A DNA stretch of 62,209 nt from a virus, in IMG/VR virus record IMGVR_UViG_3300032245_001172, positions 1 through 62,209 of that record. One strand, 5' to 3'. Positions 1 through 62,209 of the stretch are shown here, in pieces. Both the position numbers and the translations under genes were made by a program. Numbering within the stretch: position 1 is the first letter of the stretch; every line of letters begins with the position of its first letter. The notes under the pieces were generated by a model that made no database searches, was not told where the DNA came from, and saw nothing but the letters and a program-made list of their open reading frames with translations.

Positions 1-24
1 CAGTATCTACAATAAGATACACTG
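1..24. repeat. Short imperfect inverted repeat at left edge
   Basis: CAGTATCT at 1-8 pairs with AGATACACTG at 15-24 apart from two extra bases in the right arm. It lies at the window edge, so its full extent cannot be judged. It may be part of a structure that continues outside the window. Confidence 0.3.
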
Positions 25-117
25 GTACATATATATAATGTCAAAAAAATCAAAAAAAATGTTAAAAAAAACCAAAAAACAGAGAAAAAAGATATTATAA
101 AAATCATTGTCCGAAAA

Positions 118-155
118 TAGTATTGATAATCAATAAGTTATAGAGATTTGTGTCA
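118..155. repeat. 38-bp direct repeat, copy 1
   Basis: Begins TAGTATTGATAATCAATAAG and ends in GATTTGTGTCA. It differs from copy 2 (247-284) at two positions. The palindrome ATTGATAATCAAT lies inside it. The end of the repeat runs into a degenerate iteron (GTGTCAAAATC). Confidence 0.8.
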
Positions 156-214
156 AAATCTTTTTTGAAAAAATGCCAAAAAAACACCTTTTTTATAGTT
201 AAACGACAACAAAC

Positions 215-236
215 GTGTCACAAGCGTGTCACAAAC
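215..236. repeat. Iteron pair GTGTCACAARC
   Basis: Two head-to-tail 11-bp units start at 215 (GTGTCACAAGC) and 226 (GTGTCACAAAC). The same unit forms the three-copy cluster at 279-311. Confidence 0.75.
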
Positions 237-246
237 TTGCCTAAAT

Positions 247-284
247 TAGTATTGATAATCAATTAGTTACAGAGATTTGTGTCA
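247..284. repeat. 38-bp direct repeat, copy 2
   Basis: Second copy of the repeat at 118-155, 129 bp downstream. Its last bases form the start of the first iteron of the 279-311 cluster, so repeat and iterons act as one composite unit. Confidence 0.8.
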
Positions 285-311
285 CAAGCGTGTCACAAGC
301 GTGTCACAAAC
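279..311. repeat. Iteron triplet GTGTCACAARC
   Basis: Three head-to-tail 11-bp units start at 279, 290 and 301. The last ends in AAAC instead of AAGC, as does the last unit of the 215-236 pair. Confidence 0.75.
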
Positions 312-365
312 TTGTCAAAAACTTTGTGATTTTAAAAGTCTTAATATTTATTTTAAAAAAAAGTA

Positions 366-405
366 TTGTGTAAATAAAATTTTATTATATTTGTACCAGT
401 AACCT
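366..405 (+). promoter_or_regulatory. Bacteroidetes-type promoter with GTACCAGTAACC start region
   Basis: The -7 box TATATTTG is at 386-393, with a possible -33 TTG at 366-368. The bases after the box, TACCAGTAACC, are also found after the promoters at 3793 (plus) and 60478 (minus), so the three promoters share an initiation region. It would drive the first early gene at 420. Confidence 0.7.
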
Positions 406-419
406 TATTATCAAGAAAA

Positions 420-671
420 ATGAACTACGAAAAATTAATGAAACATAATCCTACAAGTTTGGGGATTATTACAAATTCTATTGGTCAAGAAATAGAATTT
501 TTTGAACATCCCTTAAAAGGAGATGAATTTCCAGTTATTATTGTTTGTCACGAGTTAAAATTAGCCGATTATACGGATTTTATGGAAACAGATGATATGA
601 TTGCTTCACATAAAGAATATGAGCCATCATTTGTACAAAAAAAGCTATTTATTGGAGGTATTGAACATTAA
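420..671 (+). CDS. Hypothetical early protein (83 aa)
   Basis: First gene after the repeat region, 27 nt from the -7 box promoter at 386. It is a short soluble acidic protein with no signal peptide or membrane segment, and I do not recognise a family. Its place directly behind an early-looking promoter and the candidate origin suggests an early regulatory or host-takeover role, but nothing in the sequence shows a function. Confidence 0.7.
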   Translation: MNYEKLMKHNPTSLGIITNSIGQEIEFFEHPLKGDEFPVIIVCHELKLADYTDFMETDDMIASHKEYEPSFVQKKLFIGGIEH

Positions 672-684
672 TTGATATTATCAA

Positions 685-891
685 ATGATATTAAAAGAAA
701 AAATACAAACAATAATAATAGATGATTATGGAAATTTCCAGAAAATTATATTATTAGAAAAAATAGCAGAAGATTTTGCTATTGAATTTGCAGAGTGGTG
801 TTTAAAAAACGGATTATTTACGCAATTTAAAATAACACAAAGAGCAAATCAAGAACTTTTAGAAATATTTAAAAAAGAAAAAGGATTATGA
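685..891 (+). CDS. Hypothetical protein (68 aa), paralogue of the next gene
   Basis: Soluble helical protein. Its core (EKIAEDFAIEFAEWCLKNG) and its last residues (ELLEIFKKEKGL) match the protein at 888-1142, so the two are tandem paralogues. Small proteins with this EFAEWCL core are common in Bacteroidetes phages and have no known role. Its stop overlaps the next start as ATGA. Confidence 0.7.
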   Translation: MILKEKIQTIIIDDYGNFQKIILLEKIAEDFAIEFAEWCLKNGLFTQFKITQRANQELLEIFKKEKGL

Positions 892-1142
892 TAACATTAA
901 TTGAAAAAATTAAAAAACAATTAGATACTGCAACACCAAAATTAAATAGACCAATTTATCAATCTAAAAAAATAGAAAAAATAGCAGATGATTACGCTAT
1001 TGAATTTTCTGAATGGTGTTTAGATTCAAAAAATAAATTAGGTTATCACGAAATAAAAAAAGAATGGTATAATTATAATTCAGATAAATGGATTACAACA
1101 AAAGAACTATTAGAAATATTTAAAAAAGAAAAGGGATTATGA
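888..1142 (+). CDS. Hypothetical protein (84 aa), tandem paralogue
   Basis: Shares the IADDYAIEFSEWCLD core and the identical C-terminus ELLEIFKKEKGL with the gene at 685-891. The shared ends suggest a tandem duplication followed by divergence in the middle. It overlaps its neighbours by four bases on each side, indicating co-translation. Confidence 0.7.
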   Translation: MITLIEKIKKQLDTATPKLNRPIYQSKKIEKIADDYAIEFSEWCLDSKNKLGYHEIKKEWYNYNSDKWITTKELLEIFKKEKGL

Positions 1143-1231
1143 AATATTTTTTATTATTTCTCGGATATGAATTTATTAGACCAAAATTAATTTGGTTATT
1201 TCACTATTTAATTAAAAAAGGAGAAAAATGA
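1139..1231 (+). CDS. Tiny hydrophobic protein (30 aa)
   Basis: MKYFLLFLGYEFIRPKL then a short basic tail. It starts inside the previous stop (ATGA) and ends overlapping the start at 1228. The hydrophobic first 17 residues could insert in a membrane. The chain of four-base overlaps is the main evidence that it is translated. Confidence 0.5.
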   Translation: MKYFLLFLGYEFIRPKLIWLFHYLIKKGEK

Positions 1232-1386
1232 CAGAAAAAGAAAAATACATAGGAGCTTTTTTAGATGGTTATTTTTCAGATAAGAATTTTCCAGAATATA
1301 ATATAATTTACACATCAGCTTTAGAAAGTGCAACTAAATTAGCAAACAAAAAATGGAAACAATATAAAAAACAAAAACTAAAATGA
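1228..1386 (+). CDS. Hypothetical protein (52 aa)
   Basis: Starts at ATG 1228 behind the purine-rich AAAAAAGGAGAAA, one of the few strong Shine-Dalgarno-like sites in the window. It is lysine-rich, soluble and probably helical. It overlaps both neighbours by four bases. No family recognised. Confidence 0.55.
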   Translation: MTEKEKYIGAFLDGYFSDKNFPEYNIIYTSALESATKLANKKWKQYKKQKLK

Positions 1387-1562
1387 CACCAGAAGAAAAA
1401 ATAAAATATGTAGATGTTGGATTAAGATTATTAAATATTGAATTACATAAAGAATTATTAAAAAAAGTAATTAAAGTAATTGAAATAGTTGATAAGAAAA
1501 AAGGAAATTTAAATGTAAAAGATTTTTTAGATATTAAAAATGAAACAAATAAAAATAATTAA
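1383..1562 (+). CDS. Hypothetical protein (59 aa)
   Basis: Begins MTPEEKIKYVDVGLRLLN and is helical and charged. It overlaps the next gene by 23 bases. It belongs to the tightly overlapping early gene string; no recognised domain. Confidence 0.5.
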   Translation: MTPEEKIKYVDVGLRLLNIELHKELLKKVIKVIEIVDKKKGNLNVKDFLDIKNETNKNN

Positions 1563-1794
1563 TCTAATTTTAGAAAGTAATTATATTAAATTATCCTCCA
1601 TTTATGATAATGCAATTATTGGTTTTGAAAATAAATCTAAAAAATGTATTTATTCTGTAAAGAAGTTAATTAATATTTTAATAATAAATAATAACATTTC
1701 TAAAAAAGATGCAATAGAATATTATTTTGATAATTTATATAAGGATAATAATAAAGCACCAATATTTTCAGAAGATTTTAATTACGATAAATAA
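1540..1794 (+). CDS. Hypothetical protein (84 aa)
   Basis: Asparagine- and isoleucine-rich soluble protein in the early gene string. No recognised motif, signal or membrane segment. Confidence 0.6.
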   Translation: MKQIKIINLILESNYIKLSSIYDNAIIGFENKSKKCIYSVKKLINILIINNNISKKDAIEYYFDNLYKDNNKAPIFSEDFNYDK

Positions 1795-1800
1795 TAAAAC

Positions 1801-2181
1801 ATGATACCAATAAATGAATTAAGAATTAATAATTATGTTTATTATAATAATGAACATAATGAAATAGGAATTATTACTAAATTAGTAACAGAATTAATTA
1901 CAGATATTAATTATGTTGGAATTAATAATAGAATTGATATTCATTATTTAAGTAAACATATTAATCCAATACCATTAACAGAGGATTGGTTATTAAAATT
2001 AGGTTTTAATAAATATTTTGATAAAGGTAAATTTAAAATTATTCCAAAAGCAAGATTAGGATATGAAAAAGGAAGAACATATTTTAATTCTTGGACAATT
2101 TTAGAAAAACAACCAGAGTATGTTCATGAATTACAAAATTTATATTTTGCATTAACTGGAGAAGAATTAATTATTAAATAA
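1801..2181 (+). CDS. LRIGNYV-type phage protein (126 aa)
   Basis: N-terminal NELRINNYV, middle PLTEDWLLKLGF and C-terminal HELQNLYFALTGEELIIK blocks match a family widespread in Bacteroidetes phages and mobile elements, function unknown. A paralogue with the same three blocks lies at 2521-2856, separated by one unrelated gene. Confidence 0.75.
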   Translation: MIPINELRINNYVYYNNEHNEIGIITKLVTELITDINYVGINNRIDIHYLSKHINPIPLTEDWLLKLGFNKYFDKGKFKIIPKARLGYEKGRTYFNSWTILEKQPEYVHELQNLYFALTGEELIIK

Positions 2182-2187
2182 AATATA

Positions 2188-2508
2188 ATGAAAGAAATAA
2201 ATATAGATAGTAACGTTAAAGACAAAATAGAAATTGTAAAACAACAACAAGCCGAAATACAAAAAGTATTTGATTCAAAAATTATTCCTCACGAAAACCA
2301 TTCTTTATTTGAATTTGATTTAAATACAAATGAAATTAGATTAGCAATATTTGATGAACAACCAGCTATTAAGTGGGAAGATGCTTTAAAATGTCAAATT
2401 TCTGCTCAAAAGAAAATAACTAAAAAAGAAAATTGTATTTACATTTCAGCATTAAATAAAAAGAATGTAATAAAAATATTAAAAAGAGATTTCAATATTA
2501 ACTTTTAA
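2188..2508 (+). CDS. Hypothetical protein (106 aa)
   Basis: Soluble mixed alpha/beta protein between the two LRIGNYV-type paralogues. Central residues (NHSLFEFDLNTNEIRLAIF) look beta-rich. No family recognised. Confidence 0.65.
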   Translation: MKEINIDSNVKDKIEIVKQQQAEIQKVFDSKIIPHENHSLFEFDLNTNEIRLAIFDEQPAIKWEDALKCQISAQKKITKKENCIYISALNKKNVIKILKRDFNINF

Positions 2509-2520
2509 ATAATAAATAAA

Positions 2521-2856
2521 ATGGAAGCAAAGGAATTAAGAATTGGAAATTATGTAGATTGGAATGGAGAAAAAGCAATAATAAGTCAATTATTAGAAAA
2601 AGATGTTTGTTTTAAATGCGGTGAAGATTGTTTATATGAAGATATTAATCCAATAAAATTAACAGAGGAATGGTTATTGAAGTTTGGTTATTGGAAATTA
2701 GATAATAAAGATATTCATTTCGTTACAAAAGGACATATTATTTGGAAATGCAACAACTTGCTTATGTGTGATAAAAACGGATTAATTATAAAATCAGTCC
2801 ACCAGCTTCAAAACTTATACTTTGCATTAAATAGAGAAGAATTAATTATAAAATAA
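2521..2856 (+). CDS. LRIGNYV-type phage protein (111 aa), paralogue
   Basis: Shares KELRIGNYV, PIKLTEEWLLKFGY and HQLQNLYFALNREELIIK with the 1801-2181 product. The middle differs and has a CFKCGEDC cysteine pair that the paralogue lacks, so this copy might bind metal. Function unknown. Confidence 0.75.
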   Translation: MEAKELRIGNYVDWNGEKAIISQLLEKDVCFKCGEDCLYEDINPIKLTEEWLLKFGYWKLDNKDIHFVTKGHIIWKCNNLLMCDKNGLIIKSVHQLQNLYFALNREELIIK

Positions 2857-2889
2857 ATAAATAAAAATAACTTAAAAAATAAAAAAAAA

Positions 2890-3132
2890 ATGGCAACAAA
2901 ATACATCAAAACTATTGACAATAAAATTATTGTTTTTTCTGCATTAATAAATCATTCTGAATTTAGAAGATTTAAACCAGTTTCTGCTGGATTCATTATT
3001 TTCAAGACAGATGAATTAGGAAATCCAACTCGCGAGTGTTATGGACAATCGATATCATTAGATTTTTTAAAATCCAATCCAGTTGAAGATAGTGAATTAG
3101 CAAATAGACAAATTTTAGGAAAATTTTTATAA
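2890..3132 (+). CDS. Hypothetical protein (80 aa)
   Basis: Soluble mixed protein preceded by an A-rich leader (AATAAAAAAAAAATGG). No recognisable domain. It is followed two bases later by the next gene, indicating one operon. Confidence 0.65.
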   Translation: MATKYIKTIDNKIIVFSALINHSEFRRFKPVSAGFIIFKTDELGNPTRECYGQSISLDFLKSNPVEDSELANRQILGKFL

Positions 3133-3134
3133 TT

Positions 3135-3356
3135 ATGGAAATCAAACAAAAAATAGAAGCAATAAATCTTAAATTAGAAAAATTGTACAATAAAGGTTCA
3201 AACAACGAAAAATTAGTTGATGAAAGAACTAAATTAATAAATTTATGTACACATGAAGAAACTAAAATTAAAGTAGTTTCTGCATTAGCTGGAATTGAAA
3301 AGAAAATTATAGTTTGCACAATCTGTAATAAAATAGTAAAAGATATTCACGAATAA
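3135..3356 (+). CDS. Hypothetical protein (73 aa) with CTHEE...CTICN cysteines
   Basis: The first half is a predicted helix (charged). The second half has cysteines in LCTHEE and VCTICNKIV, which could form a small zinc-binding fold. No family recognised. Confidence 0.6.
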   Translation: MEIKQKIEAINLKLEKLYNKGSNNEKLVDERTKLINLCTHEETKIKVVSALAGIEKKIIVCTICNKIVKDIHE

Positions 3357-3366
3357 AATAAACAAA

Positions 3367-3747
3367 ATGAATTGGATAGAAACAACAAAAGAATTACCAA
3401 AATTTATTGATGGTAAAGATTATTCTGAAAACGTATTAGTTTGGAATAACAACAAGTTATGTGTTATGAGTTATTGTAAGGTCAAACATAATAATTGTGA
3501 AACACTTTATTACTGGGCAAACGCTTATGGAAATATTGATGGAGATGCAGAATATGATGATGATTATGCTCCAACACATTGGATGGCATTACCAGTTGCT
3601 CCAGAAAAAACAGAAAATAATCTAAAACAAAAGTATTTAATTGCTAAAACAACACTTGAAGCAGTATTGTTTTATATTGTACCAGATAGTTGTAGAACGA
3701 TGGTATATAAAGCATTAGATGAAATTAATGATAAAAAATTAAAATAA
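3367..3747 (+). CDS. DUF551-like phage protein (126 aa)
   Basis: Starts with NWIETTKELPKF, then NVLVWNNNKL and, near residue 75, THWMALPVAPEK. These are the DUF551 hallmarks (W-I-x-x-x-x-x-L-P, VLVW, THWMPLP), a domain common in phages with no known function. The last 45 residues are outside the domain and helical. Last gene before the promoter at 3793. Confidence 0.75.
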   Translation: MNWIETTKELPKFIDGKDYSENVLVWNNNKLCVMSYCKVKHNNCETLYYWANAYGNIDGDAEYDDDYAPTHWMALPVAPEKTENNLKQKYLIAKTTLEAVLFYIVPDSCRTMVYKALDEINDKKLK

Positions 3748-3768
3748 TATGAAATATTTTATAAAATA

Positions 3769-3810
3769 TTTTGTAGTTTAAAAATAATATATTAGATTTG
3801 TACCAGTAAC
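3769..3810 (+). promoter_or_regulatory. Promoter with TTTTG and TAGATTTG boxes
   Basis: TTTTG at 3769-3773 and TAGATTTG at 3793-3800 are separated by 19 bp, the consensus Bacteroidetes spacing. The TACCAGTAACC that follows is identical to the sequence after the promoter at 386. Drives the gene at 3826. Confidence 0.75.
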
Positions 3811-3825
3811 CATAAAAAAAATATT

Positions 3826-4107
3826 ATGACAAATGTCAAAGAATTATTAAAAAAAAACACACCATTTGCAGTTATGCAGTATTTTGAAAGATTTAAAGGT
3901 TCTAAATCTGAAACTATTAAAAAGTACGAGTTAATTTATATTAACAAAAGTAAAAAAGTTCAGTATAAATTACTTTCTAACGAAGAAATTAATATTATCA
4001 AAACAGAAAAAGATGTAAAAATAGTAATAGATAATATTGATGGTAAAATTTTTGAGTTTAATAACTTTAAAGAATACAAAGAAAGTTTATGTGTTGAACA
4101 TTATTAA
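3826..4107 (+). CDS. Hypothetical protein (93 aa)
   Basis: Lysine-rich soluble protein, first gene after the promoter at 3793. No recognised family. Its position makes an early role likely. Confidence 0.65.
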   Translation: MTNVKELLKKNTPFAVMQYFERFKGSKSETIKKYELIYINKSKKVQYKLLSNEEINIIKTEKDVKIVIDNIDGKIFEFNNFKEYKESLCVEHY

Positions 4108-4127
4108 AAATTAAAAATCAATAAATT

Positions 4128-4391
4128 ATGAAAAAAACATTTTTACTATTATCAGTTGTATTATTATCATGTAATCCAGATGAACCAGAAACTAATCAAC
4201 CACCACAAAATTGTGATTGCGATAAAGTCGTAGAAGTATCAACATTTAATGTTGTTGGAACACCACAAAATCCAGCAATGAATTATTATTCTGTTTACAC
4301 TACAATTAATGTATGTACACAAGTTCAAAGACAAAAAACATTTACCACTACAATATCAAGCCAATCTCCACAAATCGGTCAATGTAGATAA
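4128..4391 (+). CDS. Small phage lipoprotein (87 aa)
   Basis: The N-terminus MKKTFLLLSVVLLSC is a lipoprotein signal peptide with a cysteine lipobox at residue 15; the following D/E-rich NPDEPE resembles the surface-export signal of Flavobacterium lipoproteins. The mature part is short, with C-D-C and C pairs. Phage lipoproteins in early regions often block superinfection by binding receptors, but here that is only inference. Confidence 0.7.
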   Translation: MKKTFLLLSVVLLSCNPDEPETNQPPQNCDCDKVVEVSTFNVVGTPQNPAMNYYSVYTTINVCTQVQRQKTFTTTISSQSPQIGQCR

Positions 4392-4405
4392 TTAATTATT
4401 AAACT

Positions 4406-4495
4406 ATGAAAAAAATACTTGTATTTATATTAGATTTTATTATCAATAGATTTACTGACTACAATCAATCATTTAAAAAAGGATTTAACTACTAA
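4406..4495 (+). CDS. Tiny hydrophobic protein (29 aa)
   Basis: MKKILVFILDFIINRF followed by a polar tail. It sits alone in the gap between 4391 and 4507 with a leader (AAACTATG) like its neighbours. A short membrane peptide is plausible; translation is not proven. Confidence 0.4.
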   Translation: MKKILVFILDFIINRFTDYNQSFKKGFNY

Positions 4496-4506
4496 AAATT
4501 AAACTT

Positions 4507-4851
4507 ATGAAACTATTAGATTTTTTCAGAGATTTATTTTCTGATAAGCAACAAGAAATTAAAGAACGTGGCATAGAAATGTCAAAAGTTGTAACTCCAG
4601 CCAGAAGGCAAAAAATGGGAAGGTTGAATACTAAACACTTTCAAGTAAAAAACCATTTAATGAAAATAGGAACAATTGATAGCTGGACTGCAATTGAACT
4701 TTATGGTGCAACCAGATTGTCTGCAATTATTTTTAATTTAAGAAAAGAAGGAATGGATATTGAATCAATACCTTCAACATCTTACGATAGAAATTCAGAA
4801 ATATGTAATTATACAACTTATAAATTAGCACAAGAAAATGAAATCAATTAA
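4507..4851 (+). CDS. HTH_39-type winged-helix protein (114 aa)
   Basis: Residues about 45-85 (KNHLMKIGTIDSWTAIEL, then GATRLSAIIFNLRKEGMDI) match the phage winged-helix family in which 'S-x-x-A-x-E-L-Y-G-x-x-R-L-x-x-x-I-x-x-L-R-K-x-G' is the signature (HTH_39). Likely a small DNA-binding regulator. It overlaps the next start by 14 bases. Confidence 0.75.
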   Translation: MKLLDFFRDLFSDKQQEIKERGIEMSKVVTPARRQKMGRLNTKHFQVKNHLMKIGTIDSWTAIELYGATRLSAIIFNLRKEGMDIESIPSTSYDRNSEICNYTTYKLAQENEIN

Positions 4852-5044
4852 ATTTGTAACCCTTGATTCGATGAAAACATTATCGGAGGAATTATCAACT
4901 TCTGTAAAAAAAGCAACACCAGAAATTGATTTAAAAATATCAAACTATTTAGTAAAAAAAGGCAATTCAAATTTTATTGATTTGTATAATGATTTTGTTA
5001 AAAACAAAAACCACAAAGAAACATTAATTAAATTAGAAATTTAA
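4838..5044 (+). CDS. Hypothetical protein (68 aa)
   Basis: Short lysine-rich helical protein between two DNA-binding proteins and translationally linked to the first. No recognised domain. Confidence 0.55.
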   Translation: MKSIKFVTLDSMKTLSEELSTSVKKATPEIDLKISNYLVKKGNSNFIDLYNDFVKNKNHKETLIKLEI

Positions 5045-5045
5045 A

Positions 5046-5276
5046 ATGGAAACAATACAAATACAAGTAACAAAATTATTTCAAATACTATCTCGTAGAG
5101 GAATGACACAAAAAGATTTACATAATCTTATTGCTCAAACTAATAATGGAGAAAACGTATCTATGTATATATTAAACGAAATCATAAATGGAAAAAGAAA
5201 AAACTTCAACATCAAAACATTAAAACTTATTAAAAACGCACTTCAAGTATCGTTTGATGATTTAATAGATGAATAA
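5046..5276 (+). CDS. XRE-type helix-turn-helix protein (76 aa)
   Basis: One helix-turn-helix domain: RRGMTQKDLHNLIAQ, then a recognition helix region (VSMYILNEIINGKR) and KTLKLIKNALQVSFDDLI, the usual end of Cro/CI-type domains. Likely a repressor or activator of early genes or of the downstream replication genes. Its stop overlaps the next start (TAATG). Confidence 0.75.
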   Translation: METIQIQVTKLFQILSRRGMTQKDLHNLIAQTNNGENVSMYILNEIINGKRKNFNIKTLKLIKNALQVSFDDLIDE

Positions 5277-5947
5277 TGGATTTTTTACTTTTTATAAAAG
5301 ATTTAAGGTTAAAAAATAAATTGTATTCAGAAATATGGTTAAACATATTTATGCAATATAATGATGAAGATGAAAAAACCATAAATATTTATACTCCAGT
5401 TGGAACAAACGCAAGAACATTTTACAGAATTATTGATTATGGTATAAAATCATTTAATGAAAAAATGAATAACTATAATTTAGAAAAGCAAAGAGGTAAA
5501 ATTATTGTAACAAAAATTGTAGAGAAAACCAAACCAAAAACAATTACTAAAAAAACTTCACCTAAAATTCACCCAAAAACATTTGAAGTTGATACAATAA
5601 AAACTTATGAAGAAAATATTTATTCTGAAATTGTAAATTATCTAAATGTAACTGCTGGAAAAAATTTCAAACCAAATTTAAGATTAGCACAAACAAAAAT
5701 TGATGAAAGATTGAAAGAAGGATATTTGCCAGAAGATTTTAAAAAAGTAATTGACATTAAATGCAAAAAATGGTTAGGAACTAAATGGGCAGATTATTTA
5801 ACACCAACAACATTGTTTGGAGATAAGTTTGGAATTTATTTAAACGAAAACATTAATAGTAATAAAACTAAAAAAGAAAAAACGTATGACACAATTATCA
5901 AATCCACAGAACTCGGATGGAATGATAGTAAAGGAGAATCTAAATAG
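5276..5947 (+). CDS. Replication-initiation-type protein with Phg_2220_C domain (223 aa)
   Basis: Residues about 113-205 match the conserved phage C-terminal domain Phg_2220_C (TIGR02220): IVNYLNVTAGKNFKPN, then RLKEGYLPEDFKKVIDIK, KKWLGTKWADYLTPTTLFG and FGIYLNE. This domain ends many phage DnaD-like replication proteins. The N-terminal 85 residues carry a helix-turn-helix-like region; a K/T/P-rich linker lies between. The gene follows an XRE regulator, as is common in phage replication modules. Confidence 0.75.
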   Translation: MDFLLFIKDLRLKNKLYSEIWLNIFMQYNDEDEKTINIYTPVGTNARTFYRIIDYGIKSFNEKMNNYNLEKQRGKIIVTKIVEKTKPKTITKKTSPKIHPKTFEVDTIKTYEENIYSEIVNYLNVTAGKNFKPNLRLAQTKIDERLKEGYLPEDFKKVIDIKCKKWLGTKWADYLTPTTLFGDKFGIYLNENINSNKTKKEKTYDTIIKSTELGWNDSKGESK

Positions 5948-6728
5948 TTTACCAAATGTTTCTTCAAAAGAATTATCTATTTACAACAACGATACTAATT
6001 TAATTAAATTCAAAGACTACAATACACAAAAAGAGTTAGCTTTAATGACTGCTTTATTGGTAAAATGGTGTAATTATTTAGGTATAGAAACTCCAGATTC
6101 ACAAGATTTAAATAATATATGTAATTTTATAAAAGAACATTTTGAAAATTTTAACCATCAAGATTTAGATAATGCAATTATGATGATTGTTACTTCATCT
6201 TTAGATACAGATGCAGAACATTATGGTAAATTATCAATTATATATGTACATAAATGTTTAAAAGCATATATGGTTTATAAAGGTTCAGTTTTAATTAAAA
6301 TTAGACAACAATTAGATAAAATAGAATCCAGTAAAAAAAGACCAATTACTCCAGAAGAAAGAGTTGAAAATATGAAAAAATTAATAGTGTACGCTATTAA
6401 TGATGTAATTAATGAAGAAAAAGTATTTTTAGATTATGGAGATGCTTTGTATAATTTTATTAAAGCAAATAAATTAATTAAACTATCAGAGCAATTAATT
6501 AAAGATGCTATGCTATATGGAGAAAATTCTTACAAAGATGAAAATAAAAAAATGGTAATGGAAGCAGTAATAAAGCACCATAATTTTAAGTCGGCTGGAG
6601 ATATGATTTATGAAAAAGAAGATAAGATAAAAAAATACGCAAGACAATATGTAGTGAATGAATGGTTGAAAAAAGTTGAAGTAGAAAGTTTATTACAAAA
6701 AATAACTCCAGAAATGTTTAAATATTAA
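5886..6728 (+). CDS. Hypothetical helical protein in the replication module (280 aa)
   Basis: Soluble and largely helical. It overlaps the replication-type gene by 62 bases if ATG 5886 is used; ATG 5922 would cut the overlap to 26 bases and may be the true start. Position suggests a helicase loader or accessory replication factor, but no Walker motif is visible, so no function is assigned. Confidence 0.6.
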   Translation: MTQLSNPQNSDGMIVKENLNSLPNVSSKELSIYNNDTNLIKFKDYNTQKELALMTALLVKWCNYLGIETPDSQDLNNICNFIKEHFENFNHQDLDNAIMMIVTSSLDTDAEHYGKLSIIYVHKCLKAYMVYKGSVLIKIRQQLDKIESSKKRPITPEERVENMKKLIVYAINDVINEEKVFLDYGDALYNFIKANKLIKLSEQLIKDAMLYGENSYKDENKKMVMEAVIKHHNFKSAGDMIYEKEDKIKKYARQYVVNEWLKKVEVESLLQKITPEMFKY

Positions 6729-6763
6729 AAAAAATATTTATTTTTACATATAATATTTTTAAA

Positions 6764-7069
6764 ATGGTAGCAAAAGGTAAAATTATTGATATTATTCATA
6801 CTGAAAAAGTAACTAATTTAGTAATAATGAATAAGATAGGAGATACTAAAAAGTATGCACCTATGTGTTTTACTGCTTTTATAGAAATTAAAAGATTGAT
6901 AATGATTTTAGCAATTGAAAAAGGAGATACAATCAAAATCAACTATCATATATTTTCAAAAAAGTACGGAGAGAAATATTACACTACACTATTTATAGAA
7001 AACATAAAAGTAATCGAAAAAAACAACCATCAATTATCCGTTAATTTAGATGGAGAATACATAAACTAA
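6764..7069 (+). CDS. Hypothetical protein (101 aa)
   Basis: Beta-rich small soluble protein (VAKGKIIDIIHTEKVTNLVI, then YYTTLFIENIKVIEK) with the look of an OB-fold, which would fit a single-stranded-DNA-binding or accessory role beside replication genes. That is a weak pattern call. Confidence 0.55.
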   Translation: MVAKGKIIDIIHTEKVTNLVIMNKIGDTKKYAPMCFTAFIEIKRLIMILAIEKGDTIKINYHIFSKKYGEKYYTTLFIENIKVIEKNNHQLSVNLDGEYIN

Positions 7070-7081
7070 AACCAAGAAAAA

Positions 7082-7714
7082 ATGCAAACTAAACTTATAA
7101 TTGGAATACCAACAATTAATAGAGCCGATTTATTAAATGAAGCGTTAATTAAATATTTTGAAGATTTTATCGAAACAGAAATAGTAATTGTAGATAATGG
7201 AAATCAAGATATTATAATTAGAGAAAAAAAGTTTTTCATTTACCGACCGCATCAAAATTTAGGTGTTTCTGGTTCATGGAATATTATAATGGATTATGCA
7301 GATAAAGTAAATGCAACTCACGTTTTAATGCTTAACGATGATGTTTATTTAGGTAAAACCGAACAAGAAGTACTTTACATGATTAATCATGCTCCAGATT
7401 GTCATTTTTTTAATTCTTTAATGAATTGGAGTGCATGGATATTATCAGTAAAAGCATATAAAACTATTGGTGCATTTGACGAAAACTTTTTCCCAGCATA
7501 TTTTGAAGATAACGATTATTGTTATCGTATGCGTTTATGTGGAATCGATAGAATTAACACATCTTATTTAAATCCACTTATATATAGAAATAGTCAAACT
7601 ATTTTAAAAGATTCAAGTCTGAATCAAAATTTTGAAAAAAACCGACAATATTACGCAAGTAAATGGGGAGGAATACCAAGTGAAGAAAGTTTTACAACAC
7701 CTTTTAATAAATAA
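7082..7714 (+). CDS. GT2-family glycosyltransferase (210 aa)
   Basis: GT-A fold signs: N-terminal KLIIGIPTINRADLLNEAL, the metal-binding LNDDV at about residue 84, and AYFEDNDYCYRMRLCGI near 140-157, typical of rhamnosyl-type GT2 enzymes. It transfers a sugar from a nucleotide donor. Neighbours are an LpxA-like protein and another glycosyltransferase, suggesting a cluster that modifies host surface glycans, virion proteins or DNA. Confidence 0.85.
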   Translation: MQTKLIIGIPTINRADLLNEALIKYFEDFIETEIVIVDNGNQDIIIREKKFFIYRPHQNLGVSGSWNIIMDYADKVNATHVLMLNDDVYLGKTEQEVLYMINHAPDCHFFNSLMNWSAWILSVKAYKTIGAFDENFFPAYFEDNDYCYRMRLCGIDRINTSYLNPLIYRNSQTILKDSSLNQNFEKNRQYYASKWGGIPSEESFTTPFNK

Positions 7715-7716
7715 TT

Positions 7717-8424
7717 ATGGAAGATTTAACACCACATCAAAACAAAAATCAAAATTCAACTTATGATATTAATGTAACTTATCAAAAAGATACCAGATAC
7801 GACAGAAATTACATCCATCCTACTGCAATAATCGGACAAAATGTTAAGTTAGGTAAAGATAATATAATTGGTGCGTTTGTAGTAATACAAGGAAATACGG
7901 AAATTGGAAATAATAATACATTTGAACCATTTTGTTCAATTGGTAATTCTCCAGAACATAAAAAATTCTTTAAACATAAAAATTTAGATACAATTATTGG
8001 AGATAATAATGTTTTTAGAGAATATGTAACAATTAATTCTGGAACACAATTTCCAACTACACTTCAAGATGATATTATTATGTTACGTGGAAGCCACATA
8101 GGACACGATAGCTTTATTTCAAATAATTGCGTAATATCTTGTAATGTATTAATTGGAGGTCATTCTTTTTTAGGAGTAGGAGCTAATATGGGATTAGGAA
8201 GTATTTGCCATCAGTTTTCAAAAATAGGCAGTTACTCAATGATAGGTATGGGAACTATTATAACTAAAAAATCTGTAATTAATTGTTTTGGAACGTATGT
8301 TGGGAATCCAGCAAAATATATTAAAGAAAACGATTATAAAAAACAACAATTTAATTACCAACAAGTTTTAGATGTTTGTAGATTTTTTGAAGAATTAAGT
8401 TTCAGTTTTTTTAATGAACCATGA
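7717..8424 (+). CDS. LpxA-like left-handed beta-helix acyltransferase (235 aa)
   Basis: Hexapeptide repeats run from about residue 35 to 195. Landmarks are HPTAIIGQNV, FEPFCSIGNSPEHKKFF, IIGDNNVFREYVTINSGT and SHIGHD, where His130 matches the catalytic His125 of E. coli LpxA. The C-terminus is shorter than in true LpxA (262 aa). It could acylate UDP-GlcNAc or another nucleotide sugar. Its stop overlaps the next glycosyltransferase start. Confidence 0.85.
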   Translation: MEDLTPHQNKNQNSTYDINVTYQKDTRYDRNYIHPTAIIGQNVKLGKDNIIGAFVVIQGNTEIGNNNTFEPFCSIGNSPEHKKFFKHKNLDTIIGDNNVFREYVTINSGTQFPTTLQDDIIMLRGSHIGHDSFISNNCVISCNVLIGGHSFLGVGANMGLGSICHQFSKIGSYSMIGMGTIITKKSVINCFGTYVGNPAKYIKENDYKKQQFNYQQVLDVCRFFEELSFSFFNEP

Positions 8425-9050
8425 AAAGAATAACTTTATCAATGCCTTGTTTTGTGAGAAAATTAGGCACAATAAGAGCAATAGATTGTATATTAAAGCA
8501 AGATATAAATAATTGGGAAGCATTAGTGATTGGAGATGGTTGTCCAGTAATTCAAGATTTTATAGATAGTAATTATTACAAAGATGTTCAGCTTGAATGT
8601 AAAAAAAACGGAAACGATTTAATTATTGAAAATAATCCAATTAATCGTGGTGGTCATGGTTATTTTATTACTAATGATAATATACAATGGGCAAATGGTA
8701 AATATTTCGTATTTTTTGCAAATGATGATATAATCCAGCCAAATCATTTTTCTAATTATTTATCAGAAATAGAAAACACCGATTTAGATTTTGTTTATTT
8801 TAATAGTTGGGTAACACCAAGAAATCAAATTAGAAATACACAATTAGAATATGGTATGATAGGTCATTCTGAATTAATAATTAGAACTGAATTTTTACAA
8901 CAAATGCCTTTACACAACGAACACTATGGACACGATTGGGAATTAATATCAAATATGGCAAATTCTGGAAAACATAAAAAAGCAACAAATCCAGAACCAA
9001 CTTATTATGTAATGAGTTTGTCGGACAATAGAGAACAAGGAATTGATTAA
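8421..9050 (+). CDS. GT2-like glycosyltransferase (209 aa)
   Basis: Begins MKRITLSMPCFVRK and has WEALVIGDGCP, INRGGHGYFI and the acidic metal site FFANDDII near residues 94-101. The late block HYGHDWELISNM fits the acceptor side. Part of the same cluster as the GT2 at 7082 and overlaps the LpxA-like gene. Confidence 0.8.
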   Translation: MKRITLSMPCFVRKLGTIRAIDCILKQDINNWEALVIGDGCPVIQDFIDSNYYKDVQLECKKNGNDLIIENNPINRGGHGYFITNDNIQWANGKYFVFFANDDIIQPNHFSNYLSEIENTDLDFVYFNSWVTPRNQIRNTQLEYGMIGHSELIIRTEFLQQMPLHNEHYGHDWELISNMANSGKHKKATNPEPTYYVMSLSDNREQGID

Positions 9051-9078
9051 AATAACCAAGAAACTTAAACTACAAATT

Positions 9079-9549
9079 ATGAAAACTATTGATGAGTATA
9101 AAAGACCAATTTATGCAGAAAAAGAATTATTAGCTTTAATTGAATGTAAAAGAAGAATGGATATGAAAATTTTTCAATCTTCTTATTTTTCATGGGTAAC
9201 TACAAAATGGAATTATATGCGAAAATTTTTGCTTGAAAAAGGATTTATTCAAAAACAACACACTTCTTATATTTGGATAGGTAAACAACCAGATATTAAA
9301 TTGGCTGATGAATTTATAAAATATTATAAATTAATTAATAAATACGAAAAAAAAATAGTTGTAAAAAAAGTACCAGAAAGCAATCCTAATAAATTATATG
9401 AAGATTATGTTTCTTTGAGTAAACAAGTCCAAGAACTTAAAATTCAAAATAGAGAAATGTATAAAGAGTTAAAATCAGTTTTTGAACAAAAAACAAAAAT
9501 TGAAAAAAACTATCAAGATTTACAAGAAAGATTAAAAAATCTTATCTAA
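9079..9549 (+). CDS. Coiled-coil protein with possible winged-helix head (156 aa)
   Basis: ATG 9079 is chosen because it follows the ACCAAGAAACTTAAAC leader seen before other genes; an earlier start would place the leader inside the gene. The first 75 residues (KRRMDMKIF, WVTTKWNYMRKFLLEKGFI) resemble a small winged-helix domain; the C-terminal 55 residues are coiled coil. It resembles the larger 9623-10504 product in layout. Function unknown. Confidence 0.65.
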   Translation: MKTIDEYKRPIYAEKELLALIECKRRMDMKIFQSSYFSWVTTKWNYMRKFLLEKGFIQKQHTSYIWIGKQPDIKLADEFIKYYKLINKYEKKIVVKKVPESNPNKLYEDYVSLSKQVQELKIQNREMYKELKSVFEQKTKIEKNYQDLQERLKNLI

Positions 9550-9556
9550 AAATAAA

Positions 9557-9588
9557 TTTTGTCAAACCAAAAACTTTTATTATATTTG
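9557..9588 (+). promoter_or_regulatory. Promoter TTTTG-19-TATATTTG
   Basis: TTTTG at 9557-9561 and TATATTTG at 9581-9588 with 19-bp spacing. The transcript would start near the leader AACCAAGAAACTTAAAC at 9597-9613, placed before the gene at 9623. Confidence 0.75.
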
Positions 9589-9622
9589 AAAATTAAACCA
9601 AGAAACTTAAACAAATAAAATT

Positions 9623-10504
9623 ATGCCAAAAACATTAACACCAGAGGATATTAAACTTCACGTTACAGATATTTTTAATTTTATATCAGAAGAATCAAAA
9701 ACCTATACTCAAATTCAAAGACACAATTGGAGATTTAGGTCGATTAAAAATATTTTAATTAAAAAAAATATTATTTTTTCACATTACAAAATTAATTCTA
9801 AAAAAACTTATTATAAAAGTGCTTTTTTAAAATTACAACCACATCATCTTTTGCATATTTTAGAAGAATTTAAAAATGATATTAAAAAACAGAATGAAAA
9901 ATTAGTTGATAATTTTATAAAAAAAGATAGAACAACTGAATTAGAACATAATAAAAAAGAAACACTTGAAGAATGTAAAAATTCTGAATATGAAAAAGAA
10001 ATTAAAGATTTAGAATTTAAATTAAATATTGAAACTACTGCAAATGGATGTTTTAAACAAAGAATTAGAGAATTAGAGAAAATTCCATCATCTGCAAGAG
10101 AATTAAAATCTATACATGAAAAAGAAATTAAAAAATTAACAAATCAAATTGAAGTAGCTAATAAAGATTTAGAAACATTCCAAGAAGAACAAATTAAAAT
10201 AAAAGAAGCAATAGATGATTTATCTAAAATAAATGATTTTTTAGAAAATCAAAACAAAAAATTGTTGTCTGAAAAACTTGAATTAGATTCTAAATTAAAA
10301 CAACAAATTCAAGAACACGCTAAAAGATTTGATGAACTTGTTAAAGAAAGAAACAACTACATTTCAGAATATTCAAATTATATAAATGAAAAACTTGTTG
10401 AGATTGCAGATTTAAAAAATAAATTATTAAAAGAAAATAAAATTGTTTGTTACAAAATTTTTGGAATAACAATTTTTAAAGTAACCACAAATAAAAGAAA
10501 CTAA
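9623..10504 (+). CDS. Long coiled-coil protein (293 aa)
   Basis: The N-terminal 90 residues look like a winged-helix head (TYTQIQRHNWRFRSIKNILI), residues about 90-270 form heptad-rich coiled coil, and the end is a short beta hairpin (CYKIFGITIFKV). It may scaffold the neighbouring glycosyltransferase complex or bind DNA. No known family recognised. Confidence 0.65.
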   Translation: MPKTLTPEDIKLHVTDIFNFISEESKTYTQIQRHNWRFRSIKNILIKKNIIFSHYKINSKKTYYKSAFLKLQPHHLLHILEEFKNDIKKQNEKLVDNFIKKDRTTELEHNKKETLEECKNSEYEKEIKDLEFKLNIETTANGCFKQRIRELEKIPSSARELKSIHEKEIKKLTNQIEVANKDLETFQEEQIKIKEAIDDLSKINDFLENQNKKLLSEKLELDSKLKQQIQEHAKRFDELVKERNNYISEYSNYINEKLVEIADLKNKLLKENKIVCYKIFGITIFKVTTNKRN

Positions 10505-10505
10505 A

Positions 10506-11795
10506 ATGGCAAAAGTTATTACAATGGCAACTCCATCCAAAAAAACTAAAAAAGATAAAATTACAAATGTTTTATTTTTCGGAGATTTTAATTGCACAAC
10601 TGGATTTGGAAATGTATCAAAACAATTAGTTGATAATTGGTCAAAAGACAAAAAACTTAAATTAACTATTTTCGCAATTAATGATTTTTCTGAAAAAGCA
10701 TATCAGTATGCAGATAATGTAATGGTAATACCAGCACTTTCTATTTCAGAAACAAAAAAAGATGTGTATTGTAGAATTGAATTTCTAAATTTATTATATC
10801 AAAATGATTTTGATGTTGTTTTTTGCTTAAACGATATTGAAATATTTAATGAAATGGGAGAGCATTTACAAAATGTAAAATCCGAAAAAAGAAAACAAAA
10901 CAAACCTAATTTTAAATCAATTGTTTATTTTCCAATTGATTCAGAGCCAAGACTTAATGATTTAAAGATACTTTCATTTTTTGATGAAGTAGTTACATAC
11001 ACAGAATATGCAAAAAATGTAATGAAACCATTAATTTCAGAAACACAATTTAAAAAAATAAAAGTAATTCCACATGGTTGTGATACAACAAACTTTTTTC
11101 CATTAAATGATTTTGAAAAAGCCAAAATTAAAGAAGAAAAATTTGGAGCAGATAAATTTGTGTTTGGAAGTGTAAACAGAAATTCAGCAAGAAAAGATTT
11201 AGCAAGTTTAATAATCGGATTTGCTATGTTTAAACATAAAAATCAAGCAAATGATGCTATTTTATACTTGCATTGCAATCCATTAGACAAAGCTGGAATA
11301 AACGTTTATAGACTTTGTGAAAGAGTTGGTTTAGAAGTAGGTAAAGATGTAATTGTACCAACTGATTTTAACGAAAATAATGGTGTTTCCGAATCTGAAT
11401 TAAATAAGATTTATAATTCATTTGATTGTTTTATAACTACTACTACTGCCGAAGGTTGGGGATTAACTATTACAGAAGCTATGGCAACAAAAACGTTTGT
11501 AATTTGTCCAAAACATACTTCACTTGCAGAAATTTCAGATAATGGATTAAATACACTTAATTTTATGTTCGACCAGCAATCAGTTTTTGTAAATGATTTT
11601 GAAAAAATTAGATTTACAACAAATCCAAAAGAAGTGGTTACAGTATTAGAAGTTGTTTATGGTTTACATAAAGAACCAGAAGAACTAAAAGATATGGTTA
11701 GAGCAAAAATTGAAAATGCTTATAAAAAAGTTTCTGGAATGAAGTGGGAAACAATTGCTAAAAAATTCAAAGACTTAATTTACAAATTATCATAA
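10506..11795 (+). CDS. GT4-family glycosyltransferase (429 aa)
   Basis: GT-B fold enzyme. FFGDFNCTTGFGNVSKQL near the N-terminus is the acceptor-side glycine loop; VIPHGCDTTNFFPL opens the donor domain; FGSVNRNSARKDL and TTTTAEGWGLTITEAMA (E-x7-E motif near residue 318) bind the nucleotide sugar. Full length for the family. Last gene of the glycosylation cluster. Confidence 0.9.
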   Translation: MAKVITMATPSKKTKKDKITNVLFFGDFNCTTGFGNVSKQLVDNWSKDKKLKLTIFAINDFSEKAYQYADNVMVIPALSISETKKDVYCRIEFLNLLYQNDFDVVFCLNDIEIFNEMGEHLQNVKSEKRKQNKPNFKSIVYFPIDSEPRLNDLKILSFFDEVVTYTEYAKNVMKPLISETQFKKIKVIPHGCDTTNFFPLNDFEKAKIKEEKFGADKFVFGSVNRNSARKDLASLIIGFAMFKHKNQANDAILYLHCNPLDKAGINVYRLCERVGLEVGKDVIVPTDFNENNGVSESELNKIYNSFDCFITTTTAEGWGLTITEAMATKTFVICPKHTSLAEISDNGLNTLNFMFDQQSVFVNDFEKIRFTTNPKEVVTVLEVVYGLHKEPEELKDMVRAKIENAYKKVSGMKWETIAKKFKDLIYKLS

Positions 11796-11802
11796 ACCAA
11801 GA

Positions 11803-11840
11803 AACCAATTGCAAGGATAAATGCTACAAATACTATGGAA
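11803..11840 (+). repeat. Shared leader repeat, copy 1
   Basis: AACCAATTGCAAGGATAA then ATGCTACAAATACTATGGAA, ending in the start of the gene at 11835. Near-identical copies lead into the genes at 12112, 12430 and 15180. It holds AAGGAT 17 bases before ATG, too far for a normal Shine-Dalgarno. Confidence 0.85.
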
Positions 11841-12074
11841 ATTACAGATTTATGGGTAAAAGTAACATACGAAGTTAGATTAGGAGATTTAGAAATGCCA
11901 CAAGAAGTTTTTGACGAAATTAATGAAGCTATTGATAGGGGTCGTGATATAGATACTATGTCGGGTAATCAAGATGATGATTATATAAACGCTTCTGAAT
12001 GGCTTACAGATAATATAAAAGAAAAAGATTGTATGGAATGGAAAGTTGAAATTATAGAAATAATTGAAAAATAA
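11835..12074 (+). CDS. Small acidic protein under shared leader (79 aa)
   Basis: Strongly acidic soluble protein (LGDLEMPQEVFDEINEAIDR, then SGNQDDDYINASEWLTDN). The start is fixed by the shared leader repeat. I do not know the family. Because two of the three other leader-bearing genes resemble anti-defence proteins, this may be another, perhaps a nucleic-acid mimic, but only context and charge support that. Confidence 0.7.
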   Translation: MEITDLWVKVTYEVRLGDLEMPQEVFDEINEAIDRGRDIDTMSGNQDDDYINASEWLTDNIKEKDCMEWKVEIIEIIEK

Positions 12075-12080
12075 TACAAA

Positions 12081-12117
12081 CCCAATTGCAAGGATAAGTG
12101 CTACAAATATTATGGAA
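12081..12117 (+). repeat. Shared leader repeat, copy 2
   Basis: CCCAATTGCAAGGATAAG then TGCTACAAATATTATGGAA. Differs from copy 1 at a few positions and fixes ATG 12112 as the start of the Tad2-like gene. Confidence 0.85.
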
Positions 12118-12378
12118 TTATTTGATTTTGGTCAAGCTATAAAATGCTTGAAAGAAGGTAAAAAATTATCAAGAAAAGGATGGAATGGAAGCGGAATGTA
12201 CGCTTATTATGTACCAGAAAATTCATATCCAGCACAAACAGAAATAGCTAAAAAAGAATTTGGAGAATTAGTGCCTTACAGACCTTATTTAGCTTTAAAA
12301 ACTGCTCAAAACGATATTGCTACATGGAATCCAAGTACTTCTGATTGTTTAGCAGAAGATTGGTTTGTTGTAGAATAG
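12112..12378 (+). CDS. tad2: Tad2-like anti-Thoeris protein, DUF2829 (88 aa)
   Basis: Matches DUF2829 over its whole length: FGQAIKCLKEGKKLSRKGWN, then YYVPENSYPAQ, PYRPYLALKTAQNDIATW and the end CLAEDWFVVE. Tad2 proteins of this family bind and sequester the cyclic ADP-ribose signal of Thoeris defence. Start at 12112 is chosen from the leader repeat; an upstream in-frame start would add 16 residues that overlap the leader. Activity in this virus is inferred. Confidence 0.85.
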   Translation: MELFDFGQAIKCLKEGKKLSRKGWNGSGMYAYYVPENSYPAQTEIAKKEFGELVPYRPYLALKTAQNDIATWNPSTSDCLAEDWFVVE

Positions 12379-12397
12379 ATTATTAATAAAAAAAAGA

Positions 12398-12435
12398 AAC
12401 CGATTGCAAGGATAAGTGCTACAAATACTATGGAA
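12398..12435 (+). repeat. Shared leader repeat, copy 3
   Basis: AACCGATTGCAAGGATAAG then TGCTACAAATACTATGGAA, ending in the start of the gene at 12430. Confidence 0.85.
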
Positions 12436-12618
12436 TTATCAGTAAACGAAAGAGGAACAATTGAATTAAAAGAAGTTTATAATCCAATAAAACTAATTTC
12501 AGATGAAAAAGAAGAACTAATTGTTTGTATGAGGGATAGTGGTTTTGAAATTATGTATCAAGGCAAAAATTATTCTTTAAAGGAAAATGAATTAAAAGAA
12601 AAGCACCTATCCCTTTAA
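12430..12618 (+). pseudogene. Small phage protein whose 3' end is replaced by a transposon
   Basis: Residues 1-58 are original; the last codons (HLSL and stop) come from the transposon end. Joining 12603 to 15022 across the duplicated GAAAAG restores codons AAA TGA, giving a protein ending LKEKK and a stop that overlaps ATG 15024 as ATGA. Proteins with EVYNPIKLISDEKEELIVC and MRDSGFEIMYQGK occur in Bacteroidetes phages, function unknown. Since only the last residues change, the product may still work. Confidence 0.75.
12598..12603. repeat. Left target-site duplication GAAAAG
   Basis: GAAAAG here is repeated at 15016-15021 on the other side of the transposon. If 8 bp (usual for IS1595), the copies AAGAAAAG and ACGAAAAG differ at one base. 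Confidence 0.6.
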
Positions 12619-12625
12619 TGGAATA
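12608..12625. repeat. Left terminal inverted repeat
   Basis: TATCCCTTTAATGGAATA, exact reverse complement of 14993-15010. A few flanking bases (CACC/ACT) may extend it imperfectly. Confidence 0.9.
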
Positions 12626-12663
12626 AAATTTGATATAAAACCCTAATAATAAAGGCAAAAGCA

Positions 12664-13623
12664 ATGAATTTAATAGAAGTAAATAAAAATTATAATACTC
12701 AAGCAAAATGCTTGGTTTTGTTGGAAAAATTACGTTGGGGTAAAAACGTAAAATGCACTTTTTGTTCATCTAACAAGGTTAGTATGATAAAAAGTGAGCA
12801 GGGGCGGTACTCTTGTAAGAATTGTAAAAAGTCATTTTCTGTGATTGTTGGGACAATTTTTGAAGAAACAAGATTGCCTTTACCTATATGGTTTCAGGGT
12901 ATTGCTTTAATGCTAAATGCAAAAAGCAGTATGTCTGCAAAGGAAATTCAACGAAATCTTGGAATCACATATAAAACATCCTATTATATGTGTATGAGGA
13001 TTCGTATTGGGATGTTAATGCCTGAAACAAAGTTAAACGGGATAATAGAGATGGACGAAAGTTACTTTGGAGGTAAAGCACGTTCAGGACATAAAATACC
13101 TGATAACGAAGTTAGTTTAGCAACTGCTACACAAAAAAGAGGGCGAGGCACAAATAAAGTTTCTGTTGTTGGAATGGTTCAGCGAAAAGGAAATGTAAAG
13201 ACTAAATTAATAGATAAATTAACAAAAAGAAATTTATTATTTATGCTTAAATCTAATGCTAAAAGCGATAATTCGATTTTAATGACAGATGGATTTAAAA
13301 GTTACAAAGAACTTGAAACATATATTGACCGCCTTGTAATTAATCATTCAAAAGAGTATAGTAAAGGAATAGTGCATATCAATACAATTGAGGGTTTTTG
13401 GAGTTATGTTAAAAACGGAATAAAAGGAAGTTTTAAATCCGTAAGCAAAAAATATCTTCCATTATATTTAGTTGAGTTTGAATGGAAATTTAATCATAGA
13501 TATTTCAAAGGAAATGAATTTGAAAAGTTTCTTAAAAACGCATTATTTCAAGAAAAAGAATTAGAACATTGGAAAGCCCAAAGTTCTCAACAAATTAAAA
13601 AAATAGCGTATGGAAACGAATAA
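12664..13623 (+). CDS. IS1595-family transposase (319 aa)
   Basis: N-terminal zinc ribbon with Cys31, Cys34, Cys51, Cys54 (CTFC...CKNC), then the DDE domain with D131 (IIEMDESYFGG), D209 (ILMTDGFKSY) and E243 (HINTIEGFWSYVK). These are the IS1595 hallmarks. It cuts and pastes the element by recognising the terminal repeats. Full length with no frameshift, so probably active. Confidence 0.92.
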   Translation: MNLIEVNKNYNTQAKCLVLLEKLRWGKNVKCTFCSSNKVSMIKSEQGRYSCKNCKKSFSVIVGTIFEETRLPLPIWFQGIALMLNAKSSMSAKEIQRNLGITYKTSYYMCMRIRIGMLMPETKLNGIIEMDESYFGGKARSGHKIPDNEVSLATATQKRGRGTNKVSVVGMVQRKGNVKTKLIDKLTKRNLLFMLKSNAKSDNSILMTDGFKSYKELETYIDRLVINHSKEYSKGIVHINTIEGFWSYVKNGIKGSFKSVSKKYLPLYLVEFEWKFNHRYFKGNEFEKFLKNALFQEKELEHWKAQSSQQIKKIAYGNE

Positions 13624-13792
13624 TAAAAAAGAACAAGAACATTTAACAACTAACTTAAAAGTTGAATTTTCTATTTGTTGTAAAAAATGCGGACAAAAAA
13701 CATCTGGCAATTATACATTAATAAGGAAAATAGATATAAATGAAGATGATAGTTTAATCCCTATTATTGATATTTACAAAGAACCTAAATAA
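13610..13792 (+). CDS. Passenger ORF, hypothetical (60 aa)
   Basis: Overlaps the last 14 bases of the transposase gene and is in a different frame. Contains CCKKCGQKTSG, a possible zinc knuckle. It could be an accessory transposition protein or a chance ORF. Confidence 0.4.
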   Translation: METNNKKEQEHLTTNLKVEFSICCKKCGQKTSGNYTLIRKIDINEDDSLIPIIDIYKEPK

Positions 13793-13989
13793 GGTTTTTT
13801 GCTAATCAATTCTAATAACTTATTTTTCTCTAATTGGTTTTTTGTTTTTATAGAGTAAGTAAGGTATTCTAAATCGTTTTCATTTATTAATACATTATTA
13901 GAAATTTTGTTTAATTCGGAATTAAAATTAGATAAATCTTTCTTTGCTTCTTTATTTGTAGGTATTGGTATTCTGAATTTAATTTCCAT
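13774..13989 (-). CDS. Passenger ORF, hypothetical (71 aa)
   Basis: Charged helical protein starting MEIKFRIPIPTNKEAKKD. It converges on the ORF at 13610-13792 with a 19-base overlap at the 3' ends. No recognised family. Confidence 0.4.
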   Translation of the reverse strand: MEIKFRIPIPTNKEAKKDLSNFNSELNKISNNVLINENDLEYLTYSIKTKNQLEKNKLLELISKKPYLGSL

Positions 13990-14068
13990 AGTATATATAT
14001 TAAGTGGTTAAATTTAACTTCCATTAAGTATATACAAATGTATAAAAAAGTTCTTTGATAAAATAAAA

Positions 14069-14096
14069 AAAAGCGAGGTACAATGCCTCGCTTTAA
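14069..14096 (-). terminator. Rho-independent terminator of the passenger lipoprotein gene
   Basis: Stem AGCGAGG / CCTCGCT with a short loop. Read on the minus strand it is followed by eight Ts, and it lies just downstream of the lipoprotein stop. Confidence 0.8.
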
Positions 14097-14119
14097 TAAA
14101 GTGAATATTATAATTGTTT

Positions 14120-14680
14120 TTACCAAGTATATGAAACGTAAATATTGTATTTAGTATTTCCGTTAATTATTGGAATTACTGATGGGAAATTATTAAATGA
14201 ATTATAAATACTAAAAAACGAGGTACTCATACTCTGAAAGGTATTGTTGCTATCTATATCTCTTAATTCAATTTTAAATAAATTATTTACATTGGTTATT
14301 TGAAGTGGATTAGGATATGTGTATGTATATACCGTATTTGCTTGAGCGTTATTAAAAGCATTAGTACTTGTATTAGAAAATAATGTTGATGTAGTTGCGT
14401 CTGAAAATAATATTGCTATGTCAGGTGCGTTTTGACTTGAGTCTAAAGGAACATAATCCCAAAAACCAGTTACTGCGGAAGGGTCTGTTGCAGGAAAACT
14501 AACAATTTCAATTTTAGAAATAGAAATTTTAGTTGGTGTTACTTGAATTGAGCAATTGCTTCCTGTGTAACCTTGAGGACAATTTGGAACAGGACTTGAA
14601 TTTGTTTCAGAATCTTCAGAACAACTAAAAGCCGTTAAAATTAAAAATAAAACGAATGATTTTTTAAATAGTGTTTTCAT
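14120..14680 (-). CDS. Transposon-borne surface lipoprotein (186 aa)
   Basis: ATG 14680 is chosen because MKTLFKKSFVLFLILTAFSC is a clear lipoprotein signal with the cysteine at residue 20; the longer ORF start would bury it. SEDSETNSS after the cysteine suits flavobacterial surface export. CPQGYTGSNC (about residues 31-40) is an EGF-like fragment common in Bacteroidetes lipoproteins; the rest is beta-rich. It is likely host-derived cargo; its benefit to the transposon is unknown. Confidence 0.75.
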   Translation of the reverse strand: MKTLFKKSFVLFLILTAFSCSEDSETNSSPVPNCPQGYTGSNCSIQVTPTKISISKIEIVSFPATDPSAVTGFWDYVPLDSSQNAPDIAILFSDATTSTLFSNTSTNAFNNAQANTVYTYTYPNPLQITNVNNLFKIELRDIDSNNTFQSMSTSFFSIYNSFNNFPSVIPIINGNTKYNIYVSYTW

Positions 14681-14757
14681 AAAATTTCTTGATAAACCTT
14701 GTTCCGTAGGTTTTTTAAAATTAGTTAAAAACCAAAAGCGTGGAACAAACTCCAATC

Positions 14758-14873
14758 TGTAACTCGGGTATCGCCAAACACCCACTCAACAAGATAAGAG
14801 AAGTCCACGCAGTTCGTGAACGTTCACTTATTAATTCTTTGTTGAGTTTTTTGAAATTGGCGATTTCGAGTAA
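14758..14873. repeat. Large imperfect stem-loop, attC-like in layout
   Basis: Paired segments in order: GTAACTCG with CGAGTAAC (one mismatch), TCGCCAA with TTGGCGA, and ACTCAACAA with TTGTTGAGT, closing on a 12-bp palindrome GTGAACGTTCAC at 14815-14826. Interrupted pairing over about 115 bp resembles folded recombination sites or mobile repetitive elements. It lies in the 5' region of the passenger lipoprotein gene. Confidence 0.6.
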
Positions 14874-14948
14874 CAAGATTAATAGCTAACGCTTATGGTA
14901 TGGTAAGAACGTTTATTTGATATTCACTTTATTTTAATTTTATTTTGT

Positions 14949-14956
14949 CAAATGTA
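14949..14956 (-). promoter_or_regulatory. Possible -7 box for passenger lipoprotein
   Basis: CAAATGTA reads TACATTTG on the minus strand, a good TAnnTTTG box. The leader to ATG 14680 would be about 260 bases and include the stem-loop at 14758-14873. The stretch 14681-15023 contains no other gene. Confidence 0.5.
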
Positions 14957-14992
14957 TTAAAAAGAAAAACATAAACAAACAATAAAAAACAA

Positions 14993-15010
14993 TATTCCAT
15001 TAAAGGGATA
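14993..15010. repeat. Right terminal inverted repeat
   Basis: TATTCCATTAAAGGGATA, exact reverse complement of 12608-12625. Confidence 0.9.
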
Positions 15011-15023
15011 AGTACGAAAAGAA

Positions 15024-15137
15024 ATGAGAAATTTTAAGAATGTAAAAAGCAATAAAGATACAATTGAAGAATTAAACACTATTTATGGAGATTGCTCAAT
15101 AGACCAAACTTCAAATTTTCAAGTTCCATCTAATTAA
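15024..15137 (+). CDS. Small phage protein cut off from its operon (37 aa)
   Basis: ATG 15024 lies in the sequence just right of the transposon. Before insertion this ATG overlapped the stop of the 12430 gene (ATGA), so the pair formed one operon. It is polar with no recognised family. Transcription now depends on read-through from the transposon. Confidence 0.55.
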   Translation: MRNFKNVKSNKDTIEELNTIYGDCSIDQTSNFQVPSN

Positions 15138-15147
15138 TAAGCCAAAA

Positions 15148-15185
15148 AACCAATTGCAAGGATAAATGCTACAAATACTATGGAA
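15148..15185 (+). repeat. Shared leader repeat, copy 4
   Basis: AACCAATTGCAAGGATAA then ATGCTACAAATACTATGGAA, identical to copy 1, ending in the start of the gene at 15180. Confidence 0.85.
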
Positions 15186-15440
15186 AATCAAACACAAAGA
15201 GAATTAACATTCGGAGAAAAAGCAGTAGGATTAACTTTTAATCCATCTGGAGATGAAAAAGTAAATAAAGCAAAGCGATTAATGGCAGATGCTTTAGACT
15301 TGCTAAAAGATTCAGAATTAGAAAAAACAGAATACGGAAATAAAATGACAAGTTGGGAAGCAAATGTTTTTAGAACAAATGCTTTCAATAAAATTGTTGA
15401 TGCTCAAATGTCTTTAGTTAAATACATAACGTGGAAATAA
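15180..15440 (+). CDS. Acb2/Tad1 hairpin-family anti-defence-like protein (86 aa)
   Basis: The pattern FGEKAVGLTFNPSGDEKVNK, then KRLMADALDLLKD and, at the end, FNKIVDAQMSLVKYITWK matches small phage proteins of the Acb2/Tad1 helical-hairpin family, which sponge cyclic nucleotide or cyclic ADP-ribose signals of CBASS, Pycsar or Thoeris defence. Family assignment is from memory of the FNPSGD...VK..TW signature. Its leader repeat is shared with the Tad2-like gene, strengthening the context. Confidence 0.6.
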   Translation: MENQTQRELTFGEKAVGLTFNPSGDEKVNKAKRLMADALDLLKDSELEKTEYGNKMTSWEANVFRTNAFNKIVDAQMSLVKYITWK

Positions 15441-15443
15441 GAT

Positions 15444-15656
15444 ATGGAAAATACATTTTTAGACAGATTAAAAACTGAAAAAAACGAACTACTTGATAAA
15501 ACAACTAAATTAGGAATGTTTTTAACATCCGATAAATCAAAAGAATTGTCAGATGCAAATATTTTATTATTAAAGCAACAATTTGAGATAATGAACGCTT
15601 ATTTAAATATTTTGATAATTAGAGTAGAATTATTAGAAGCGACAGAAAGTAAATAA
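15444..15656 (+). CDS. crAss001_48-related small phage protein (70 aa)
   Basis: Helical protein FLDRLKTEKNELLDKTTKL, then LLLKQQFEIMNAYLNILIIR. This helix pair resembles the widespread small phage family annotated as crAss001_48-related, function unknown. It follows the Acb2-like gene by 3 bases and ends at a strong terminator. Confidence 0.6.
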   Translation: MENTFLDRLKTEKNELLDKTTKLGMFLTSDKSKELSDANILLLKQQFEIMNAYLNILIIRVELLEATESK

Positions 15657-15660
15657 CAAA

Positions 15661-15686
15661 AAAAACCACCAATTAGGTGGTTTTTC
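15661..15686. terminator. Bidirectional rho-independent terminator
   Basis: ACCACC-aatta-GGTGGT stem with T5 on the plus side and eight As before it (Ts on the minus strand). It ends both the anti-defence island and the converging minus gene at 15703. Confidence 0.85.
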
Positions 15687-15702
15687 TTTTTGTCTTTTAA
15701 AA

Positions 15703-15822
15703 TTATTTTTTAAAAGCACCAACTTTGTAGGCAACTAATACCAATAAGGCAATAGTAATTGTGTTATGAACGTTTGTTCCACCTAACCAATTTGGAGATT
15801 TAATGTCGAATAATCCTTCCAT
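15703..15822 (-). CDS. Tiny membrane protein (39 aa)
   Basis: Starts MEGLFDIKSPNWLGGTNVH, then a transmembrane stretch TITIALLVLVAYKVG and a KK end. A TACATTTG box at 854-861 within the 15.8 kb gap and the shared terminator at 15661 support expression. The only minus gene in this part of the phage; it resembles the single-span virion proteins encoded far downstream. Confidence 0.6.
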   Translation of the reverse strand: MEGLFDIKSPNWLGGTNVHNTITIALLVLVAYKVGAFKK

Positions 15823-15853
15823 CTTTTTTAGTTTTTATATTAATTAATAACAA

Positions 15854-15861
15854 CAAATGTA
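15854..15861 (-). promoter_or_regulatory. -7 box for the 15703-15822 gene
   Basis: CAAATGTA reads TACATTTG on the minus strand, about 32 bases before the start. It forms a divergent pair with the plus promoter at 15976. Confidence 0.55.
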
Positions 15862-15975
15862 AACAAAGACAATTAATATTATAAATAATAAAAAAAGAAT
15901 AATCGAAACAAATAGTAAGCTAAATTATTTTATTTAAAAGAAATTAAAAAAAGTTATTATTTATAATAAAACCAT

Positions 15976-15983
15976 TATATTTG
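15976..15983 (+). promoter_or_regulatory. -7 box TATATTTG for the polyvalent-protein operon
   Basis: TATATTTG 21 bases before ATG 16005. No clear -33 element is visible. It begins the long plus-strand operon that runs toward 31 kb. Confidence 0.6.
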
Positions 15984-16004
15984 TTTTTTGATATAAAAAT
16001 AATT

Positions 16005-19000
16005 ATGAAAAAAAATAAATTCACAGAATCTAAAGCTGAAAACAACCCTACTGGTGGTGTTTTAGTCGGTAAAAGACAAGGGCAAACAATAATTCATAAT
16101 AAAGGAACATTAAGTGGTTATTTAGTTGGTAAAACACACGCAGAAGGTGGTATAAAAGCAATAAATAAATCTACTGGACAACCATTAGAAATGCAAGGTG
16201 GAGAAGTTGTTATTACTGCACCAGCAGTTTCAGACCAAACAAAACATAATTTTGATGGAGAAATGCTTACGAATCGTGAAATACTTTCAAAAATTAACGA
16301 AAAAGGTGGTGGTGTATCATTTGCAAAAGGTGGAGATGTTCCAAAAAAATTAAAATCAACTGGTGCAAGTTATAATTATGGAGGTCAAACTATGACAGAC
16401 CATGAAATTGTTACTTTAATAAATGGTGGATATGTAAGTTATAAAGATAAATATAACAGAAAATATAAATACAAAAAAAATACTTCACATAGTTTAGAAG
16501 AAATTGCAAAAGATACTGGAATTTCACTAAAAGGAATTAAGCAAATTTACAATAAAGGAATCGGTGCTTATAAAACTAATCCATCCAGCGTTAGACCAAA
16601 TGTTAAGTCAAAAGAACAATGGGCAATGGCAAGAGTTTATAGTGCAGTTATGGGTGGTAAAGCATCTAAAATTGATTCTAATGAATTAAAAATGAATAAT
16701 GGTGGAAAAGTAAATTTAGTTTCTGAATCAAAAAAAGGCGACCATACTTCAAGAGATTTAAATAATTATAATGATTTATTAGATGTTGGAGCAGATGGAG
16801 AAGTTGGTATGGATAATGGATTAGCTTTTGCAAAAGGTGGAAGTCTGGATTTTTTAGATGATGTAGAACAAATTTTTGCCAGAGGTGGTGCTACTGATAT
16901 TATTGTAAACAACTGGAATGATATACCAGATGATTTTAAAAGCATTACATTACCTAAACAGATTGAATGGTCAGCAAACCCAACTAACAAAGGTTTATAT
17001 GAAATTGTAAAACCATTTTTAGAAGTAAAAGACACAAGACCAGCAATGCAAGGTATTAACTTTGATGATATTGGTATTACTGCTACTAATTCACACATTT
17101 TATTAAATATACCTTATGCAGATACTGGATTTGAAGGAGTTTATAAGCCAGTTAAATTACCAAAATCTGATTTAATTTCATCCACTAAAATTGATGTAAA
17201 ATATCCAAATTATAAACAAGTAATTCCTACTGAAAAAGATATAACTAAAGTTTTTGAATATATAAATATAGAAAAACTATTAACTTATTGTAAAATTGCA
17301 AAAAATTTTTCTGGAAAAAATGAAATTGTTTTTAAAATTAATAATGAACAAATGCAATTTTTTCCAGATTATATAATAGATGTTATAACTTCTTGGATTA
17401 AACTTACTGGTTTATCTTATGCTGATATTAGTTTTCAAACAAATAGGAAAGCATTAGTATTTAGTGGAAATCCAACTTTTACTTTAGGTATAAATAGAAT
17501 TGCTTTAATAATGCCTTCTATTTATGGTAGTCAAAGAAAATTAGGTGCAAGAAACGAAAAGAAAAAAGCAGAATTAAATGTTTACTTTGATTTTGATAAT
17601 AATGAAATTCATAATTCAGATGGAAGTGTAGTAACTGATTGGAGTGAGAAACCTAAAAAAACTCGTAAGCCACGAGCAAAAAAGGTAACAGAAACTACTT
17701 TAACAGAATTACCAGAACTTATAAAAATAGGTTTTGCTGATTCAATTGAAATATTACCAAAACCAATAAGAGATTTAATTGCTTATGAGCAATTACTGAT
17801 GGGAGCAACAATGGAAGAAGTTGTAAAATCTTCAAAAAGCGATACAATAAATAGTGTTTTTGGTTGGGATGATACAACTGATGGAGGAGATTTTTGGTCA
17901 AGAATTTCTAATGGTAATTTATTTTATTTTAAAGAAAAATACGGAAAAGCTGGAGAGAAGGCAACTGAATTATTAAATAAATTTTTAGATAAAAAAGGTT
18001 TAACTACATCTGAAACTAAACCATTTGATTTAACAAATACAAAAATCTGGATTGGAGATAATCCAGAATTATCAAGAGCAGTCCAAATGAAAGCATTTCA
18101 ATTAGGATGGAGATGGTCGTCTGGAAAAACACCTAAATATTTAGAAGGAAAAAGTTTGTTTTTTTACGATGATAAGTCAATAGCATATTCTACTAATAGT
18201 AAAACTAATTTTGATAACGACCCTAAAAGAGAAATTTTTGCATCTGATTTAACGTCAGAAGCACAAGCACAATTACCAAAGACAACTTCTGTCGAACCTA
18301 AACCTATTTTAGAAAAAGTTAATTTTGAATTAGAACATAAGTTTTTAACCAGCAGAATAAATGATTTATCTTTAGAACTAAATGTAAAGAAACTTATTTT
18401 AAGTAGAGAAGAAATTAGTTTCTACCAAAGAGAAATTAATAAGTTTATTCAGTTGTTAAGAAACGTAAATGAAAAAGAACAAGCGAGTAAAACTATTTCA
18501 GAAAGATTTGATGCTATTTATTCTGTGAAGTTTGGAGATTTCAAAAAAGAATATCCAACTGCTGATTTAAAATCTATAAATGGATTAACAACAGAATTAA
18601 CAGAGCAAGAATATTTAGATGTTAGAACACCAGAATTTAAAGCATTTTTTGGAGATTGGCAAAACGCTTATCTAACAAATAATTACGATTCTGTATCTAA
18701 AGTCGTTAATGAAAAAACAAAAGAACCAATGCCAGTTTATCATGGTACAAATGTTTTGTTTACAAATTGGAAAACATACGAAACTAACAATGCACATTAT
18801 TTTGCAGTAAGAAGGGATTTTTCAGATTTCTTTGCAACAACTTGGGAAGAAAGAACTGATAAGAGTGCATTAGATTCAAAAACAATAAAAAGTTTAAACC
18901 CAAACAAAGGTACGTTTATGTTTAGATGTTTTATTGATGTAAAGAATCCAATTGACTTTTCAAAATTTGGTGTAGAAAAATATCCAGTAAGTGATTTTTT

Positions 19001-19325
19001 AACATATTTAAAAATTAATTACAATATTGCAGATTATGATTTTTGGACAAATATTAGTTTTAAAGATAAAGTAGATAAAGATACAATGGTATATGCTTGG
19101 CAAATAATTAGATTATGGCAGTCGTTTACACAATATGTAAAATTATTTACTATGCACGATGGTTACATATTTTATGAATTTTTACCAGATTCTCCAAAAT
19201 TAAGTATGGATGATGCTTCATTATGTTATTGTGCTTTTGATAGTAACCAAATAAAGTTTAACGATGCTTATGAATTTAATGCTTTGTCTAATGATTCCAG
19301 ATTTGATTTTGGAGGTAAATTATAA
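16005..19325 (+). CDS. Polyvalent protein with C-terminal ADP-ribosyltransferase-like domain (1106 aa)
   Basis: ATG 16005 is used; an upstream TTG lies in the promoter box. Residues 1-100 hold LVGKTHAEGGIKAI and LEMQGGEVVITAP, a glycine motif of Bacteroidetes phage virion-linked proteins. GG-rich linkers separate domains; two (about 585-660 with TDGGDFW, 677-760 with IWIGDNPEL) recur in the 23636 protein. From about residue 864 it matches ART-PolyVal: DVRTPEFKAFFGDW, MPVYHGTNVLF near 910 and the late FDSNQIKF. Such proteins are thought to enter with phage DNA and act on host targets. Confidence 0.75.
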   Translation: MKKNKFTESKAENNPTGGVLVGKRQGQTIIHNKGTLSGYLVGKTHAEGGIKAINKSTGQPLEMQGGEVVITAPAVSDQTKHNFDGEMLTNREILSKINEKGGGVSFAKGGDVPKKLKSTGASYNYGGQTMTDHEIVTLINGGYVSYKDKYNRKYKYKKNTSHSLEEIAKDTGISLKGIKQIYNKGIGAYKTNPSSVRPNVKSKEQWAMARVYSAVMGGKASKIDSNELKMNNGGKVNLVSESKKGDHTSRDLNNYNDLLDVGADGEVGMDNGLAFAKGGSLDFLDDVEQIFARGGATDIIVNNWNDIPDDFKSITLPKQIEWSANPTNKGLYEIVKPFLEVKDTRPAMQGINFDDIGITATNSHILLNIPYADTGFEGVYKPVKLPKSDLISSTKIDVKYPNYKQVIPTEKDITKVFEYINIEKLLTYCKIAKNFSGKNEIVFKINNEQMQFFPDYIIDVITSWIKLTGLSYADISFQTNRKALVFSGNPTFTLGINRIALIMPSIYGSQRKLGARNEKKKAELNVYFDFDNNEIHNSDGSVVTDWSEKPKKTRKPRAKKVTETTLTELPELIKIGFADSIEILPKPIRDLIAYEQLLMGATMEEVVKSSKSDTINSVFGWDDTTDGGDFWSRISNGNLFYFKEKYGKAGEKATELLNKFLDKKGLTTSETKPFDLTNTKIWIGDNPELSRAVQMKAFQLGWRWSSGKTPKYLEGKSLFFYDDKSIAYSTNSKTNFDNDPKREIFASDLTSEAQAQLPKTTSVEPKPILEKVNFELEHKFLTSRINDLSLELNVKKLILSREEISFYQREINKFIQLLRNVNEKEQASKTISERFDAIYSVKFGDFKKEYPTADLKSINGLTTELTEQEYLDVRTPEFKAFFGDWQNAYLTNNYDSVSKVVNEKTKEPMPVYHGTNVLFTNWKTYETNNAHYFAVRRDFSDFFATTWEERTDKSALDSKTIKSLNPNKGTFMFRCFIDVKNPIDFSKFGVEKYPVSDFLTYLKINYNIADYDFWTNISFKDKVDKDTMVYAWQIIRLWQSFTQYVKLFTMHDGYIFYEFLPDSPKLSMDDASLCYCAFDSNQIKFNDAYEFNALSNDSRFDFGGKL

Positions 19326-19328
19326 ATT

Positions 19329-20690
19329 ATGAAAAACTTTGATGCACAAGTACAAGAATTAAAAGAATTAGCTTTAGAAAGAAATTTAGAAGTAAATTTA
19401 AAAATGTCAAAAATAGATTTATATGCAACAAGCAGTTATGATGTTGTAGATACTGAAACTGGAGATGTTTACGAATTTATTATATATAATAATAAATATT
19501 TATTTCAAGGAGATGATACAAAAAGAAGATATGCAGAAACATATATTCTAAAAAAGTTACAATTTGAAATGTTGTCTTATGAAGATAAATTAAAATCTTT
19601 ACAACTGGTTTCAACATTTTTTAATTTGGAAGATTTTAATAAAAGTGAAGAAAATCTTTTTGAAAATAATTTAAATAAAAGAAAACAATCTACTGAAACT
19701 TTTAATGAATTAGAATATTATATAAGATTTGACAGAAATCAAAAATTATATAAATTTGATATTCTTTTAAAAATAAAACAACAAACTGATAAAACATATA
19801 GAATAGATTGTAGTATTGATGTAATTGAAAAAATAATAGAAAATGTTAGAGAAGATGGCGTTGATGATAAGTACTATTATACAACAATAGAACAAGCCGA
19901 ATTTGATAATTTTCCAGATGTAATTGATTTTTTTAATACACTTTACGAAACTGCATCTTTAGAATTTAATAAACTTTTAAGTGAAGAAATAAAAAAAATC
20001 ACAAAAGAAGAACAAAAGAAACAACAAGAAGAAAAAGGCGAAGAAGGAGAAAAAGGCGAAGAAGGAGAAGGAGAAGGAGAAGGAGAAGGAGAAGGAGAAG
20101 GAGAAGGAGAAGGAGAAGGAGAAGGAGAAGGTCAAGATGGTGCTGAAAAGAAAGGTGGTCAAAAAGGTGGTCAAAAGGGTGGTAAACCAAGTTTAGAAGA
20201 TTTAATAGATGATATTTTAGATTCTGAAAAATCTGGTGCAGATGGTCAATCTACAAAAAAACCTAATGAAATTGATTTAGAAGATTTTATAAATGAAATA
20301 CAAAAAGGTAATGTTGAAAACAAAGATTTTACCGAGCAGTATAAAAATGAAGATTTATCTAAAAAAATTCAAGATGAAAAAAATAGTTCATCCGATGAAG
20401 GTATGTCAAGTGAAGAAGGTCAAGACGGAAAAATGGATTTACCAAAATCAGATGATACAGAACAGAAATATGATATACTAAATGGAATGGCACGTTTTTT
20501 AGATGCAGATGTAAGTGATTTAAAACGTAGATTTCCAACAGAAAAATCAATAAAATCTTTTTTCTTATCTTTACAAAGAAATGAAATAAATGAATTATCA
20601 GAATTTTCTAATTTATCAACAGAATTAACAATTCCAGAAGCGAAAAAAATATTACAAGACAACTTTATAAATGATTTAAAAAACATATAA
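19329..20690 (+). CDS. Acidic Gly-Glu-repeat protein next to AAA/VWA genes (453 aa)
   Basis: Residues 1-215 are a folded alpha/beta region; about 220-265 are a (Gly-Glu)n run; then basic GG-K repeats, an acidic stretch and a helical C-terminus (RFPTEKSIKSFFLSLQRNE). With the next two genes it recalls CobT/VWA systems, where an acidic linker and VWA module partner with a MoxR-type ATPase. Here acid linker and VWA-like part are in separate proteins. Confidence 0.65.
   Translation: MKNFDAQVQELKELALERNLEVNLKMSKIDLYATSSYDVVDTETGDVYEFIIYNNKYLFQGDDTKRRYAETYILKKLQFEMLSYEDKLKSLQLVSTFFNLEDFNKSEENLFENNLNKRKQSTETFNELEYYIRFDRNQKLYKFDILLKIKQQTDKTYRIDCSIDVIEKIIENVREDGVDDKYYYTTIEQAEFDNFPDVIDFFNTLYETASLEFNKLLSEEIKKITKEEQKKQQEEKGEEGEKGEEGEGEGEGEGEGEGEGEGEGEGEGQDGAEKKGGQKGGQKGGKPSLEDLIDDILDSEKSGADGQSTKKPNEIDLEDFINEIQKGNVENKDFTEQYKNEDLSKKIQDEKNSSSDEGMSSEEGQDGKMDLPKSDDTEQKYDILNGMARFLDADVSDLKRRFPTEKSIKSFFLSLQRNEINELSEFSNLSTELTIPEAKKILQDNFINDLKNI
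20063..20130 (+). repeat. GGAGAA hexanucleotide repeat tract
   Basis: About eleven head-to-tail GGAGAA units code for Gly-Glu. The perfect units make slippage likely, so the length should vary in steps of two residues between relatives. Confidence 0.9.
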
Positions 20691-20691
20691 A

Positions 20692-22059
20692 ATGAAAAGA
20701 GAAGAATTAGAGCAAATAATTAACGACCCATCAATTAGTCAAATTGTAAAAGATGATGCAGTTGAGCAATTGAAAAAATTAGATACAATTGAACAATCTG
20801 AATCTTTAAAAGTGGATTCTGAAATTACTTTTGCTATTAAAGAATTTAATAATTCTATTGAAAAATTAGTTAATAAAGGTGTTGATAAACAACAAGTTGC
20901 AGATATTGTTGATGAAAAATTTAGAGATACTAAAATTGGTAAAGCAAATTTAGATGAAAGCGTATTAGAATTAATAGGTAAAACTCAAAGTGTTCAAATT
21001 ATCAACTGGCAAAATGTAAAAGTTAAAACATCAGATGGTAAGAAAAGACAAATTTTTGATTTAATGCTATCAGATTTTGAAGCTGGAAACAACGTATTCT
21101 TATATGGTGGTGCTGGTACTGGTAAAACATTTATTGCTGGTCAAATAGCATCAGCTATGAATTACAAATTAATTACATTAAACTGCAATCAGTTTACTTC
21201 TCCATTAGATATTGTAGGAGGACAAACAATTGAAGGTTATCAAGAAGGAAAATTAATTAGAGCATTTGGTTACAATCCAGAAATTGAAAAGGAAATGAAT
21301 CCAGAAACTGGTAAATTTTATTCTGGTGCAGTATTGCTTTTAGACGAATTACCAAAACTTGACCCAAATACTGCTGGAGTTTTAAATGATGGTTTATCAA
21401 AAATCAAAGACCCATCAAGAAGAAGTCAAGATGGTATGGAGATTAAACCAACTATTGAGAATGGTAGAGGACAAGTAATTTCAAAAGGAAACATATTTGT
21501 TATAGCAACTGGAAACTCTTTGTTAAATGAAGCTGATGTAAACTATGAAGCAAACTTCAAACAAGATTTATCTTTACAAGATAGATTTGCTGGTAGTACA
21601 TACGAATTGATTATTGACCCACAATACGAATTAGATAATCTAATGAAGAATATTAAAGTAATGGATGATATTGTAAATTTCACTTTTATTTTTAATTTCT
21701 TATTTAGATTAAGAAATTCTGTTGAAGAAAATAAATTTTCAAGTAGAGCATTTGTATCACAACGTTTGATGATTTCATTTAGAGATACTTACATTGCTTA
21801 TAGATTAAACGAAATGCAAGGAGATAAAAAAATACAAAATGCTAAAACATTGCAAATAGCAACTAAAACATTTTTAGATTTATTTACCGAGCAACAAAGA
21901 AGTGTTTTAGAAGCTGATGTTAATGTAGATGAATTTTTTGATTTAATAAATTTAAAAAACACTAAAAGTCTTAACGATTTAGAATCGCCAGAAGATAAAC
22001 AACAAGCTGAAATGTTAATTGAACAATTTGATATTAAAAACGCAAACAAAATCAAATAA
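20692..22059 (+). CDS. MoxR/CobS-type AAA+ ATPase (455 aa)
   Basis: Walker A GGAGTGKT at 139-146, Walker B VLLLDE at 214-219, sensor-1 IATGN at 271-275 and arginine-finger region LQDRFAG near 298. The insert SPLDIVGGQTIEGYQEGKLI fits MoxR/CobS. The N-terminal 110 residues are helical. MoxR ATPases remodel complexes together with VWA partners; the VWA-like gene follows with a stop/start overlap (TAATGA). Confidence 0.9.
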   Translation: MKREELEQIINDPSISQIVKDDAVEQLKKLDTIEQSESLKVDSEITFAIKEFNNSIEKLVNKGVDKQQVADIVDEKFRDTKIGKANLDESVLELIGKTQSVQIINWQNVKVKTSDGKKRQIFDLMLSDFEAGNNVFLYGGAGTGKTFIAGQIASAMNYKLITLNCNQFTSPLDIVGGQTIEGYQEGKLIRAFGYNPEIEKEMNPETGKFYSGAVLLLDELPKLDPNTAGVLNDGLSKIKDPSRRSQDGMEIKPTIENGRGQVISKGNIFVIATGNSLLNEADVNYEANFKQDLSLQDRFAGSTYELIIDPQYELDNLMKNIKVMDDIVNFTFIFNFLFRLRNSVEENKFSSRAFVSQRLMISFRDTYIAYRLNEMQGDKKIQNAKTLQIATKTFLDLFTEQQRSVLEADVNVDEFFDLINLKNTKSLNDLESPEDKQQAEMLIEQFDIKNANKIK

Positions 22060-23633
22060 TGATTGAAACAAAAAACAATTTTATTGAATTTGGATTTGAC
22101 CCTTTTAAGTTTATAGAAGATGGTCTTAAAATTGTTACGGACAACAATTTAAGGTCAGAAGCTACTGAAAGAAGTGTTGCTGGTGGATATAGTGTTTTTG
22201 GAAAAGATTATAATTGGTATGGATATAAAAGCAGTTCTACAAAATCTTTTGCCGAACAATTTGATATTAATTCTGGATTAGGTAGTTTTTTAGACCAAGA
22301 TTTATTAACTAAAGTTGAAGATATTTATTCAAACATTAATGCTAAACTTGATTTAGGTGGAGATGCAAAACAACAAAGAATAAAATTCACAGATAGACCA
22401 TTAGGTATATTTAGTTTTTCACAAGCCAGTAAAGGTTTAATCAGACCAGTTGAATATTATTCTAAAACCGAAAATAAGATTATTTCTCCAAATGATGTTT
22501 TTGAAGGACAGATAAAAGAAATGAAATACTTTTATTATCTTAAAGACGATAAAGAAATATTAGTTGAAAGAAGGCAAGAAGGAACAACACAAATTAAAGA
22601 GAATTGCGAATCAGTAATATTGAAGTTAGACGAACAATCAAATCTAATATTACCTTATGATGCAGATGGTAAAATTGTAAACGAATGTAAAGGAGCTAAA
22701 TTAAGATACGCTTCTTTAAATAAAAAGGTTTATGCTTACAGAGAAAAGAAAGGTGGTGGAATTGCTCCCTATGTTGATTTGTATGTTTCTACTGGAGGTA
22801 TAGGAAGTTTGAATCCAGAAGAAATGATTATACGTTCATTGCCAAATATTTTATTATCAAGAATTTTAGAAAAAGCTGGAGTTCGTGTTAGAATATTTGC
22901 TTACTGGTCAAATAGAGATTATGACAAAAAAAGGGATTTCAATACTATGTTCATGCTTAAAAACTATGGAGAAACAATTAACATAAATAAAATTGCAGTA
23001 TTTACTTCTGACACAAGATTTTATCGTTATTGGTTAGCAAATAGTACAATAGGATGGTATTATAAAATGTGTGGAGATGATAAAAGTGGTTTTTCAACTA
23101 CTGGTACATTAAACCCATCAACTTTTATGCGAGAAATTTTACCTAAAATTAGAAACTATGTAAGTTACAAAATTAAAACTGGAGAATTTCCATCCCAAGT
23201 AGTTGATAAAAGATTAATGTTATTTGCAAATATGGATGTTACGGATAGTGATAAAATTGAAAGTCCAGATATAGAAAAAGAAATTATTAAAAAGTTTTAT
23301 TCGATATTGGATTACATTCAGATAACATTAAGTAAAACACCAAGAAACGTAATAAAAGATATAGTTAAAAGAGAAACAGATGCTGGTAAAAGTTTGTATG
23401 ATATTAAAAGGTATTTAAAAAGTACCATAACAGATATTTTAACACCAACAAATGAATTGCAACAAGATAGTCCAGAAGAATTGAAAAGAAAATTACAAGA
23501 AGGACAATTGACAAAAAAAGAATTTGACAAAAAATTAGCAGTTTCAATACAATTAGATTCAGTAGAAGAAGCTGATAAAATTATTGATGCAAGAGATAGG
23601 TATAATGATATAATCAACAATTTAATAACCTAA
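22059..23633 (+). CDS. VWA-like partner of the MoxR ATPase (524 aa)
   Basis: The core strand APYVDLYVSTGGIGSL (about 236-251) with D240 and S244, followed by helix PEEMIIRSLPNILLSRIL and strand VRVRIFAYWSNRD, has the shape of a VWA metal-site (MIDAS) region, although the classical DxSxS is altered to DLYVST. The overlap with the ATPase gene supports a pair. Likely target: a virion or host protein complex remodelled by the ATPase. Confidence 0.65.
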   Translation: MIETKNNFIEFGFDPFKFIEDGLKIVTDNNLRSEATERSVAGGYSVFGKDYNWYGYKSSSTKSFAEQFDINSGLGSFLDQDLLTKVEDIYSNINAKLDLGGDAKQQRIKFTDRPLGIFSFSQASKGLIRPVEYYSKTENKIISPNDVFEGQIKEMKYFYYLKDDKEILVERRQEGTTQIKENCESVILKLDEQSNLILPYDADGKIVNECKGAKLRYASLNKKVYAYREKKGGGIAPYVDLYVSTGGIGSLNPEEMIIRSLPNILLSRILEKAGVRVRIFAYWSNRDYDKKRDFNTMFMLKNYGETININKIAVFTSDTRFYRYWLANSTIGWYYKMCGDDKSGFSTTGTLNPSTFMREILPKIRNYVSYKIKTGEFPSQVVDKRLMLFANMDVTDSDKIESPDIEKEIIKKFYSILDYIQITLSKTPRNVIKDIVKRETDAGKSLYDIKRYLKSTITDILTPTNELQQDSPEELKRKLQEGQLTKKEFDKKLAVSIQLDSVEEADKIIDARDRYNDIINNLIT

Positions 23634-23635
23634 TA

Positions 23636-25663
23636 ATGAATTTAGATAGAATACATTTTAAAGTACAAAACGATAGTTTATTAATACTTAACCAAATTTC
23701 AGAATTAAAAAAACTGAATTTATTAGTTAGGTTTGATGCGTCATTGTATAGCGAACAAACTATAAATACTGGTGGTAAAATACGAGCATTAAATTTAAAA
23801 AGCGTAGAACAATTTAAAGGATTGAAACCATTTAATGTTTTAAGCGAAACACAACTTTTAGATTTATACCAAATTGGAGTTTTAGAAAATTTAGATAAAT
23901 ACAATTTCAAAATAAATGTAAGTGATTTAGTAAGCTATAACAATAGAAATTTTATTGTATTAGGAATAGTTGTTAATACTTATGCTCAATGGAATTTACC
24001 TACACCATTATTATTTAATCCAAACGCTATGTCAAATGATGTAAAATCTTTGTATGGAAGTAGATTAACAGAAGTACAAATTGTTGAGAGAATAAATGAT
24101 AATTTTCAAAAAGGTAAATACGATAATGATATTGTGATTCCACTTGTTGATATGGCAAAGCCAAAAGATGTAATAAGTGTAGTTAAACCTTTAATTTCTG
24201 AAAAAGATACGCTTGATGTTTTTTCAAAAATATTAAAATTAAAAAACGCAGATTTTGAGATTAAAAAAGATGTTTTCATTAATACCATTGCAGATTTAAA
24301 AGCAGAAGAAATAGTTTCATTAAAATCAAGAGATGAAGATTTATACAATAGCTTTAACTTATTTACAAAGTCATTAAACGATATTATAAATAAAAAAATT
24401 GAATCTATACCAGCAACAGAAAAAGAAAAACCAGCAAGAAAACCACGAGCAAAAAAAGAAGTTGCTCCAGTTGTAGAAAAAGAATTGCTTACAGATTTGA
24501 GTAATACTAAATTTTGGTTTGGAAATGATTATGAACTTGGTAAAAAAGTTTTAGATAAAGCAGTTGAACTTGGATGGGGAAAATTATCATCATCTTTAAT
24601 TGGAAAAGAAGCACTTTATTTTGTTGGAAAAGAAGCACTTTATTTTGATGGAAGTAAAAGAACATATTTTACAAGTGTAGGTCGTGAATATTTTGATAAA
24701 GAACCAGAAAGAGAAATTTTTTATGAAGATTTGTTTGGAAAAGATTTACCAAAGACAACCTCTGTCGAACCAGCAACTAAAAAAGATGAATTACCAGATA
24801 GTTTTGATGTAGTAGGAACATTAGTAAAAGATTTTCCAAAAGGATTATATGAATTAACAATGTTTGAATCTATAAAACAAGGCAGAATAACTGGAGAAAT
24901 TAAAAATCAAAAACTATATCAAGCAATAGATTGGGGAAGAACAACAGATGGTGGAGATTTTTGGGTAAAAATTAACGATGGAGATTTAACTGAATTTAAA
25001 GAAAAATATGGTAAAAATGGAGAATTAGCAATAAAGATGTTTCAAGATTACATGAAAAAAGTTGCATCAGCTAAAGAAGATACTGAAATTGAAAATTCAG
25101 AAGTAAAAGCAGTAGAATTAATTGTTTATCCACCAAAAGGAGAAGTTGTTAATATTAGAACAGAAAGTTTGTATTCATTACACGATATTGTTAGATTTGT
25201 ATTAGATAAATTTAAAATGAAAACTATGAGGTTTAATTTTAATGCTATTACTGATTTAGCATCATATACAACACAAATTAGTTTTAATGAAAATGATTCT
25301 CCAGATGATTTATTAAGAAATTTATCAAAACAATATGATACATTTGTAAAACCAGAATTAATTTGGAAAAATTTTGAAGAAAAACAAACCTACATTGATT
25401 TTGTTAAAATAGTTAATGATGCTTTTAAAGTTGAAGTTGAGAAAAAACCATTTTTTGCTCCACCAACTAAACCAGTTGAAGTTAAAAAAGCAAGAGCAAT
25501 TGTAATTGACAAGAAAAAAATAGAAGAAAAGAAAAAAGAAATTGAACAGATTTCAAAACAAATTAAAAAAGAACAACCAGTTAAAATAACAAAACCAAAA
25601 ATAACAAAACCAAAAGTGGAAGATGACCTTTCCTTTTTAGATGATTTAGACAACATTTTTTAA
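23636..25663 (+). CDS. Polyvalent-type multidomain protein (675 aa)
   Basis: Residues about 250-275 are a basic A/K/P linker (KPARKPRAKKEV). Then come LTDLSNTKFWFGNDYELGKK and TTDGGDFWVKINDG with FKEKYGKNGELA, both also in the 16005 protein but in reverse order. A tandem copy of GKEALYF lies at about 323-336. The C-terminal 80 residues are coiled coil rich in lysine and glutamate. Enzyme activity not seen. Confidence 0.65.
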   Translation: MNLDRIHFKVQNDSLLILNQISELKKLNLLVRFDASLYSEQTINTGGKIRALNLKSVEQFKGLKPFNVLSETQLLDLYQIGVLENLDKYNFKINVSDLVSYNNRNFIVLGIVVNTYAQWNLPTPLLFNPNAMSNDVKSLYGSRLTEVQIVERINDNFQKGKYDNDIVIPLVDMAKPKDVISVVKPLISEKDTLDVFSKILKLKNADFEIKKDVFINTIADLKAEEIVSLKSRDEDLYNSFNLFTKSLNDIINKKIESIPATEKEKPARKPRAKKEVAPVVEKELLTDLSNTKFWFGNDYELGKKVLDKAVELGWGKLSSSLIGKEALYFVGKEALYFDGSKRTYFTSVGREYFDKEPEREIFYEDLFGKDLPKTTSVEPATKKDELPDSFDVVGTLVKDFPKGLYELTMFESIKQGRITGEIKNQKLYQAIDWGRTTDGGDFWVKINDGDLTEFKEKYGKNGELAIKMFQDYMKKVASAKEDTEIENSEVKAVELIVYPPKGEVVNIRTESLYSLHDIVRFVLDKFKMKTMRFNFNAITDLASYTTQISFNENDSPDDLLRNLSKQYDTFVKPELIWKNFEEKQTYIDFVKIVNDAFKVEVEKKPFFAPPTKPVEVKKARAIVIDKKKIEEKKKEIEQISKQIKKEQPVKITKPKITKPKVEDDLSFLDDLDNIF

Positions 25664-25673
25664 AAAACAAATT

Positions 25674-28600
25674 ATGACAATTAAAGAAAAATTTAGTTCA
25701 ATTGACCAAAGCAAATTGACTGCCGAACAAAAATCATTTTTAAGTAAAATTAAAAATGTAACAAAAGATTTTAGTATAAAAGACAAAGATGTTAATGATA
25801 AAGTAGAAGGTGCATTAGATAAAATGATTGCCACTTTAAAAGATAAGATGCCAGAAGCTATAAAAAGTACTACTGCACCTAAAACACCACGAAAAAGAAG
25901 TGTTATGTCAGTTGCTAAAGAAATAAAAAAACCAGAGGAATCTTTTGAAGAAGCAAAAAAAAGAGCAACCAAGAAAATTGCTGATGATAAGCAATCTGTA
26001 AAAGAAACAATAAAGTCTGAACTTGATAAATTAAATGAATTTATTAAGAAGAAAAAAACGCTTCAAAGTATTAAAGGTACTGATTTACTAATCGATTCAA
26101 AAAGAAAAGCAAAACCAGTTGGTAGAAGATTATCAAAAACTGGTAATGTGTATTATGAATATCGTGATAGTAAAACAGATAGATTGTCGCCAGACTATCC
26201 TAAAAACGCACCTTATTTAGCTGGTGGTGGAGATGTTAAATTTGTTGAAGATTTTTCAAATGGAGATGGAATACAAGTTTCAGAAAGTAAATCAGAAGAT
26301 GGAAAAACATTTTATACTGCTTTTGTAACTTCTTATCCATTTAGAAAACTAATTCCTATGAATGAAAATAAAGATGTTGTAGTAAAAAGAGCAAAAAAAA
26401 TATATTCTGATATGTTAGAATATAAAAAATCTGAAAAATCTGAAAAATTTGAATTAGGTGGTAGTCTTATGCAAAATAAAAAATTAAAGAAAAATGATGT
26501 TAATTACAATGTTACAATATTGCCAACTGGAGATTTTTCTGATACATATAATTTGATAATTCAAAGAAATTCTAATGAATTTGGAGGTTCATCTCATTCA
26601 GTTATTAAAATACTATCTGAAAAAGAAGCTAAAAGAATTTTTGATAAAGTTAATGATTCAAATGCAGAAGAAATGTATAGAATTTTTGCTAAAATGCCAA
26701 GTCATAAAAACAAAAAATTTGAATTAGGTGGTTCAGTAGTTACAGATTTAGCTGGTCATACTGGAGGTACATTAGGTACTGGAAATCAAGGTATGTTAGA
26801 TGGATTTAGCAATACTGCATATAGTGGATTAGTTGGAGAAACTGGTGCTATGTCAAGTGGAGAAATGTTTATGAATGGTGGTAAAATTGATAAAAATTTT
26901 GATTTATCTGGTTATAAAAAATGGATAACATTTAATAATTTAGAAGAAGCAAAAGAATATGTTGATATGGATAGAAAAAAATATCCAAGAGTAAAAGAAT
27001 CAGTTGTAATTAAAGAAGGAAATAAATTTCAAGTTTGGGTAATTCCAGCTACTGGAGTTGAAACTGGTAATAGAGTATATGCTAATGGTGGAGGAGTAGC
27101 AATGGCAAACCAACAAGTTATTGATGATGCTTCACAAGGATATGTAAACTATTATTTAGGAGAAGGAGCAAGTCAAGGTATTTATGCTAAAGGTGGTGCT
27201 ATTAAAAATCAATACGCTGGTAGAACACCAGAAGATGTTTGGGATAGTTTAACTGAAATTCAAAGAAAACATTTTTTATTAGACCATTATAAAAGTTATG
27301 ATACTGAATTTTTAGAATTTAATTCTGGAGAAGAATTTGAGCAAAGTAAAATTAAAGATTTACAAGATGAAGCTAAAGAAAATATTGTTTCTTACTCAAA
27401 AAAAACTTGGAAAAAGTTATCTGGAGATATTAGAAAAGCATTTACATCCCACGTTAAAGAAGGTCAGTATGCAAGAGGTGGTGGAGTACGAAAAGTAGGA
27501 AACAGAGAATATTCTTACGGAAGAAACTGGACAAACGACCATAGACACGTTAATAAAGGCGAAAACCATGAAGTTACATATAACAGAAAAGGTAAGTTTT
27601 TAGGTATATTTGCTGGTGGTGGTTCATTAACTAATGAATTTAAAGAAATTGAAGATTTTGGTAGTGAGCAATATTTTATTAGAGATTTTGGTCATGTAAT
27701 AATTGAAGATGATAAAAAAATTGAACTTGTTGTAGTAGCAAGATTAATTGACCTTGATGATTTTATGTCAGAAGATGAAATCCCAAGCGAAGGAAAATAT
27801 CAACTTGATTTTGACCTTGTTCCTAAAGAAAAATATTTAAGTAAAAGCAGAAAAAATTTAGTTAATGATGAAGATAATTCAATTTCAAGCATTACAGAAA
27901 TAAATGTAGTTAATTATATGGGTGGTTTAAGATTTGAACCATCAGATAAAAATTACTTTAAAACTTTTGAATCAGCTAAAAATTATTTGATGTCAAAAGA
28001 ATTAAATGATAAAATTTCTGGAATGGGAATAATGTCTGGATTTATAATGGATATGCCTTATAACAGAATGGGTAAAACTAATTGGGAACAATTATATTAC
28101 ATTTTAGGTTTAACAGATAGTTATGCTAAAGGTGGTTCAGTAACTAACGAAAGAAAGCACGTTAATAAAGATGAAGATTATGAAGTTAGATATGCAAAAC
28201 CAAGACCATCAAGAAAAGGTTATTTAGGTAAACGTGAATTTATGGCTGGAGGAAAAATTGAAACACCAAAAATATATGTTGCTGATTTAGAAGCATACAA
28301 TAACGGAAGATTAGTTGGAGAATGGTTAGATTTAACTGATTATAATGATGCAGATGAATTAATGGATGCAATACAAGATGTATTAAAAAAATCTGGAGGA
28401 GAAGAATATGCAATTCATGATTATGAAAATCTACCAAGAAGTATGTATTCGGAATATATGGGAGCAAGAGATTTTGCTGAATTATATGAAATGATGGATT
28501 TAGCAAAAGAAAATGATTTACCTTTGGATGTTGTAATGGATATTGTAAGTCAATTCGATAGAAGTGCATTAGATGAATTTACTGGAGTTTATGATAGTGA

Positions 28601-29057
28601 ACAAGATTTTGCAGAACAATTAGTTGAAGAATTAGGTTTAGAAAATTTCAATAGTCCAGAATATTACGTTTATATTTCTGAAACAGACAGAAGATTAATG
28701 GCTGGAGAAGAATCTGATTTCTATGTAGAGGATATTAAAGAAGAAGATGGTGGTCGTAGAATTATTGAAGAAGCCGATTTAGATTTAGATGAATACGATG
28801 AAGCTAATTCTGATAGACAAGAAGAAATGGTTGATGAAGCAACAGAAATTGTACGTGAGAAACTTTATGATTACTATTATGAAGGATTAGATGACCCTTA
28901 CTACTTTTTAGTAGATGAAAGAGGATTGTACTCTCCAGAAGATTTCTTTAAAGCAAATATTGTTCAAGTTGATTATGAAAAATTAGCAGATGCTTTAGAA
29001 GATGATTATACGTTTGTAAGACATGATGGTCAAATTTACGTTTTCAATATTAGATAA
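25674..29057 (+). CDS. Polyvalent protein with C-terminal ArdA antirestriction domain (1127 aa)
   Basis: Helical N-terminus, then LSKTGNVYYEYRDSKTDRLS near 155-175, a motif of Bacteroidetes polyvalent proteins, then GG-linked modules. HVNK-type modules recur (HVNKGENHEVTY, HVNKDEDYEVRYAKPRP) and again in the 29106 protein. From about residue 860, PKIYVADLEAYNNGRLVGEW and EEYAIHDYENLP with a very acidic tail match ArdA, a DNA mimic that blocks type I restriction enzymes. Fusing ArdA to a long carrier suggests delivery with the genome. Confidence 0.8.
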   Translation: MTIKEKFSSIDQSKLTAEQKSFLSKIKNVTKDFSIKDKDVNDKVEGALDKMIATLKDKMPEAIKSTTAPKTPRKRSVMSVAKEIKKPEESFEEAKKRATKKIADDKQSVKETIKSELDKLNEFIKKKKTLQSIKGTDLLIDSKRKAKPVGRRLSKTGNVYYEYRDSKTDRLSPDYPKNAPYLAGGGDVKFVEDFSNGDGIQVSESKSEDGKTFYTAFVTSYPFRKLIPMNENKDVVVKRAKKIYSDMLEYKKSEKSEKFELGGSLMQNKKLKKNDVNYNVTILPTGDFSDTYNLIIQRNSNEFGGSSHSVIKILSEKEAKRIFDKVNDSNAEEMYRIFAKMPSHKNKKFELGGSVVTDLAGHTGGTLGTGNQGMLDGFSNTAYSGLVGETGAMSSGEMFMNGGKIDKNFDLSGYKKWITFNNLEEAKEYVDMDRKKYPRVKESVVIKEGNKFQVWVIPATGVETGNRVYANGGGVAMANQQVIDDASQGYVNYYLGEGASQGIYAKGGAIKNQYAGRTPEDVWDSLTEIQRKHFLLDHYKSYDTEFLEFNSGEEFEQSKIKDLQDEAKENIVSYSKKTWKKLSGDIRKAFTSHVKEGQYARGGGVRKVGNREYSYGRNWTNDHRHVNKGENHEVTYNRKGKFLGIFAGGGSLTNEFKEIEDFGSEQYFIRDFGHVIIEDDKKIELVVVARLIDLDDFMSEDEIPSEGKYQLDFDLVPKEKYLSKSRKNLVNDEDNSISSITEINVVNYMGGLRFEPSDKNYFKTFESAKNYLMSKELNDKISGMGIMSGFIMDMPYNRMGKTNWEQLYYILGLTDSYAKGGSVTNERKHVNKDEDYEVRYAKPRPSRKGYLGKREFMAGGKIETPKIYVADLEAYNNGRLVGEWLDLTDYNDADELMDAIQDVLKKSGGEEYAIHDYENLPRSMYSEYMGARDFAELYEMMDLAKENDLPLDVVMDIVSQFDRSALDEFTGVYDSEQDFAEQLVEELGLENFNSPEYYVYISETDRRLMAGEESDFYVEDIKEEDGGRRIIEEADLDLDEYDEANSDRQEEMVDEATEIVREKLYDYYYEGLDDPYYFLVDERGLYSPEDFFKANIVQVDYEKLADALEDDYTFVRHDGQIYVFNIR

Positions 29058-29065
29058 TTAAAAAT

Positions 29066-29094
29066 AGCTGGAGGAGTAAAATTCTCCAGCTTTA
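29066..29094 (+). terminator. Hairpin after the ArdA fusion gene
   Basis: AGCTGGAG pairs with CTCCAGCT around a 10-base loop, followed by TTT only. A weak terminator or processing site that would lower expression of downstream genes. Confidence 0.5.
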
Positions 29095-29105
29095 AAAAAA
29101 ATGTT

Positions 29106-30290
29106 ATGACAAAGAAATTAATAGGTAATCAATCAAGAATTGATATGAATAAAAATGGCAGAATTGATGCCGAAGATTTTAAAATTTTACGTTCATCAAT
29201 GAATGGTGCATTTAGAAACGAAAGAAAGCACGTTAATCATAGTGAAGATTATGAAGTACGTTATGCAAAGCCAAGACCAAATAGAACTGGATATAAAGGA
29301 AAACGTAGTTTTGATGATGGTGGTTCAATTGATGCTTTTACAATAAGAATGGTAAGAGGAACATCTGGTAAACCAACGGAAGTTGTTTCAGACCCAAGAG
29401 AAGTAAAATTTGCTACTGGTGGTGGTGTAGAATATGTACCAGTAAATCAAAAAATATCTAAAAAAGAAAAAGATGAATTTTTAGAATATATTGATGGATT
29501 TTATGGTAAAAAAGGAATTTATGCAGATGATTTAAAAGGTGGTTTTTCTAAAATAGAATTAAGAAAAGCAATGAATACATATTTAAAACAATTAGGTTCA
29601 GCACCTACATGGGGATATGGAGATTCTGTTGATAGAGAAAGAGTTAGACAAATACTTCAACCATCATACAAAATGTTTAATGAAGGTGGTTTTATGTCAA
29701 GATTATTAACTCGTAAAAAAGACCAACCAAAAGTTGAAACTATTAATGAAGATATTGATTTAAAAGATGATTCAAGAATTAGAGTAAAGTCATCAAGTTT
29801 TGTTAGAAAAGATAAAGAAGGAGATTGGATGATGAAAAAAAATTCATCTAAAGAAGCAAGAGCATACGCTGGTGGTGGAAAAATTACAATAAGAAATATT
29901 GATTGGGCAAACGCTGATAATAAAAAATTAGGTGTTTGGTTATTAACATCAGTAGATGGAAATAAAATATTGCAAAATTCAAAAAACGCAAAAGAACTTG
30001 AAGAAAATGTAATGGATTATTACAAAAAAAGAGGTTCAATAGCAAGAATGAAATGGGATGAAGATGAAGATGAAGGTTTATCTTGGGTAACTTTCGGTGA
30101 TTTATTTTTAGAAATAAAATCATTAGGTTCTGAAAAGAAACTTGAAGGTGGTGGTAAAACAGAAACTCCAGCAAAAAAAGGAAAAGGAAACCACAAAATG
30201 AAAGCTACTACTGATTTAGCAAGAAAAATCCGTAAGGATGGAGAAAAATGGACAGATGCTATAAAACGTGCAAGTCAGCAACTAAAATAA
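29106..30290 (+). CDS. Polyvalent-type protein with EF-hand-like loop (394 aa)
   Basis: Residues about 14-27 (DMNKNGRIDAEDF) form a dockerin/EF-hand-like calcium loop. HVNHSEDYEVRYAKPRP follows, the module shared with the 25674 protein. GG linkers join further segments. The end KMKATTDLARKIRKDGEKW then TDAIKRASQQLK is a basic tail seen in phage and large-virus virion proteins. Likely a virion-associated accessory protein. Confidence 0.65.
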   Translation: MTKKLIGNQSRIDMNKNGRIDAEDFKILRSSMNGAFRNERKHVNHSEDYEVRYAKPRPNRTGYKGKRSFDDGGSIDAFTIRMVRGTSGKPTEVVSDPREVKFATGGGVEYVPVNQKISKKEKDEFLEYIDGFYGKKGIYADDLKGGFSKIELRKAMNTYLKQLGSAPTWGYGDSVDRERVRQILQPSYKMFNEGGFMSRLLTRKKDQPKVETINEDIDLKDDSRIRVKSSSFVRKDKEGDWMMKKNSSKEARAYAGGGKITIRNIDWANADNKKLGVWLLTSVDGNKILQNSKNAKELEENVMDYYKKRGSIARMKWDEDEDEGLSWVTFGDLFLEIKSLGSEKKLEGGGKTETPAKKGKGNHKMKATTDLARKIRKDGEKWTDAIKRASQQLK

Positions 30291-30308
30291 ATTTTAAAAA
30301 TATATATT

Positions 30309-31091
30309 ATGATTAAATTCACAATAGTAAACGGAAGTTTACAAATATCAAGAGGAACAACAAATGTTCTTTATATGCCAAATTTATACATTGGATTAGA
30401 TTCATTAAGTTTATATGAAGCTGAACCAAGAGTTATTTTATTTAATATTACTCAATCGCCAAGTTTTGTGGTTTTTGAAGGTCTATTATCTGAATGTACA
30501 GATGATGTTGGCACACCATTTACTTTAAATTCATTTTTAACTTTTGCTTCAAATTATTTTGGTACTTCTTCTTCAACAATAATAGCTGGAGATGTAAATG
30601 CTTTTATTACTAATGATGTAAATAATCCAGTGCCTATAACTGGAACTGGTGTTGGTGGTGCTATTTCTGTAACTGGTGCTTTAACTGATGCTCAAATTAG
30701 AGCAACACCTTTGCCTATTAGCCCAAGAGCAAACACATTAGGAACTGGTGGAACAACACCATATAAATTAATTTCAACTGCTTCTACAAATGCAAATAGT
30801 GTAAAAGGAAGTGCTGGTAATTTATATTCTATTGTAGCAATTGGACAAACAAGTACAATTAGATACTTAAAGTTATATAACAAAGCAACTGCACCATCTG
30901 TTGGTACAGATGTTCCAGTAATGACTATTCCAGTTCCAGCTAATTTGCAAGGTGCTGGTGTTTCTATTCCTTTTTCTATGGGAGTAAATTTCTCTTTAGG
31001 AATAAGTCTTGCTATTACAAGTGGTTCAGCAGACAATGATACTGGTGTTGTAGGTGCTGGAGATGTGATTCTTAATTTAACTTACGCATAA
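30309..31091 (+). CDS. Beta-rich virion protein (260 aa)
   Basis: Beta strands and small residues dominate. The C-terminal 100 residues (YSIVAIGQTSTIRYLKLYNK, then MTIPVPANLQGAGVSIPF, and final VILNLTYA) match a beta-sandwich common in phage structural proteins. Likely a virion surface or fibre protein. Followed two bases later by another adhesin-like gene. Confidence 0.65.
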   Translation: MIKFTIVNGSLQISRGTTNVLYMPNLYIGLDSLSLYEAEPRVILFNITQSPSFVVFEGLLSECTDDVGTPFTLNSFLTFASNYFGTSSSTIIAGDVNAFITNDVNNPVPITGTGVGGAISVTGALTDAQIRATPLPISPRANTLGTGGTTPYKLISTASTNANSVKGSAGNLYSIVAIGQTSTIRYLKLYNKATAPSVGTDVPVMTIPVPANLQGAGVSIPFSMGVNFSLGISLAITSGSADNDTGVVGAGDVILNLTYA

Positions 31092-31092
31092 T

Positions 31093-31875
31093 ATGTTAAC
31101 GTTATTAGGAGTAGGACAAGGACAAGTATCCACTTCATTTGATGCAGATTATCAAGCTGTATTAGATAGAGGTACAGCTTTAGGTTATACTTTACCAACA
31201 GATGGACAAAAAATAAAACAAAATCAATTATTAATTAATTTAAAAGCTAATGGTATTTGGGCAAAATTAGATGTGTTTTATAACTTTGCTAATGATGGAA
31301 GTTCTGGATTTGCAACATTAAATTGGAAATCACCAACAACAAGACAATGTACATTAGTTGCTTCTCCTAACTTTATATCAAATCAAGGTTTTCAAGGTAC
31401 AGGAACAAGTTATATAAGTACAAACTTTAACCCTACTATTGGTACAAATCAATATACTTTAAGTAATGCGAGTAGGTATATTTATATGTATCAAGGAGTA
31501 AATTCTGCAAATGTTTCTTTAGATGGTACAAGTTCCACTACAATAAATGGAATTAGAAGGGAAAGCAGTACAAGTCAAAGAATAAACCAAAGTACAAATC
31601 CTTTAAGTCTGCCTTTTGATTTTACAATAACAAGAGGTATGAAATCAATACATAGAACAAGCTCAGTAAATGTTAGTTTATATAATGATACAATAGGTGC
31701 TAATTTAGGTTCTTTAGAGGTTTCTCTTGCAAACTCTATCCAATTTATTTTAAGAGGGTATAATGCAACTACTTACGGAACACATACTATATCTATGTAT
31801 GCGATGGGTTCCTCTTTAGTTTCTGAAAACACAAATTTTGTTAACACTTATGATACATATATAAATTCAATCTAA
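31093..31875 (+). CDS. Lectin-like receptor-binding candidate (260 aa)
   Basis: DADYQAVLDRGTALGYTLPT then LINLKANGIWAKLDVFYNFA at residues 13-60 is the N-terminal block of a family common in Bacteroidetes phages and prophages; the rest looks like a concanavalin/laminin-G jelly-roll (GFQGTGTSYISTNFNP, FTITRGMKS). Probably binds host glycans. Pairs with the preceding beta-rich protein. Confidence 0.7.
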   Translation: MLTLLGVGQGQVSTSFDADYQAVLDRGTALGYTLPTDGQKIKQNQLLINLKANGIWAKLDVFYNFANDGSSGFATLNWKSPTTRQCTLVASPNFISNQGFQGTGTSYISTNFNPTIGTNQYTLSNASRYIYMYQGVNSANVSLDGTSSTTINGIRRESSTSQRINQSTNPLSLPFDFTITRGMKSIHRTSSVNVSLYNDTIGANLGSLEVSLANSIQFILRGYNATTYGTHTISMYAMGSSLVSENTNFVNTYDTYINSI

Positions 31876-31876
31876 T

Positions 31877-32083
31877 ATGAAAGTATTACACGCAAACGAA
31901 GAACAATATAAAAACCTAAATGGTTATAAAAACGATTTTTCATTATTGGAATTTACCAAAGACGCATTTGATAGATGGATAGTCGGCATGGGTGTTTTAA
32001 AAGACCCTAATTTTATAGAAATTCACGACCAGTTAAATGAATTGGAAGAAATAGAATATGTGCCAGTTTTGGAAGAAGAATAA
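31877..32083 (+). CDS. Small chaperone-like protein after adhesin (68 aa)
   Basis: NEEQYKNLNGYKNDFSLLEF then DPNFIEIHDQLNELEEIEYV matches small proteins that follow adhesin genes in Bacteroidetes phages. It may help fold or attach the adhesin; unproven. Confidence 0.65.
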   Translation: MKVLHANEEQYKNLNGYKNDFSLLEFTKDAFDRWIVGMGVLKDPNFIEIHDQLNELEEIEYVPVLEEE

Positions 32084-32139
32084 AACATTATAAAACAAAT
32101 AATTACGACTTTAAAAGTAAGTTGTTTATAAAAAAATAT

Positions 32140-32147
32140 TATATTTG
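32140..32147 (+). promoter_or_regulatory. -7 box TATATTTG of the virion membrane-protein operon
   Basis: TATATTTG 31 bases before ATG 32178, with GTTGTTTA upstream as a loose -33 region. It starts the operon that carries the small membrane proteins. Confidence 0.65.
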
Positions 32148-32177
32148 TAAATTATTAACTTAAATAAAAAGAAAACT

Positions 32178-32564
32178 ATGGACAAAATTGAATTGTTATT
32201 AAAGGAATTAGATAATCGTGTACCTAAAAGTGTAGGTTTGAAATTGGATGAATATTATGATTTATGCGATAGATTAGAAGTCGCAGAAGAAGAATTAAAA
32301 GAAAATCCATCTACTGAAAATCAAGAGAAATATGATGAAGCAAATCAATATGTAGCATCATTAAACTCAAAAATAGTTTCACAATTAACTGATTTAGTAA
32401 AAGCAAAAAAAGAAAATGTAGCTGGAACACCAGCACCAATTGTAACACCAGCTGAAACACCAAAAGAAGAAAAAAAAGGTGTAAGTATTTTTGGAATAGC
32501 ATTAGGTGTAGTTTTATTAGTTGGAACTGCTGGAGCATACAATTACTTTTCAAAAAACAAGTAA
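32178..32564 (+). CDS. Single-span membrane protein, C-terminal anchor (128 aa)
   Basis: Charged helical region (residues 1-80), a P/T/A linker (AGTPAPIVTPAETP), then transmembrane GIALGVVLLVGTAGAYNYF and a short KNK end. First of the series of tail-anchored proteins. Likely in the virion membrane. Confidence 0.7.
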   Translation: MDKIELLLKELDNRVPKSVGLKLDEYYDLCDRLEVAEEELKENPSTENQEKYDEANQYVASLNSKIVSQLTDLVKAKKENVAGTPAPIVTPAETPKEEKKGVSIFGIALGVVLLVGTAGAYNYFSKNK

Positions 32565-32582
32565 TTAATTAAATTAAATATT

Positions 32583-32708
32583 ATGAACACAAAAACAAAA
32601 GCATTAGTAGTTACTGGATTAGCAATAGTAGGTGCATTATCAGTTTACATGTTTCTTATGAAACCAAAAAAGAATGATGATGGATTTTACAATATGTACG
32701 GATATTAA
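32583..32708 (+). CDS. Tiny membrane protein (41 aa)
   Basis: MNTKTKALVVTGLAIVGALS then VYMFLMKPKKND: basic N-terminus, one span, basic loop and a GFYNMYGY end. Too short for most gene callers. Placed between two virion-type genes with a normal leader. Confidence 0.6.
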   Translation: MNTKTKALVVTGLAIVGALSVYMFLMKPKKNDDGFYNMYGY

Positions 32709-32713
32709 TATTC

Positions 32714-33007
32714 ATGGCATATAAAATCTTACCATATAGCTTTAGAAAGGCAAAAGAGTTAGGGGTGGTTATAAAACCATCCACTAACTTTTTGAAAAAA
32801 ATTGATGTCTTTAAAGATGGTAAAAAAATTGCTTCAATAGGTGCAAGAAGTATGAATGATTACCCAACGTATTTAGAAAAAGAAAAAAAAGGGTATTACC
32901 CAAAAGGGTACGCAACCAAAAGAAGAAAGTTATATAAAGATAGGCATGAAAAAGATAGGAACGTAAAAGGTACTAACGGATATTATGCTGATAAAATTTT
33001 GTGGTAA
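32714..33007 (+). CDS. Basic virion-type protein, DUF5754-like (97 aa)
   Basis: Very basic. KIDVFKDGKKIASIGARSMN followed by DYPTYL, a KRRKLYKDRHEKD block and a final YADKILW recalls a family (DUF5754-like) in nucleocytoplasmic large DNA viruses and some tailless viruses with 'iGa..y.DY......rr..Y..RH......LLW'. Possibly binds packaged DNA. The match is from memory and should be tested. Confidence 0.5.
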   Translation: MAYKILPYSFRKAKELGVVIKPSTNFLKKIDVFKDGKKIASIGARSMNDYPTYLEKEKKGYYPKGYATKRRKLYKDRHEKDRNVKGTNGYYADKILW

Positions 33008-33744
33008 TGGCAGATTATAGAAAAGCGTTATTTTCAATTAAATTACAAGTAGGCGGTTTAAAATACAATCTTTTGGGTGGAGAAATTCCATGCAATTTAG
33101 GTTTTGAAACCGACCCAGAAGAATTGAAAAAATGGCAGTTTCTAAAAGATGCACCAGTTAAAACAGAATTGAAATACAATCAAAACAAAGGTATAAACTG
33201 GAGTGTTTTTAAATCATATTCTGACGAGTATATTTATGAACCCACTTGTGAAAACTTTAAAGAAATGCCAGACCAAATATGGAATACAATATTCAAAAAA
33301 CAATATTGGGATAGTATTAATGGCGACAAAATAAAAAATCAAGGAGTTGCAAATATGATTTCTTACATTGCTTTAAAGAGTAATGGTATAATTTTATCAT
33401 CTGCATTACTTGAAAGTAAATTAAAAGATTTCGGATTTAAGCCAAAAGCAAAACCTAATCAAAATATACTTACATTAAATATAAGTAAATTAGATGATGA
33501 ATATATTGATTTCATTAATGATTTAGATGCTAAAGGTAAAAGTCCAGAATTATTTGATAAATTATTTTTTGGATATGAAAGTGATATTATACCATTAGAC
33601 CAAAGAAAAGAAAATGAAAATTTAATAAATTCATTTTATCTTTTAAACAAACCTTACGCAAGTTCGTTTAAAGATAAAACTTTATTTATAGGTGGTATTT
33701 TAGGTGTGATAGGTGGATTAGTAATTTTAAGTAGGTTAGAATGA
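33007..33744 (+). CDS. Degenerate GH108-like protein with C-terminal anchor (245 aa)
   Basis: ATG 33007 overlaps the previous stop (TAATG). It aligns through NKGINWSVFK, MPDQIWNTIFKKQYWDSING and IKNQGVANMI with the GH108-like enzyme at 34292, but the catalytic EGG is QVGG, so the glutamate is lost. It ends with a span LFIGGILGVIGGLVILS. Likely a binding or structural paralogue. Confidence 0.7.
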   Translation: MADYRKALFSIKLQVGGLKYNLLGGEIPCNLGFETDPEELKKWQFLKDAPVKTELKYNQNKGINWSVFKSYSDEYIYEPTCENFKEMPDQIWNTIFKKQYWDSINGDKIKNQGVANMISYIALKSNGIILSSALLESKLKDFGFKPKAKPNQNILTLNISKLDDEYIDFINDLDAKGKSPELFDKLFFGYESDIIPLDQRKENENLINSFYLLNKPYASSFKDKTLFIGGILGVIGGLVILSRLE

Positions 33745-34292
33745 TAAATTTAGGAGATTATAGTGGTGTAAATGTAGGAGCAATTTTTACAACTGATATT
33801 CCAGTTGCAGAATTGTATGATTATAACCATCCAGCAAGACCAATTTATTTAGAATTAAGTAAAAAATATCCACCAATAGTAGGTAATAATTCAGTAATAA
33901 AATTATTTAATACAGATAAATTAGATAGTAGCACTTGTGTTAGAGTAGATGAAGATATTAAAAAAATATCGGATGAAATTTTAGAATTACAAAAAGTAAC
34001 ACCAGCACTTACTGGATATGCTTTAGCAACATCAAGAGATGTAAATGTATTAAAGCTGGAAGTATTAAGACAAATTCTTTTACAATATAAAAAAAGTTTT
34101 AATAAAGGAGAATGTACAGATACTTTAGAGCAAATGAAAGCAGAAGCAAATGCTAAAATTTTGACTAAAGAAGCTATAAAATCTGAAAAGCAAGTTTTGG
34201 AAAAAAACTATAAAGAACAATATTTATATATTGGTGTAGGTTCAGTTATATTGTTGGTAGGATTATATATTGTAACACGAAGTAAAAAATAA
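33741..34292 (+). CDS. Tail-anchored protein (183 aa)
   Basis: Helical soluble part with cysteines, then EKNYKEQYLYIGVGSVILLV and GLYIVTRSKK. The anchor is nearly the same as in the 50039 protein, though the soluble parts differ. It lies between the two GH108-like genes, overlapping both. Confidence 0.7.
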   Translation: MINLGDYSGVNVGAIFTTDIPVAELYDYNHPARPIYLELSKKYPPIVGNNSVIKLFNTDKLDSSTCVRVDEDIKKISDEILELQKVTPALTGYALATSRDVNVLKLEVLRQILLQYKKSFNKGECTDTLEQMKAEANAKILTKEAIKSEKQVLEKNYKEQYLYIGVGSVILLVGLYIVTRSKK

Positions 34293-34996
34293 TGGCAGAT
34301 TATAAAAACATAGTATCATTCATTAGAAAAGCAGAAGGAGGTTTGTCGTCAGCACAAACCGATAGTGCAAAACAAAATCCTTCTCCTTGTGGTAATGGTA
34401 AAAATGGTAAACCATATCATACTAATAAAGGTATTCAATGGATTACGTTTAAAGGTCTGGCAAGTAAAGGTGGTTACACTCCTAATTGTTCAAACTTTAT
34501 AAATATGCCAGATTCAGTTTGGTTAAAAGTTTATAAAGTTGGATTTTGGGATGTAATTCAAGGAGATAGAATAAAAAATCAAGCAATCGCAAATTCATTT
34601 GTTGAGATGACTTGGGGAAGTGGTTTAGGATGCAGTAATTTTTCCAAATGTAAGTCTGGAACAATTCCATTCTTAAATCAGTTTTTTAAAAAATATTATA
34701 ACGTAAATCTTTCATCTGTAACTGAATATGTAGATTTTGTTAATGAATTAGATAAAAAAGGTAAAAGTTCAGAATTATTTGAAAACTTAAACGAGTTTAG
34801 AGCAAACAAATATGTTGCTTTAAATCAGCCAAAAAATTTAAAAGGATGGTTGAATAGGTTAAGTGGTTTTTATATTTTAAACAAACCTTATGCTTTATCA
34901 AGTACAGAAAAAAAAAACTTATCTAAAGGATTAGGTGGTGTGATAGTAATAGTATTAATAGCATATTTATATAAGCAATATGGAAAATCAAGATAG
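34292..34996 (+). CDS. Membrane-anchored GH108-like muramidase (234 aa)
   Basis: N-terminal IVSFIRKAEGGLSSAQ carries the GH108 catalytic glutamate (Glu15). TNKGIQWITFKGL, MPDSVWLKVYKVGFWDVIQG and IKNQAIANSFVEMTWGSG follow the family (TtsA-like glycosyl hydrolase 108). The insert KQNPSPCGNGKNG adds cysteines. A C-terminal span (GLGGVIVIVLIAYLY) anchors it, unlike secreted endolysins, so it probably cuts peptidoglycan during genome entry. Confidence 0.8.
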   Translation: MADYKNIVSFIRKAEGGLSSAQTDSAKQNPSPCGNGKNGKPYHTNKGIQWITFKGLASKGGYTPNCSNFINMPDSVWLKVYKVGFWDVIQGDRIKNQAIANSFVEMTWGSGLGCSNFSKCKSGTIPFLNQFFKKYYNVNLSSVTEYVDFVNELDKKGKSSELFENLNEFRANKYVALNQPKNLKGWLNRLSGFYILNKPYALSSTEKKNLSKGLGGVIVIVLIAYLYKQYGKSR

Positions 34997-35135
34997 TACA
35001 GAAATTAAAAAAGAAGTAAATTCACAAGTTCATAAACATTTATCAACTATATTTGTAGTAGTAGGTATTGTTTCTTTTACATTAGGAGCAATTGTGAATT
35101 ATTACACAATTAAACGATTAAACGGATATAAATAA
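34980..35135 (+). CDS. Tiny membrane protein (51 aa)
   Basis: MENQDSTEIKKEVNSQVHKH then span LSTIFVVVGIVSFTLGAIV and a NYYTIKRLNGYK tail. Overlaps the GH108 gene by 17 bases and the next start by one. Confidence 0.6.
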   Translation: MENQDSTEIKKEVNSQVHKHLSTIFVVVGIVSFTLGAIVNYYTIKRLNGYK

Positions 35136-35542
35136 TGAAAATAACTGGAAAAATATTAGACTTTAATGGTTTGCCTTTAGGGAAAACAACTATTAAAAAA
35201 ATTACTGGAACAAACGCTAATAATGTTGGTGTTTTTTCACAAGATAATGGTTTCTTTGAATTAGAAAGCGATACTATTGCACCAGACGATATTTTTCAAA
35301 TTTCTTATTTAGGATTTACACCACAAACATATAAAGCATCTGTTTTACAAAATAAAACAATATCTTTAGACCAATATATTGAAGGAATTGAGCCAGTTTT
35401 AGTAGTTGGTTCAGTCAATAAAAAAACCAAAGAAATTACAAACAACTTCAAACTACATTTAAACAAACACAAAATGTTATACGCTGGGATAGGTGGATTA
35501 TTAGGATTAGCGTTAATTTTTACATCAATTAAAAAAAGATAA
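35135..35542 (+). CDS. CarboxypepD_reg-like domain with membrane anchor (135 aa)
   Basis: Residues 1-90 are a Bacteroidetes CarboxypepD_reg-like beta-sandwich: GKILDFNGLPLGKTTIKK, then GVFSQDNGFFELES and FQISYLGFTPQTY. Such domains usually head SusC/TonB proteins. C-terminal span HKMLYAGIGGLLGLALIF and KKR. A possible virion spike base or mimic of a host surface fold. Confidence 0.75.
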   Translation: MKITGKILDFNGLPLGKTTIKKITGTNANNVGVFSQDNGFFELESDTIAPDDIFQISYLGFTPQTYKASVLQNKTISLDQYIEGIEPVLVVGSVNKKTKEITNNFKLHLNKHKMLYAGIGGLLGLALIFTSIKKR

Positions 35543-35543
35543 T

Positions 35544-35876
35544 ATGGAAACACAAGTAGATGTGTCAGCACCAGCACAAGTAGTTGCACCAGCACCAGCA
35601 GTTGCACCAGCAGTTGCTCCAGCACCACAAACTCCTCAAATGGAAAGTGGTGGTTTTATGGAAAACGTAACTAAACCAAAAATGAAATTTGTAGATTTAT
35701 TTATAGTTGGATTAATAATCGCAACTCAAATTTACATGATTATTGATACGAGAAAACGTATTAAAAAAGAAAATGAAGCACCAACAAAAGAGGAATTTGA
35801 TAATTTTGTTGATGATTTTAAAGAAGTGCAATACAATGTTCAAAAAGCATTAGGTAAGAAATATATCAAAACATAA
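35544..35876 (+). CDS. Single-span protein with Ala/Pro-rich N-terminus (110 aa)
   Basis: Residues 5-32 are A/P/V repeats, followed by span FVDLFIVGLIIATQIYMII and a charged helical C-terminus. Ala/Pro linkers of this kind also occur in the 44545 protein. Confidence 0.65.
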   Translation: METQVDVSAPAQVVAPAPAVAPAVAPAPQTPQMESGGFMENVTKPKMKFVDLFIVGLIIATQIYMIIDTRKRIKKENEAPTKEEFDNFVDDFKEVQYNVQKALGKKYIKT

Positions 35877-35887
35877 TAAATTAAGTT

Positions 35888-36463
35888 ATGGCAGTAAAAA
35901 GTTCATCCGAATTAAAAAATATGACTAACGACCAGTTAGTTACATATTTAAATGGATTAAGTAAAGCAGATTTCAATAGTTACGTTGATGCAGATACTAA
36001 AGTTCGTTATTTTATTTACCTATATGGAGATGGAATAGCAAGAGGAATAAAAGGTACTGGATTGTTTTTTTCAGCAATTACGGCTTTAAAAATTTTGGAA
36101 TCTGGTTATGGTAGAAATATACCATTAAATTCATTTAATTTTGGTGGTGTAAAATACAATCCAAACATACATGAAGATTTTGTTTTATCTGATACTTCTG
36201 AAATAGTAAAAGGAAAAAGAGTATTTATAAAGGCAAAATTTGCTAAATTTAAAGATGCAGAAGATGGAATAAAGAAAAATATTGCAGTTTTATTAGGAGA
36301 TAGATATAAAAATGCTCGTTTGAACGCAAGAAGTCCAGAAGAACAAATTAAACTTATTGCAAAAGCTGGTTACACAACAACACCATCAACAAGTTATTTA
36401 AAATTGATGCAAGGAAATATTGATAGAGTAAGAAAGAAAACTGGATTTGGTAGAATACAATAG
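35888..36463 (+). CDS. GH73-type glucosaminidase (191 aa)
   Basis: SAITALKILESGYGRNIPLN and SFNFGGVK (about residues 58-88) match GH73, with the catalytic glutamate in LESGYG. The later KAKFAKFKDAEDGIKKNIAV and EEQIKLIAKAGYTTTPSTSY are the usual end of Bacteroidetes glucosaminidases. Cuts GlcNAc-MurNAc bonds. It has no anchor or signal, so it may be packaged or act at lysis. Confidence 0.8.
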   Translation: MAVKSSSELKNMTNDQLVTYLNGLSKADFNSYVDADTKVRYFIYLYGDGIARGIKGTGLFFSAITALKILESGYGRNIPLNSFNFGGVKYNPNIHEDFVLSDTSEIVKGKRVFIKAKFAKFKDAEDGIKKNIAVLLGDRYKNARLNARSPEEQIKLIAKAGYTTTPSTSYLKLMQGNIDRVRKKTGFGRIQ

Positions 36464-36465
36464 TT

Positions 36466-36621
36466 ATGAGTAAAACATTAAAATATACATTAGTAGGATT
36501 AGGATTGGCTGGAGTGTCTTTCTTATCATTTTTAACATGGAAAAGATTTTTAGAAGCAAAATGGGATGGTACAAATGTAACATTACAAGAAGCAGAAAGT
36601 ATAATTAATAACGTAAAATAA
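36466..36621 (+). CDS. Tiny membrane protein (51 aa)
   Basis: MSKTLKYTLVGLGLAGVSFL then SFLTWKRF and a polar end LQEAESIINNVK. N-terminal anchor type. Two bases after the glucosaminidase gene. Confidence 0.6.
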   Translation: MSKTLKYTLVGLGLAGVSFLSFLTWKRFLEAKWDGTNVTLQEAESIINNVK

Positions 36622-36634
36622 ATTAAAAAAAAAT

Positions 36635-36895
36635 ATGAAAACAAAAGATGTATTATTAGTATTAGGTGGAGTAGCAGTAGGTTATTACGCTTGTAGAATG
36701 AATTGGATGAGAAAATCCAAAATGAAAGTAGAAGAAATAGCAACAGATGTTAAAGATGTTGTTGTTGATACTGCAAAAGCAACAAAATGTGAAGCAGAAT
36801 GGAACGATAAAATCGGTTCAGTTACAAGATTTGCTACAACAGAAGCTATGGAACAATCAAAGTCAGCATACGTTAAAGATTGCTTAACAAAATAA
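36635..36895 (+). CDS. N-anchored membrane protein (86 aa)
   Basis: MKTKDVLLVLGGVAVGYYAC is the span, followed by basic RMNWMRKSKMK and a helical acidic/amphipathic domain. The opening MKTKD.LLV is shared with the minus-strand protein at 60871, suggesting a common anchor. Confidence 0.65.
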   Translation: MKTKDVLLVLGGVAVGYYACRMNWMRKSKMKVEEIATDVKDVVVDTAKATKCEAEWNDKIGSVTRFATTEAMEQSKSAYVKDCLTK

Positions 36896-36900
36896 AAACT

Positions 36901-37545
36901 ATGAATTTAGACCAAGTAACTTATGGGAATCCAACAATTGAGCAAAAGAAATATCTTGAAGAAATTTCTATTGTAGATGATTTGTTTCCAAAACTAAAAC
37001 AAGATTCATTTCCACTTACAAGTTCTGAATTAGTAAAAGACGAATTAAACGAAATTGTTGATTACATATCAGATATTTCAAGTGAAGGTAATGAATCTTA
37101 TTTAGCAAGGTACAAGTCTTATGATAGAAGTTTACTTCAAGTTATTATTGCTACTTTTAAAGAAAAAGAAATTGATGTTGAAGAATTGTGTAAAAACATT
37201 TTAGAAGATGTAAAACCACTTCTTTTAAAATTAAAATATCATTTTCAAAGACCAAGACCAAAACAAGTAGCACAATACTACAAACTAAAATTATTTCCAT
37301 ATTCAAGTTTTTCAGCAGACACACCATCATATCCATCTGGACATACTTTAGAAGCGTATGTTCTTTTGAATGTTATTGCAGATAAATACCCAAATGAATA
37401 TCAATTTTGCAAAGAAATGATAAATGATATTGCTTATAGTAGAATTTATTTAGGTTTACATTTTGCTACTGACAATGATTTTGCTAAATTTGTAGGGCAA
37501 GAAATATTAAAACATCCAAATTTTACAAAAAAGTATGAAATATAA
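36901..37545 (+). CDS. PAP2-superfamily phosphatase (214 aa)
   Basis: ATG 36901 follows a normal leader. The three PAP2 signatures are present: K-LKYHFQRPRPKQ, then SYPSGHTLEAYV, then SRIYLGLHFATDNDFA (histidine nucleophile and Arg/Asp partners). No membrane spans, so it is closer to soluble class A acid phosphatases than to lipid phosphatases. It might act on undecaprenyl or lipid A phosphates, or on nucleotides. Unusual beside virion genes. Confidence 0.85.
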   Translation: MNLDQVTYGNPTIEQKKYLEEISIVDDLFPKLKQDSFPLTSSELVKDELNEIVDYISDISSEGNESYLARYKSYDRSLLQVIIATFKEKEIDVEELCKNILEDVKPLLLKLKYHFQRPRPKQVAQYYKLKLFPYSSFSADTPSYPSGHTLEAYVLLNVIADKYPNEYQFCKEMINDIAYSRIYLGLHFATDNDFAKFVGQEILKHPNFTKKYEI

Positions 37546-37555
37546 ATAGGATAAA

Positions 37556-38005
37556 ATGAACCAAGAAACTAAAACCAACAACGTTACAAAGATATTTTTG
37601 GAGTTAAATAAGACTTTAGAAGTTATTGGAGTTGAAAAACTTATTGAAATTTTAAAAATTTCAAGAGAAAATGATACAGATTTACACGATGATATAATCG
37701 TAAAATCCAGAATGATAATTCAAATTGTATGTGATGAATTTAAAATTCAGTACGATGATTTCTTTTCTCGAATGAGAAAAAACAATCGTAGATATGCAAT
37801 TGGAATTACTGCTACTATTTTAAAAGACATTTTAAAACTTGATGTTGCAGATATTTCTTTTTTATTAAAAAAACCAAACAATTTAATTTCTATTTATTCA
37901 AATGAAGTTATGGAATTGAATCCACGACACAAATCTGATATAGTAATTATCGAAAAAATTGAAAACATAAACACCAAACTTAAACAATTAGATTATGGAA
38001 ATTAA
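37556..38005 (+). CDS. DnaA domain-IV-like DNA-binding protein (149 aa)
   Basis: From about residue 55, IIQIVCDEFKIQYDDFFSR, RKNNRRYAIGITATILKDIL, LDVADISFLLKKPNNLIS and IYSNEVMELN follow the layout of DnaA domain IV (Bac_DnaA_C), including the basic loop and two-helix motif. The AAA+ part is absent. It may bind DnaA-box-like sites or regulate replication or packaging. It overlaps the next gene by 11 bases. Confidence 0.5.
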   Translation: MNQETKTNNVTKIFLELNKTLEVIGVEKLIEILKISRENDTDLHDDIIVKSRMIIQIVCDEFKIQYDDFFSRMRKNNRRYAIGITATILKDILKLDVADISFLLKKPNNLISIYSNEVMELNPRHKSDIVIIEKIENINTKLKQLDYGN

Positions 38006-39032
38006 CCAAGAACAAGACCAAGAACAATTTATTGAAACTACAATTGTTGAAGATAATTTTTCTCCACTTGATGCTCCAGTAAAAAAGAGAAGTTATACAA
38101 ATCACGTTTTAGCAACTGATGATGCAGTTGTTGAAGATTTAGCTGAACCAACTTTTCAAAGACCAAACTTTTCAGACTTTGAGCCAGAAGAAGAAGCTGG
38201 TAAAAAAGAACCAGATAGACCATTTAACGAAAGTTATTCTGAATTAGATAACAAAGAAAAAACAATGGGTGCAGAAATGATGGCAGAAATGACATTAGAT
38301 TTGTATGCAAAAGGTTGTGGTTGGTTAGGAAAAGTTCCAGAAATTAATGAAAAGAAATTAGATGGATTAATAGCAGAAGGAGAAATTGATGGAAATATTC
38401 AAATTCCAACTGAATCTGGTAATGTTTCTGTTAGAGATTTTGCACAAGAATATAATTCAAGTATTAAAGATGCCTTTGAAGTAAGTGATGAATTTAAGGA
38501 AAATGTAAAAGCACCATTAATTCGTGTACTGAAAAAACGTGGAATCGGAATGACTGACGAACAATTGTTAGGATATTATTTCGTTACAGATTTTGGAACA
38601 AAAGTTGCACAAGTAGTAATGTTGAAAAAAACATCTAATAATATTTTAGATTCTTTAAAAGAAAATACACAAGCATTACGTGAAAGCCAAGTACAAAGAC
38701 CAGCACCAGCACCAGTACAACAAGTGGTAAAAGAAGAACCAATTAAGTATTATGCAGAGGAAGAAGAAGTTGTTATTAAAAAACCAAAAAGACAAAAAAC
38801 TAATTTAGAAGAACAAATTGAATTTTTTGAACCAGAAGAAGCTGGAAGTGTTTTTAATAATTTGAAAGACAATGGTGGATTCTCACAAGATTTTCAAGAA
38901 GCAGACAATATGCCTAAATTTGGAGATGCTGAAATTTTATCACAATTAGAAAAATTAAGTGGAGAACCAACTAAACCAGTTAGAAAAAGTACTACTGGAG
39001 CAAAAAGAGGTCGTAAACCAAAAGCAAAATAA
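37995..39032 (+). CDS. Acidic protein with basic AT-hook-like tail (345 aa)
   Basis: Residues 1-90 and 235-320 are acidic and disordered; the middle (about 90-230) is helical (GAEMMAEMTLDLYAKGCGWL, KAPLIRVLKKRGIGMTDEQL). The end GAKRGRKPKAK is AT-hook-like. It precedes the packaging ATPase by one small gene and could be a packaging partner or scaffold. Family not recognised. Confidence 0.6.
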   Translation: MEINQEQDQEQFIETTIVEDNFSPLDAPVKKRSYTNHVLATDDAVVEDLAEPTFQRPNFSDFEPEEEAGKKEPDRPFNESYSELDNKEKTMGAEMMAEMTLDLYAKGCGWLGKVPEINEKKLDGLIAEGEIDGNIQIPTESGNVSVRDFAQEYNSSIKDAFEVSDEFKENVKAPLIRVLKKRGIGMTDEQLLGYYFVTDFGTKVAQVVMLKKTSNNILDSLKENTQALRESQVQRPAPAPVQQVVKEEPIKYYAEEEEVVIKKPKRQKTNLEEQIEFFEPEEAGSVFNNLKDNGGFSQDFQEADNMPKFGDAEILSQLEKLSGEPTKPVRKSTTGAKRGRKPKAK

Positions 39033-39035
39033 TAA

Positions 39036-39161
39036 ATGAAAAAGTATAAACAAAATAAAAATCAAGATAGAGATAAAGAAATTTTATTTTTATTTTTAAT
39101 AAGTTTGTTGGTTTATATAATTTTTGTTTTATTATTTATTTCTGATTTTTTTAAAAGATAA
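39036..39161 (+). CDS. Tiny membrane protein (41 aa)
   Basis: MKKYKQNKNQDRDK then span EILFLFLISLLVYIIFVLLF and SDFFKR. Sits 2 bases before the packaging ATPase gene, so it could anchor it to the virion membrane. Confidence 0.55.
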   Translation: MKKYKQNKNQDRDKEILFLFLISLLVYIIFVLLFISDFFKR

Positions 39162-39163
39162 CT

Positions 39164-39982
39164 ATGGAAGAAAGAGAACCAAAATTAGGAGTTGCAGTAG
39201 GTAGAAAAGGATGTGGTAAAACATATCAAACTTACAAAATGATGCAACAATATGTTGTAGGAAATCCAGCAAAAGGAGTTGCACCAAGAAGGGTGTTAGT
39301 ATTAGATGTGAACGATGAATTTGAGGATATTAGAGCAATAAGCGTAAACGATGTTATGCGTTTTTCTGTTCATCCAAAAATAGAAATGCGAAGAATTAGA
39401 CCATTCCATGATAATGGAAAAAGAATGACAATAAATGAAATTCAAGATACGTTATTTAAAATTCTAAATGATTTTAGAGGAGGATTATTGCTTATAGAAG
39501 ATGTTAATAGATATATTTCAGATTATTTACCGAATGACCTTGTTGGTGCTATTTGTACTAACAGACATACCGATACCGATATTATCTTACACTTTCAGTC
39601 GGTTGGTAGGGTTTCGCCTAAAATTTGGCAGAACTTAAATTGGATTAGATTCCATAAAAACACCGATAGTGTGGATAAGCATAGAACAAAATTTGAGGAT
39701 AAATACGAAATGCTTAAATTGGTAGAAAACTATGTAAATAGCGAATATCACAATTACAATAATCAAAGATATTTTACTTATGTAGATATTGATGATGAAA
39801 AAATTAAAAATGTAGATAGGAAAAAGTTTGAAAACATTGTTGATTTATATATTTCAGAAAATTATAAGAAACTAATTTCGCCAATGCTTCAAACAAGAGA
39901 TATTGGAAAAGGTACAAAAGTACATACACCAGAATCAGCAGTTAAGGAGCAACGAAAAAGAATTTTAAATTATTATTTATAA
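39164..39982 (+). CDS. A32/FtsK-like genome-packaging ATPase candidate (272 aa)
   Basis: P-loop ATPase: Walker A GRKGCGKT at 13-20, Walker B LLLIED at 108-113, then TNRHTDTDIILHFQSVGRVS, a sensor-like region, and KNTDSVDKHRTKF. No nuclease domain follows, unlike a tailed-phage terminase. Size and order fit packaging ATPases of tailless membrane viruses (PRD1 P9, A32) or Zot-like proteins. It would pump DNA into a preformed capsid. Confidence 0.75.
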   Translation: MEEREPKLGVAVGRKGCGKTYQTYKMMQQYVVGNPAKGVAPRRVLVLDVNDEFEDIRAISVNDVMRFSVHPKIEMRRIRPFHDNGKRMTINEIQDTLFKILNDFRGGLLLIEDVNRYISDYLPNDLVGAICTNRHTDTDIILHFQSVGRVSPKIWQNLNWIRFHKNTDSVDKHRTKFEDKYEMLKLVENYVNSEYHNYNNQRYFTYVDIDDEKIKNVDRKKFENIVDLYISENYKKLISPMLQTRDIGKGTKVHTPESAVKEQRKRILNYYL

Positions 39983-40153
39983 ATGGAAGAAATTGAAGTG
40001 GTAAAATTTTGCAAAAAAACTCACAATCCATTAAGTAAAAAAAACATGAAATTATCAGATTGGATGAGTATAAGCAAAAACGTTTATGTTAATTTTTATT
40101 TTAAAGCATATAAATTAGGATATTCACAATTTCAAAATTTAAACGCAATATGA
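39983..40153 (+). CDS. Small basic protein (56 aa)
   Basis: VVKFCKKTHNPLSKKNMKLS then WMSISKNVYVNFYFKAYKLG looks like a short basic helical protein. It directly follows the ATPase stop and overlaps the holin start as ATGA. No family recognised. Confidence 0.55.
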   Translation: MEEIEVVKFCKKTHNPLSKKNMKLSDWMSISKNVYVNFYFKAYKLGYSQFQNLNAI

Positions 40154-40398
40154 AAAAAGACAGAGGATTTATTGCAAAGTTATTTTGCGAAGGAAACGAA
40201 CCAAGTTCAAAAAGGTTTGTTGGTATTATTGGAGCAATAACATTATTTTCTACATTATTTATAGATGTAATCAGTAGTGATGTAAAGCCACTAAATGAAA
40301 CTTTGATTAATGCGATTGCTTTTATATCTTTTGGAGCATTAGGAATAACTGGTGCAGAAAAAATTTTCAGTAAAAAAATACAAGATAAAACAGAATAA
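40150..40398 (+). CDS. Holin-like protein (82 aa)
   Basis: NEPSSKRFVGIIGAITLFST then LFIDVI is span 1; NAIAFISFGALGITGAEKIF is span 2. The SSKR-F-G-I-x-G opening and charged tail match small Bacteroidetes phage holins. It would open the inner membrane to time lysis. Next gene is the endolysin. Confidence 0.75.
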   Translation: MKKDRGFIAKLFCEGNEPSSKRFVGIIGAITLFSTLFIDVISSDVKPLNETLINAIAFISFGALGITGAEKIFSKKIQDKTE

Positions 40399-40400
40399 CT

Positions 40401-40868
40401 ATGCAAATTACACAACATTTAAATTTAGCAGAGCTTACAAGAAGTGAAACTGCAAAAAGAAAAGGTATAAGCAATATGCCTAACCCACACCATTTAGAAA
40501 ATTTAAAAAATTTAGCAATAAATATTTTTGAACCAATTAGAAGAAACTTTGGGCAACCAATACATATAAGTAGTGGTTATAGAAGTAAAGAATTGAATAC
40601 TGCTATTGGTGGAAGTTTAACATCTCAACATTGTTCTGGAGAAGCTATTGATATTGATATGGATAATAGTTCTAATGGAATTACAAATAAGCAAGTTTTT
40701 GAATACATTAAGCAACATTTAAATTTCGACCAATTGATTTGGGAATTTGGAACAAAAGACAATCCAGATTGGGTTCACGTTTCTTATAAAACAAATGGTA
40801 AACAACGTAAGCAAGTTTTAAGAGCAGTTAAGCAAGGCACTAAAACAACATACACTCCTTATGTATAA
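40401..40868 (+). CDS. M15A peptidase endolysin (155 aa)
   Basis: Peptidase M15A metal site: His77 and Asp84 (SQHCSGEAIDID) and His126 (WVHVSY), with ISSGYRSKELNTAIGG upstream. It cuts the peptide cross-links of peptidoglycan. Full length for the family and without signal, as expected for a holin-dependent endolysin. It overlaps the spanin-like gene by 8 bases. Confidence 0.9.
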   Translation: MQITQHLNLAELTRSETAKRKGISNMPNPHHLENLKNLAINIFEPIRRNFGQPIHISSGYRSKELNTAIGGSLTSQHCSGEAIDIDMDNSSNGITNKQVFEYIKQHLNFDQLIWEFGTKDNPDWVHVSYKTNGKQRKQVLRAVKQGTKTTYTPYV

Positions 40869-41217
40869 TTATTTAAAAGAGAAGTTTCCAACACTATTAA
40901 TGTTAAGTGTAGCATTAGTGTTGTTTTTTGTGGTATTAAACTTTTTATTTACGTTCATGGGTAATAGTAAAGTGAATTATATAAAAAATCAAATGGATGA
41001 TGTTAAGCAAGAAATTAATGAAATCAAAATTGACAATCAATCATTAGATGCAAAGTTTGAAAATTTAAATAATCAAATTCAGCGTGTAGATAAGAATATT
41101 CAGAAAAACAATACATCAATTAAAAAATTAAATCAAGATGAAAAAACTACAATTGATTCTTTTAGGGATTATACTCCTAACGAGTGGGAAAAGTATTTCG
41201 CAGACAGATACAAGTAA
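40861..41217 (+). CDS. Rz-like inner-membrane spanin candidate (118 aa)
   Basis: N-terminal span TLLMLSVALVLFFVVLNFLF, then a periplasmic coiled coil (residues about 40-100) ending EWEKYFADRYK. Topology and position after endolysin fit an i-spanin. It overlaps the next ORF by 80 bases in another frame, as Rz and Rz1 genes often do. Confidence 0.7.
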   Translation: MYNYLKEKFPTLLMLSVALVLFFVVLNFLFTFMGNSKVNYIKNQMDDVKQEINEIKIDNQSLDAKFENLNNQIQRVDKNIQKNNTSIKKLNQDEKTTIDSFRDYTPNEWEKYFADRYK

Positions 41218-41548
41218 AGTCGTAATTAGTACGAGGATTGCTAAAAGAATTGCTACTGATTTAGTTTCTGGAGATTTTTGCAAGAAAAAAGTTATTTATT
41301 TAGAATTAAACATTAACGAATTACAAAAAAAAGTAGTTATTAAAGATAGTATGATTTTGAATCGTGAAAGCAAAATTGAAAATTTAAATTCTTTGCTTTT
41401 AAAAAAAGACGAAATGTTTTCTATGCAAGAAGAAATATCAAAAACATATTTAAAAGATTTACGAAAATATAAAAGGACAACTTTACTATATAAGATATTA
41501 GCATTAATAGGAGCATCCACAACTGGATATTACATACTAACTAAATAG
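41138..41548 (+). CDS. Rz1-position protein with signal peptide and C-terminal span (136 aa)
   Basis: MKKLQLILLGIILLTSGKSI is a signal sequence without a lipobox cysteine, followed by a coiled coil and a final span LYKILALIGASTTGYYIL. Placement, out-of-frame overlap with the Rz-like gene and coiled coil suggest the outer partner of the lysis complex, although the C-terminal span is unusual for an o-spanin. Confidence 0.6.
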   Translation: MKKLQLILLGIILLTSGKSISQTDTSKVVISTRIAKRIATDLVSGDFCKKKVIYLELNINELQKKVVIKDSMILNRESKIENLNSLLLKKDEMFSMQEEISKTYLKDLRKYKRTTLLYKILALIGASTTGYYILTK

Positions 41549-41565
41549 AAATACACAAAAAAAAA

Positions 41566-41592
41566 CAAGCCACTTTTATAGTGGTTTTTTTT
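41566..41592 (+). terminator. Terminator after the lysis cassette
   Basis: Stem CCACT / AGTGG followed by eight Ts. Separates the lysis cassette from the strongly promoted capsid unit. Confidence 0.8.
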
Positions 41593-41648
41593 ACGCTTAT
41601 AAATGAAACAAAAGTCTTATTTGATTGTTTCTAATATTTGACAAAAAA

Positions 41649-41682
41649 TTTGTTTTTATAATATATTTTATTTATACTTTTG
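41649..41682 (+). promoter_or_regulatory. Capsid-unit promoter TTTG-22-TACTTTTG
   Basis: TTTG at 649-652 and TACTTTTG at 675-682 (offset 41000). The 11-mer TTATACTTTTG also occurs at the candidate small-RNA promoter at 57367, suggesting a second promoter class. The leader to 41759 is about 70 bases. The region 41593-41758 has no gene. Confidence 0.7.
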
Positions 41683-41758
41683 AAAAGTAAAATAATATTG
41701 TATCTGTATATAAATATTATTTACAACAAATTTTTAATAACAAATTAATCATTCTGAA

Positions 41759-41896
41759 ATGATGAAACAAGAATTAGTAACTATTTTAAAAACTTTCCTA
41801 ATTGTAACTGGAGCAGTTTTAGTAGCAAATGCAATCGAAAGAAAGTATTTAAAATCAAAAGTAGCAATCCCAATGGATGCTACACCAATAGAGTAA
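41759..41896 (+). CDS. Tiny membrane protein upstream of capsid gene (45 aa)
   Basis: MMKQELVTILKTFLIVTGAV then LVANAIERKYLKSK: N-terminal span and basic middle, ending MDATPIE. Start could also be ATG 41762. It shares the capsid transcript and so should be abundant; a candidate major membrane protein of the virion. Confidence 0.65.
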   Translation: MMKQELVTILKTFLIVTGAVLVANAIERKYLKSKVAIPMDATPIE

Positions 41897-41929
41897 AAAA
41901 TTAAATTATAAATATTAAAATTAAACAAA

Positions 41930-42628
41930 ATGTCAAACGTAAGAAAATATTTAGCTTCGGCTCAAAGAAACGCAATGGAATCTTTTGCTAATGCAGATGG
42001 ATTTATCGATGAAGATTTATCATTCACTGGAGATGACTTCTTTAACGCTGGTGGAAACATGGGCGGTGGAAGTGTTCAAACTTCACAACCTTATATTGTA
42101 AACATTACATCAACTTCTGGTTCAGCAGTTGCTAATTTTGAAGTATTAGGTTCATACCAATATATTAACAATACTGGCTTTACTGCTGGTGGAGATTTAG
42201 TAATTGGTTCAATCACAATTAGTTCTGGTATTTCAGATGTAACGTATCGTGAGATGTTATACCAATTCATGAATAATCCTTATTCAGTTGGTTTAACTTA
42301 CATCCAATCTGGTACTACAAACCAAGTTTTAGAAACTTTATCTGTAAACACAAGAGATGCTAATGGTAACCAAGCACAAAAAACTTTAGTTCCAACTATT
42401 GACCCATATCAGCAACAAACAAGCATTATTGCTATGAAGTATGCTTATAGAATCGATGGTTTCACTAAAATTATCATTCGTCAAGTATTGGCAAATGCAA
42501 CTGTGAAATTATACTTCTACCCAGCAGACAACATAAACCTTGCTCGTGCATTAGGTGGTAAAGCAGTAAGCCAACAATTTGGAACTCCACCAGTAACTAA
42601 TGGTCAAACCATTAAAATTAAAGCGTAA
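41930..42628 (+). CDS. Major capsid protein candidate, jelly-roll type (232 aa)
   Basis: All-beta protein between its own promoter and a strong terminator, with more C-ending codons (ATC, AAC, TTC) than its neighbours, as in highly expressed genes. An N-terminal arm (VRKYLASAQRNAMESFANAD) precedes the beta barrel. TIDPYQQQTSIIAMKYAYRI then IIIRQVLANATVKLYFYPAD matches the same region of the 55238 protein, so the two are paralogous. At 232 residues it fits a single jelly-roll better than a double one. Confidence 0.7.
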   Translation: MSNVRKYLASAQRNAMESFANADGFIDEDLSFTGDDFFNAGGNMGGGSVQTSQPYIVNITSTSGSAVANFEVLGSYQYINNTGFTAGGDLVIGSITISSGISDVTYREMLYQFMNNPYSVGLTYIQSGTTNQVLETLSVNTRDANGNQAQKTLVPTIDPYQQQTSIIAMKYAYRIDGFTKIIIRQVLANATVKLYFYPADNINLARALGGKAVSQQFGTPPVTNGQTIKIKA

Positions 42629-42670
42629 TTTATCCCTTTATTGAGATAAAATCGAATTAATGTATAATTG

Positions 42671-42708
42671 AAAAGGGCAAGGATGATTCATTTCAACTTG
42701 CCCTTTTT
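42671..42708 (+). terminator. Strong terminator after the capsid gene
   Basis: AAAAGGGCAAG pairs with CTTGCCCTTTTTT around a 15-base loop. Isolates the capsid transcript. Confidence 0.9.
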
Positions 42709-42725
42709 TAATAAAAATAAAAATT

Positions 42726-43109
42726 ATGTCAGTATATCAATATGTTGCAGAAAATAATCCTATGGTTGCAGAAAGAATTATAGATTCTTTTGGTTATACC
42801 ATTGCAAAAACACCAGATATGGGATTATCTCAATTAGTTGCAAATGTTGGAGAACCAGCTTTGAAAAAAGTTATGGAAAATCATCCAGACAAAGAAATCA
42901 TTTTAGAAATGTTTAGCAACGAATCAAATGACAAAAAAACTTGTGGTTGTAAGTCGTGTGCTAACAAACATGAAAATTATTTAAACGCTACTGGAGATAC
43001 AACAACTACACCAACAAAATCACAAGAACAAATTGCAAATCAAACTGGATTATTTTTGTTTTTTGGAGCAGTTATGTTTTCTTTAGCATTAATTTATAAA
43101 AATAAATAA
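42726..43109 (+). CDS. Tail-anchored protein with cysteine cluster (127 aa)
   Basis: Helical N-terminus, then KKTCGCKSCANKHENYLNA near residues 75-90, a CxCxxC motif, a T/S linker and span TGLFLFFGAVMFSLALIY with KNK. The cysteines could bind metal or form disulfides. First gene after the capsid unit. Confidence 0.7.
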   Translation: MSVYQYVAENNPMVAERIIDSFGYTIAKTPDMGLSQLVANVGEPALKKVMENHPDKEIILEMFSNESNDKKTCGCKSCANKHENYLNATGDTTTTPTKSQEQIANQTGLFLFFGAVMFSLALIYKNK

Positions 43110-43110
43110 T

Positions 43111-43749
43111 ATGAGAAATGCAAATCCAATTATAGGTGCAACATCAGTAATGTATGTTGTAATGAAAAAAAGAGCAAAACTTCTTGCTTTATTAACTAAA
43201 AATGGAGTAAAATACCCAGTAAACGCTACCGATATGCAACTTGCATTGATTGTTACTAATTTACTAAAAACTTCAAAATCTTTTACCATAGAATTTGAAC
43301 AATTATTATCAGAGCCAGAAGTAATTAAAAGTGTATTTAGTGGAATGGATGGTTTTTATTCTAATTTCACATATGACTTCAATCCAAATAAATTTGACCC
43401 AAATATTTTTGGAACAACAACTGGAACATTACCTACAAAACCAACTTTACCAACAACTACTACAAACACAAAAAGCAATAAATTTTCTTTTGGAAATGCT
43501 TTAGAGTTGTTACAAACTGGTTTTCAAGGTTATTTAGCTTTAGATGAAAATAAAACTAAAAAAGCATTAGCAGATGCAAGTGTACAAATCAAACAAAGCG
43601 ATGTACAATTAGCAGAATTAGGAGTTTTACCATCTGGTAATGAAACTAAAAAAGATGGATTATCAACTGGAGCAATTGTAGGTTTAAGTATAGCTGGTAT
43701 TTTAGTAGTAGGTGGAGCAATTTATTTTGCAACAAAAAATAAATCATAA
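43111..43749 (+). CDS. Tail-anchored virion protein (212 aa)
   Basis: The N-terminal helical domain (LLTKNGVKYPVNATDMQLAL) resembles that of the next gene. A Pro/Thr linker (PTKPTLPTTTTN form), an amphipathic helix, and span GAIVGLSIAGILVVGGAIYF follow. Paralogue of the 43754 product. Confidence 0.7.
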   Translation: MRNANPIIGATSVMYVVMKKRAKLLALLTKNGVKYPVNATDMQLALIVTNLLKTSKSFTIEFEQLLSEPEVIKSVFSGMDGFYSNFTYDFNPNKFDPNIFGTTTGTLPTKPTLPTTTTNTKSNKFSFGNALELLQTGFQGYLALDENKTKKALADASVQIKQSDVQLAELGVLPSGNETKKDGLSTGAIVGLSIAGILVVGGAIYFATKNKS

Positions 43750-43753
43750 TATT

Positions 43754-44314
43754 ATGAACGAGCAGAAAATAGGTACTTTAGTAGGTGGAATGGTTGGTTT
43801 ATTTCCAGCTGAAATCACAGAATTATTGACTAAAAATGGTGTAGTAGTAGATACAATCAATTTAAATATTGATAATTTAGTTACTGCAACTTTTTATGCT
43901 TTAGACAAATCAGTTTCATTTAGAAAAGATTTTATTGATTTATATAAAAATAATGAAGAATTAATCAATTCAAAAATTGAAACTACTGAATATTCTAATG
44001 GAGATGGTGCTAAAAGTGGATTTGATTATTCTGGAGTAGCATCAAGTTTAATTGGTGGTATTGGAAGTTTTTTTGGAAGTAAAAATAATTTAAAAGCATC
44101 ACAAGTACAAGCAGATGCAATGCTTCAATCTGGACAATTATCTTTAGAAGCACAAAAAATAGCATTAGAAGGTAAAAAAATTGATTCAGCAACTGCACTT
44201 GCTTTAGCACAAGCAAAACCACAAGGAAATACTACTTTATATGTAGCATTAGGAGTTGGTGGTGTATTAGTTTTAGGTCTTGTTATATGGGCAGTAACCA
44301 GAAAAAAAGCGTAA
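43754..44314 (+). CDS. Tail-anchored virion protein, paralogue of the previous (186 aa)
   Basis: ATG 43754 avoids a 38-base overlap of the longer frame. ELLTKNGVVVDTINLNIDNL and the KDFIDLYKNNEEL helix match the preceding protein. Linker, amphipathic helix (QVQADAMLQSGQLSLEAQK) and span TLYVALGVGGVLVLGLVIWA. Confidence 0.7.
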   Translation: MNEQKIGTLVGGMVGLFPAEITELLTKNGVVVDTINLNIDNLVTATFYALDKSVSFRKDFIDLYKNNEELINSKIETTEYSNGDGAKSGFDYSGVASSLIGGIGSFFGSKNNLKASQVQADAMLQSGQLSLEAQKIALEGKKIDSATALALAQAKPQGNTTLYVALGVGGVLVLGLVIWAVTRKKA

Positions 44315-44315
44315 C

Positions 44316-44540
44316 ATGGAAGAAGAAAAAGATTATTTAGAAGAAGTCAAAGATATTGTAAGTTTAGACAAAAGAGAAATTCTTATGCTAACTACAAAAG
44401 CATCTGTAAATGGTGCAGTAACTGGCTTAATTATTGGTATGATGTTTGGATTTTATAAACAAAAAAATGTTTATATTTCTGGATTAGTTGGAGCAGTAAT
44501 TGGTGGTGTAGGAACTGCAATAATCGTAAATAAAAAATAA
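44316..44540 (+). CDS. Two-span membrane protein (74 aa)
   Basis: Acidic N-terminus, then NGAVTGLIIGMMFGFYK and VYISGLVGAVIGGVGTAIIV as two spans with a short basic loop. Glycine-rich helices suggest tight packing, perhaps an oligomer in the virion membrane. Confidence 0.65.
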   Translation: MEEEKDYLEEVKDIVSLDKREILMLTTKASVNGAVTGLIIGMMFGFYKQKNVYISGLVGAVIGGVGTAIIVNKK

Positions 44541-44544
44541 TATT

Positions 44545-44958
44545 ATGGGATTTTTTAAAAAAATAACAAGACAGATTAGTATCAAAAATATTAGTCCAAT
44601 TGCAAGAGTAGTAAGTGTTGCAAAACCAACTATTAAAAAAGTAATTGATACTAAACAAATCGGTATTAAAGATTATATAGCACTTTCTCCAGTAGGAATA
44701 GCAATGGAAACAATAAAAACTGGAACTTCAAACATTAAAGATGTTGTAGTAGATAAACCAATAGAGCCAGTAGCAGATGTTAAAGCACCATTAGAAACGG
44801 ATTTAGTAAAACCAGCATCAACTACACCAACACCAGCACCAGCAGTTGCAACAGCAGTTGCACCAGCACCAAAAAAACCAAATGTTTTAATGTATGCTGG
44901 AATTGGAGTAGGAGTATTAGTTTTAGGATATTTCGGATATAGATTAATGAAAAAATAA
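44545..44958 (+). CDS. Tail-anchored protein with Ala/Pro linker (137 aa)
   Basis: Basic N-terminal part (FFKKITRQISIKNISPIARV), then A/P/T repeats (about 98-112) and span VLMYAGIGVGVLVLGYFGYR. Linker like that of the 35544 protein. Confidence 0.65.
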   Translation: MGFFKKITRQISIKNISPIARVVSVAKPTIKKVIDTKQIGIKDYIALSPVGIAMETIKTGTSNIKDVVVDKPIEPVADVKAPLETDLVKPASTTPTPAPAVATAVAPAPKKPNVLMYAGIGVGVLVLGYFGYRLMKK

Positions 44959-44974
44959 TTTTAAATTTTAAAAT

Positions 44975-45082
44975 ATGAAAAAGCCAAATTTAGTAATGGG
45001 ATTAGTAGGAGTAGTAATTTCTTTAGGAATGGTTTATGCTTATGCTTACATAGTAGGTAAAGGATGGAAAAAATCACAATAA
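44975..45082 (+). CDS. Tiny membrane protein (35 aa)
   Basis: MKKPNLVMGLVGVVISLGMV then YAYAYIVGKGWKKSQ. The end VGKGWKKSQ resembles VGKAWKKSQKV of the 45663 protein, so these two are related. Confidence 0.6.
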   Translation: MKKPNLVMGLVGVVISLGMVYAYAYIVGKGWKKSQ

Positions 45083-45122
45083 TAAAAAAATAATTGTTTA
45101 ACTTTACAAAAAATAAAAAAAA

Positions 45123-45647
45123 ATGGAAAAGAAAAAAGTATTTATAGGATTAGGTTTATTAGCAGTAGGAACAATAGGTTACTTTGCTTTGAAAAACAAA
45201 AAAAGAAGAGATGATGTTGCTAATGCAGAAAGTCTTGTAATAGATGATTCAGACATTTCTGAATCTGATATAAATTATTTAAGTTCTAATGGTACTAATC
45301 CTATTAGTATTAAAAAATATTTAAATTATATTAAAACAACTCCAAGTGCTATTCAACATAATCAAAAACTAATGAATAGAAAGGTTTATAGTTTATTTGA
45401 TAATTTAAACATTAGAAATGAACAAACTCTTGAAAACATAAGTAAAGTTGGCGTTGTGCCAAAGAAACATACATATTTAGGAAGAATAAGTGAATTACAA
45501 AACGATATGGAAGGAGATTTATGGTTTGTTATTTTAGCTCCAGATAGTAATTATAAAATTAAAAAATCATTTAATTGGGGTAAAGGAATTAATCCTTACA
45601 GAAGATATGTAAAAGCAAGTGCTGTTTTTGCCGATTTAAATAATTAA
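45123..45647 (+). CDS. N-anchored protein (174 aa)
   Basis: MEKKKVFIGLGLLAVGTIGY span, KNKKRRDD basic stop, then a soluble domain with a beta-rich C-terminus (YLGRISELQNDMEGDLWFVI, VKASAVFADL). The soluble part may be exposed on one side of the virion membrane. Family unknown. Confidence 0.65.
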   Translation: MEKKKVFIGLGLLAVGTIGYFALKNKKRRDDVANAESLVIDDSDISESDINYLSSNGTNPISIKKYLNYIKTTPSAIQHNQKLMNRKVYSLFDNLNIRNEQTLENISKVGVVPKKHTYLGRISELQNDMEGDLWFVILAPDSNYKIKKSFNWGKGINPYRRYVKASAVFADLNN

Positions 45648-45662
45648 AAAAAAAATAAAAAA

Positions 45663-45797
45663 ATGGATAATTTTTATAACACAGAAAAAAATCAAACAAC
45701 TACTCAATATATAGTAGGTGTTGGAACTGGATTAGTAGTTTTATTTGCAGTCGTATGGGTTGTAGGTAAAGCATGGAAGAAAAGCCAAAAAGTATAA
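45663..45797 (+). CDS. Tiny membrane protein (44 aa)
   Basis: MDNFYNTEKNQTTTQYIVGV then GTGLVVLFAVVWVVGKAWKK. Related in its C-terminal tail to the 44975 protein. Confidence 0.6.
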   Translation: MDNFYNTEKNQTTTQYIVGVGTGLVVLFAVVWVVGKAWKKSQKV

Positions 45798-45800
45798 ATT

Positions 45801-45953
45801 ATGAAAAAGAAAAAAATTATCGGAGCAATATTATTTTCAGTAGGTATTGGTGCATTAGTGTACCTTTACAAAGGTTTTTATGCTCCAAAAAAAGAAATTG
45901 AAAATACACCGATTGCCGATTTGAAAAAAGAAACTACAACTACAACAAAATAA
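45801..45953 (+). CDS. Tiny N-anchored membrane protein (50 aa)
   Basis: MKKKKIIGAILFSVGIGALV then YLYKGFYAPKK and a polar tail ending TTTTTK. Confidence 0.6.
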   Translation: MKKKKIIGAILFSVGIGALVYLYKGFYAPKKEIENTPIADLKKETTTTTK

Positions 45954-45955
45954 CT

Positions 45956-46291
45956 ATGGAAAAGAGTGCCAATAAACTTTGGAAAGAAAGTAATACATCT
46001 TTAAGTTTTAAAGATTGGTTAGAACGAGAAAAATCAAAAGGTATTTTTATACCAAACAAAAAGTTTATGGCTTTTGAAGGTGTTGATTTAGAAGGTTCAT
46101 TAAATAACAATACAATTAAAGATACGTTAAATATTTCTAAAGAAAGGTTTGAAAAAGAATTAGGAATTAATAAAAAAGAAAAAATTGTTCCTAAAAATAA
46201 AGTTTTTGGATTAAATAAAGGTTTATTAGTAGCATCTACATTAGTAATAGTAGTTGCATTAGCTTATAAGGTATATCAAAAAAGAAAATAA
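45956..46291 (+). CDS. Tail-anchored protein (111 aa)
   Basis: Helical soluble part with a WKESNTSLSFKDWLEREKSK block (a motif common in small phage proteins), then span GLLVASTLVIVVALAYKVY with KRK. Confidence 0.65.
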   Translation: MEKSANKLWKESNTSLSFKDWLEREKSKGIFIPNKKFMAFEGVDLEGSLNNNTIKDTLNISKERFEKELGINKKEKIVPKNKVFGLNKGLLVASTLVIVVALAYKVYQKRK

Positions 46292-46293
46292 AT

Positions 46294-47079
46294 ATGAATT
46301 TTAGAATCCAAACAAGATATAACGAAATGTGTTTAAAAGTTGTAGTTAATGTTAAAACTCCAACTATTGTAACTATAAAAATATTTGACGAAGAAAAACA
46401 TAAAATTTGTTTTACCGACAGATACAAAACAATTCACAATACAGAAACATTTTACATTCGTTTACCTTTGACTTCAAATTCAGTAGTTTTATCAGTTTTT
46501 GATAAAGAAAAAGGAAATTTACCTAAAGAGCAAGAAAAAAATATAAGCGTTGTTAGTATTGATAAAACACCATTAGAAAAAAGAATGGATGTTGTAGATA
46601 TAAAAAACAAAAACGTTGCTTATTTTGTTGATTTTGCACAAAGATTTTGTTTTAATTCATCGTATTTACAAACAAATAAATCGTATAAATCAGACAATGG
46701 TCAGTTTATAATTGAATATTTACCAACTATTGTTAGCAGTAACGGAAAAGAACTTACAACTCCAGCCAGAATTTCAAAAGTTTCTGGAAGGATTCAAGTT
46801 TCTAAAAAACAATTTGACAAGTACACTATTCCAATGCGTTTTGCAATATTGTGCCACGAATTTAGCCACTTCTATGTGAATGAAGATATGGACAATGAAA
46901 GTGAAGCAGATATAAACGGATTGTTGATATATTTAGGTCTTGGTTATCCTCGAATTGAAGGGTATCAAGCATTTTTAGAAGTTTTTAAAGATGCACCGAA
47001 TGAAAGTAACAAGAAAAGATTTGATAGAATTGATAAATTCATCAGAAATTTTGAAAAAAATAAAATGGTAATTAGATAA
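46294..47079 (+). CDS. HExxH zinc metalloprotease candidate (261 aa)
   Basis: RFAILCHEFSHFYVNEDMD holds the HEFSH zinc motif at about residues 188-192, and ESEADINGLLIYLGLGYP provides the downstream acidic ligand region of gluzincin-type enzymes. The N-terminal 100 residues are beta-rich. No span or signal. It could process virion proteins, or digest host wall or envelope proteins. Confidence 0.75.
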   Translation: MNFRIQTRYNEMCLKVVVNVKTPTIVTIKIFDEEKHKICFTDRYKTIHNTETFYIRLPLTSNSVVLSVFDKEKGNLPKEQEKNISVVSIDKTPLEKRMDVVDIKNKNVAYFVDFAQRFCFNSSYLQTNKSYKSDNGQFIIEYLPTIVSSNGKELTTPARISKVSGRIQVSKKQFDKYTIPMRFAILCHEFSHFYVNEDMDNESEADINGLLIYLGLGYPRIEGYQAFLEVFKDAPNESNKKRFDRIDKFIRNFEKNKMVIR

Positions 47080-47091
47080 AAAATAAATATT

Positions 47092-47580
47092 ATGGAAAAT
47101 TCATCAAATACATACATGAAAAATTCATCTGGAACTTTTTTAGAAAATATAACTAAAAACACGAGAAATATTCTTGGAGGAGTTTCTAATACACAAGAGA
47201 GTAATAATCTTCAACAACAAAATACACCAGTTGATTGGAGTAAATTTATCATAAATGATTTTCCAGTTTTTACTAATTTAAAACCATCTAAAAAAGTACT
47301 TTGTAATGATGGTACTATTCAATTTCAGAGTACAGAACCCAATGCAAAGGTTATGATGGCTTGTGCAAAAAATGGAGGTAGTTCTGCTAATCAACCAATT
47401 GATTTTACAAAATACGAAGAAGAAAAATTCAAATTAGCTTTAGAACAAAAAAAAATAGATGCAGAAAAAGCTATGTCTGATGCTGAAAAAAACAACAAAA
47501 AAGAACCAATATATTATATTTTAGTTACTGCTGGAGTTATGATTGCTGGTTATCTTGCATATAAAAAATTTAAAAAATAA
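47092..47580 (+). CDS. Tail-anchored protein (162 aa)
   Basis: Polar N-terminus, a small domain with two cysteines (KVLCNDGTIQF, MMACAKNGGS), a charged coiled coil, then span PIYYILVTAGVMIAGYLAY and KKFKK. Confidence 0.65.
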   Translation: MENSSNTYMKNSSGTFLENITKNTRNILGGVSNTQESNNLQQQNTPVDWSKFIINDFPVFTNLKPSKKVLCNDGTIQFQSTEPNAKVMMACAKNGGSSANQPIDFTKYEEEKFKLALEQKKIDAEKAMSDAEKNNKKEPIYYILVTAGVMIAGYLAYKKFKK

Positions 47581-47584
47581 CATC

Positions 47585-47917
47585 ATGAACGCAACAACAA
47601 AAAAATACTTAACAATTGGAGCAGTAATTGTTTTAGGAGCATATTTAGTAAAGTATGCAATAAAATTTTACAAAAAACCAAGTGCAGAACAAGAAGCAAT
47701 GTTTGATAAAACATTAACTTTAGAGAAAGGTTCAACTGGTAGTGAAGTAGCAGAATTACAAAGAATACTAAAATACGATTTTGGTAAAAACATCGGAACT
47801 ACTGGAATTGATAAAGATGGTGTTGATGGAGATTTTGGTGCTTTAACTGAAACTGCATTGATGGAAGTAAAAGGAGTGAAAAAAATAACATTAAACGAAA
47901 TGTCAGATGCAAAATAA
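47585..47917 (+). CDS. N-anchored peptidoglycan-binding protein (110 aa)
   Basis: ATG 47585 gives MNATTKKYLTIGAVIVLGAY as anchor. TLEKGSTGSEVAELQRILKY and GVDGDFGALTETALMEVKG form a PG_binding_1 domain. A membrane-anchored wall-binding module suits a virion protein that docks the particle to peptidoglycan. Paralogous in layout to 49187. Confidence 0.8.
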   Translation: MNATTKKYLTIGAVIVLGAYLVKYAIKFYKKPSAEQEAMFDKTLTLEKGSTGSEVAELQRILKYDFGKNIGTTGIDKDGVDGDFGALTETALMEVKGVKKITLNEMSDAK

Positions 47918-48158
47918 AAATTTATATTACGTTTTAGGTGGAGTAGCAGTTTTAGGTCTTGTTTATTTTATAACAAAAAAGAAAAAACAAGATATAGTTG
48001 TTAATTTAAATCCACCAATGGAAGTAGAAGAAGAAGTTACAACAACAACTACAACTACAACACCATTAAATAGTGCAGTTTCAATTTTGGATAAGATTAA
48101 AGAAATCATCCAAGAAGTGAAAAATAAAAATGTAGGAACACCAACAACAAATCCATAA
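47907..48158 (+). CDS. N-anchored membrane protein (83 aa)
   Basis: MQNKNLYYVLGGVAVLGLVY span, TKKKKQD stop, a threonine run and an amphipathic helix. Overlaps the preceding gene by 11 bases. Confidence 0.6.
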   Translation: MQNKNLYYVLGGVAVLGLVYFITKKKKQDIVVNLNPPMEVEEEVTTTTTTTTPLNSAVSILDKIKEIIQEVKNKNVGTPTTNP

Positions 48159-48161
48159 ATC

Positions 48162-48437
48162 ATGAAAAACAAAACAACATACATAGTAAGTGGTTTAATA
48201 ATTTTAGTAGGTGGATATTTCATTTACAATAAATTCTATAAAAAAACACCAAGAACAAAACAAGAAAATATTAATTTAATTGTTTCTACAAAAAATAGTA
48301 GCAATAAAGATAATATTTTATCTACATGGGAAGATGATTTCATTAAGGAATGGGCAAATGGAATAGAAAAAAATTTAGAAGTGTTTATATATAAAAATAA
48401 TTCCTATTACACCGAAGGTGGTAGTAGAGTAAAATAA
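48162..48437 (+). CDS. N-anchored membrane protein (91 aa)
   Basis: MKNKTTYIVSGLIILVGGYF span, FYKKTPRTKQ stop, then a small acidic domain with WEDDFIKEWANGIEKN. Family unknown. Confidence 0.6.
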   Translation: MKNKTTYIVSGLIILVGGYFIYNKFYKKTPRTKQENINLIVSTKNSSNKDNILSTWEDDFIKEWANGIEKNLEVFIYKNNSYYTEGGSRVK

Positions 48438-48442
48438 CAATT

Positions 48443-48982
48443 ATGGCAAATTTTAATTTTCAAGATAAATTAGCAAAAACTGGAACTTTCATCGCAAACA
48501 ATAAAAAACCATTATTGTATGTTGGTGGAGCAGTTGTTTTAGTAATTTTAAGTTATTCAATTATTTCAAGAACTAAAAGAGGAATTACTGGTTTATTTAC
48601 GGATAAAAGTAAAGGAGTAACACCATTTGAAGATGTAGAAATTGATGATACAAAAGTTACAATTTCTGATTCTATTGCAAATACTTATGCAAATCAATTA
48701 TATGGTGCAATGGCTAATGCTGGAACAGATGAAGATGTGATTTATGCAATTATGCAAAAACTTCAAAAGAAAGATGATTTTAGAAAAGTTTATAATAAAT
48801 TTGGAAAAAGGTCTTATGTTGGAAAAATAACTGGTGGTTCGCCTACTGCATTAGATAAATGGTTAGGTAATTATGATGATTTCGATTTAATACAATGGTT
48901 TAACGAAGAAGTTGGTTACTCAAACTACCCAACTTATAGTTTAATTAGAAAAGTGGTTAATAACGCTGGATTTAGTATGTAA
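48443..48982 (+). CDS. N-anchored protein with annexin-like repeat (179 aa)
   Basis: Span LLYVGGAVVLVILSYSIIS near residues 29-47. The C-terminal part has NQLYGAMANAGTDEDVIYAI then MQKLQKKDDFRKVYNKFG, similar to the GTDE repeat found in annexins and in some Bacteroidetes phage membrane proteins. Similarity is by eye. Confidence 0.6.
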   Translation: MANFNFQDKLAKTGTFIANNKKPLLYVGGAVVLVILSYSIISRTKRGITGLFTDKSKGVTPFEDVEIDDTKVTISDSIANTYANQLYGAMANAGTDEDVIYAIMQKLQKKDDFRKVYNKFGKRSYVGKITGGSPTALDKWLGNYDDFDLIQWFNEEVGYSNYPTYSLIRKVVNNAGFSM

Positions 48983-48984
48983 TT

Positions 48985-49179
48985 ATGGCTGGTAAAATAT
49001 ACGATGATACTGAATCTAAAAGAATTGAAGATTTTTTATCGAATCAAACATCCGAATTAGAAAAAATAGATAAGGAAAAAGAATTTTCAGATAAGAAAGT
49101 TTTAAGATATACAATAATTCTTGCTGGAAGTGTACTTCTTTTAGTATTGTTGAAATTTTTAGTTAGTAAAAAAAAATAA
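48985..49179 (+). CDS. Tail-anchored small protein (64 aa)
   Basis: Charged helix, then span YTIILAGSVLLLVLLKFLV and SKKK. Confidence 0.6.
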   Translation: MAGKIYDDTESKRIEDFLSNQTSELEKIDKEKEFSDKKVLRYTIILAGSVLLLVLLKFLVSKKK

Positions 49180-49186
49180 AAAAGTT

Positions 49187-49681
49187 ATGAATAAGAAATT
49201 AATAATTATAGGTCTTTTAGGTTTAGCTGGTGTAGGATATTATTTTTATAATAAAAAGAAAAAAGAAACACCATCTTTAGCAGAATATATGGAGGAGGAA
49301 GATGTTTCATCTCCAAATACAATATCATCTACACCAAAACAAAGTACAAAACCAGATTATGATAAAATTATTAAATTAGGTTCAAAAGGTATTGAAGTAA
49401 AAATACTTCAAAAAGCATTAAAACAAGTAGATGTTGATGGAGATTTTGGTGAAGGTACTGAAAAAAGATTAAAAAAAGTAACTGGATTCAATCAGATTAC
49501 ACTTAATCAATACAATCAAATAATTGATAATTTACAAAATATTAAAGCAAAGCAATTAAAAGAAGCAAAGATTAAAGCTGAACAAAAAAAAGCACAAATA
49601 AAAAAAGCACAAGTAAAAAAAGTTGTTGCTGAAAAAAAACCAACCACTTCATTTACTGCTGGTCTAATTACAACTTTATAA
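49187..49681 (+). CDS. N-anchored peptidoglycan-binding protein (164 aa)
   Basis: MNKKLIIIGLLGLAGVGYYF span and a KKKKE stop, a Ser/Thr linker, then IIKLGSKGIEVKILQKALKQ and VDVDGDFGEGTEKRLKKVTG, a PG_binding_1 domain. The C-terminus is a lysine-rich coiled coil. Second such protein after 47585. Confidence 0.8.
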   Translation: MNKKLIIIGLLGLAGVGYYFYNKKKKETPSLAEYMEEEDVSSPNTISSTPKQSTKPDYDKIIKLGSKGIEVKILQKALKQVDVDGDFGEGTEKRLKKVTGFNQITLNQYNQIIDNLQNIKAKQLKEAKIKAEQKKAQIKKAQVKKVVAEKKPTTSFTAGLITTL

Positions 49682-49693
49682 AATTTAAATAAA

Positions 49694-50038
49694 ATGGCTA
49701 CATCAGAACAAATTTCTTTATGTAAAGATTTAAATGTTAAAATATTAAACAAAGTTGATGTTTTATCATCTAATGCTGGTTATAGTCCAAGTTATATAAA
49801 TAATGCACAAGTAGATTTAAATACATTTAAACAAAGTTTTACAAAAAATAATTGTGATAAAGTTTTGATTTCATCTAAACTTGAAAATGTAGATAATTTA
49901 ATTTCAAAATATTCAGATATTGATAAAATAAGAATTGAAAGTGAAAGCATCAAACAAAGAAATTATAGGTTAATTTTAGGTGCATTTGTTTTAATTTCTG
50001 GATTATTGATAGTTGTAACAATAAATAAAAAAGTTTAA
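49694..50038 (+). CDS. Tail-anchored protein, duplicated anchor (114 aa)
   Basis: Helical domain with cysteines (SLCKDLN, KNNCDKVLIS), then IRIESESIKQRNYRLILGAF and VLISGLLIVV. Its last 38 residues are identical to those of the 50392 protein, and 121 bp of DNA match with one difference. Confidence 0.75.
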   Translation: MATSEQISLCKDLNVKILNKVDVLSSNAGYSPSYINNAQVDLNTFKQSFTKNNCDKVLISSKLENVDNLISKYSDIDKIRIESESIKQRNYRLILGAFVLISGLLIVVTINKKV

Positions 50039-50042
50039 ATGA
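49922..50042 (+). repeat. 121-bp direct repeat, copy 1
   Basis: Codes for the C-terminal anchor of the 49694 protein and runs through its stop into the next start. Matches 50824-50944 with one silent difference (ATC/ATT). Confidence 0.85.
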
Positions 50043-50395
50043 CTGCACAAGAAAAATACCCTTATAAAAATCAAAATTGTTTTGAAGTCGATAAAAGTAT
50101 TAAAAAAATTTCAGACGAAATTTCTGATTTAAACATAAAAGGAGATTTAAATTCAGAATATTTAAATAGTTTAAGAAATCAAAAAATAGCATTAGATTTA
50201 TTTTTTAATGGTAAAAATTGTAGAGCAGTTATTGAAAAAAAACGTTTAGAAGAAAACGCAGAAATATTGTACAATGAATCAATTAAGCAAGAAAATAGCG
50301 TTATTAAAAAAAATTACAAAGAACAATATTTATACATTGGTTTAGGTTCAGTAATATTATTAGTAGGTTTATATATAGTAAAAAGACAAAAATGA
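50039..50395 (+). CDS. Tail-anchored protein (118 aa)
   Basis: Helical domain with two cysteines (NCFEVDKSIKKISDEI, NGKNCRAVIEK), then KKNYKEQYLYIGLGSVILLV and GLYIVKRQK. The anchor is nearly the same as that of the 33741 protein 16 kb away. Confidence 0.7.
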   Translation: MTAQEKYPYKNQNCFEVDKSIKKISDEISDLNIKGDLNSEYLNSLRNQKIALDLFFNGKNCRAVIEKKRLEENAEILYNESIKQENSVIKKNYKEQYLYIGLGSVILLVGLYIVKRQK

Positions 50396-50940
50396 TTAAA
50401 ACATATAATTTTGATGACATAGGAAAGTTTACTTGTAAAGATAAGTTAGATTATATAAATTTACTTCAAAATAAATTAAATGATTCTGAATCAATAATTT
50501 GTAAATCACCTTTTTTTTCTAAAGGTTGTTTAAAAGAAAACGAAAAGAAAATTTTAGTTGATAGATTATTAAGTTATAGAAAAGATTATCAACAACAAAA
50601 TTGTGGTTCAGATATAAAATTAGATAATTGCAATGATTTAAATGCTGGTATTACTGCTTTAGAAAATTCTTTAATTACAACGAGTTATTCAATAACACCA
50701 GATAATGTAAAAAATTTATTAAGTCAATATAAATTAAAATATTTAAGTAATAATTGTGATAAAGTAATAAATGATTCAGCATTAAAAGAAGTAGATAAAA
50801 ACATAGATAAATTTCAAAAATTAGATAAAATAAGAATTGAAAGTGAAAGCATTAAACAAAGAAATTATAGGTTAATTTTAGGTGCATTTGTTTTAATTTC
50901 TGGATTATTGATAGTTGTAACAATAAATAAAAAAGTTTAA
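50392..50940 (+). CDS. Tail-anchored protein, duplicated anchor (182 aa)
   Basis: Two helical cysteine-containing halves (CKDKLDYINLL..., CNDLNAGITALENSL...) and the same terminal anchor as the 49694 protein. The second half also resembles the 49694 soluble domain (NNCDKV). Confidence 0.75.
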   Translation: MIKTYNFDDIGKFTCKDKLDYINLLQNKLNDSESIICKSPFFSKGCLKENEKKILVDRLLSYRKDYQQQNCGSDIKLDNCNDLNAGITALENSLITTSYSITPDNVKNLLSQYKLKYLSNNCDKVINDSALKEVDKNIDKFQKLDKIRIESESIKQRNYRLILGAFVLISGLLIVVTINKKV

Positions 50941-50944
50941 ATGA
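50824..50944 (+). repeat. 121-bp direct repeat, copy 2
   Basis: Second copy of 49922-50042, ending in the start of the gene at 50941. High identity at DNA level points to recent duplication or gene conversion. Confidence 0.85.
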
Positions 50945-51501
50945 AAAAAGTATTATTATTAGGAGGATTAGGATTAGCTGGTTTTGGTTTTTACCGATAT
51001 TTCAAATATCAAGTGAATCAAGCAGTTAATTATGGTTACGCTATAAAAAACTTTAAGGTTTTAGAAAGTAATACTGAATCAGTAAAAGTTGAATTAGAAA
51101 TTGAAATTCAAAATAATTCTTCTTTTGAAGTATTGATAAAAAGTTATGATTTAAAAATTAAATTCAAAGGCAAACAATTTGCAACTTCTATTAGTACACA
51201 AGAGTTTAAAGTGTTACCAAATAGTTCTTTTTCGTTAAAAACAATCGGTACAATTAACTTACAACAAAGTAAAGTAGCAGTACTTCCTTTTATAATGGAT
51301 GTAGTGAAAAGAAAACCGATAAATGTTGAAATTTCTGGATTTATAAAAGTTAAATTTTTGGGTATTAATAGCACATTAAACTTTGATAATCAAGAATTTA
51401 CTTATTCAGCAGATTTATTAAAAGAATACAATTTAGCTAAACCTTTGGAATCATTTTGGAAAAAATATCCAAAACTTAAACAATTAATTGGAATAAATTA
51501 G
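50941..51501 (+). CDS. N-anchored LEA14/WHy-like protein (186 aa)
   Basis: MKKVLLLGGLGLAGFGFYRY anchor, then a beta-sandwich with VKVELEIEIQNNSSFEVLIK and VLPNSSFSLKTIGTINLQQ, the pattern of LEA14/WHy domains. In bacteria such domains sit in the periplasm or on lipids. Here it may structure the virion membrane surface. Confidence 0.7.
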   Translation: MKKVLLLGGLGLAGFGFYRYFKYQVNQAVNYGYAIKNFKVLESNTESVKVELEIEIQNNSSFEVLIKSYDLKIKFKGKQFATSISTQEFKVLPNSSFSLKTIGTINLQQSKVAVLPFIMDVVKRKPINVEISGFIKVKFLGINSTLNFDNQEFTYSADLLKEYNLAKPLESFWKKYPKLKQLIGIN

Positions 51502-51509
51502 TATTTTTG
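51502..51509 (+). promoter_or_regulatory. Possible -7 box TATTTTTG
   Basis: TATTTTTG directly after the stop of the 50941 gene, followed by the leader AACAAAGAAACTTAAAT and ATG 51536. The leader resembles the one after the promoter at 9581. Confidence 0.5.
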
Positions 51510-51535
51510 AACAAAGAAACTTAAATAATATAACT

Positions 51536-51934
51536 ATGATTGAGAATATTGTTAAAAAAATAATGGTTACTGGAATCAATAAATACGCAAAAAAGTATGA
51601 AGTTAGTAACCAAGAAATACAAATTTTAGTAAAGGATTTACCAGATGGTATTGTAACTTTTGAAATTTGTAAAGAATTTAAAGTGCAAGAAGAAGTTACT
51701 TTTTTGCAAATAATGGACAAAAAAATGGATATATTTCAATATGAAGCATTAGCCAGTCCATATTTAAAAAAGTCTTTGGAAATATATGCAGAAAATACAA
51801 ACGATTTATTATCAAACGTAAATTGTTTTATTATGATGCCAGTAGAAAACCAAATTGGTTTAGCATTTTATAATGGATATAAAAATGGTAAAAATGTTTC
51901 TCTTGCAAAATTTTTGCAAGAATTAGGTTTGTAA
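51536..51934 (+). CDS. Hypothetical soluble protein (132 aa)
   Basis: Starts MIENIVKKIMVTGINKYAKK. Mixed alpha/beta, no span. Its leader suggests a new transcript. Family unknown. Confidence 0.65.
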   Translation: MIENIVKKIMVTGINKYAKKYEVSNQEIQILVKDLPDGIVTFEICKEFKVQEEVTFLQIMDKKMDIFQYEALASPYLKKSLEIYAENTNDLLSNVNCFIMMPVENQIGLAFYNGYKNGKNVSLAKFLQELGL

Positions 51935-51937
51935 AAT

Positions 51938-52252
51938 ATGACTGAAATAAGAAGGAAAAGAATTAGTAAATCAGAAGATGTAAAAGTAAGTTCTAACGAT
52001 ATAGAATTTATAAAAGATATGTTATCTCAATTATCTGGAAAAGTTCAACAAATGGACACTACATTAATTAAACTAAATCAAACAATAGTTGGAGATAGTG
52101 CTTATGGTCAAAAAGGTCTGATTGAACAAGTTAGAGAACATTCTGATTATATAGAAACTGATAAAAATTATAAAGCAAAAGTTGTTGGAGCTGGTTCAGT
52201 TTTAGTAATTCTTTACGGATTACTTATCAAATTTTGGGAAAGAATATTTTAA
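51938..52252 (+). CDS. Coiled-coil tail-anchored phage protein (104 aa)
   Basis: Coiled coil (LSQLSGKVQQMDTTLIKLNQ) with GDSAYGQKGLIEQVREHSDY, then span VVGAGSVLVILYGLLIKFW. The GD-x-x-YG-x-KGL pattern is common in small phage proteins near lysis or head genes, function unknown. Confidence 0.65.
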   Translation: MTEIRRKRISKSEDVKVSSNDIEFIKDMLSQLSGKVQQMDTTLIKLNQTIVGDSAYGQKGLIEQVREHSDYIETDKNYKAKVVGAGSVLVILYGLLIKFWERIF

Positions 52253-52263
52253 AATAAAATAAA

Positions 52264-52812
52264 ATGGGAAACGTTACTTTATCAAGTCAAAATGATATAT
52301 CAAGTCCAAATGGAAATAGTTTAGCACTTTTCGTTGATGGAACTACTGGAATAATGCATGTAAAAGATATAATGGGAAATATTCAACCATTATCTGATTT
52401 TATACAATCTCCATTAGCACAATCATTTAACCCATTATTTACTGATGCTTCTGGAACAACAAGTGGAGCAGTAGCTACTGCTTCATATACAATGATTTCG
52501 CCTAAAATATGTTTTTTTAGGGTATATGTAGATTTTGCAAATTGTACTAATTTTGGAACTGGTCAATATCAAATTACATTACCATTTCCATCTGTTGAAA
52601 CAATGCGACAAGCTGGTGGAACTTTACATCAAGTTACTGGAAATTCTTTGTATCATATTGCTGGGATTACAGATGTAGCAAATAGCACAACAATACATAA
52701 ATTATATTACTCTGGTGGCACAACTGATTTAAACTGGAAATTTAACACACCAGTAGGTGGAACAACAATAACAAGTCATTTCGATATAACTGGTGTTTAC
52801 CAAATAGTTTAA
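52264..52812 (+). CDS. Beta-rich virion spike candidate (182 aa)
   Basis: N-terminus MGNVTLSSQNDISSPNGNSL, ALFVDGTTGIMHVKDIMGNI resembles attachment domains of phage spikes and fibres; the rest is a beta-sandwich (SYTMISPKICFFRVYVDFAN). No span. Likely a surface spike. Confidence 0.6.
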   Translation: MGNVTLSSQNDISSPNGNSLALFVDGTTGIMHVKDIMGNIQPLSDFIQSPLAQSFNPLFTDASGTTSGAVATASYTMISPKICFFRVYVDFANCTNFGTGQYQITLPFPSVETMRQAGGTLHQVTGNSLYHIAGITDVANSTTIHKLYYSGGTTDLNWKFNTPVGGTTITSHFDITGVYQIV

Positions 52813-52865
52813 AATAAAAATAACTAATTTATTAAATTTAAACCAATAAACTTAAACTAAATACT

Positions 52866-53336
52866 ATGATTTACAACTTTATCGGGCAATCCCATGCTGG
52901 TAAAACTACACTTGCTAAACACTTAAAAAAGGTTTTAGAAACTAATTATACTGCAAACAATTTAGATAAAAAATGTATCTTGGTTGATGGAGATAATTTA
53001 AAAGAAATTCTAAACAATAAAGACTTCACAGAAGATGGCAGAAGGCATAGTGTTAATCAATGCTATAATATTGCTAAATTTTTAGATACAGATACACCTT
53101 TTGATATAATTGTGTCAATTGTTTCTCCATTTTTAGATTTAAGAGAACGATTTAAAAAAGAATCAGATGTAATTGAAATTTATGTTCATACAACTGATAT
53201 TAGAGGTCGTGAAAAATATCATGTACCTTATTTTGAAGCACCTATGCGTGATTTTATTGATGTAGATACAACAAATGTTGATGTATTTACTACAATGAAT
53301 GAATTATTGAATAATATCGAAAATCATGGCAAATAA
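52866..53336 (+). CDS. APS-kinase-like P-loop kinase (156 aa)
   Basis: Walker A GQSHAGKTT at 7-15, then VDGDNLKEILNNKDFTEDGR and RHSVNQC, matching adenylylsulfate kinase (CysC). IVSIVSPFLDLRERFK follows the family. It would phosphorylate APS or a related sugar/nucleotide substrate. Leader AAACCAATAAACTTAAAC precedes it. Unexpected among virion genes; next come a small protein and a cupin. Confidence 0.8.
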   Translation: MIYNFIGQSHAGKTTLAKHLKKVLETNYTANNLDKKCILVDGDNLKEILNNKDFTEDGRRHSVNQCYNIAKFLDTDTPFDIIVSIVSPFLDLRERFKKESDVIEIYVHTTDIRGREKYHVPYFEAPMRDFIDVDTTNVDVFTTMNELLNNIENHGK

Positions 53337-53634
53337 GGAACTAAAAAATACTTCAAGTGTTATACAAAAATTTATATTAGAAGGAGAAAAATTATTTTTC
53401 AAAGAGAAACAACCTATATTTGTTAAGATACGTTTTAATCATAACGATGTAGATGGAACAAGGAAATGGAGAGTAATTTTTAATGAAAAAGAATTTCACG
53501 TTAGCGAAATTTTAATTGAAATTTCATGCAAAACAGAAAGCGAATTTCATGAAGATTTAGGAGGTTACAAGCACCACATAGTTTGCAATGCAAATAAAAT
53601 ATTATTTAATCAAAATATCTGCACTATAAAATAA
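53326..53634 (+). CDS. Hypothetical soluble protein (102 aa)
   Basis: Beta-rich end (FVKIRFNHNDVDGTRKWRVI, FHVSEILIEISCKTESEFHE) with histidines. It overlaps the kinase by 11 bases and may act with it. Family unknown. Confidence 0.6.
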   Translation: MANKELKNTSSVIQKFILEGEKLFFKEKQPIFVKIRFNHNDVDGTRKWRVIFNEKEFHVSEILIEISCKTESEFHEDLGGYKHHIVCNANKILFNQNICTIK

Positions 53635-53715
53635 TATTTTCATCAAATTTTAATATTTTATGCTCTAAAATCATATTATTAATGATATTTTTTGTAATAT
53701 TGCTATATTTTTTAT

Positions 53716-54201
53716 ATGAAAATGGAAGTTAAAACATTAGATAACAAAGAAATAGTATCATTTGAAGCAGATGGTTCAAATTTTATGGAGCAAGTTGAGA
53801 ATCTTGAAAGAATTTTAATTAATAGTGGCTCTCCAGATATTTTTGTAGGTAATTCAGAAGAATTGCCTTTAAAACATTTGTTTACAGATGGAATTTATAC
53901 AAGAGAAATATTTTTAAAAAAAGAAATGTTTGCTATTGGTAAAATTCATAAACATGAACATACTTATTTTTTGCTTAAAGGTAAATTGAGAATATTCACA
54001 GAAAATGGTGTAAAAGAAATAGAAGCACCTTATTATGGTAATTCTCCTTCTGGAACTAAAAGAGTTGTTTATGCTTTAGAAGATAGCGTTTTTGTAAATG
54101 TTCATCCTAATCCAGATAATACATCGAATATAGAAGAATTAGAAGAAAAATTTGTAGTTTCTTCTTTTGAAGAATACAATAAATATAAACTATTAAAATA
54201 A
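53716..54201 (+). CDS. Cupin-domain protein (161 aa)
   Basis: Metal-site pattern GKIHKHEHTYFLLKGKLRIF (His-x-His...) and later VNVHPNPDN place a cupin at about residues 75-140. It may bind or modify a small ligand or sugar. The 80-bp AT-rich gap before it (53635-53715) has no clear promoter. Confidence 0.7.
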   Translation: MKMEVKTLDNKEIVSFEADGSNFMEQVENLERILINSGSPDIFVGNSEELPLKHLFTDGIYTREIFLKKEMFAIGKIHKHEHTYFLLKGKLRIFTENGVKEIEAPYYGNSPSGTKRVVYALEDSVFVNVHPNPDNTSNIEELEEKFVVSSFEEYNKYKLLK

Positions 54202-54206
54202 TCGTT

Positions 54207-54542
54207 ATGAGTTATATAGCAGTAGCTGGTTTAGGAGTATCAGTAATAACAAGTTTTGCTGGTGCAAAAGCATCTAAAAAACAAGCAGAACAAACCAGAC
54301 AACAAGAAAGACAATTAAGATTATCTGAAATGGCATTAAATGAAAAAATGGCATCAGAAAAATTAAGAGTGGAGCAAGAAATTGCCAGAACAAATATTTT
54401 AGCTGGTTCATTATTGGCATATAGACAAACTTTACAAACTGAAAGTACTCAAAGATTAAAAGATACTTGGTTGTATCAAACTGGTACTGGAATTAGTTTA
54501 GGTGTATTTTACGGATTGTATTTAATGACTTCAAAAGAATAA
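54207..54542 (+). CDS. Membrane protein with central coiled coil (111 aa)
   Basis: Hydrophobic N-terminus (SYIAVAGLGVSVITSFAG), a long charged helix (KQAEQTRQQERQLRLSEM) and a C-terminal hydrophobic helix (TGISLGVFYGLYLM). Confidence 0.6.
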   Translation: MSYIAVAGLGVSVITSFAGAKASKKQAEQTRQQERQLRLSEMALNEKMASEKLRVEQEIARTNILAGSLLAYRQTLQTESTQRLKDTWLYQTGTGISLGVFYGLYLMTSKE

Positions 54543-54544
54543 TT

Positions 54545-54892
54545 ATGGCTGGAGAATTAACATCTGCTGGTAGTGGAGTAGCAAGTGCAATAGCAACTAC
54601 TTTAATTACTTCTGCGTTTGCTAAAGCAGATGCAAAGAAACAAAGGGAATTGATTGATGAATTAGGTAGGTTAGATTTAGCACAACAAAAAGAATTAGAA
54701 ATCCGTTTGCAAGATGTAAAAGGAGAATTAGGTAAGCAAGAAATTATTTATAAGTATTTAGCAGTACAAAAAAATGATGAAGCATTAGCAAAAATAAAAT
54801 CAAAAAGATATACTTCTTACATAGTTTTAGGTGGAGCAGTTGTTGGATTGACAATAGTAATAATATTATTAGCAAAAAAGAAAAATGGATAG
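54545..54892 (+). CDS. Membrane protein with coiled coil (115 aa)
   Basis: Weakly hydrophobic Ala-rich N-terminus, coiled coil (QRELIDELGRLDLAQQKELE) and span SYIVLGGAVVGLTIVIILLA with KKK. Layout like its neighbour at 54207. Confidence 0.6.
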   Translation: MAGELTSAGSGVASAIATTLITSAFAKADAKKQRELIDELGRLDLAQQKELEIRLQDVKGELGKQEIIYKYLAVQKNDEALAKIKSKRYTSYIVLGGAVVGLTIVIILLAKKKNG

Positions 54893-55235
54893 AGATACAA
54901 AATTTTTATTAGGTTCAATAGGTGTTGCACTTGTGATTTTACTTGTTTTAAGAAACAAAAACACAAAAAGCAAAAAAGATTTATTAAATGTTAAATATGC
55001 AGAACCAAAACAAGTTGCTGATAGCGAAATAAAAGACAAAGAAAATGCAGTAATTGGTTTAAAAGCAATGCGTGAAGCAATGGATAGCAATGAATCAAAA
55101 GCTGAATTAGACAAATTAAGTGGTATAATTTACAAAGATTATGGTGTGAAAATTATGCCTAACAAAAAGTCTGGATTACTTCGTGCAATGTCAAAAAAAG
55201 GAAAAGTTTTAGCAGAAGAAACTAAAGAAGAATAA
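54885..55235 (+). CDS. N-anchored membrane protein (116 aa)
   Basis: Span FLLGSIGVALVILLVLRNK, basic stop, then a helical domain ending KIMPNKKSGLLRAMSKKGK. Overlaps the previous gene by 8 bases. Confidence 0.6.
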   Translation: MDRDTKFLLGSIGVALVILLVLRNKNTKSKKDLLNVKYAEPKQVADSEIKDKENAVIGLKAMREAMDSNESKAELDKLSGIIYKDYGVKIMPNKKSGLLRAMSKKGKVLAEETKEE

Positions 55236-55237
55236 AT

Positions 55238-55699
55238 ATGGGAGCAGTTTCAGCAACAATAACAAATTATCCAAATAGTGTGGTTTCTGTAATTTCAACA
55301 GATAGCACATCATATCCTACATTACTAAATAGTATGGGAAGTTTTGTTTATGGTATTAGAGAATTATATCTAAAAGCAAATGACAACTCTCAAATTTTAC
55401 AATCATATAAATTCAATCGATATGATGTAAATGGTACATTACAATCTTTTTATGAAGTACCACTTATAGACCCTTATCAGTATCAATCTTCACTATTTGC
55501 TAAAATGCAAAAAAATGATGTATATTTAGATGGTAGAACCAATCTTAACTTTAGTATTTTACCAAACGAAACTTTGTATATGATTATATATACAAATCAA
55601 ATAGCAAATAGGGATTTTGTTCCAGTAACTGATTTTTTTAATGACGAATTTTTCAATAGACAATATAATGTTTTAAATGGCTACCAAGAACTACTATAA
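55238..55699 (+). CDS. Minor capsid/penton candidate, paralogue of the capsid protein (153 aa)
   Basis: All-beta. LIDPYQYQSSLFAKMQKNDV then FSILPNETLYMIIYTNQI aligns with TIDPYQQQTSIIAMKYAYRI and VLANATVKLYFYPADNI of the 41930 capsid candidate. It lacks the N-terminal arm. A second single jelly-roll could form pentons or a mixed capsomer. Expression is without the strong promoter of the main capsid gene, so fewer copies are expected. Confidence 0.6.
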   Translation: MGAVSATITNYPNSVVSVISTDSTSYPTLLNSMGSFVYGIRELYLKANDNSQILQSYKFNRYDVNGTLQSFYEVPLIDPYQYQSSLFAKMQKNDVYLDGRTNLNFSILPNETLYMIIYTNQIANRDFVPVTDFFNDEFFNRQYNVLNGYQELL

Positions 55700-56150
55700 C
55701 AATTCAGCAATACTAAAAATAAAATTAGAAAATAAACAACATACAATAACTAAATTAAAAACTGGAGATTTAATAAAAACAAAAGCAGAAGATTACCCTT
55801 TGATTTTTCATTATGGAATTATAGACAAACAAGGAGATTCTTTATTTATATTACACAATCATCCAGATAAAAAAAATTCTAAAGGTGGCTCAATTGTAAA
55901 AGAACCTTTTGATAAATGGATTAAAGGAAAAGATATTGTTTCAGTAGAACCAACTAATTTGAAAACTGACGATATTGATGAATTATATGAAAAATTAAAA
56001 GTTTACAAATACGATTTTTTAAATTTTAATTGTGAACATTTTGTAAATTTTGCTAAAAATAACGATTATGTTAGTCCACAAGTTTTACGCTGGACAACAT
56101 TAGTCGCAATTGGAATTACAACGTTTTACTTATTAAGAAAAAAAATATGA
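55677..56150 (+). CDS. LRAT-like NlpC/P60 enzyme with membrane anchor (157 aa)
   Basis: KTGDLIKTK, PLIFHYGIIDKQGDSLFI (catalytic His) and LNFNCEHFVNFA (catalytic Cys, the NCEHF signature) match LRAT-type acyltransferase/NlpC-P60 folds. C-terminal span TTLVAIGITTFYLLRKK. It might transfer or cleave acyl chains of lipids. Overlaps the capsid paralogue by 23 bases. Confidence 0.8.
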   Translation: MATKNYYNNSAILKIKLENKQHTITKLKTGDLIKTKAEDYPLIFHYGIIDKQGDSLFILHNHPDKKNSKGGSIVKEPFDKWIKGKDIVSVEPTNLKTDDIDELYEKLKVYKYDFLNFNCEHFVNFAKNNDYVSPQVLRWTTLVAIGITTFYLLRKKI

Positions 56151-56488
56151 AAGCATTAGAAAGTCAAATAAATTTAAAGATAGTAAACAATACTTCACTT
56201 GAACAACAAGTTGATATTTTAGGAATTATAAATTCTCCAAATGCTTCAAATAATTTGAATAATACATTTGAATGGGATTTTACTGGTCAAACATTAGGTA
56301 CTACTGCACAAATTAGCTATACAATACCTCCAAGTACAAGTGATATTCTTGCAACATTTTATCCAACACCAACAATACAAGGTTATGTAGATGCTTTAAA
56401 TACTTTAGGTTTGGGTATTTTTTATTTATCTGGAAATATTATTTATGTAAATTCAAACACTTATTCTTTTAATAGAATATTTTGGTAA
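56147..56488 (+). CDS. Small beta-rich virion protein (113 aa)
   Basis: INLKIVNNTSLEQQVDILGI and FEWDFTGQTLGTTAQISYTI suggest a small beta-sandwich, possibly a vertex or spike protein. Last gene of the plus-strand virion region; it overlaps the LRAT-like gene as ATGA. Confidence 0.6.
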   Translation: MKALESQINLKIVNNTSLEQQVDILGIINSPNASNNLNNTFEWDFTGQTLGTTAQISYTIPPSTSDILATFYPTPTIQGYVDALNTLGLGIFYLSGNIIYVNSNTYSFNRIFW

Positions 56489-56493
56489 AAAAG

Positions 56494-56530
56494 AAAAAGC
56501 AAATTGTTTTGAGAAACAATTTGCTTTTAT
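56494..56530. terminator. Strong bidirectional terminator
   Basis: AAAGCAAATTGTTT pairs with AAACAATTTGCTTT around a 4-base loop, with T-runs usable on both strands. It separates the plus-strand virion region from the minus-strand region. Confidence 0.9.
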
Positions 56531-56575
56531 AGTAACCTTCTTAAAAAAAAACCCTTATTCTTTATTGAAGTAGTA

Positions 56576-56583
56576 CAAATATA
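56576..56583 (-). promoter_or_regulatory. -7 box facing the terminator
   Basis: CAAATATA reads TATATTTG on the minus strand. The only thing downstream is about 75 bases and the terminator at 56494-56530, so it could make a short RNA. It lies just after the stop of the 56594 gene. Confidence 0.45.
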
Positions 56584-56593
56584 TTAAATAATT

Positions 56594-56818
56594 TTATAAC
56601 TTGTATATTCTGCGTAATAATTTTTCATATTCACGTTTTTTTTCTTCTAAAAAAGTAATATGTATGATTATTGTTTTAAATTCCTCCATAAATTTATTAA
56701 ACACTTTTGAATCTTTGTGTTTTTTCCTAACAATCCACTTTTGAAGTAACATTTGATAATTTGTGAAATAATCAATTTCTTCTTGAATTTCATCAATAAT
56801 ACTTTGAATAACTACCAT
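56594..56818 (-). CDS. Hypothetical helical protein (74 aa)
   Basis: Charged helices (EIQEEIDYFTNYQMLLQKW, EEFKTIIIHITFLEEKKREY). No family recognised. Starts on the stop codon of the previous minus gene (TAATG). Confidence 0.6.
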   Translation of the reverse strand: MVVIQSIIDEIQEEIDYFTNYQMLLQKWIVRKKHKDSKVFNKFMEEFKTIIIHITFLEEKKREYEKLLRRIYKL

Positions 56819-56997
56819 TATAAACCAGATACACGAGATAAAAAATCAGTTAATTCTTTTTTCCAACTTGGCATTAGTAATTTTATGTAGTATTGAGTTT
56901 CTGTTTTTCTAAAAGCACAAACACCTTTGAATGAAGTTGAAGCTAAAGCATATTGCTCAAATGTAACTTCTATTTCTTTGTCATATTCTATTTCCAT
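56818..56997 (-). CDS. Hypothetical protein (59 aa)
   Basis: ATG 56997 (MEIEYDKEIEVTFEQYALAS) is favoured because it follows the upstream stop by one base; the longer frame would overlap that gene by 56 bases. Beta-rich, soluble. Family unknown. Confidence 0.6.
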   Translation of the reverse strand: MEIEYDKEIEVTFEQYALASTSFKGVCAFRKTETQYYIKLLMPSWKKELTDFLSRVSGL

Positions 56998-56998
56998 C

Positions 56999-57292
56999 TT
57001 ATTGCTTTTTAAGTTCTTGAATTTTATCGTATTCACTTTGTAGTAACCAACCATCTTGTGTATGTTCTAAACCAACCCAAATATATTCATTACCTTTTCT
57101 TTTTCTTTTGGATATACCTATAATTGGTGTTTCTACTCTAATGTCAATTAAATCTTTTACACTAATTGGTACTTTGCTACGTTCTTTTAGTTCTTGCATC
57201 ATCTGGTCAGCTTGAAGTCTTGTTTCTGCTTCCATTATGATAGGTTTATCATTTCCTATGAAGTAGTATTTATAAAATCGAATAGTATTCAT
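56999..57292 (-). CDS. Hypothetical phage protein (97 aa)
   Basis: NTIRFYKYYFIGNDKPIIME begins a small domain ending WVGLEHTQDGWLLQSEYD. First gene after the minus promoter at 57354, so likely early. Family not recognised. Confidence 0.65.
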   Translation of the reverse strand: MNTIRFYKYYFIGNDKPIIMEAETRLQADQMMQELKERSKVPISVKDLIDIRVETPIIGISKRKRKGNEYIWVGLEHTQDGWLLQSEYDKIQELKKQ

Positions 57293-57353
57293 AAATGAAA
57301 TAGATAATTTTTATAATGATTTCTAATAATTAGTTTTAAACAATACTATTATA

Positions 57354-57361
57354 CAAATATA
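57354..57361 (-). promoter_or_regulatory. -7 box TATATTTG for the 57292 operon
   Basis: CAAATATA on the plus strand, 61 bases before ATG 57292. It diverges from the plus-strand box at 57367 with only 5 bp between. Confidence 0.6.
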
Positions 57362-57366
57362 AATTA

Positions 57367-57374
57367 TACTTTTG
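57367..57374 (+). promoter_or_regulatory. TACTTTTG box for a candidate small RNA
   Basis: Part of the 11-mer TTATACTTTTG that also forms the capsid-unit promoter (41672-41682). No clear -33 TTTG. The transcript would end at the terminator at 57427-57458. Confidence 0.45.
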
Positions 57375-57380
57375 GAATTA

Positions 57381-57458
57381 ATAACATCATTATCCATAGT
57401 AGTGTTTGTTGTTTAAGTTTCTTGGTAAGAGTGGGAGTAGTTACCCACTCTTTTTTTT
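57381..57458 (+). ncRNA. Candidate antisense small RNA (about 78 nt)
   Basis: It lies between a TACTTTTG box and a strong intrinsic terminator, with no plus-strand ORF. GTTTAAGTTTCTTGGT at 57411-57426 is the exact complement of ACCAAGAAACTTAAAC, the leader at 9055-9070 and 9598-9613, and with one mismatch that at 52842. It could block or stabilise those mRNAs. Caution: on the minus strand the same bases look like such a leader before a 24-codon ORF, so this region may instead be a tiny minus gene. Confidence 0.4.
57427..57458 (+). terminator. Strong plus-strand terminator
   Basis: AAGAGTGGG pairs with CCCACTCTT around an 8-base loop, followed by Ts (eight in a row from 57451). No T-run on the other strand, so it serves plus transcripts, although no plus-strand protein gene lies upstream. 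Confidence 0.85.
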
Positions 57459-57468
57459 ATACAATATA

Positions 57469-57765
57469 TTAGTTAGGTAACATATCAAATTCATCAATAT
57501 CACTTATCAAAATTGCATTTCCAGAAATATAATCACTTGGAGAAATGGAATTGTTATCGTGAGCAATTTTAGTTGCTAATTCGTTAAAAGGCAAATCTTT
57601 AAATTTCCCTTCTTCATCAATTATTAGACAAGAATTGTTTTCTAAATGAATTATCTCCATTGGGGATTTATAAAAGTCTGAACATATTTTTGTTTTCAAA
57701 TCTCTAATCGATTTGATTTCAATAGTTTTCTTTTCGTTATCGGTTGTTATTAATACTGCTTTCAT
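57469..57765 (-). CDS. DUF3846-like protein (98 aa)
   Basis: MKAVLITTDNEKKTIEIKSI, later CLIIDEEGKFKDLPFNELAT and ISGNAILISD, match DUF3846 ('DEEGKLKGLPvN..AT'), a small domain common on plasmids and phages, function unknown. Overlaps the upstream gene by four bases. Confidence 0.75.
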   Translation of the reverse strand: MKAVLITTDNEKKTIEIKSIRDLKTKICSDFYKSPMEIIHLENNSCLIIDEEGKFKDLPFNELATKIAHDNNSISPSDYISGNAILISDIDEFDMLPN

Positions 57766-58181
57766 TTTACTAATTGCATTACATTAGGGTATTGTTTTTC
57801 TAATCTACCATATTCATTCCACGCTTGTATCATCTGCATCAAAGAAAATTCTAATCTTGAATCCATATTGCCTTTCTGAATTTTCTCTAAAAATTCTTTG
57901 TTAAATCCAGATTCAATTAAATAAGAATCATCATTGGCACTCCAGATAAAAGTTCTTAAAGCACTTGCAATAGAATTAGCAAATTCATCTTCATGTTTTT
58001 CAATCAATCTTGGTACTGCTTTTAACAATAGCACTCCAGAAAATATTGAATTATCTACTGGATTATCCATAATTTTCATAGATTCTTCTGCAAATTCTTT
58101 GTTAGTAGTAGGTAATCTCGAAAGTTGAGAAAAAACATCTAAAACCATTTCATTCATTAAGTCTTTTGAAATCCGTTTCAT
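57762..58181 (-). CDS. Hypothetical helical protein (139 aa)
   Basis: All-helical (MKRISKDLMNEMVLDVFSQL, FSGVLLLKAVPRLIEKHEDE). Middle gene of a three-gene minus operon with four-base overlaps. Family unknown. Confidence 0.65.
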   Translation of the reverse strand: MKRISKDLMNEMVLDVFSQLSRLPTTNKEFAEESMKIMDNPVDNSIFSGVLLLKAVPRLIEKHEDEFANSIASALRTFIWSANDDSYLIESGFNKEFLEKIQKGNMDSRLEFSLMQMIQAWNEYGRLEKQYPNVMQLVK

Positions 58182-58471
58182 TTTCTTTTTAATTTATAAA
58201 TAAATGGCACACCTTCTTTTTGTACTTGTTTAATTGCAGAATAAATTTCTCGCATTTTTTCTCTACTATCAGCTACTGCAACTGAATTAAAATACCAATA
58301 GTATTCATCATTCAGTTTTAAACCAAACTTATAAAAATTTCCAGATGGAATTTTATTAAAGTCTTTAGTTTCATTTAGCACAATCATATCTATGCCTAAC
58401 TCTACAAATTTTACAAATCCGTAAGTTTTTTTCTTTTCCAGTTCAGTAAACGGAATTAATTTTAAGTTCAT
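58178..58471 (-). CDS. Hypothetical protein (97 aa)
   Basis: ATG 58471 is chosen because it follows promoter TATATTTG (58491-58498) and leader AAACCAAGAAA directly; the longer frame would run through the promoter. Beta-rich (GIDMIVLNETKDFNKIPSGN). First gene of the operon. Confidence 0.65.
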   Translation of the reverse strand: MNLKLIPFTELEKKKTYGFVKFVELGIDMIVLNETKDFNKIPSGNFYKFGLKLNDEYYWYFNSVAVADSREKMREIYSAIKQVQKEGVPFIYKLKRK

Positions 58472-58490
58472 TTTCTTGGTTTTATAATAG

Positions 58491-58498
58491 CAAATATA
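58491..58498 (-). promoter_or_regulatory. -7 box TATATTTG
   Basis: CAAATATA on the plus strand, 20 bases before ATG 58471, with leader AAACCAAGAAA between. Confidence 0.7.
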
Positions 58499-58566
58499 AT
58501 TAAAAAATATTATAAACAATAAAAATATTATAAAAAATTTAAGTTATTTTTTATAATAAGAAATAA

Positions 58567-59283
58567 TTAAATTAATTGTTTGTAAAACATTTGCTTTTCA
58601 TCGAAGTAATTGTGTACTATTGCTCGGTTTTCTGGGGTATCACGATAATAAATACAATCCGTTTTATAAGAATCAAAATCATTTCCTAAAATTTCAGATA
58701 GTTCATACATCATATAATAACAACTATATCTTATATCTTTGTAAACATCCAGCAACACTTCATCTTTTTTCCTTTTTATTTCTTGTTTTATTAAAACACC
58801 ATTCTCGTAAATATCATAAACACGTTCAGTTCCTAATGTAGATAATGTTGCTAATCGCAATGCTTTTGCTTTTTCAATTAATCCTCTTTCGTATGTTTTT
58901 TCTGAAATATATCCTTTTATATAAGCAATTCTCCAAAACGCATGATTTAAGTCTGTACCAGTAATTTTACCTTTTTCATGTTCGTAATTGTAGTTGTATT
59001 TTCCAACATCAACTAAAGGTGGTAAAATAACTTCTGGATTATCTTTCAAATAACGTTTTACATCATCCCTAACAATTTTAAACATATAAATCATATCTGG
59101 TGGAAAATTCTTTCTACCACAAGAAAATATAGTTAGTTTTTTATCAAAAATAAGTTCATTTACTTCTGTTCCCTTGCGAACAACAAAAGAACCTTTCCCA
59201 CGAATCAATCTATCTAAAAAGTTTTCAATTTTTCCAGTTGAGTAAGCTCTTTTGTTAATTTCTAAATTTTTTACTTCTTCCAT
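58567..59283 (-). CDS. Possible minimal family-B polymerase palm protein (238 aa)
   Basis: Three blocks in polymerase order: GTDLNHAFWRIAYIKGYIS (motif-A-like, D with aromatic), EKAKALRLATLSTLGTERVY (motif-B-like, K-x3-...-G) and SYKTDCIYYRDT (motif-C-like T-D). Spacing of about 45-80 residues fits a palm/fingers region, but there is no exonuclease domain and the first motif-C aspartate is replaced. It may be a primase-polymerase or a relic. Assigned by eye. Confidence 0.4.
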   Translation of the reverse strand: MEEVKNLEINKRAYSTGKIENFLDRLIRGKGSFVVRKGTEVNELIFDKKLTIFSCGRKNFPPDMIYMFKIVRDDVKRYLKDNPEVILPPLVDVGKYNYNYEHEKGKITGTDLNHAFWRIAYIKGYISEKTYERGLIEKAKALRLATLSTLGTERVYDIYENGVLIKQEIKRKKDEVLLDVYKDIRYSCYYMMYELSEILGNDFDSYKTDCIYYRDTPENRAIVHNYFDEKQMFYKQLI

Positions 59284-59297
59284 AGTAGTATAAAATA

Positions 59298-60167
59298 TTA
59301 AATCTCTCCTCCTTTTTCAAGTTTTTGTTTTAATTCTCTAACTGCACTTTCAAAAAACTCTTTCGATATAACTTTTGAATTATACAATTTTTCTAAATTT
59401 TTCAAAGTTTCTAAAGACAACTTTTTATCTTCTTCTTCTTTGCCTTCAACTTGTTTTGGTCTTTCTTTTTTTTCTGCTCTTTCTCTTAAACTTCTTTCTT
59501 TTCTAATTTCTTGAAGTTCTCGAAATCTTACATCTCTTTTTCTTTTAGCTTCCGAAGATAAATCACTTTCTCCAACGATTTTTAATGCTTCATCTTCATC
59601 TCCCTTAATATCATACGAAGAATTTAAAGTAGTTATCAATAAATAGTATGAACATGGCTTTCCATCATCTTTTTTGTTTGGAGCAATCATTGTTTTCATA
59701 ATCAACATTTCATCTGAACCGAAATTCTTTAAACGTAAATCTTCAACAATATCTTTTGGATTAAGTAAATCAGATTTTTTTATAATTCCAGTATCAATAA
59801 TGTTATCAAAAGCAACTCTAATTTTTAAGTTTGGGTCTAATGTTTGTACAAAATCTGCAAACAACCACCAATTCTTATCAATTAAATCAGATGTAGGAAT
59901 ATCAAATGGACTTGCACAAATTTCTCTAATAGGAGCTGGTATTTTAGCAAAATCAATTGGTTTTTTATCTAAAATAGAATTAATTACACCATCAACTTCT
60001 GTTACTTTGATTTTTGAAATTGGTCTGCCTTTATATAATTGAAATAAGTTTGCAGAAACCCACTTTTGAGCATCATTCCAACTAAAACCTAAATTTCTTT
60101 TTTTAGAAATTTTATAAATTCTTCTGGTAAGTAAGACAAAAATTTGTCTTGAATAGTTCTTTTTCAT
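59298..60167 (-). CDS. Hypothetical protein with charged coiled-coil end (289 aa)
   Basis: The N-terminal 190 residues are mixed alpha/beta (LGFSWNDAQKWVSANLFQLY, IPAPIREICASPFDIPTSDL); the last 90 are a K/E/R coiled coil. It precedes the polymerase-like gene by 14 bases and follows a small HTH protein, suggesting a replication or regulation operon. Family unknown. Confidence 0.6.
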   Translation of the reverse strand: MKKNYSRQIFVLLTRRIYKISKKRNLGFSWNDAQKWVSANLFQLYKGRPISKIKVTEVDGVINSILDKKPIDFAKIPAPIREICASPFDIPTSDLIDKNWWLFADFVQTLDPNLKIRVAFDNIIDTGIIKKSDLLNPKDIVEDLRLKNFGSDEMLIMKTMIAPNKKDDGKPCSYYLLITTLNSSYDIKGDEDEALKIVGESDLSSEAKRKRDVRFRELQEIRKERSLRERAEKKERPKQVEGKEEEDKKLSLETLKNLEKLYNSKVISKEFFESAVRELKQKLEKGGEI

Positions 60168-60452
60168 TTACGAATCTTGATATTTTTTATACTTTTTAAT
60201 TGTAGATAATGATAATCCAAAATGTTTACTTGCATCTGCTAAAGTACTTTCTTTACAATAATCTGCAATTTGAGATTTTATTTCTGAATCTACTGGAGCA
60301 ATTTTCATTCCAATATCAGTAAGTTCATTTTCTCTACAATGATAATTAATTGTTCCTCTGGAGCATATTAATTCTTTTTGTATTTCACGATATGATTTAC
60401 CTTGATTTCTCAAAGTTAAAATTTGAGTTTTTAAATTTCTTTTTATAGCCAT
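60168..60452 (-). CDS. Small helix-turn-helix protein (94 aa)
   Basis: ATG 60452 follows the promoter at 60478; the longer frame would run through promoter and terminator. Two HTH units: LTLRNQGKSYREIQKELICS then RGTINYHC, and STLADASKHFGLSLSTIKKY. Likely the regulator of this operon. Confidence 0.75.
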   Translation of the reverse strand: MAIKRNLKTQILTLRNQGKSYREIQKELICSRGTINYHCRENELTDIGMKIAPVDSEIKSQIADYCKESTLADASKHFGLSLSTIKKYKKYQDS

Positions 60453-60477
60453 CTTTATGTTGTTTTGGTTACTGGTA

Positions 60478-60485
60478 CAAATATA
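60478..60485 (-). promoter_or_regulatory. -7 box TATATTTG with TACCAGTAACC start region
   Basis: CAAATATA on the plus strand; reading minus, TATATTTGTACCAGTAACC is the same string as at 386-404. Drives the HTH operon and links it to the two early plus-strand promoters. Confidence 0.75.
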
Positions 60486-60496
60486 GTAAATAGTTA

Positions 60497-60528
60497 CAAA
60501 AAAAGTGCATTTAGCACTCTTTTTTTTT
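60497..60528. terminator. Bidirectional terminator
   Basis: AGTGC pairs with GCACT around a 5-base loop, with long T-runs on both strands. It ends the minus transcript of the 60583 gene just before the HTH promoter. Confidence 0.8.
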
Positions 60529-60582
60529 AATCTTTCACATGGTTTCATTTGAATAAACAAAGAGGAGTTACCATGCACAAAA

Positions 60583-60858
60583 TTATTTTAATATTCCTAC
60601 ACCTAAAGGTTTAAATTGAAATTCAATATTTGAATTAAATTTTGGCAAACCACCAAAAACTTGTGAATAATCCTTTGTAGAAACTGGAGTTGTTTCATCA
60701 ACTATTGTTTCTTCTACATCATCTTCTCCTAATTGAACATTGGTTTTGTCAATATTAAGACTTTTGTTTGATAAAGCATAGTAAACCATTGCTCCAACTA
60801 ATCCTAAACCAACTGCTAATCCAAAGTAACCTAATATTTTTTTATTTTCTGTTTTCAT
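60583..60858 (-). CDS. N-anchored membrane protein (91 aa)
   Basis: KTENKKILGYFGLAVGLGLV then GAMVYYALSN is the span; the rest is an acidic then beta-like tail. Same design as the plus-strand virion proteins, so likely a virion component encoded away from the main block. Confidence 0.65.
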   Translation of the reverse strand: MKTENKKILGYFGLAVGLGLVGAMVYYALSNKSLNIDKTNVQLGEDDVEETIVDETTPVSTKDYSQVFGGLPKFNSNIEFQFKPLGVGILK

Positions 60859-60870
60859 AATTTATATTTT

Positions 60871-61467
60871 TTACATTACACCTCTGTATAATCTTGCATT
60901 AACAAATCTACCTCTTGAATTTCCAGAAAAATTTAAAGAAGTTGTTGGATTAAAAATTGTACCATTGTTTCTAATAATAGGTGGAGTTGAATATTCTTCA
61001 CTTGTATTAGGTATAACTGGTTCTGAAATATAAACTTGTTTTGTAGGTATTGGTCTTGGTGTTCCTACTGATGGTTCAATAGGTTCTAAAACTGGAGTTG
61101 GAGTTGGAGTAGTTTTTATCGGTCTAATTCCACTTCCTAAAGCATCTTCAATTGATAATAATGGTGCAGTTGGAGTAACTGGAGTTGGAGTTGTAGTAAC
61201 ACCACCTTGTTGTACTGCGACTTCTGTTGGCACACCAGTACCAGCAGTTAAAACTGGTAAATCCATTCCAGATGGTAAGTTTAATCCATAAACTTGTTCT
61301 GGCTGACTTGAAGCTCCTCCACTTGAAGTTGCTCCAGTAGATGCTCCACCAATTGTTCCATTTCCACCAGCAAGACCTTGTAAATCTTTTGCTTTTTGAC
61401 TTCTTCTCCATAATAAATAGATGATGGTTGCTCCAGCACCTACTAATAATATGTCTTTTGTTTTCAT
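60871..61467 (-). CDS. N-anchored protein with Gly/Ser and Pro/Thr linkers (198 aa)
   Basis: ATG 61467 gives MKTKDILLVGAGATIIYLLW as anchor, like the 36635 protein. Then come a G/S-rich linker, Pro/Thr repeats (TPTPVTPTAP) and a C-terminal SGNSRGRFVNARLYRG. The long flexible linker suggests a protruding spike or tether. Confidence 0.65.
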   Translation of the reverse strand: MKTKDILLVGAGATIIYLLWRRSQKAKDLQGLAGGNGTIGGASTGATSSGGASSQPEQVYGLNLPSGMDLPVLTAGTGVPTEVAVQQGGVTTTPTPVTPTAPLLSIEDALGSGIRPIKTTPTPTPVLEPIEPSVGTPRPIPTKQVYISEPVIPNTSEEYSTPPIIRNNGTIFNPTTSLNFSGNSRGRFVNARLYRGVM

Positions 61468-61569
61468 AATTAAATTTTTAAAAATATCGTAAAAATACAC
61501 ATTATGAATAAATTATATTATATGGAATATAAAAATAATCTGAATAAATGTTTAATACAAAAAATCAAA

Positions 61570-61818
61570 TTACATTAATTGAATTAATAACTTACTTACA
61601 ATCAATCCAACTAATGAACCAACACCAGCACCAAATGAATAATACATCCTATCTCTAAAACTACCAAAAGCAACTCTTTTAACATTCCAAGACCATATCA
61701 AAGATATAATCCATCCACATAAAAATACACCAATGTAAAATTCTTGAAATATAAAGTAAGTATTTATTGCAACGAAAAATACTTGTAAAAAACCAGTTAT
61801 AAATAATTTAAAATTCAT
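61570..61818 (-). CDS. Multi-span small membrane protein (82 aa)
   Basis: Three hydrophobic stretches (FITGFLQVFFVAINTYFIF, FLCGWIISLIWSW, GAGVGSLVGLIVSKLLIQ). Possibly a holin-like or virion membrane protein. The gap 61468-61569 shows no clear signal. Confidence 0.55.
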   Translation of the reverse strand: MNFKLFITGFLQVFFVAINTYFIFQEFYIGVFLCGWIISLIWSWNVKRVAFGSFRDRMYYSFGAGVGSLVGLIVSKLLIQLM

Positions 61819-61906
61819 GTTTTATTTTTTTATTGTTTGTAATATATCCTACCAGAATAAATTTTCCGTAGCACCATTTGTAATATGGTATCTTTTCTTC
61901 TTGCAT
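61808..61906 (-). CDS. Tiny ORF (32 aa)
   Basis: MQEEKIPYYKWCYGKFILVG then YITNNKK. It overlaps the start of the 61570-61818 gene by 11 bases and follows the 61910 gene closely, so the spacing supports translation. No family. Confidence 0.4.
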   Translation of the reverse strand: MQEEKIPYYKWCYGKFILVGYITNNKKIKHEF

Positions 61907-61909
61907 AAT

Positions 61910-62095
61910 TTATTTATTTTTAAATTCAATATAATCAAGTACTTCTTTTATAGAAACTGCCACTTCATATTCTTCATCATCTATTGCTTGTTGCCTTAAT
62001 TCTAAAATTTCATCTTTTGATATTTTTCCAGTTTTATATCCCTCTAATAAAGTTTCGGTATTTTCTTTAATTGCTTCAAGTGTTTTTTGTTTCAT
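61910..62095 (-). CDS. Hypothetical helical protein (61 aa)
   Basis: KQKTLEAIKENTETLLEGYK then ISKDEILELRQQAIDDEEYE: short charged helices. No family recognised. Confidence 0.6.
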   Translation of the reverse strand: MKQKTLEAIKENTETLLEGYKTGKISKDEILELRQQAIDDEEYEVAVSIKEVLDYIEFKNK

Positions 62096-62098
62096 ATC

Positions 62099-62209
62099 TT
62101 ATTTGTTTTTAAATTTTTGTAAAGTTTCTTTTAGTAAATCCATTTGTTCAATATTAGTGTTTCCAAACTTATATTGCATAATCATAGTTTGAGTGAAATT
62201 TAAAACTTC
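62099..62209 (-). CDS. Partial ORF at right edge
   Basis: Open from the window edge to a stop at 62099. The last 36 residues end MDLLKETLQKFKNK, just before the next minus gene. The start is outside the window, or at an internal ATG such as the one giving MIMQYKFGNTN. Confidence 0.5.
   Translation of the reverse strand, partial: EVLNFTQTMIMQYKFGNTNIEQMDLLKETLQKFKNK

What the first reader, a model, noticed from the sequence alone, without database searches (positions are those of the whole stretch)
11803..15656. Accessory island with a shared leader marking anti-defence genes
Four genes begin with the same 37-38 bp leader that runs into ATGGAA. Two resemble Tad2 (12112) and the Acb2/Tad1 family (15180), both signal sponges. 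The other two (11835 and 12430) are unknown and may be new anti-defence proteins. The leader could be a common regulatory element or a homology block for cassette exchange.
Basis: partly seen in the sequence, partly recalled or inferred. Interest (0 to 1): 0.75.

Follow-up and report, generated by a model that had tools for sequence, protein, structure and literature searches.

The report
Shared start-joint of swappable phage genes
A nearly unchanging stretch of about 36 DNA letters sits right before the start of small add-on genes, including relatives of proteins that disarm bacterial immunity, in many uncultured viruses (probably of Bacteroidota bacteria), and comparison of related viruses shows genes being gained, lost and swapped exactly at this stretch.

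Summary
In detail: four near-identical 36-bp leaders, all running into ATGGAA; none expected by chance. The leader is not private to this virus. It occurs on 58 viral contigs before 31 unrelated families of small genes, in one orientation, nearly always 9 nt from core to ATG. Isolated phages and plasmids gave no match; 85,000 prokaryote species genomes gave one, in a prophage-like contig.

Related phages differ by whole cassettes with breakpoints in leaders. Two different phage types share a two-cassette block that begins and ends in leaders. In another clade an HNH-nuclease gene plus leader moved as one unit.

Tad2 is confirmed; 15180 is a probable Acb2/Tad1-hairpin relative. The leader is not an anti-defence label: it also precedes ssb-like, HU and capsid-paralogue genes, although Acb2-like is the commonest cargo (17 of 58 contigs).

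Best reading: a start-associated sequence that supplies the gene start and is the joint for cassette exchange. Expression role and recombination enzyme are inferred.

The parts
10506..11795 (+). glycosyltransferase, conserved left border of the hypervariable island
   Evidence: PF00534 E 3.7e-9; homologues directly upstream of the island in about 14 related contigs
11802..11837 (+). leader copy 1 (ATG included)
11835..12074 (+). small gene 11835 (79 aa), unknown function, leader cassette
   Evidence: no family match; homologues with leader in L104 (94% id) and L001 (81% id)
12079..12114 (+). leader copy 2
12112..12378 (+). Tad2 family gene (88 aa), leader cassette
   Evidence: PF11195 E 6.8e-25, 87.8 bits, cut-off 25
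12397..12432 (+). leader copy 3
12430..12618 (+). small gene 12430 (62 aa as read), unknown function, 3' end altered by the transposon
   Evidence: homologue in L011 at 59% id, leaderless and part of a longer 128-aa protein
12605..15013 (.). IS1595/ISXO2-type transposon, ends marked by inverted repeats
   Evidence: inverted repeat I2, 32 nt, 81% complementary; transposase PF12762 and PF12760
12664..13623 (+). IS1595-type transposase
   Evidence: PF12762 E 1.4e-32
14120..14680 (-). lipoprotein-like passenger gene inside the transposon (signal peptide with Cys read by eye)
   Evidence: 36% id homologue, itself leader-headed, in the island of L108
15024..15137 (+). 37-aa ORF between transposon end and leader 4
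   Evidence: ORF only
15147..15182 (+). leader copy 4
15180..15440 (+). probable Acb2/Tad1-hairpin relative (86 aa), leader cassette
   Evidence: 15 of 19 aligned relatives match PF24729, not the protein itself; model pLDDT 84, best VIA Z to Acb2 8h2x (5.9) and Vs.4 7uq2 (5.8), tied with others
15444..15656 (+). crAss001_48-related gene, no leader here (leader-headed in L043, L059, L007)
   Evidence: PF21825 E 3.9e-17
15661..15685 (+). intrinsic-terminator-like hairpin closing the island
   Evidence: conserved in L104
16005..19325 (+). large polyvalent protein (start chosen by eye), conserved right border
   Evidence: PF19141, weak ART-PolyVal; homologues right of the island in relatives

Best explanation
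The leader is a phage-borne start-associated joint. It has a sequence-specific core of about 22 bp plus a 9-nt A-rich spacer ending in ATG, and usually sits directly behind the stop codon of the preceding gene in a same-strand operon. SHOWN: it precedes 31 unrelated families of small genes on 58 viral contigs, is essentially absent from host genomes, and is the place where one-gene cassettes are gained, lost and swapped, within one phage family and between different phage types. INFERRED: (1) it carries the start signal for the gene behind it, more likely for translation (fixed spacing, A at -3 and -6, position inside operons) than as a promoter; (2) its 24-36 bp of near-identity lets ordinary homologous recombination or phage strand annealing swap cassettes without breaking genes or their start signals. 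In this window it heads four cassettes of a hypervariable island that carries Tad2, a probable Acb2-type sponge and two unknown genes.
For: Distribution; near absence elsewhere. Spacing and position: 81 instances with 9 nt core-to-ATG, four with 10-11 nt; upstream stop codon within -3 to +21 nt in 70 of 85. Cassette breakpoints in leaders: L104 vs window, L023 vs L024, L089 vs L011 between different phage types. Mobile unit HNH+leader: 4 of 80 ssb-like loci found by protein only carry it; HNH 91-96% identical and 21-nt core identical while ERF (76-83%) and ssb (75-79%) have diverged. Leaders are more alike within a genome than between genomes (mean 3.0 vs 4.4 differences; p 0.002, and 0.0005 among multi-copy genomes) and do not follow gene family (p 0.30).
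Against: No expression data exist. Core invariance is partly imposed by the search patterns. Breakpoints between genes are expected anyway in compact genomes, so coincidence with leaders is not proof that leaders cause exchange. Most records hold only one or two copies. Most relatives of the cargo genes do without the leader. The core is only marginally more conserved than the HNH gene it travels with (p 0.006 against third codon positions, 0.047 against all). Phage relatedness was not controlled.
Confidence: 0.6

Rival explanations
1. Promoter: the leader is a compact promoter that starts transcription at or near the ATG, recognised by a phage-specific or unusual host factor, and cassettes simply carry their own promoter.
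For: Each gene has its own copy; the last copy in the window stands behind a transposon and would need its own promoter if 15180 is expressed; HF2 halovirus intergenic repeats before genes are proven promoters (PMC8707807).
Against: No Bacteroidota -33/-7 motif (TTG-N17-22-TAnnTTTG) in the leader; only 2 of 87 leader contexts have one nearby. No sigma-70 region 4 gene above cut-off in 15 of 16 leader records tested. 1-2 copies even in large genomes. Mostly inside operons behind a stop codon.
Confidence: 0.22
2. Homology block only: the leader has no expression role and stays uniform because recombination keeps copying it; cassettes exchange through it passively.
For: Junctions at leaders; similarity follows genome rather than gene; genes without leader are evidently functional neighbours.
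Against: Nearly constant distance to ATG and single orientation; core unchanged in single-copy genomes whose ssb and ERF genes differ by about 20%, though there it may have travelled recently with the HNH gene.
Confidence: 0.13
3. One reading: a common regulatory element dedicated to anti-defence genes.
For: Commonest cargo is Acb2-like, 17 of 58 contigs, in subfamilies only 22-29% identical to the window protein; Tad2 in two phages.
Against: ssb-like (9 contigs), HU/IHF (3), capsid-paralogue (3) and many other cargos; 19 of 20 Tad2 and 22 of 23 distant Acb2-like homologues examined lack it.
Confidence: 0.04
4. The leader is coding: in frame with the ATG it reads NPIARISATNI and the true genes start upstream.
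For: The frame is open in the commonest variant; the Tad2 ORF can be extended through it.
Against: 14 of 82 instances read TA at the variable positions (GGTAAAG), an in-frame TAA; spacers of 10-11 nt shift the frame; third codon positions are as constant as first and second.
Confidence: 0.01

Closest known systems
Start-Associated Sequences (SAS) of Cluster K mycobacteriophages (Pope et al. 2011, PMC3203893)
   Same: Short asymmetric repeat just before start codons, one orientation, before unrelated gene families among non-structural genes, virtually absent from the host genome, function unproven.
   Different: SAS is 13 bp GGGATAGGAGCCC, 3-7 bp from the start codon, contains an AGGAG Shine-Dalgarno core, 11-19 copies per genome in one phage cluster. 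This leader has a 22-bp core of other sequence, 9 nt from ATG, 1-6 copies, in different phage types, and coincides with cassette breakpoints.
Intergenic repeats of halovirus HF2 (PMC8707807)
   Same: Repeats in front of genes, conserved between related viruses.
   Different: Proven promoters with TATA motifs in an archaeal virus, 58 and 29 bp; promoter activity of this leader is untested and the sequence is unrelated.
Integron gene cassettes (own knowledge)
   Same: Head-to-tail one-gene units separated by a shared short sequence; units gained, lost and swapped.
   Different: attC sites follow genes, fold as hairpins and need an integron integrase; this leader precedes genes and is unstructured; no such integrase was looked for.
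Tad2 and Acb2/Tad1-hairpin counter-defence families
   Same: 12112 belongs to the Tad2 sequence family; 15180 is a probable Acb2/Tad1-hairpin relative.
   Different: Ligand binding untested; 15180 and its close relatives carry extra residues between the helices compared with relatives that match the Pfam model.
Free-standing HNH homing endonucleases of phages (own knowledge)
   Same: In the ssb clade an HNH/endonuclease VII-type gene sits between two conserved genes and is more alike between phages than they are.
   Different: Here it carries the leader at its right edge; most other leader cassettes contain no nuclease.

Membership tests
Start-Associated Sequences (SAS) | short repeat directly before start codons, one orientation, unrelated genes behind | tested here: met
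Start-Associated Sequences (SAS) | consensus GGGATAGGAGCCC, 3-7 bp from the start codon | tested here: not met
   core CC(G/A)ATTGCAAGG(A/T)(T/A)AA(G/A)TGCT, 9 nt from ATG; definition
Start-Associated Sequences (SAS) | virtually absent from host genomes | tested here: met
   one match in the genome collection, in a prophage-like contig
Bacteroidota sigma-A promoter | TTG about 20 nt before TAnnTTTG | tested here: not met
   not in the leader; 2 of 87 contexts nearby
Integron cassette (attC) | strong hairpin in the shared site | tested here: not met
   folding no better than shuffles
Integron cassette (attC) | integron integrase | not tested
   not searched
Tad2 | match to PF11195 above the curated cut-off | tested here: met
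   87.8 bits, cut-off 25
Tad2 | sequesters Thoeris signal molecules | not testable with these tools
   needs biochemistry
Acb2/Tad1-hairpin | match of the protein itself to PF24729 | tested here: not met
   no match at E up to 1
Acb2/Tad1-hairpin | linked to PF24729 through clear homologues | tested here: met
   15 of 19 aligned relatives match at E up to 1, best 4.6e-11; distant ones are 44-55% identical to 15180
Acb2/Tad1-hairpin | Acb2 fold | tested here: inconclusive
   best VIA Z to Acb2 (5.9) and Vs.4 (5.8), tied with unrelated helical chains; Foldseek not significant
IS1595 family transposon | DDE_Tnp_IS1595 transposase with zinc ribbon | tested here: met
   PF12762 and PF12760
IS1595 family transposon | terminal inverted repeats | tested here: met
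   12605-12636 and 14982-15013
IS1595 family transposon | 8-bp target-site duplication | tested here: inconclusive
   only GAAAAG is shared near both ends, read by eye

The most novel reading that the evidence does not exclude
The leader is a dedicated cassette joint: a nuclease or recombinase (for example the HNH/endonuclease VII-type gene that travels with it in one clade) recognises the 22-bp core and actively drives exchange, giving these phages an integron-like platform of ready-to-express, swappable counter-defence genes shared across different phage types.
Probability: 0.12. Interest if true: 0.88.

Novelty: new variant of a known kind. Interest (0 to 1): 0.62.

Why it matters
How different phages exchange small counter-defence genes without wrecking their expression is poorly understood. 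A short, searchable sequence that appears to supply the gene start and coincides with observed exchange points makes the question testable. It is also a bait for new anti-defence candidates: most of its 31 cargo families are unknown and sit beside Tad2 and Acb2-type genes.

Tried and rejected
Leader as translated N-terminus: rejected (in-frame TAA in 14 of 82; frame-shifting spacers). Upstream mini-ORF from the internal A/G/TTG: not conserved, since the CTATAA variants stop it. RNA structure: none; no Rfam family at the leader (weak matches elsewhere lie below gathering scores). Host Bacteroidota promoter: not in the leader. Shine-Dalgarno: AAGG(A/T) lies about 17 nt from the ATG, and Bacteroidota ribosomes barely use SD (PMC6847099, PMC9976891). 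Sigma factor common to leader phages: not found. ERF annealing protein common to them: 1 of 16 records. Foldseek of the 15180 model against PDB: nothing significant. Sequence profiles against PDB: only a weak Vs.4 hit, E 0.42, gone with the larger alignment. 11835 model too poor to interpret (pLDDT 60). Leader in isolated phages and plasmids: none. Search among relatives of the Flavobacteriaceae genome behind L072: not possible. Match-end statistics were judged biased, because a conserved leader always extends a match; only hand-checked junctions are used. Pairing of the leader with Bacteroidota rRNA was not tested for lack of the rRNA sequence. The gene I call ssb-like has no Pfam match; the name rests on its C-terminal DDNLPF/DDLPF and its place next to an ERF gene.
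Full report
1. OBSERVATION. The four leaders exist as described: 36 bp ending in ATG, each continuing GAA, at 11802, 12079, 12397 and 15147, all on the + strand. With up to 3 mismatches no other copy exists in the 62-kb virus record, and shuffled sequence gives none. The first 20 codons of the same transposase follow the Acb2-like gene of another phage, L001, so the element has landed in such islands at two different places.

2. DISTRIBUTION. Pattern scans of IMG/VR, with the protein-found loci, give 82 distinct leader instances before ORFs on 58 contigs, with 31 protein families behind them; median length 85 aa. The 58 include the window itself and the Flavobacteriaceae contig L072. In 257 Gb of prokaryote genomes L072 is the only match; it looks like a prophage (phage-like ORFs beside LexA- and UmuC-like genes, as read from the ORFs). 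Isolated phages and plasmids give none. Even records above 100 kb hold only 1-2 copies, so it is not a genome-wide promoter. Bacteroidota as hosts is inferred from L072, the AT-rich sequence and the crAss001_48-type genes; it was not tested directly.

3. ANATOMY. Constant or nearly so: CC(G/A)ATTGCAAGG(A/T)(T/A)AA(G/A)TGCT, then an A-rich spacer, then ATG. Part of this is imposed by the search patterns. The CC (79 of 79) and ATT positions are not imposed by the loosest pattern, and the 9-nt spacing is not imposed by the pattern; 81 instances have 9 nt and four have 10-11. The stop codon of the preceding same-strand gene lies within -3 to +21 nt of the leader in 70 of 85 cases: the leader is the intergenic gap of an operon. 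It is unstructured as RNA.

4. THE ISLAND. The window belongs to a family of uncultured phages that share a glycosyltransferase (10506) and a large polyvalent protein (16005-19325) on either side of a hypervariable island. In about 14 relatives the island holds different sets and orders of leader-headed genes: Tad2, 11835, MNSLDF-type, fam17, crAss001_48, capsid-paralogue and Acb2-like genes. The Acb2-like gene is usually the last leader cassette. What I call capsid paralogues are leader-headed relatives of window gene 41930, which I take for a capsid protein only from its setting; no database match names it.

5. EXCHANGE AT THE LEADER. (a) L104 against window: homology from the glycosyltransferase through 11835 runs to a leader and resumes at the leader before the Acb2-like gene; the window has Tad2, 12430, the transposon and a 37-aa ORF in between. 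(b) L023 against L024: one extra leader cassette. (c) L089, from a 24-kb contig with a DNA polymerase and a DnaB-type helicase, shares with the window-family phage L011 a nearly identical block of two cassettes that starts in one leader and ends in another, with unrelated flanks (the BLAST match, which also spans some unrelated sequence before the first leader, is 96.5% over 565 bp). (d) In the 167-kb record a 54-aa gene plus leader is duplicated 2 kb apart, before an Acb2-like gene and before another gene; here the joint could lie anywhere in the repeat. (e) Of 80 ssb-like genes found by protein only, 4 carry the leader. In those 4 an HNH/endonuclease VII-type gene (PHROG 1035, E 2e-24) plus leader replaces the spacer between the ERF gene and ssb. 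HNH genes are 91-96% identical and the 21-nt core is identical, while ERF (76-83%) and ssb (75-79%) have diverged, so HNH+leader moved as a unit. (f) Leaders resemble each other within a genome more than between genomes and do not follow the gene family. Relatedness of the phages was not controlled in that test.

6. CARGO. Tad2 is firm. 15180: relatives link it to PF24729 and the model is a two-helix hairpin whose best Z values are to Acb2 and Vs.4, but not clearly above other helical proteins; probable. Gene 15444 is crAss001_48-related. In L007 that domain is leader-headed and fused to an N-terminal stretch that also matches the front part of PHROG 872, whose rear part is the Tad2 region: a hint, no more, that crAss001_48 is a counter-defence domain. 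Of full-length close homologues of 15180 (80% identity or more), 7 of 8 distinct ones have a leader (one, L108, with a broken start); of 23 distant ones examined, 1 has; of 20 Tad2 homologues examined, 1 has. So the leader is a trait of a phage gene pool, not of a gene family.

7. MECHANISM. Sequence constraint, near-constant distance to ATG and A at -3 (a known positive determinant in F. johnsoniae, PMC6847099) argue for a start signal. Position inside operons and absence of the host promoter consensus favour translation over transcription, but the promoter alternative stays open: the fourth leader now stands behind a transposon. Twenty-four to thirty-six identical bp is enough for homologous recombination or strand annealing (own knowledge), so no special recombinase is required; a dedicated one is the novel case.

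8. COMPARISON. It works like the start-associated sequences of Cluster K mycobacteriophages (PMC3203893, whose function is also unknown; re-surveyed in PMC12699233), but it is not one of them: sequence, length and spacing differ, and the passages read do not link SAS to cassette exchange. HF2 intergenic repeats (PMC8707807) show that such repeats can be promoters. I found no description of this sequence in the papers searched, a limited search.

9. VERDICT. Real; new in sequence and in the combination of start element and exchange joint; the anti-defence label is too narrow. Interest 0.62.

Noticed in passing
window 12605-15013; L001 1-60: The same IS1595-type transposase start follows the Acb2-like gene of L001, at a different island position from that in the window.
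   Followed up: partly
window 14120-14680 (-); L108 2401-2943: The lipoprotein-like gene carried inside the transposon has a 36%-identical homologue that is itself leader-headed in another phage's island.
   Followed up: no
L182, L223, L259, L260 (about 961-1500): An HNH/endonuclease VII-type gene plus leader sits between an ERF gene and an ssb-like gene, absent from 76 of 80 relatives; a candidate homing unit that brings its own start sequence for the gene behind it.
   Followed up: partly
L015, L050, L039: A 54-aa gene plus leader is duplicated 2 kb apart in a 167-kb record; contig L039 seems to join the outer flanks with a single copy, as if the Acb2-like cassette had been gained or lost.
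   Followed up: partly
L007 8684-9157 (-): crAss001_48 domain fused to an N-terminal stretch that in PHROG 872 precedes Tad2; a lead for the function of crAss001_48.
   Followed up: no
window 30309-56488: Many small proteins with a predicted-looking hydrophobic tail, a P-loop ATPase (39164) and gene 41930 with several relatives; no tail or terminase family was found in the few genes scanned, so the virion may be an unusual, perhaps tailless type.
   Followed up: no
L108 2959-3246: Degenerate leader whose ATG is followed by a stop codon, before an Acb2-like gene: a possibly decayed cassette.
   Followed up: no
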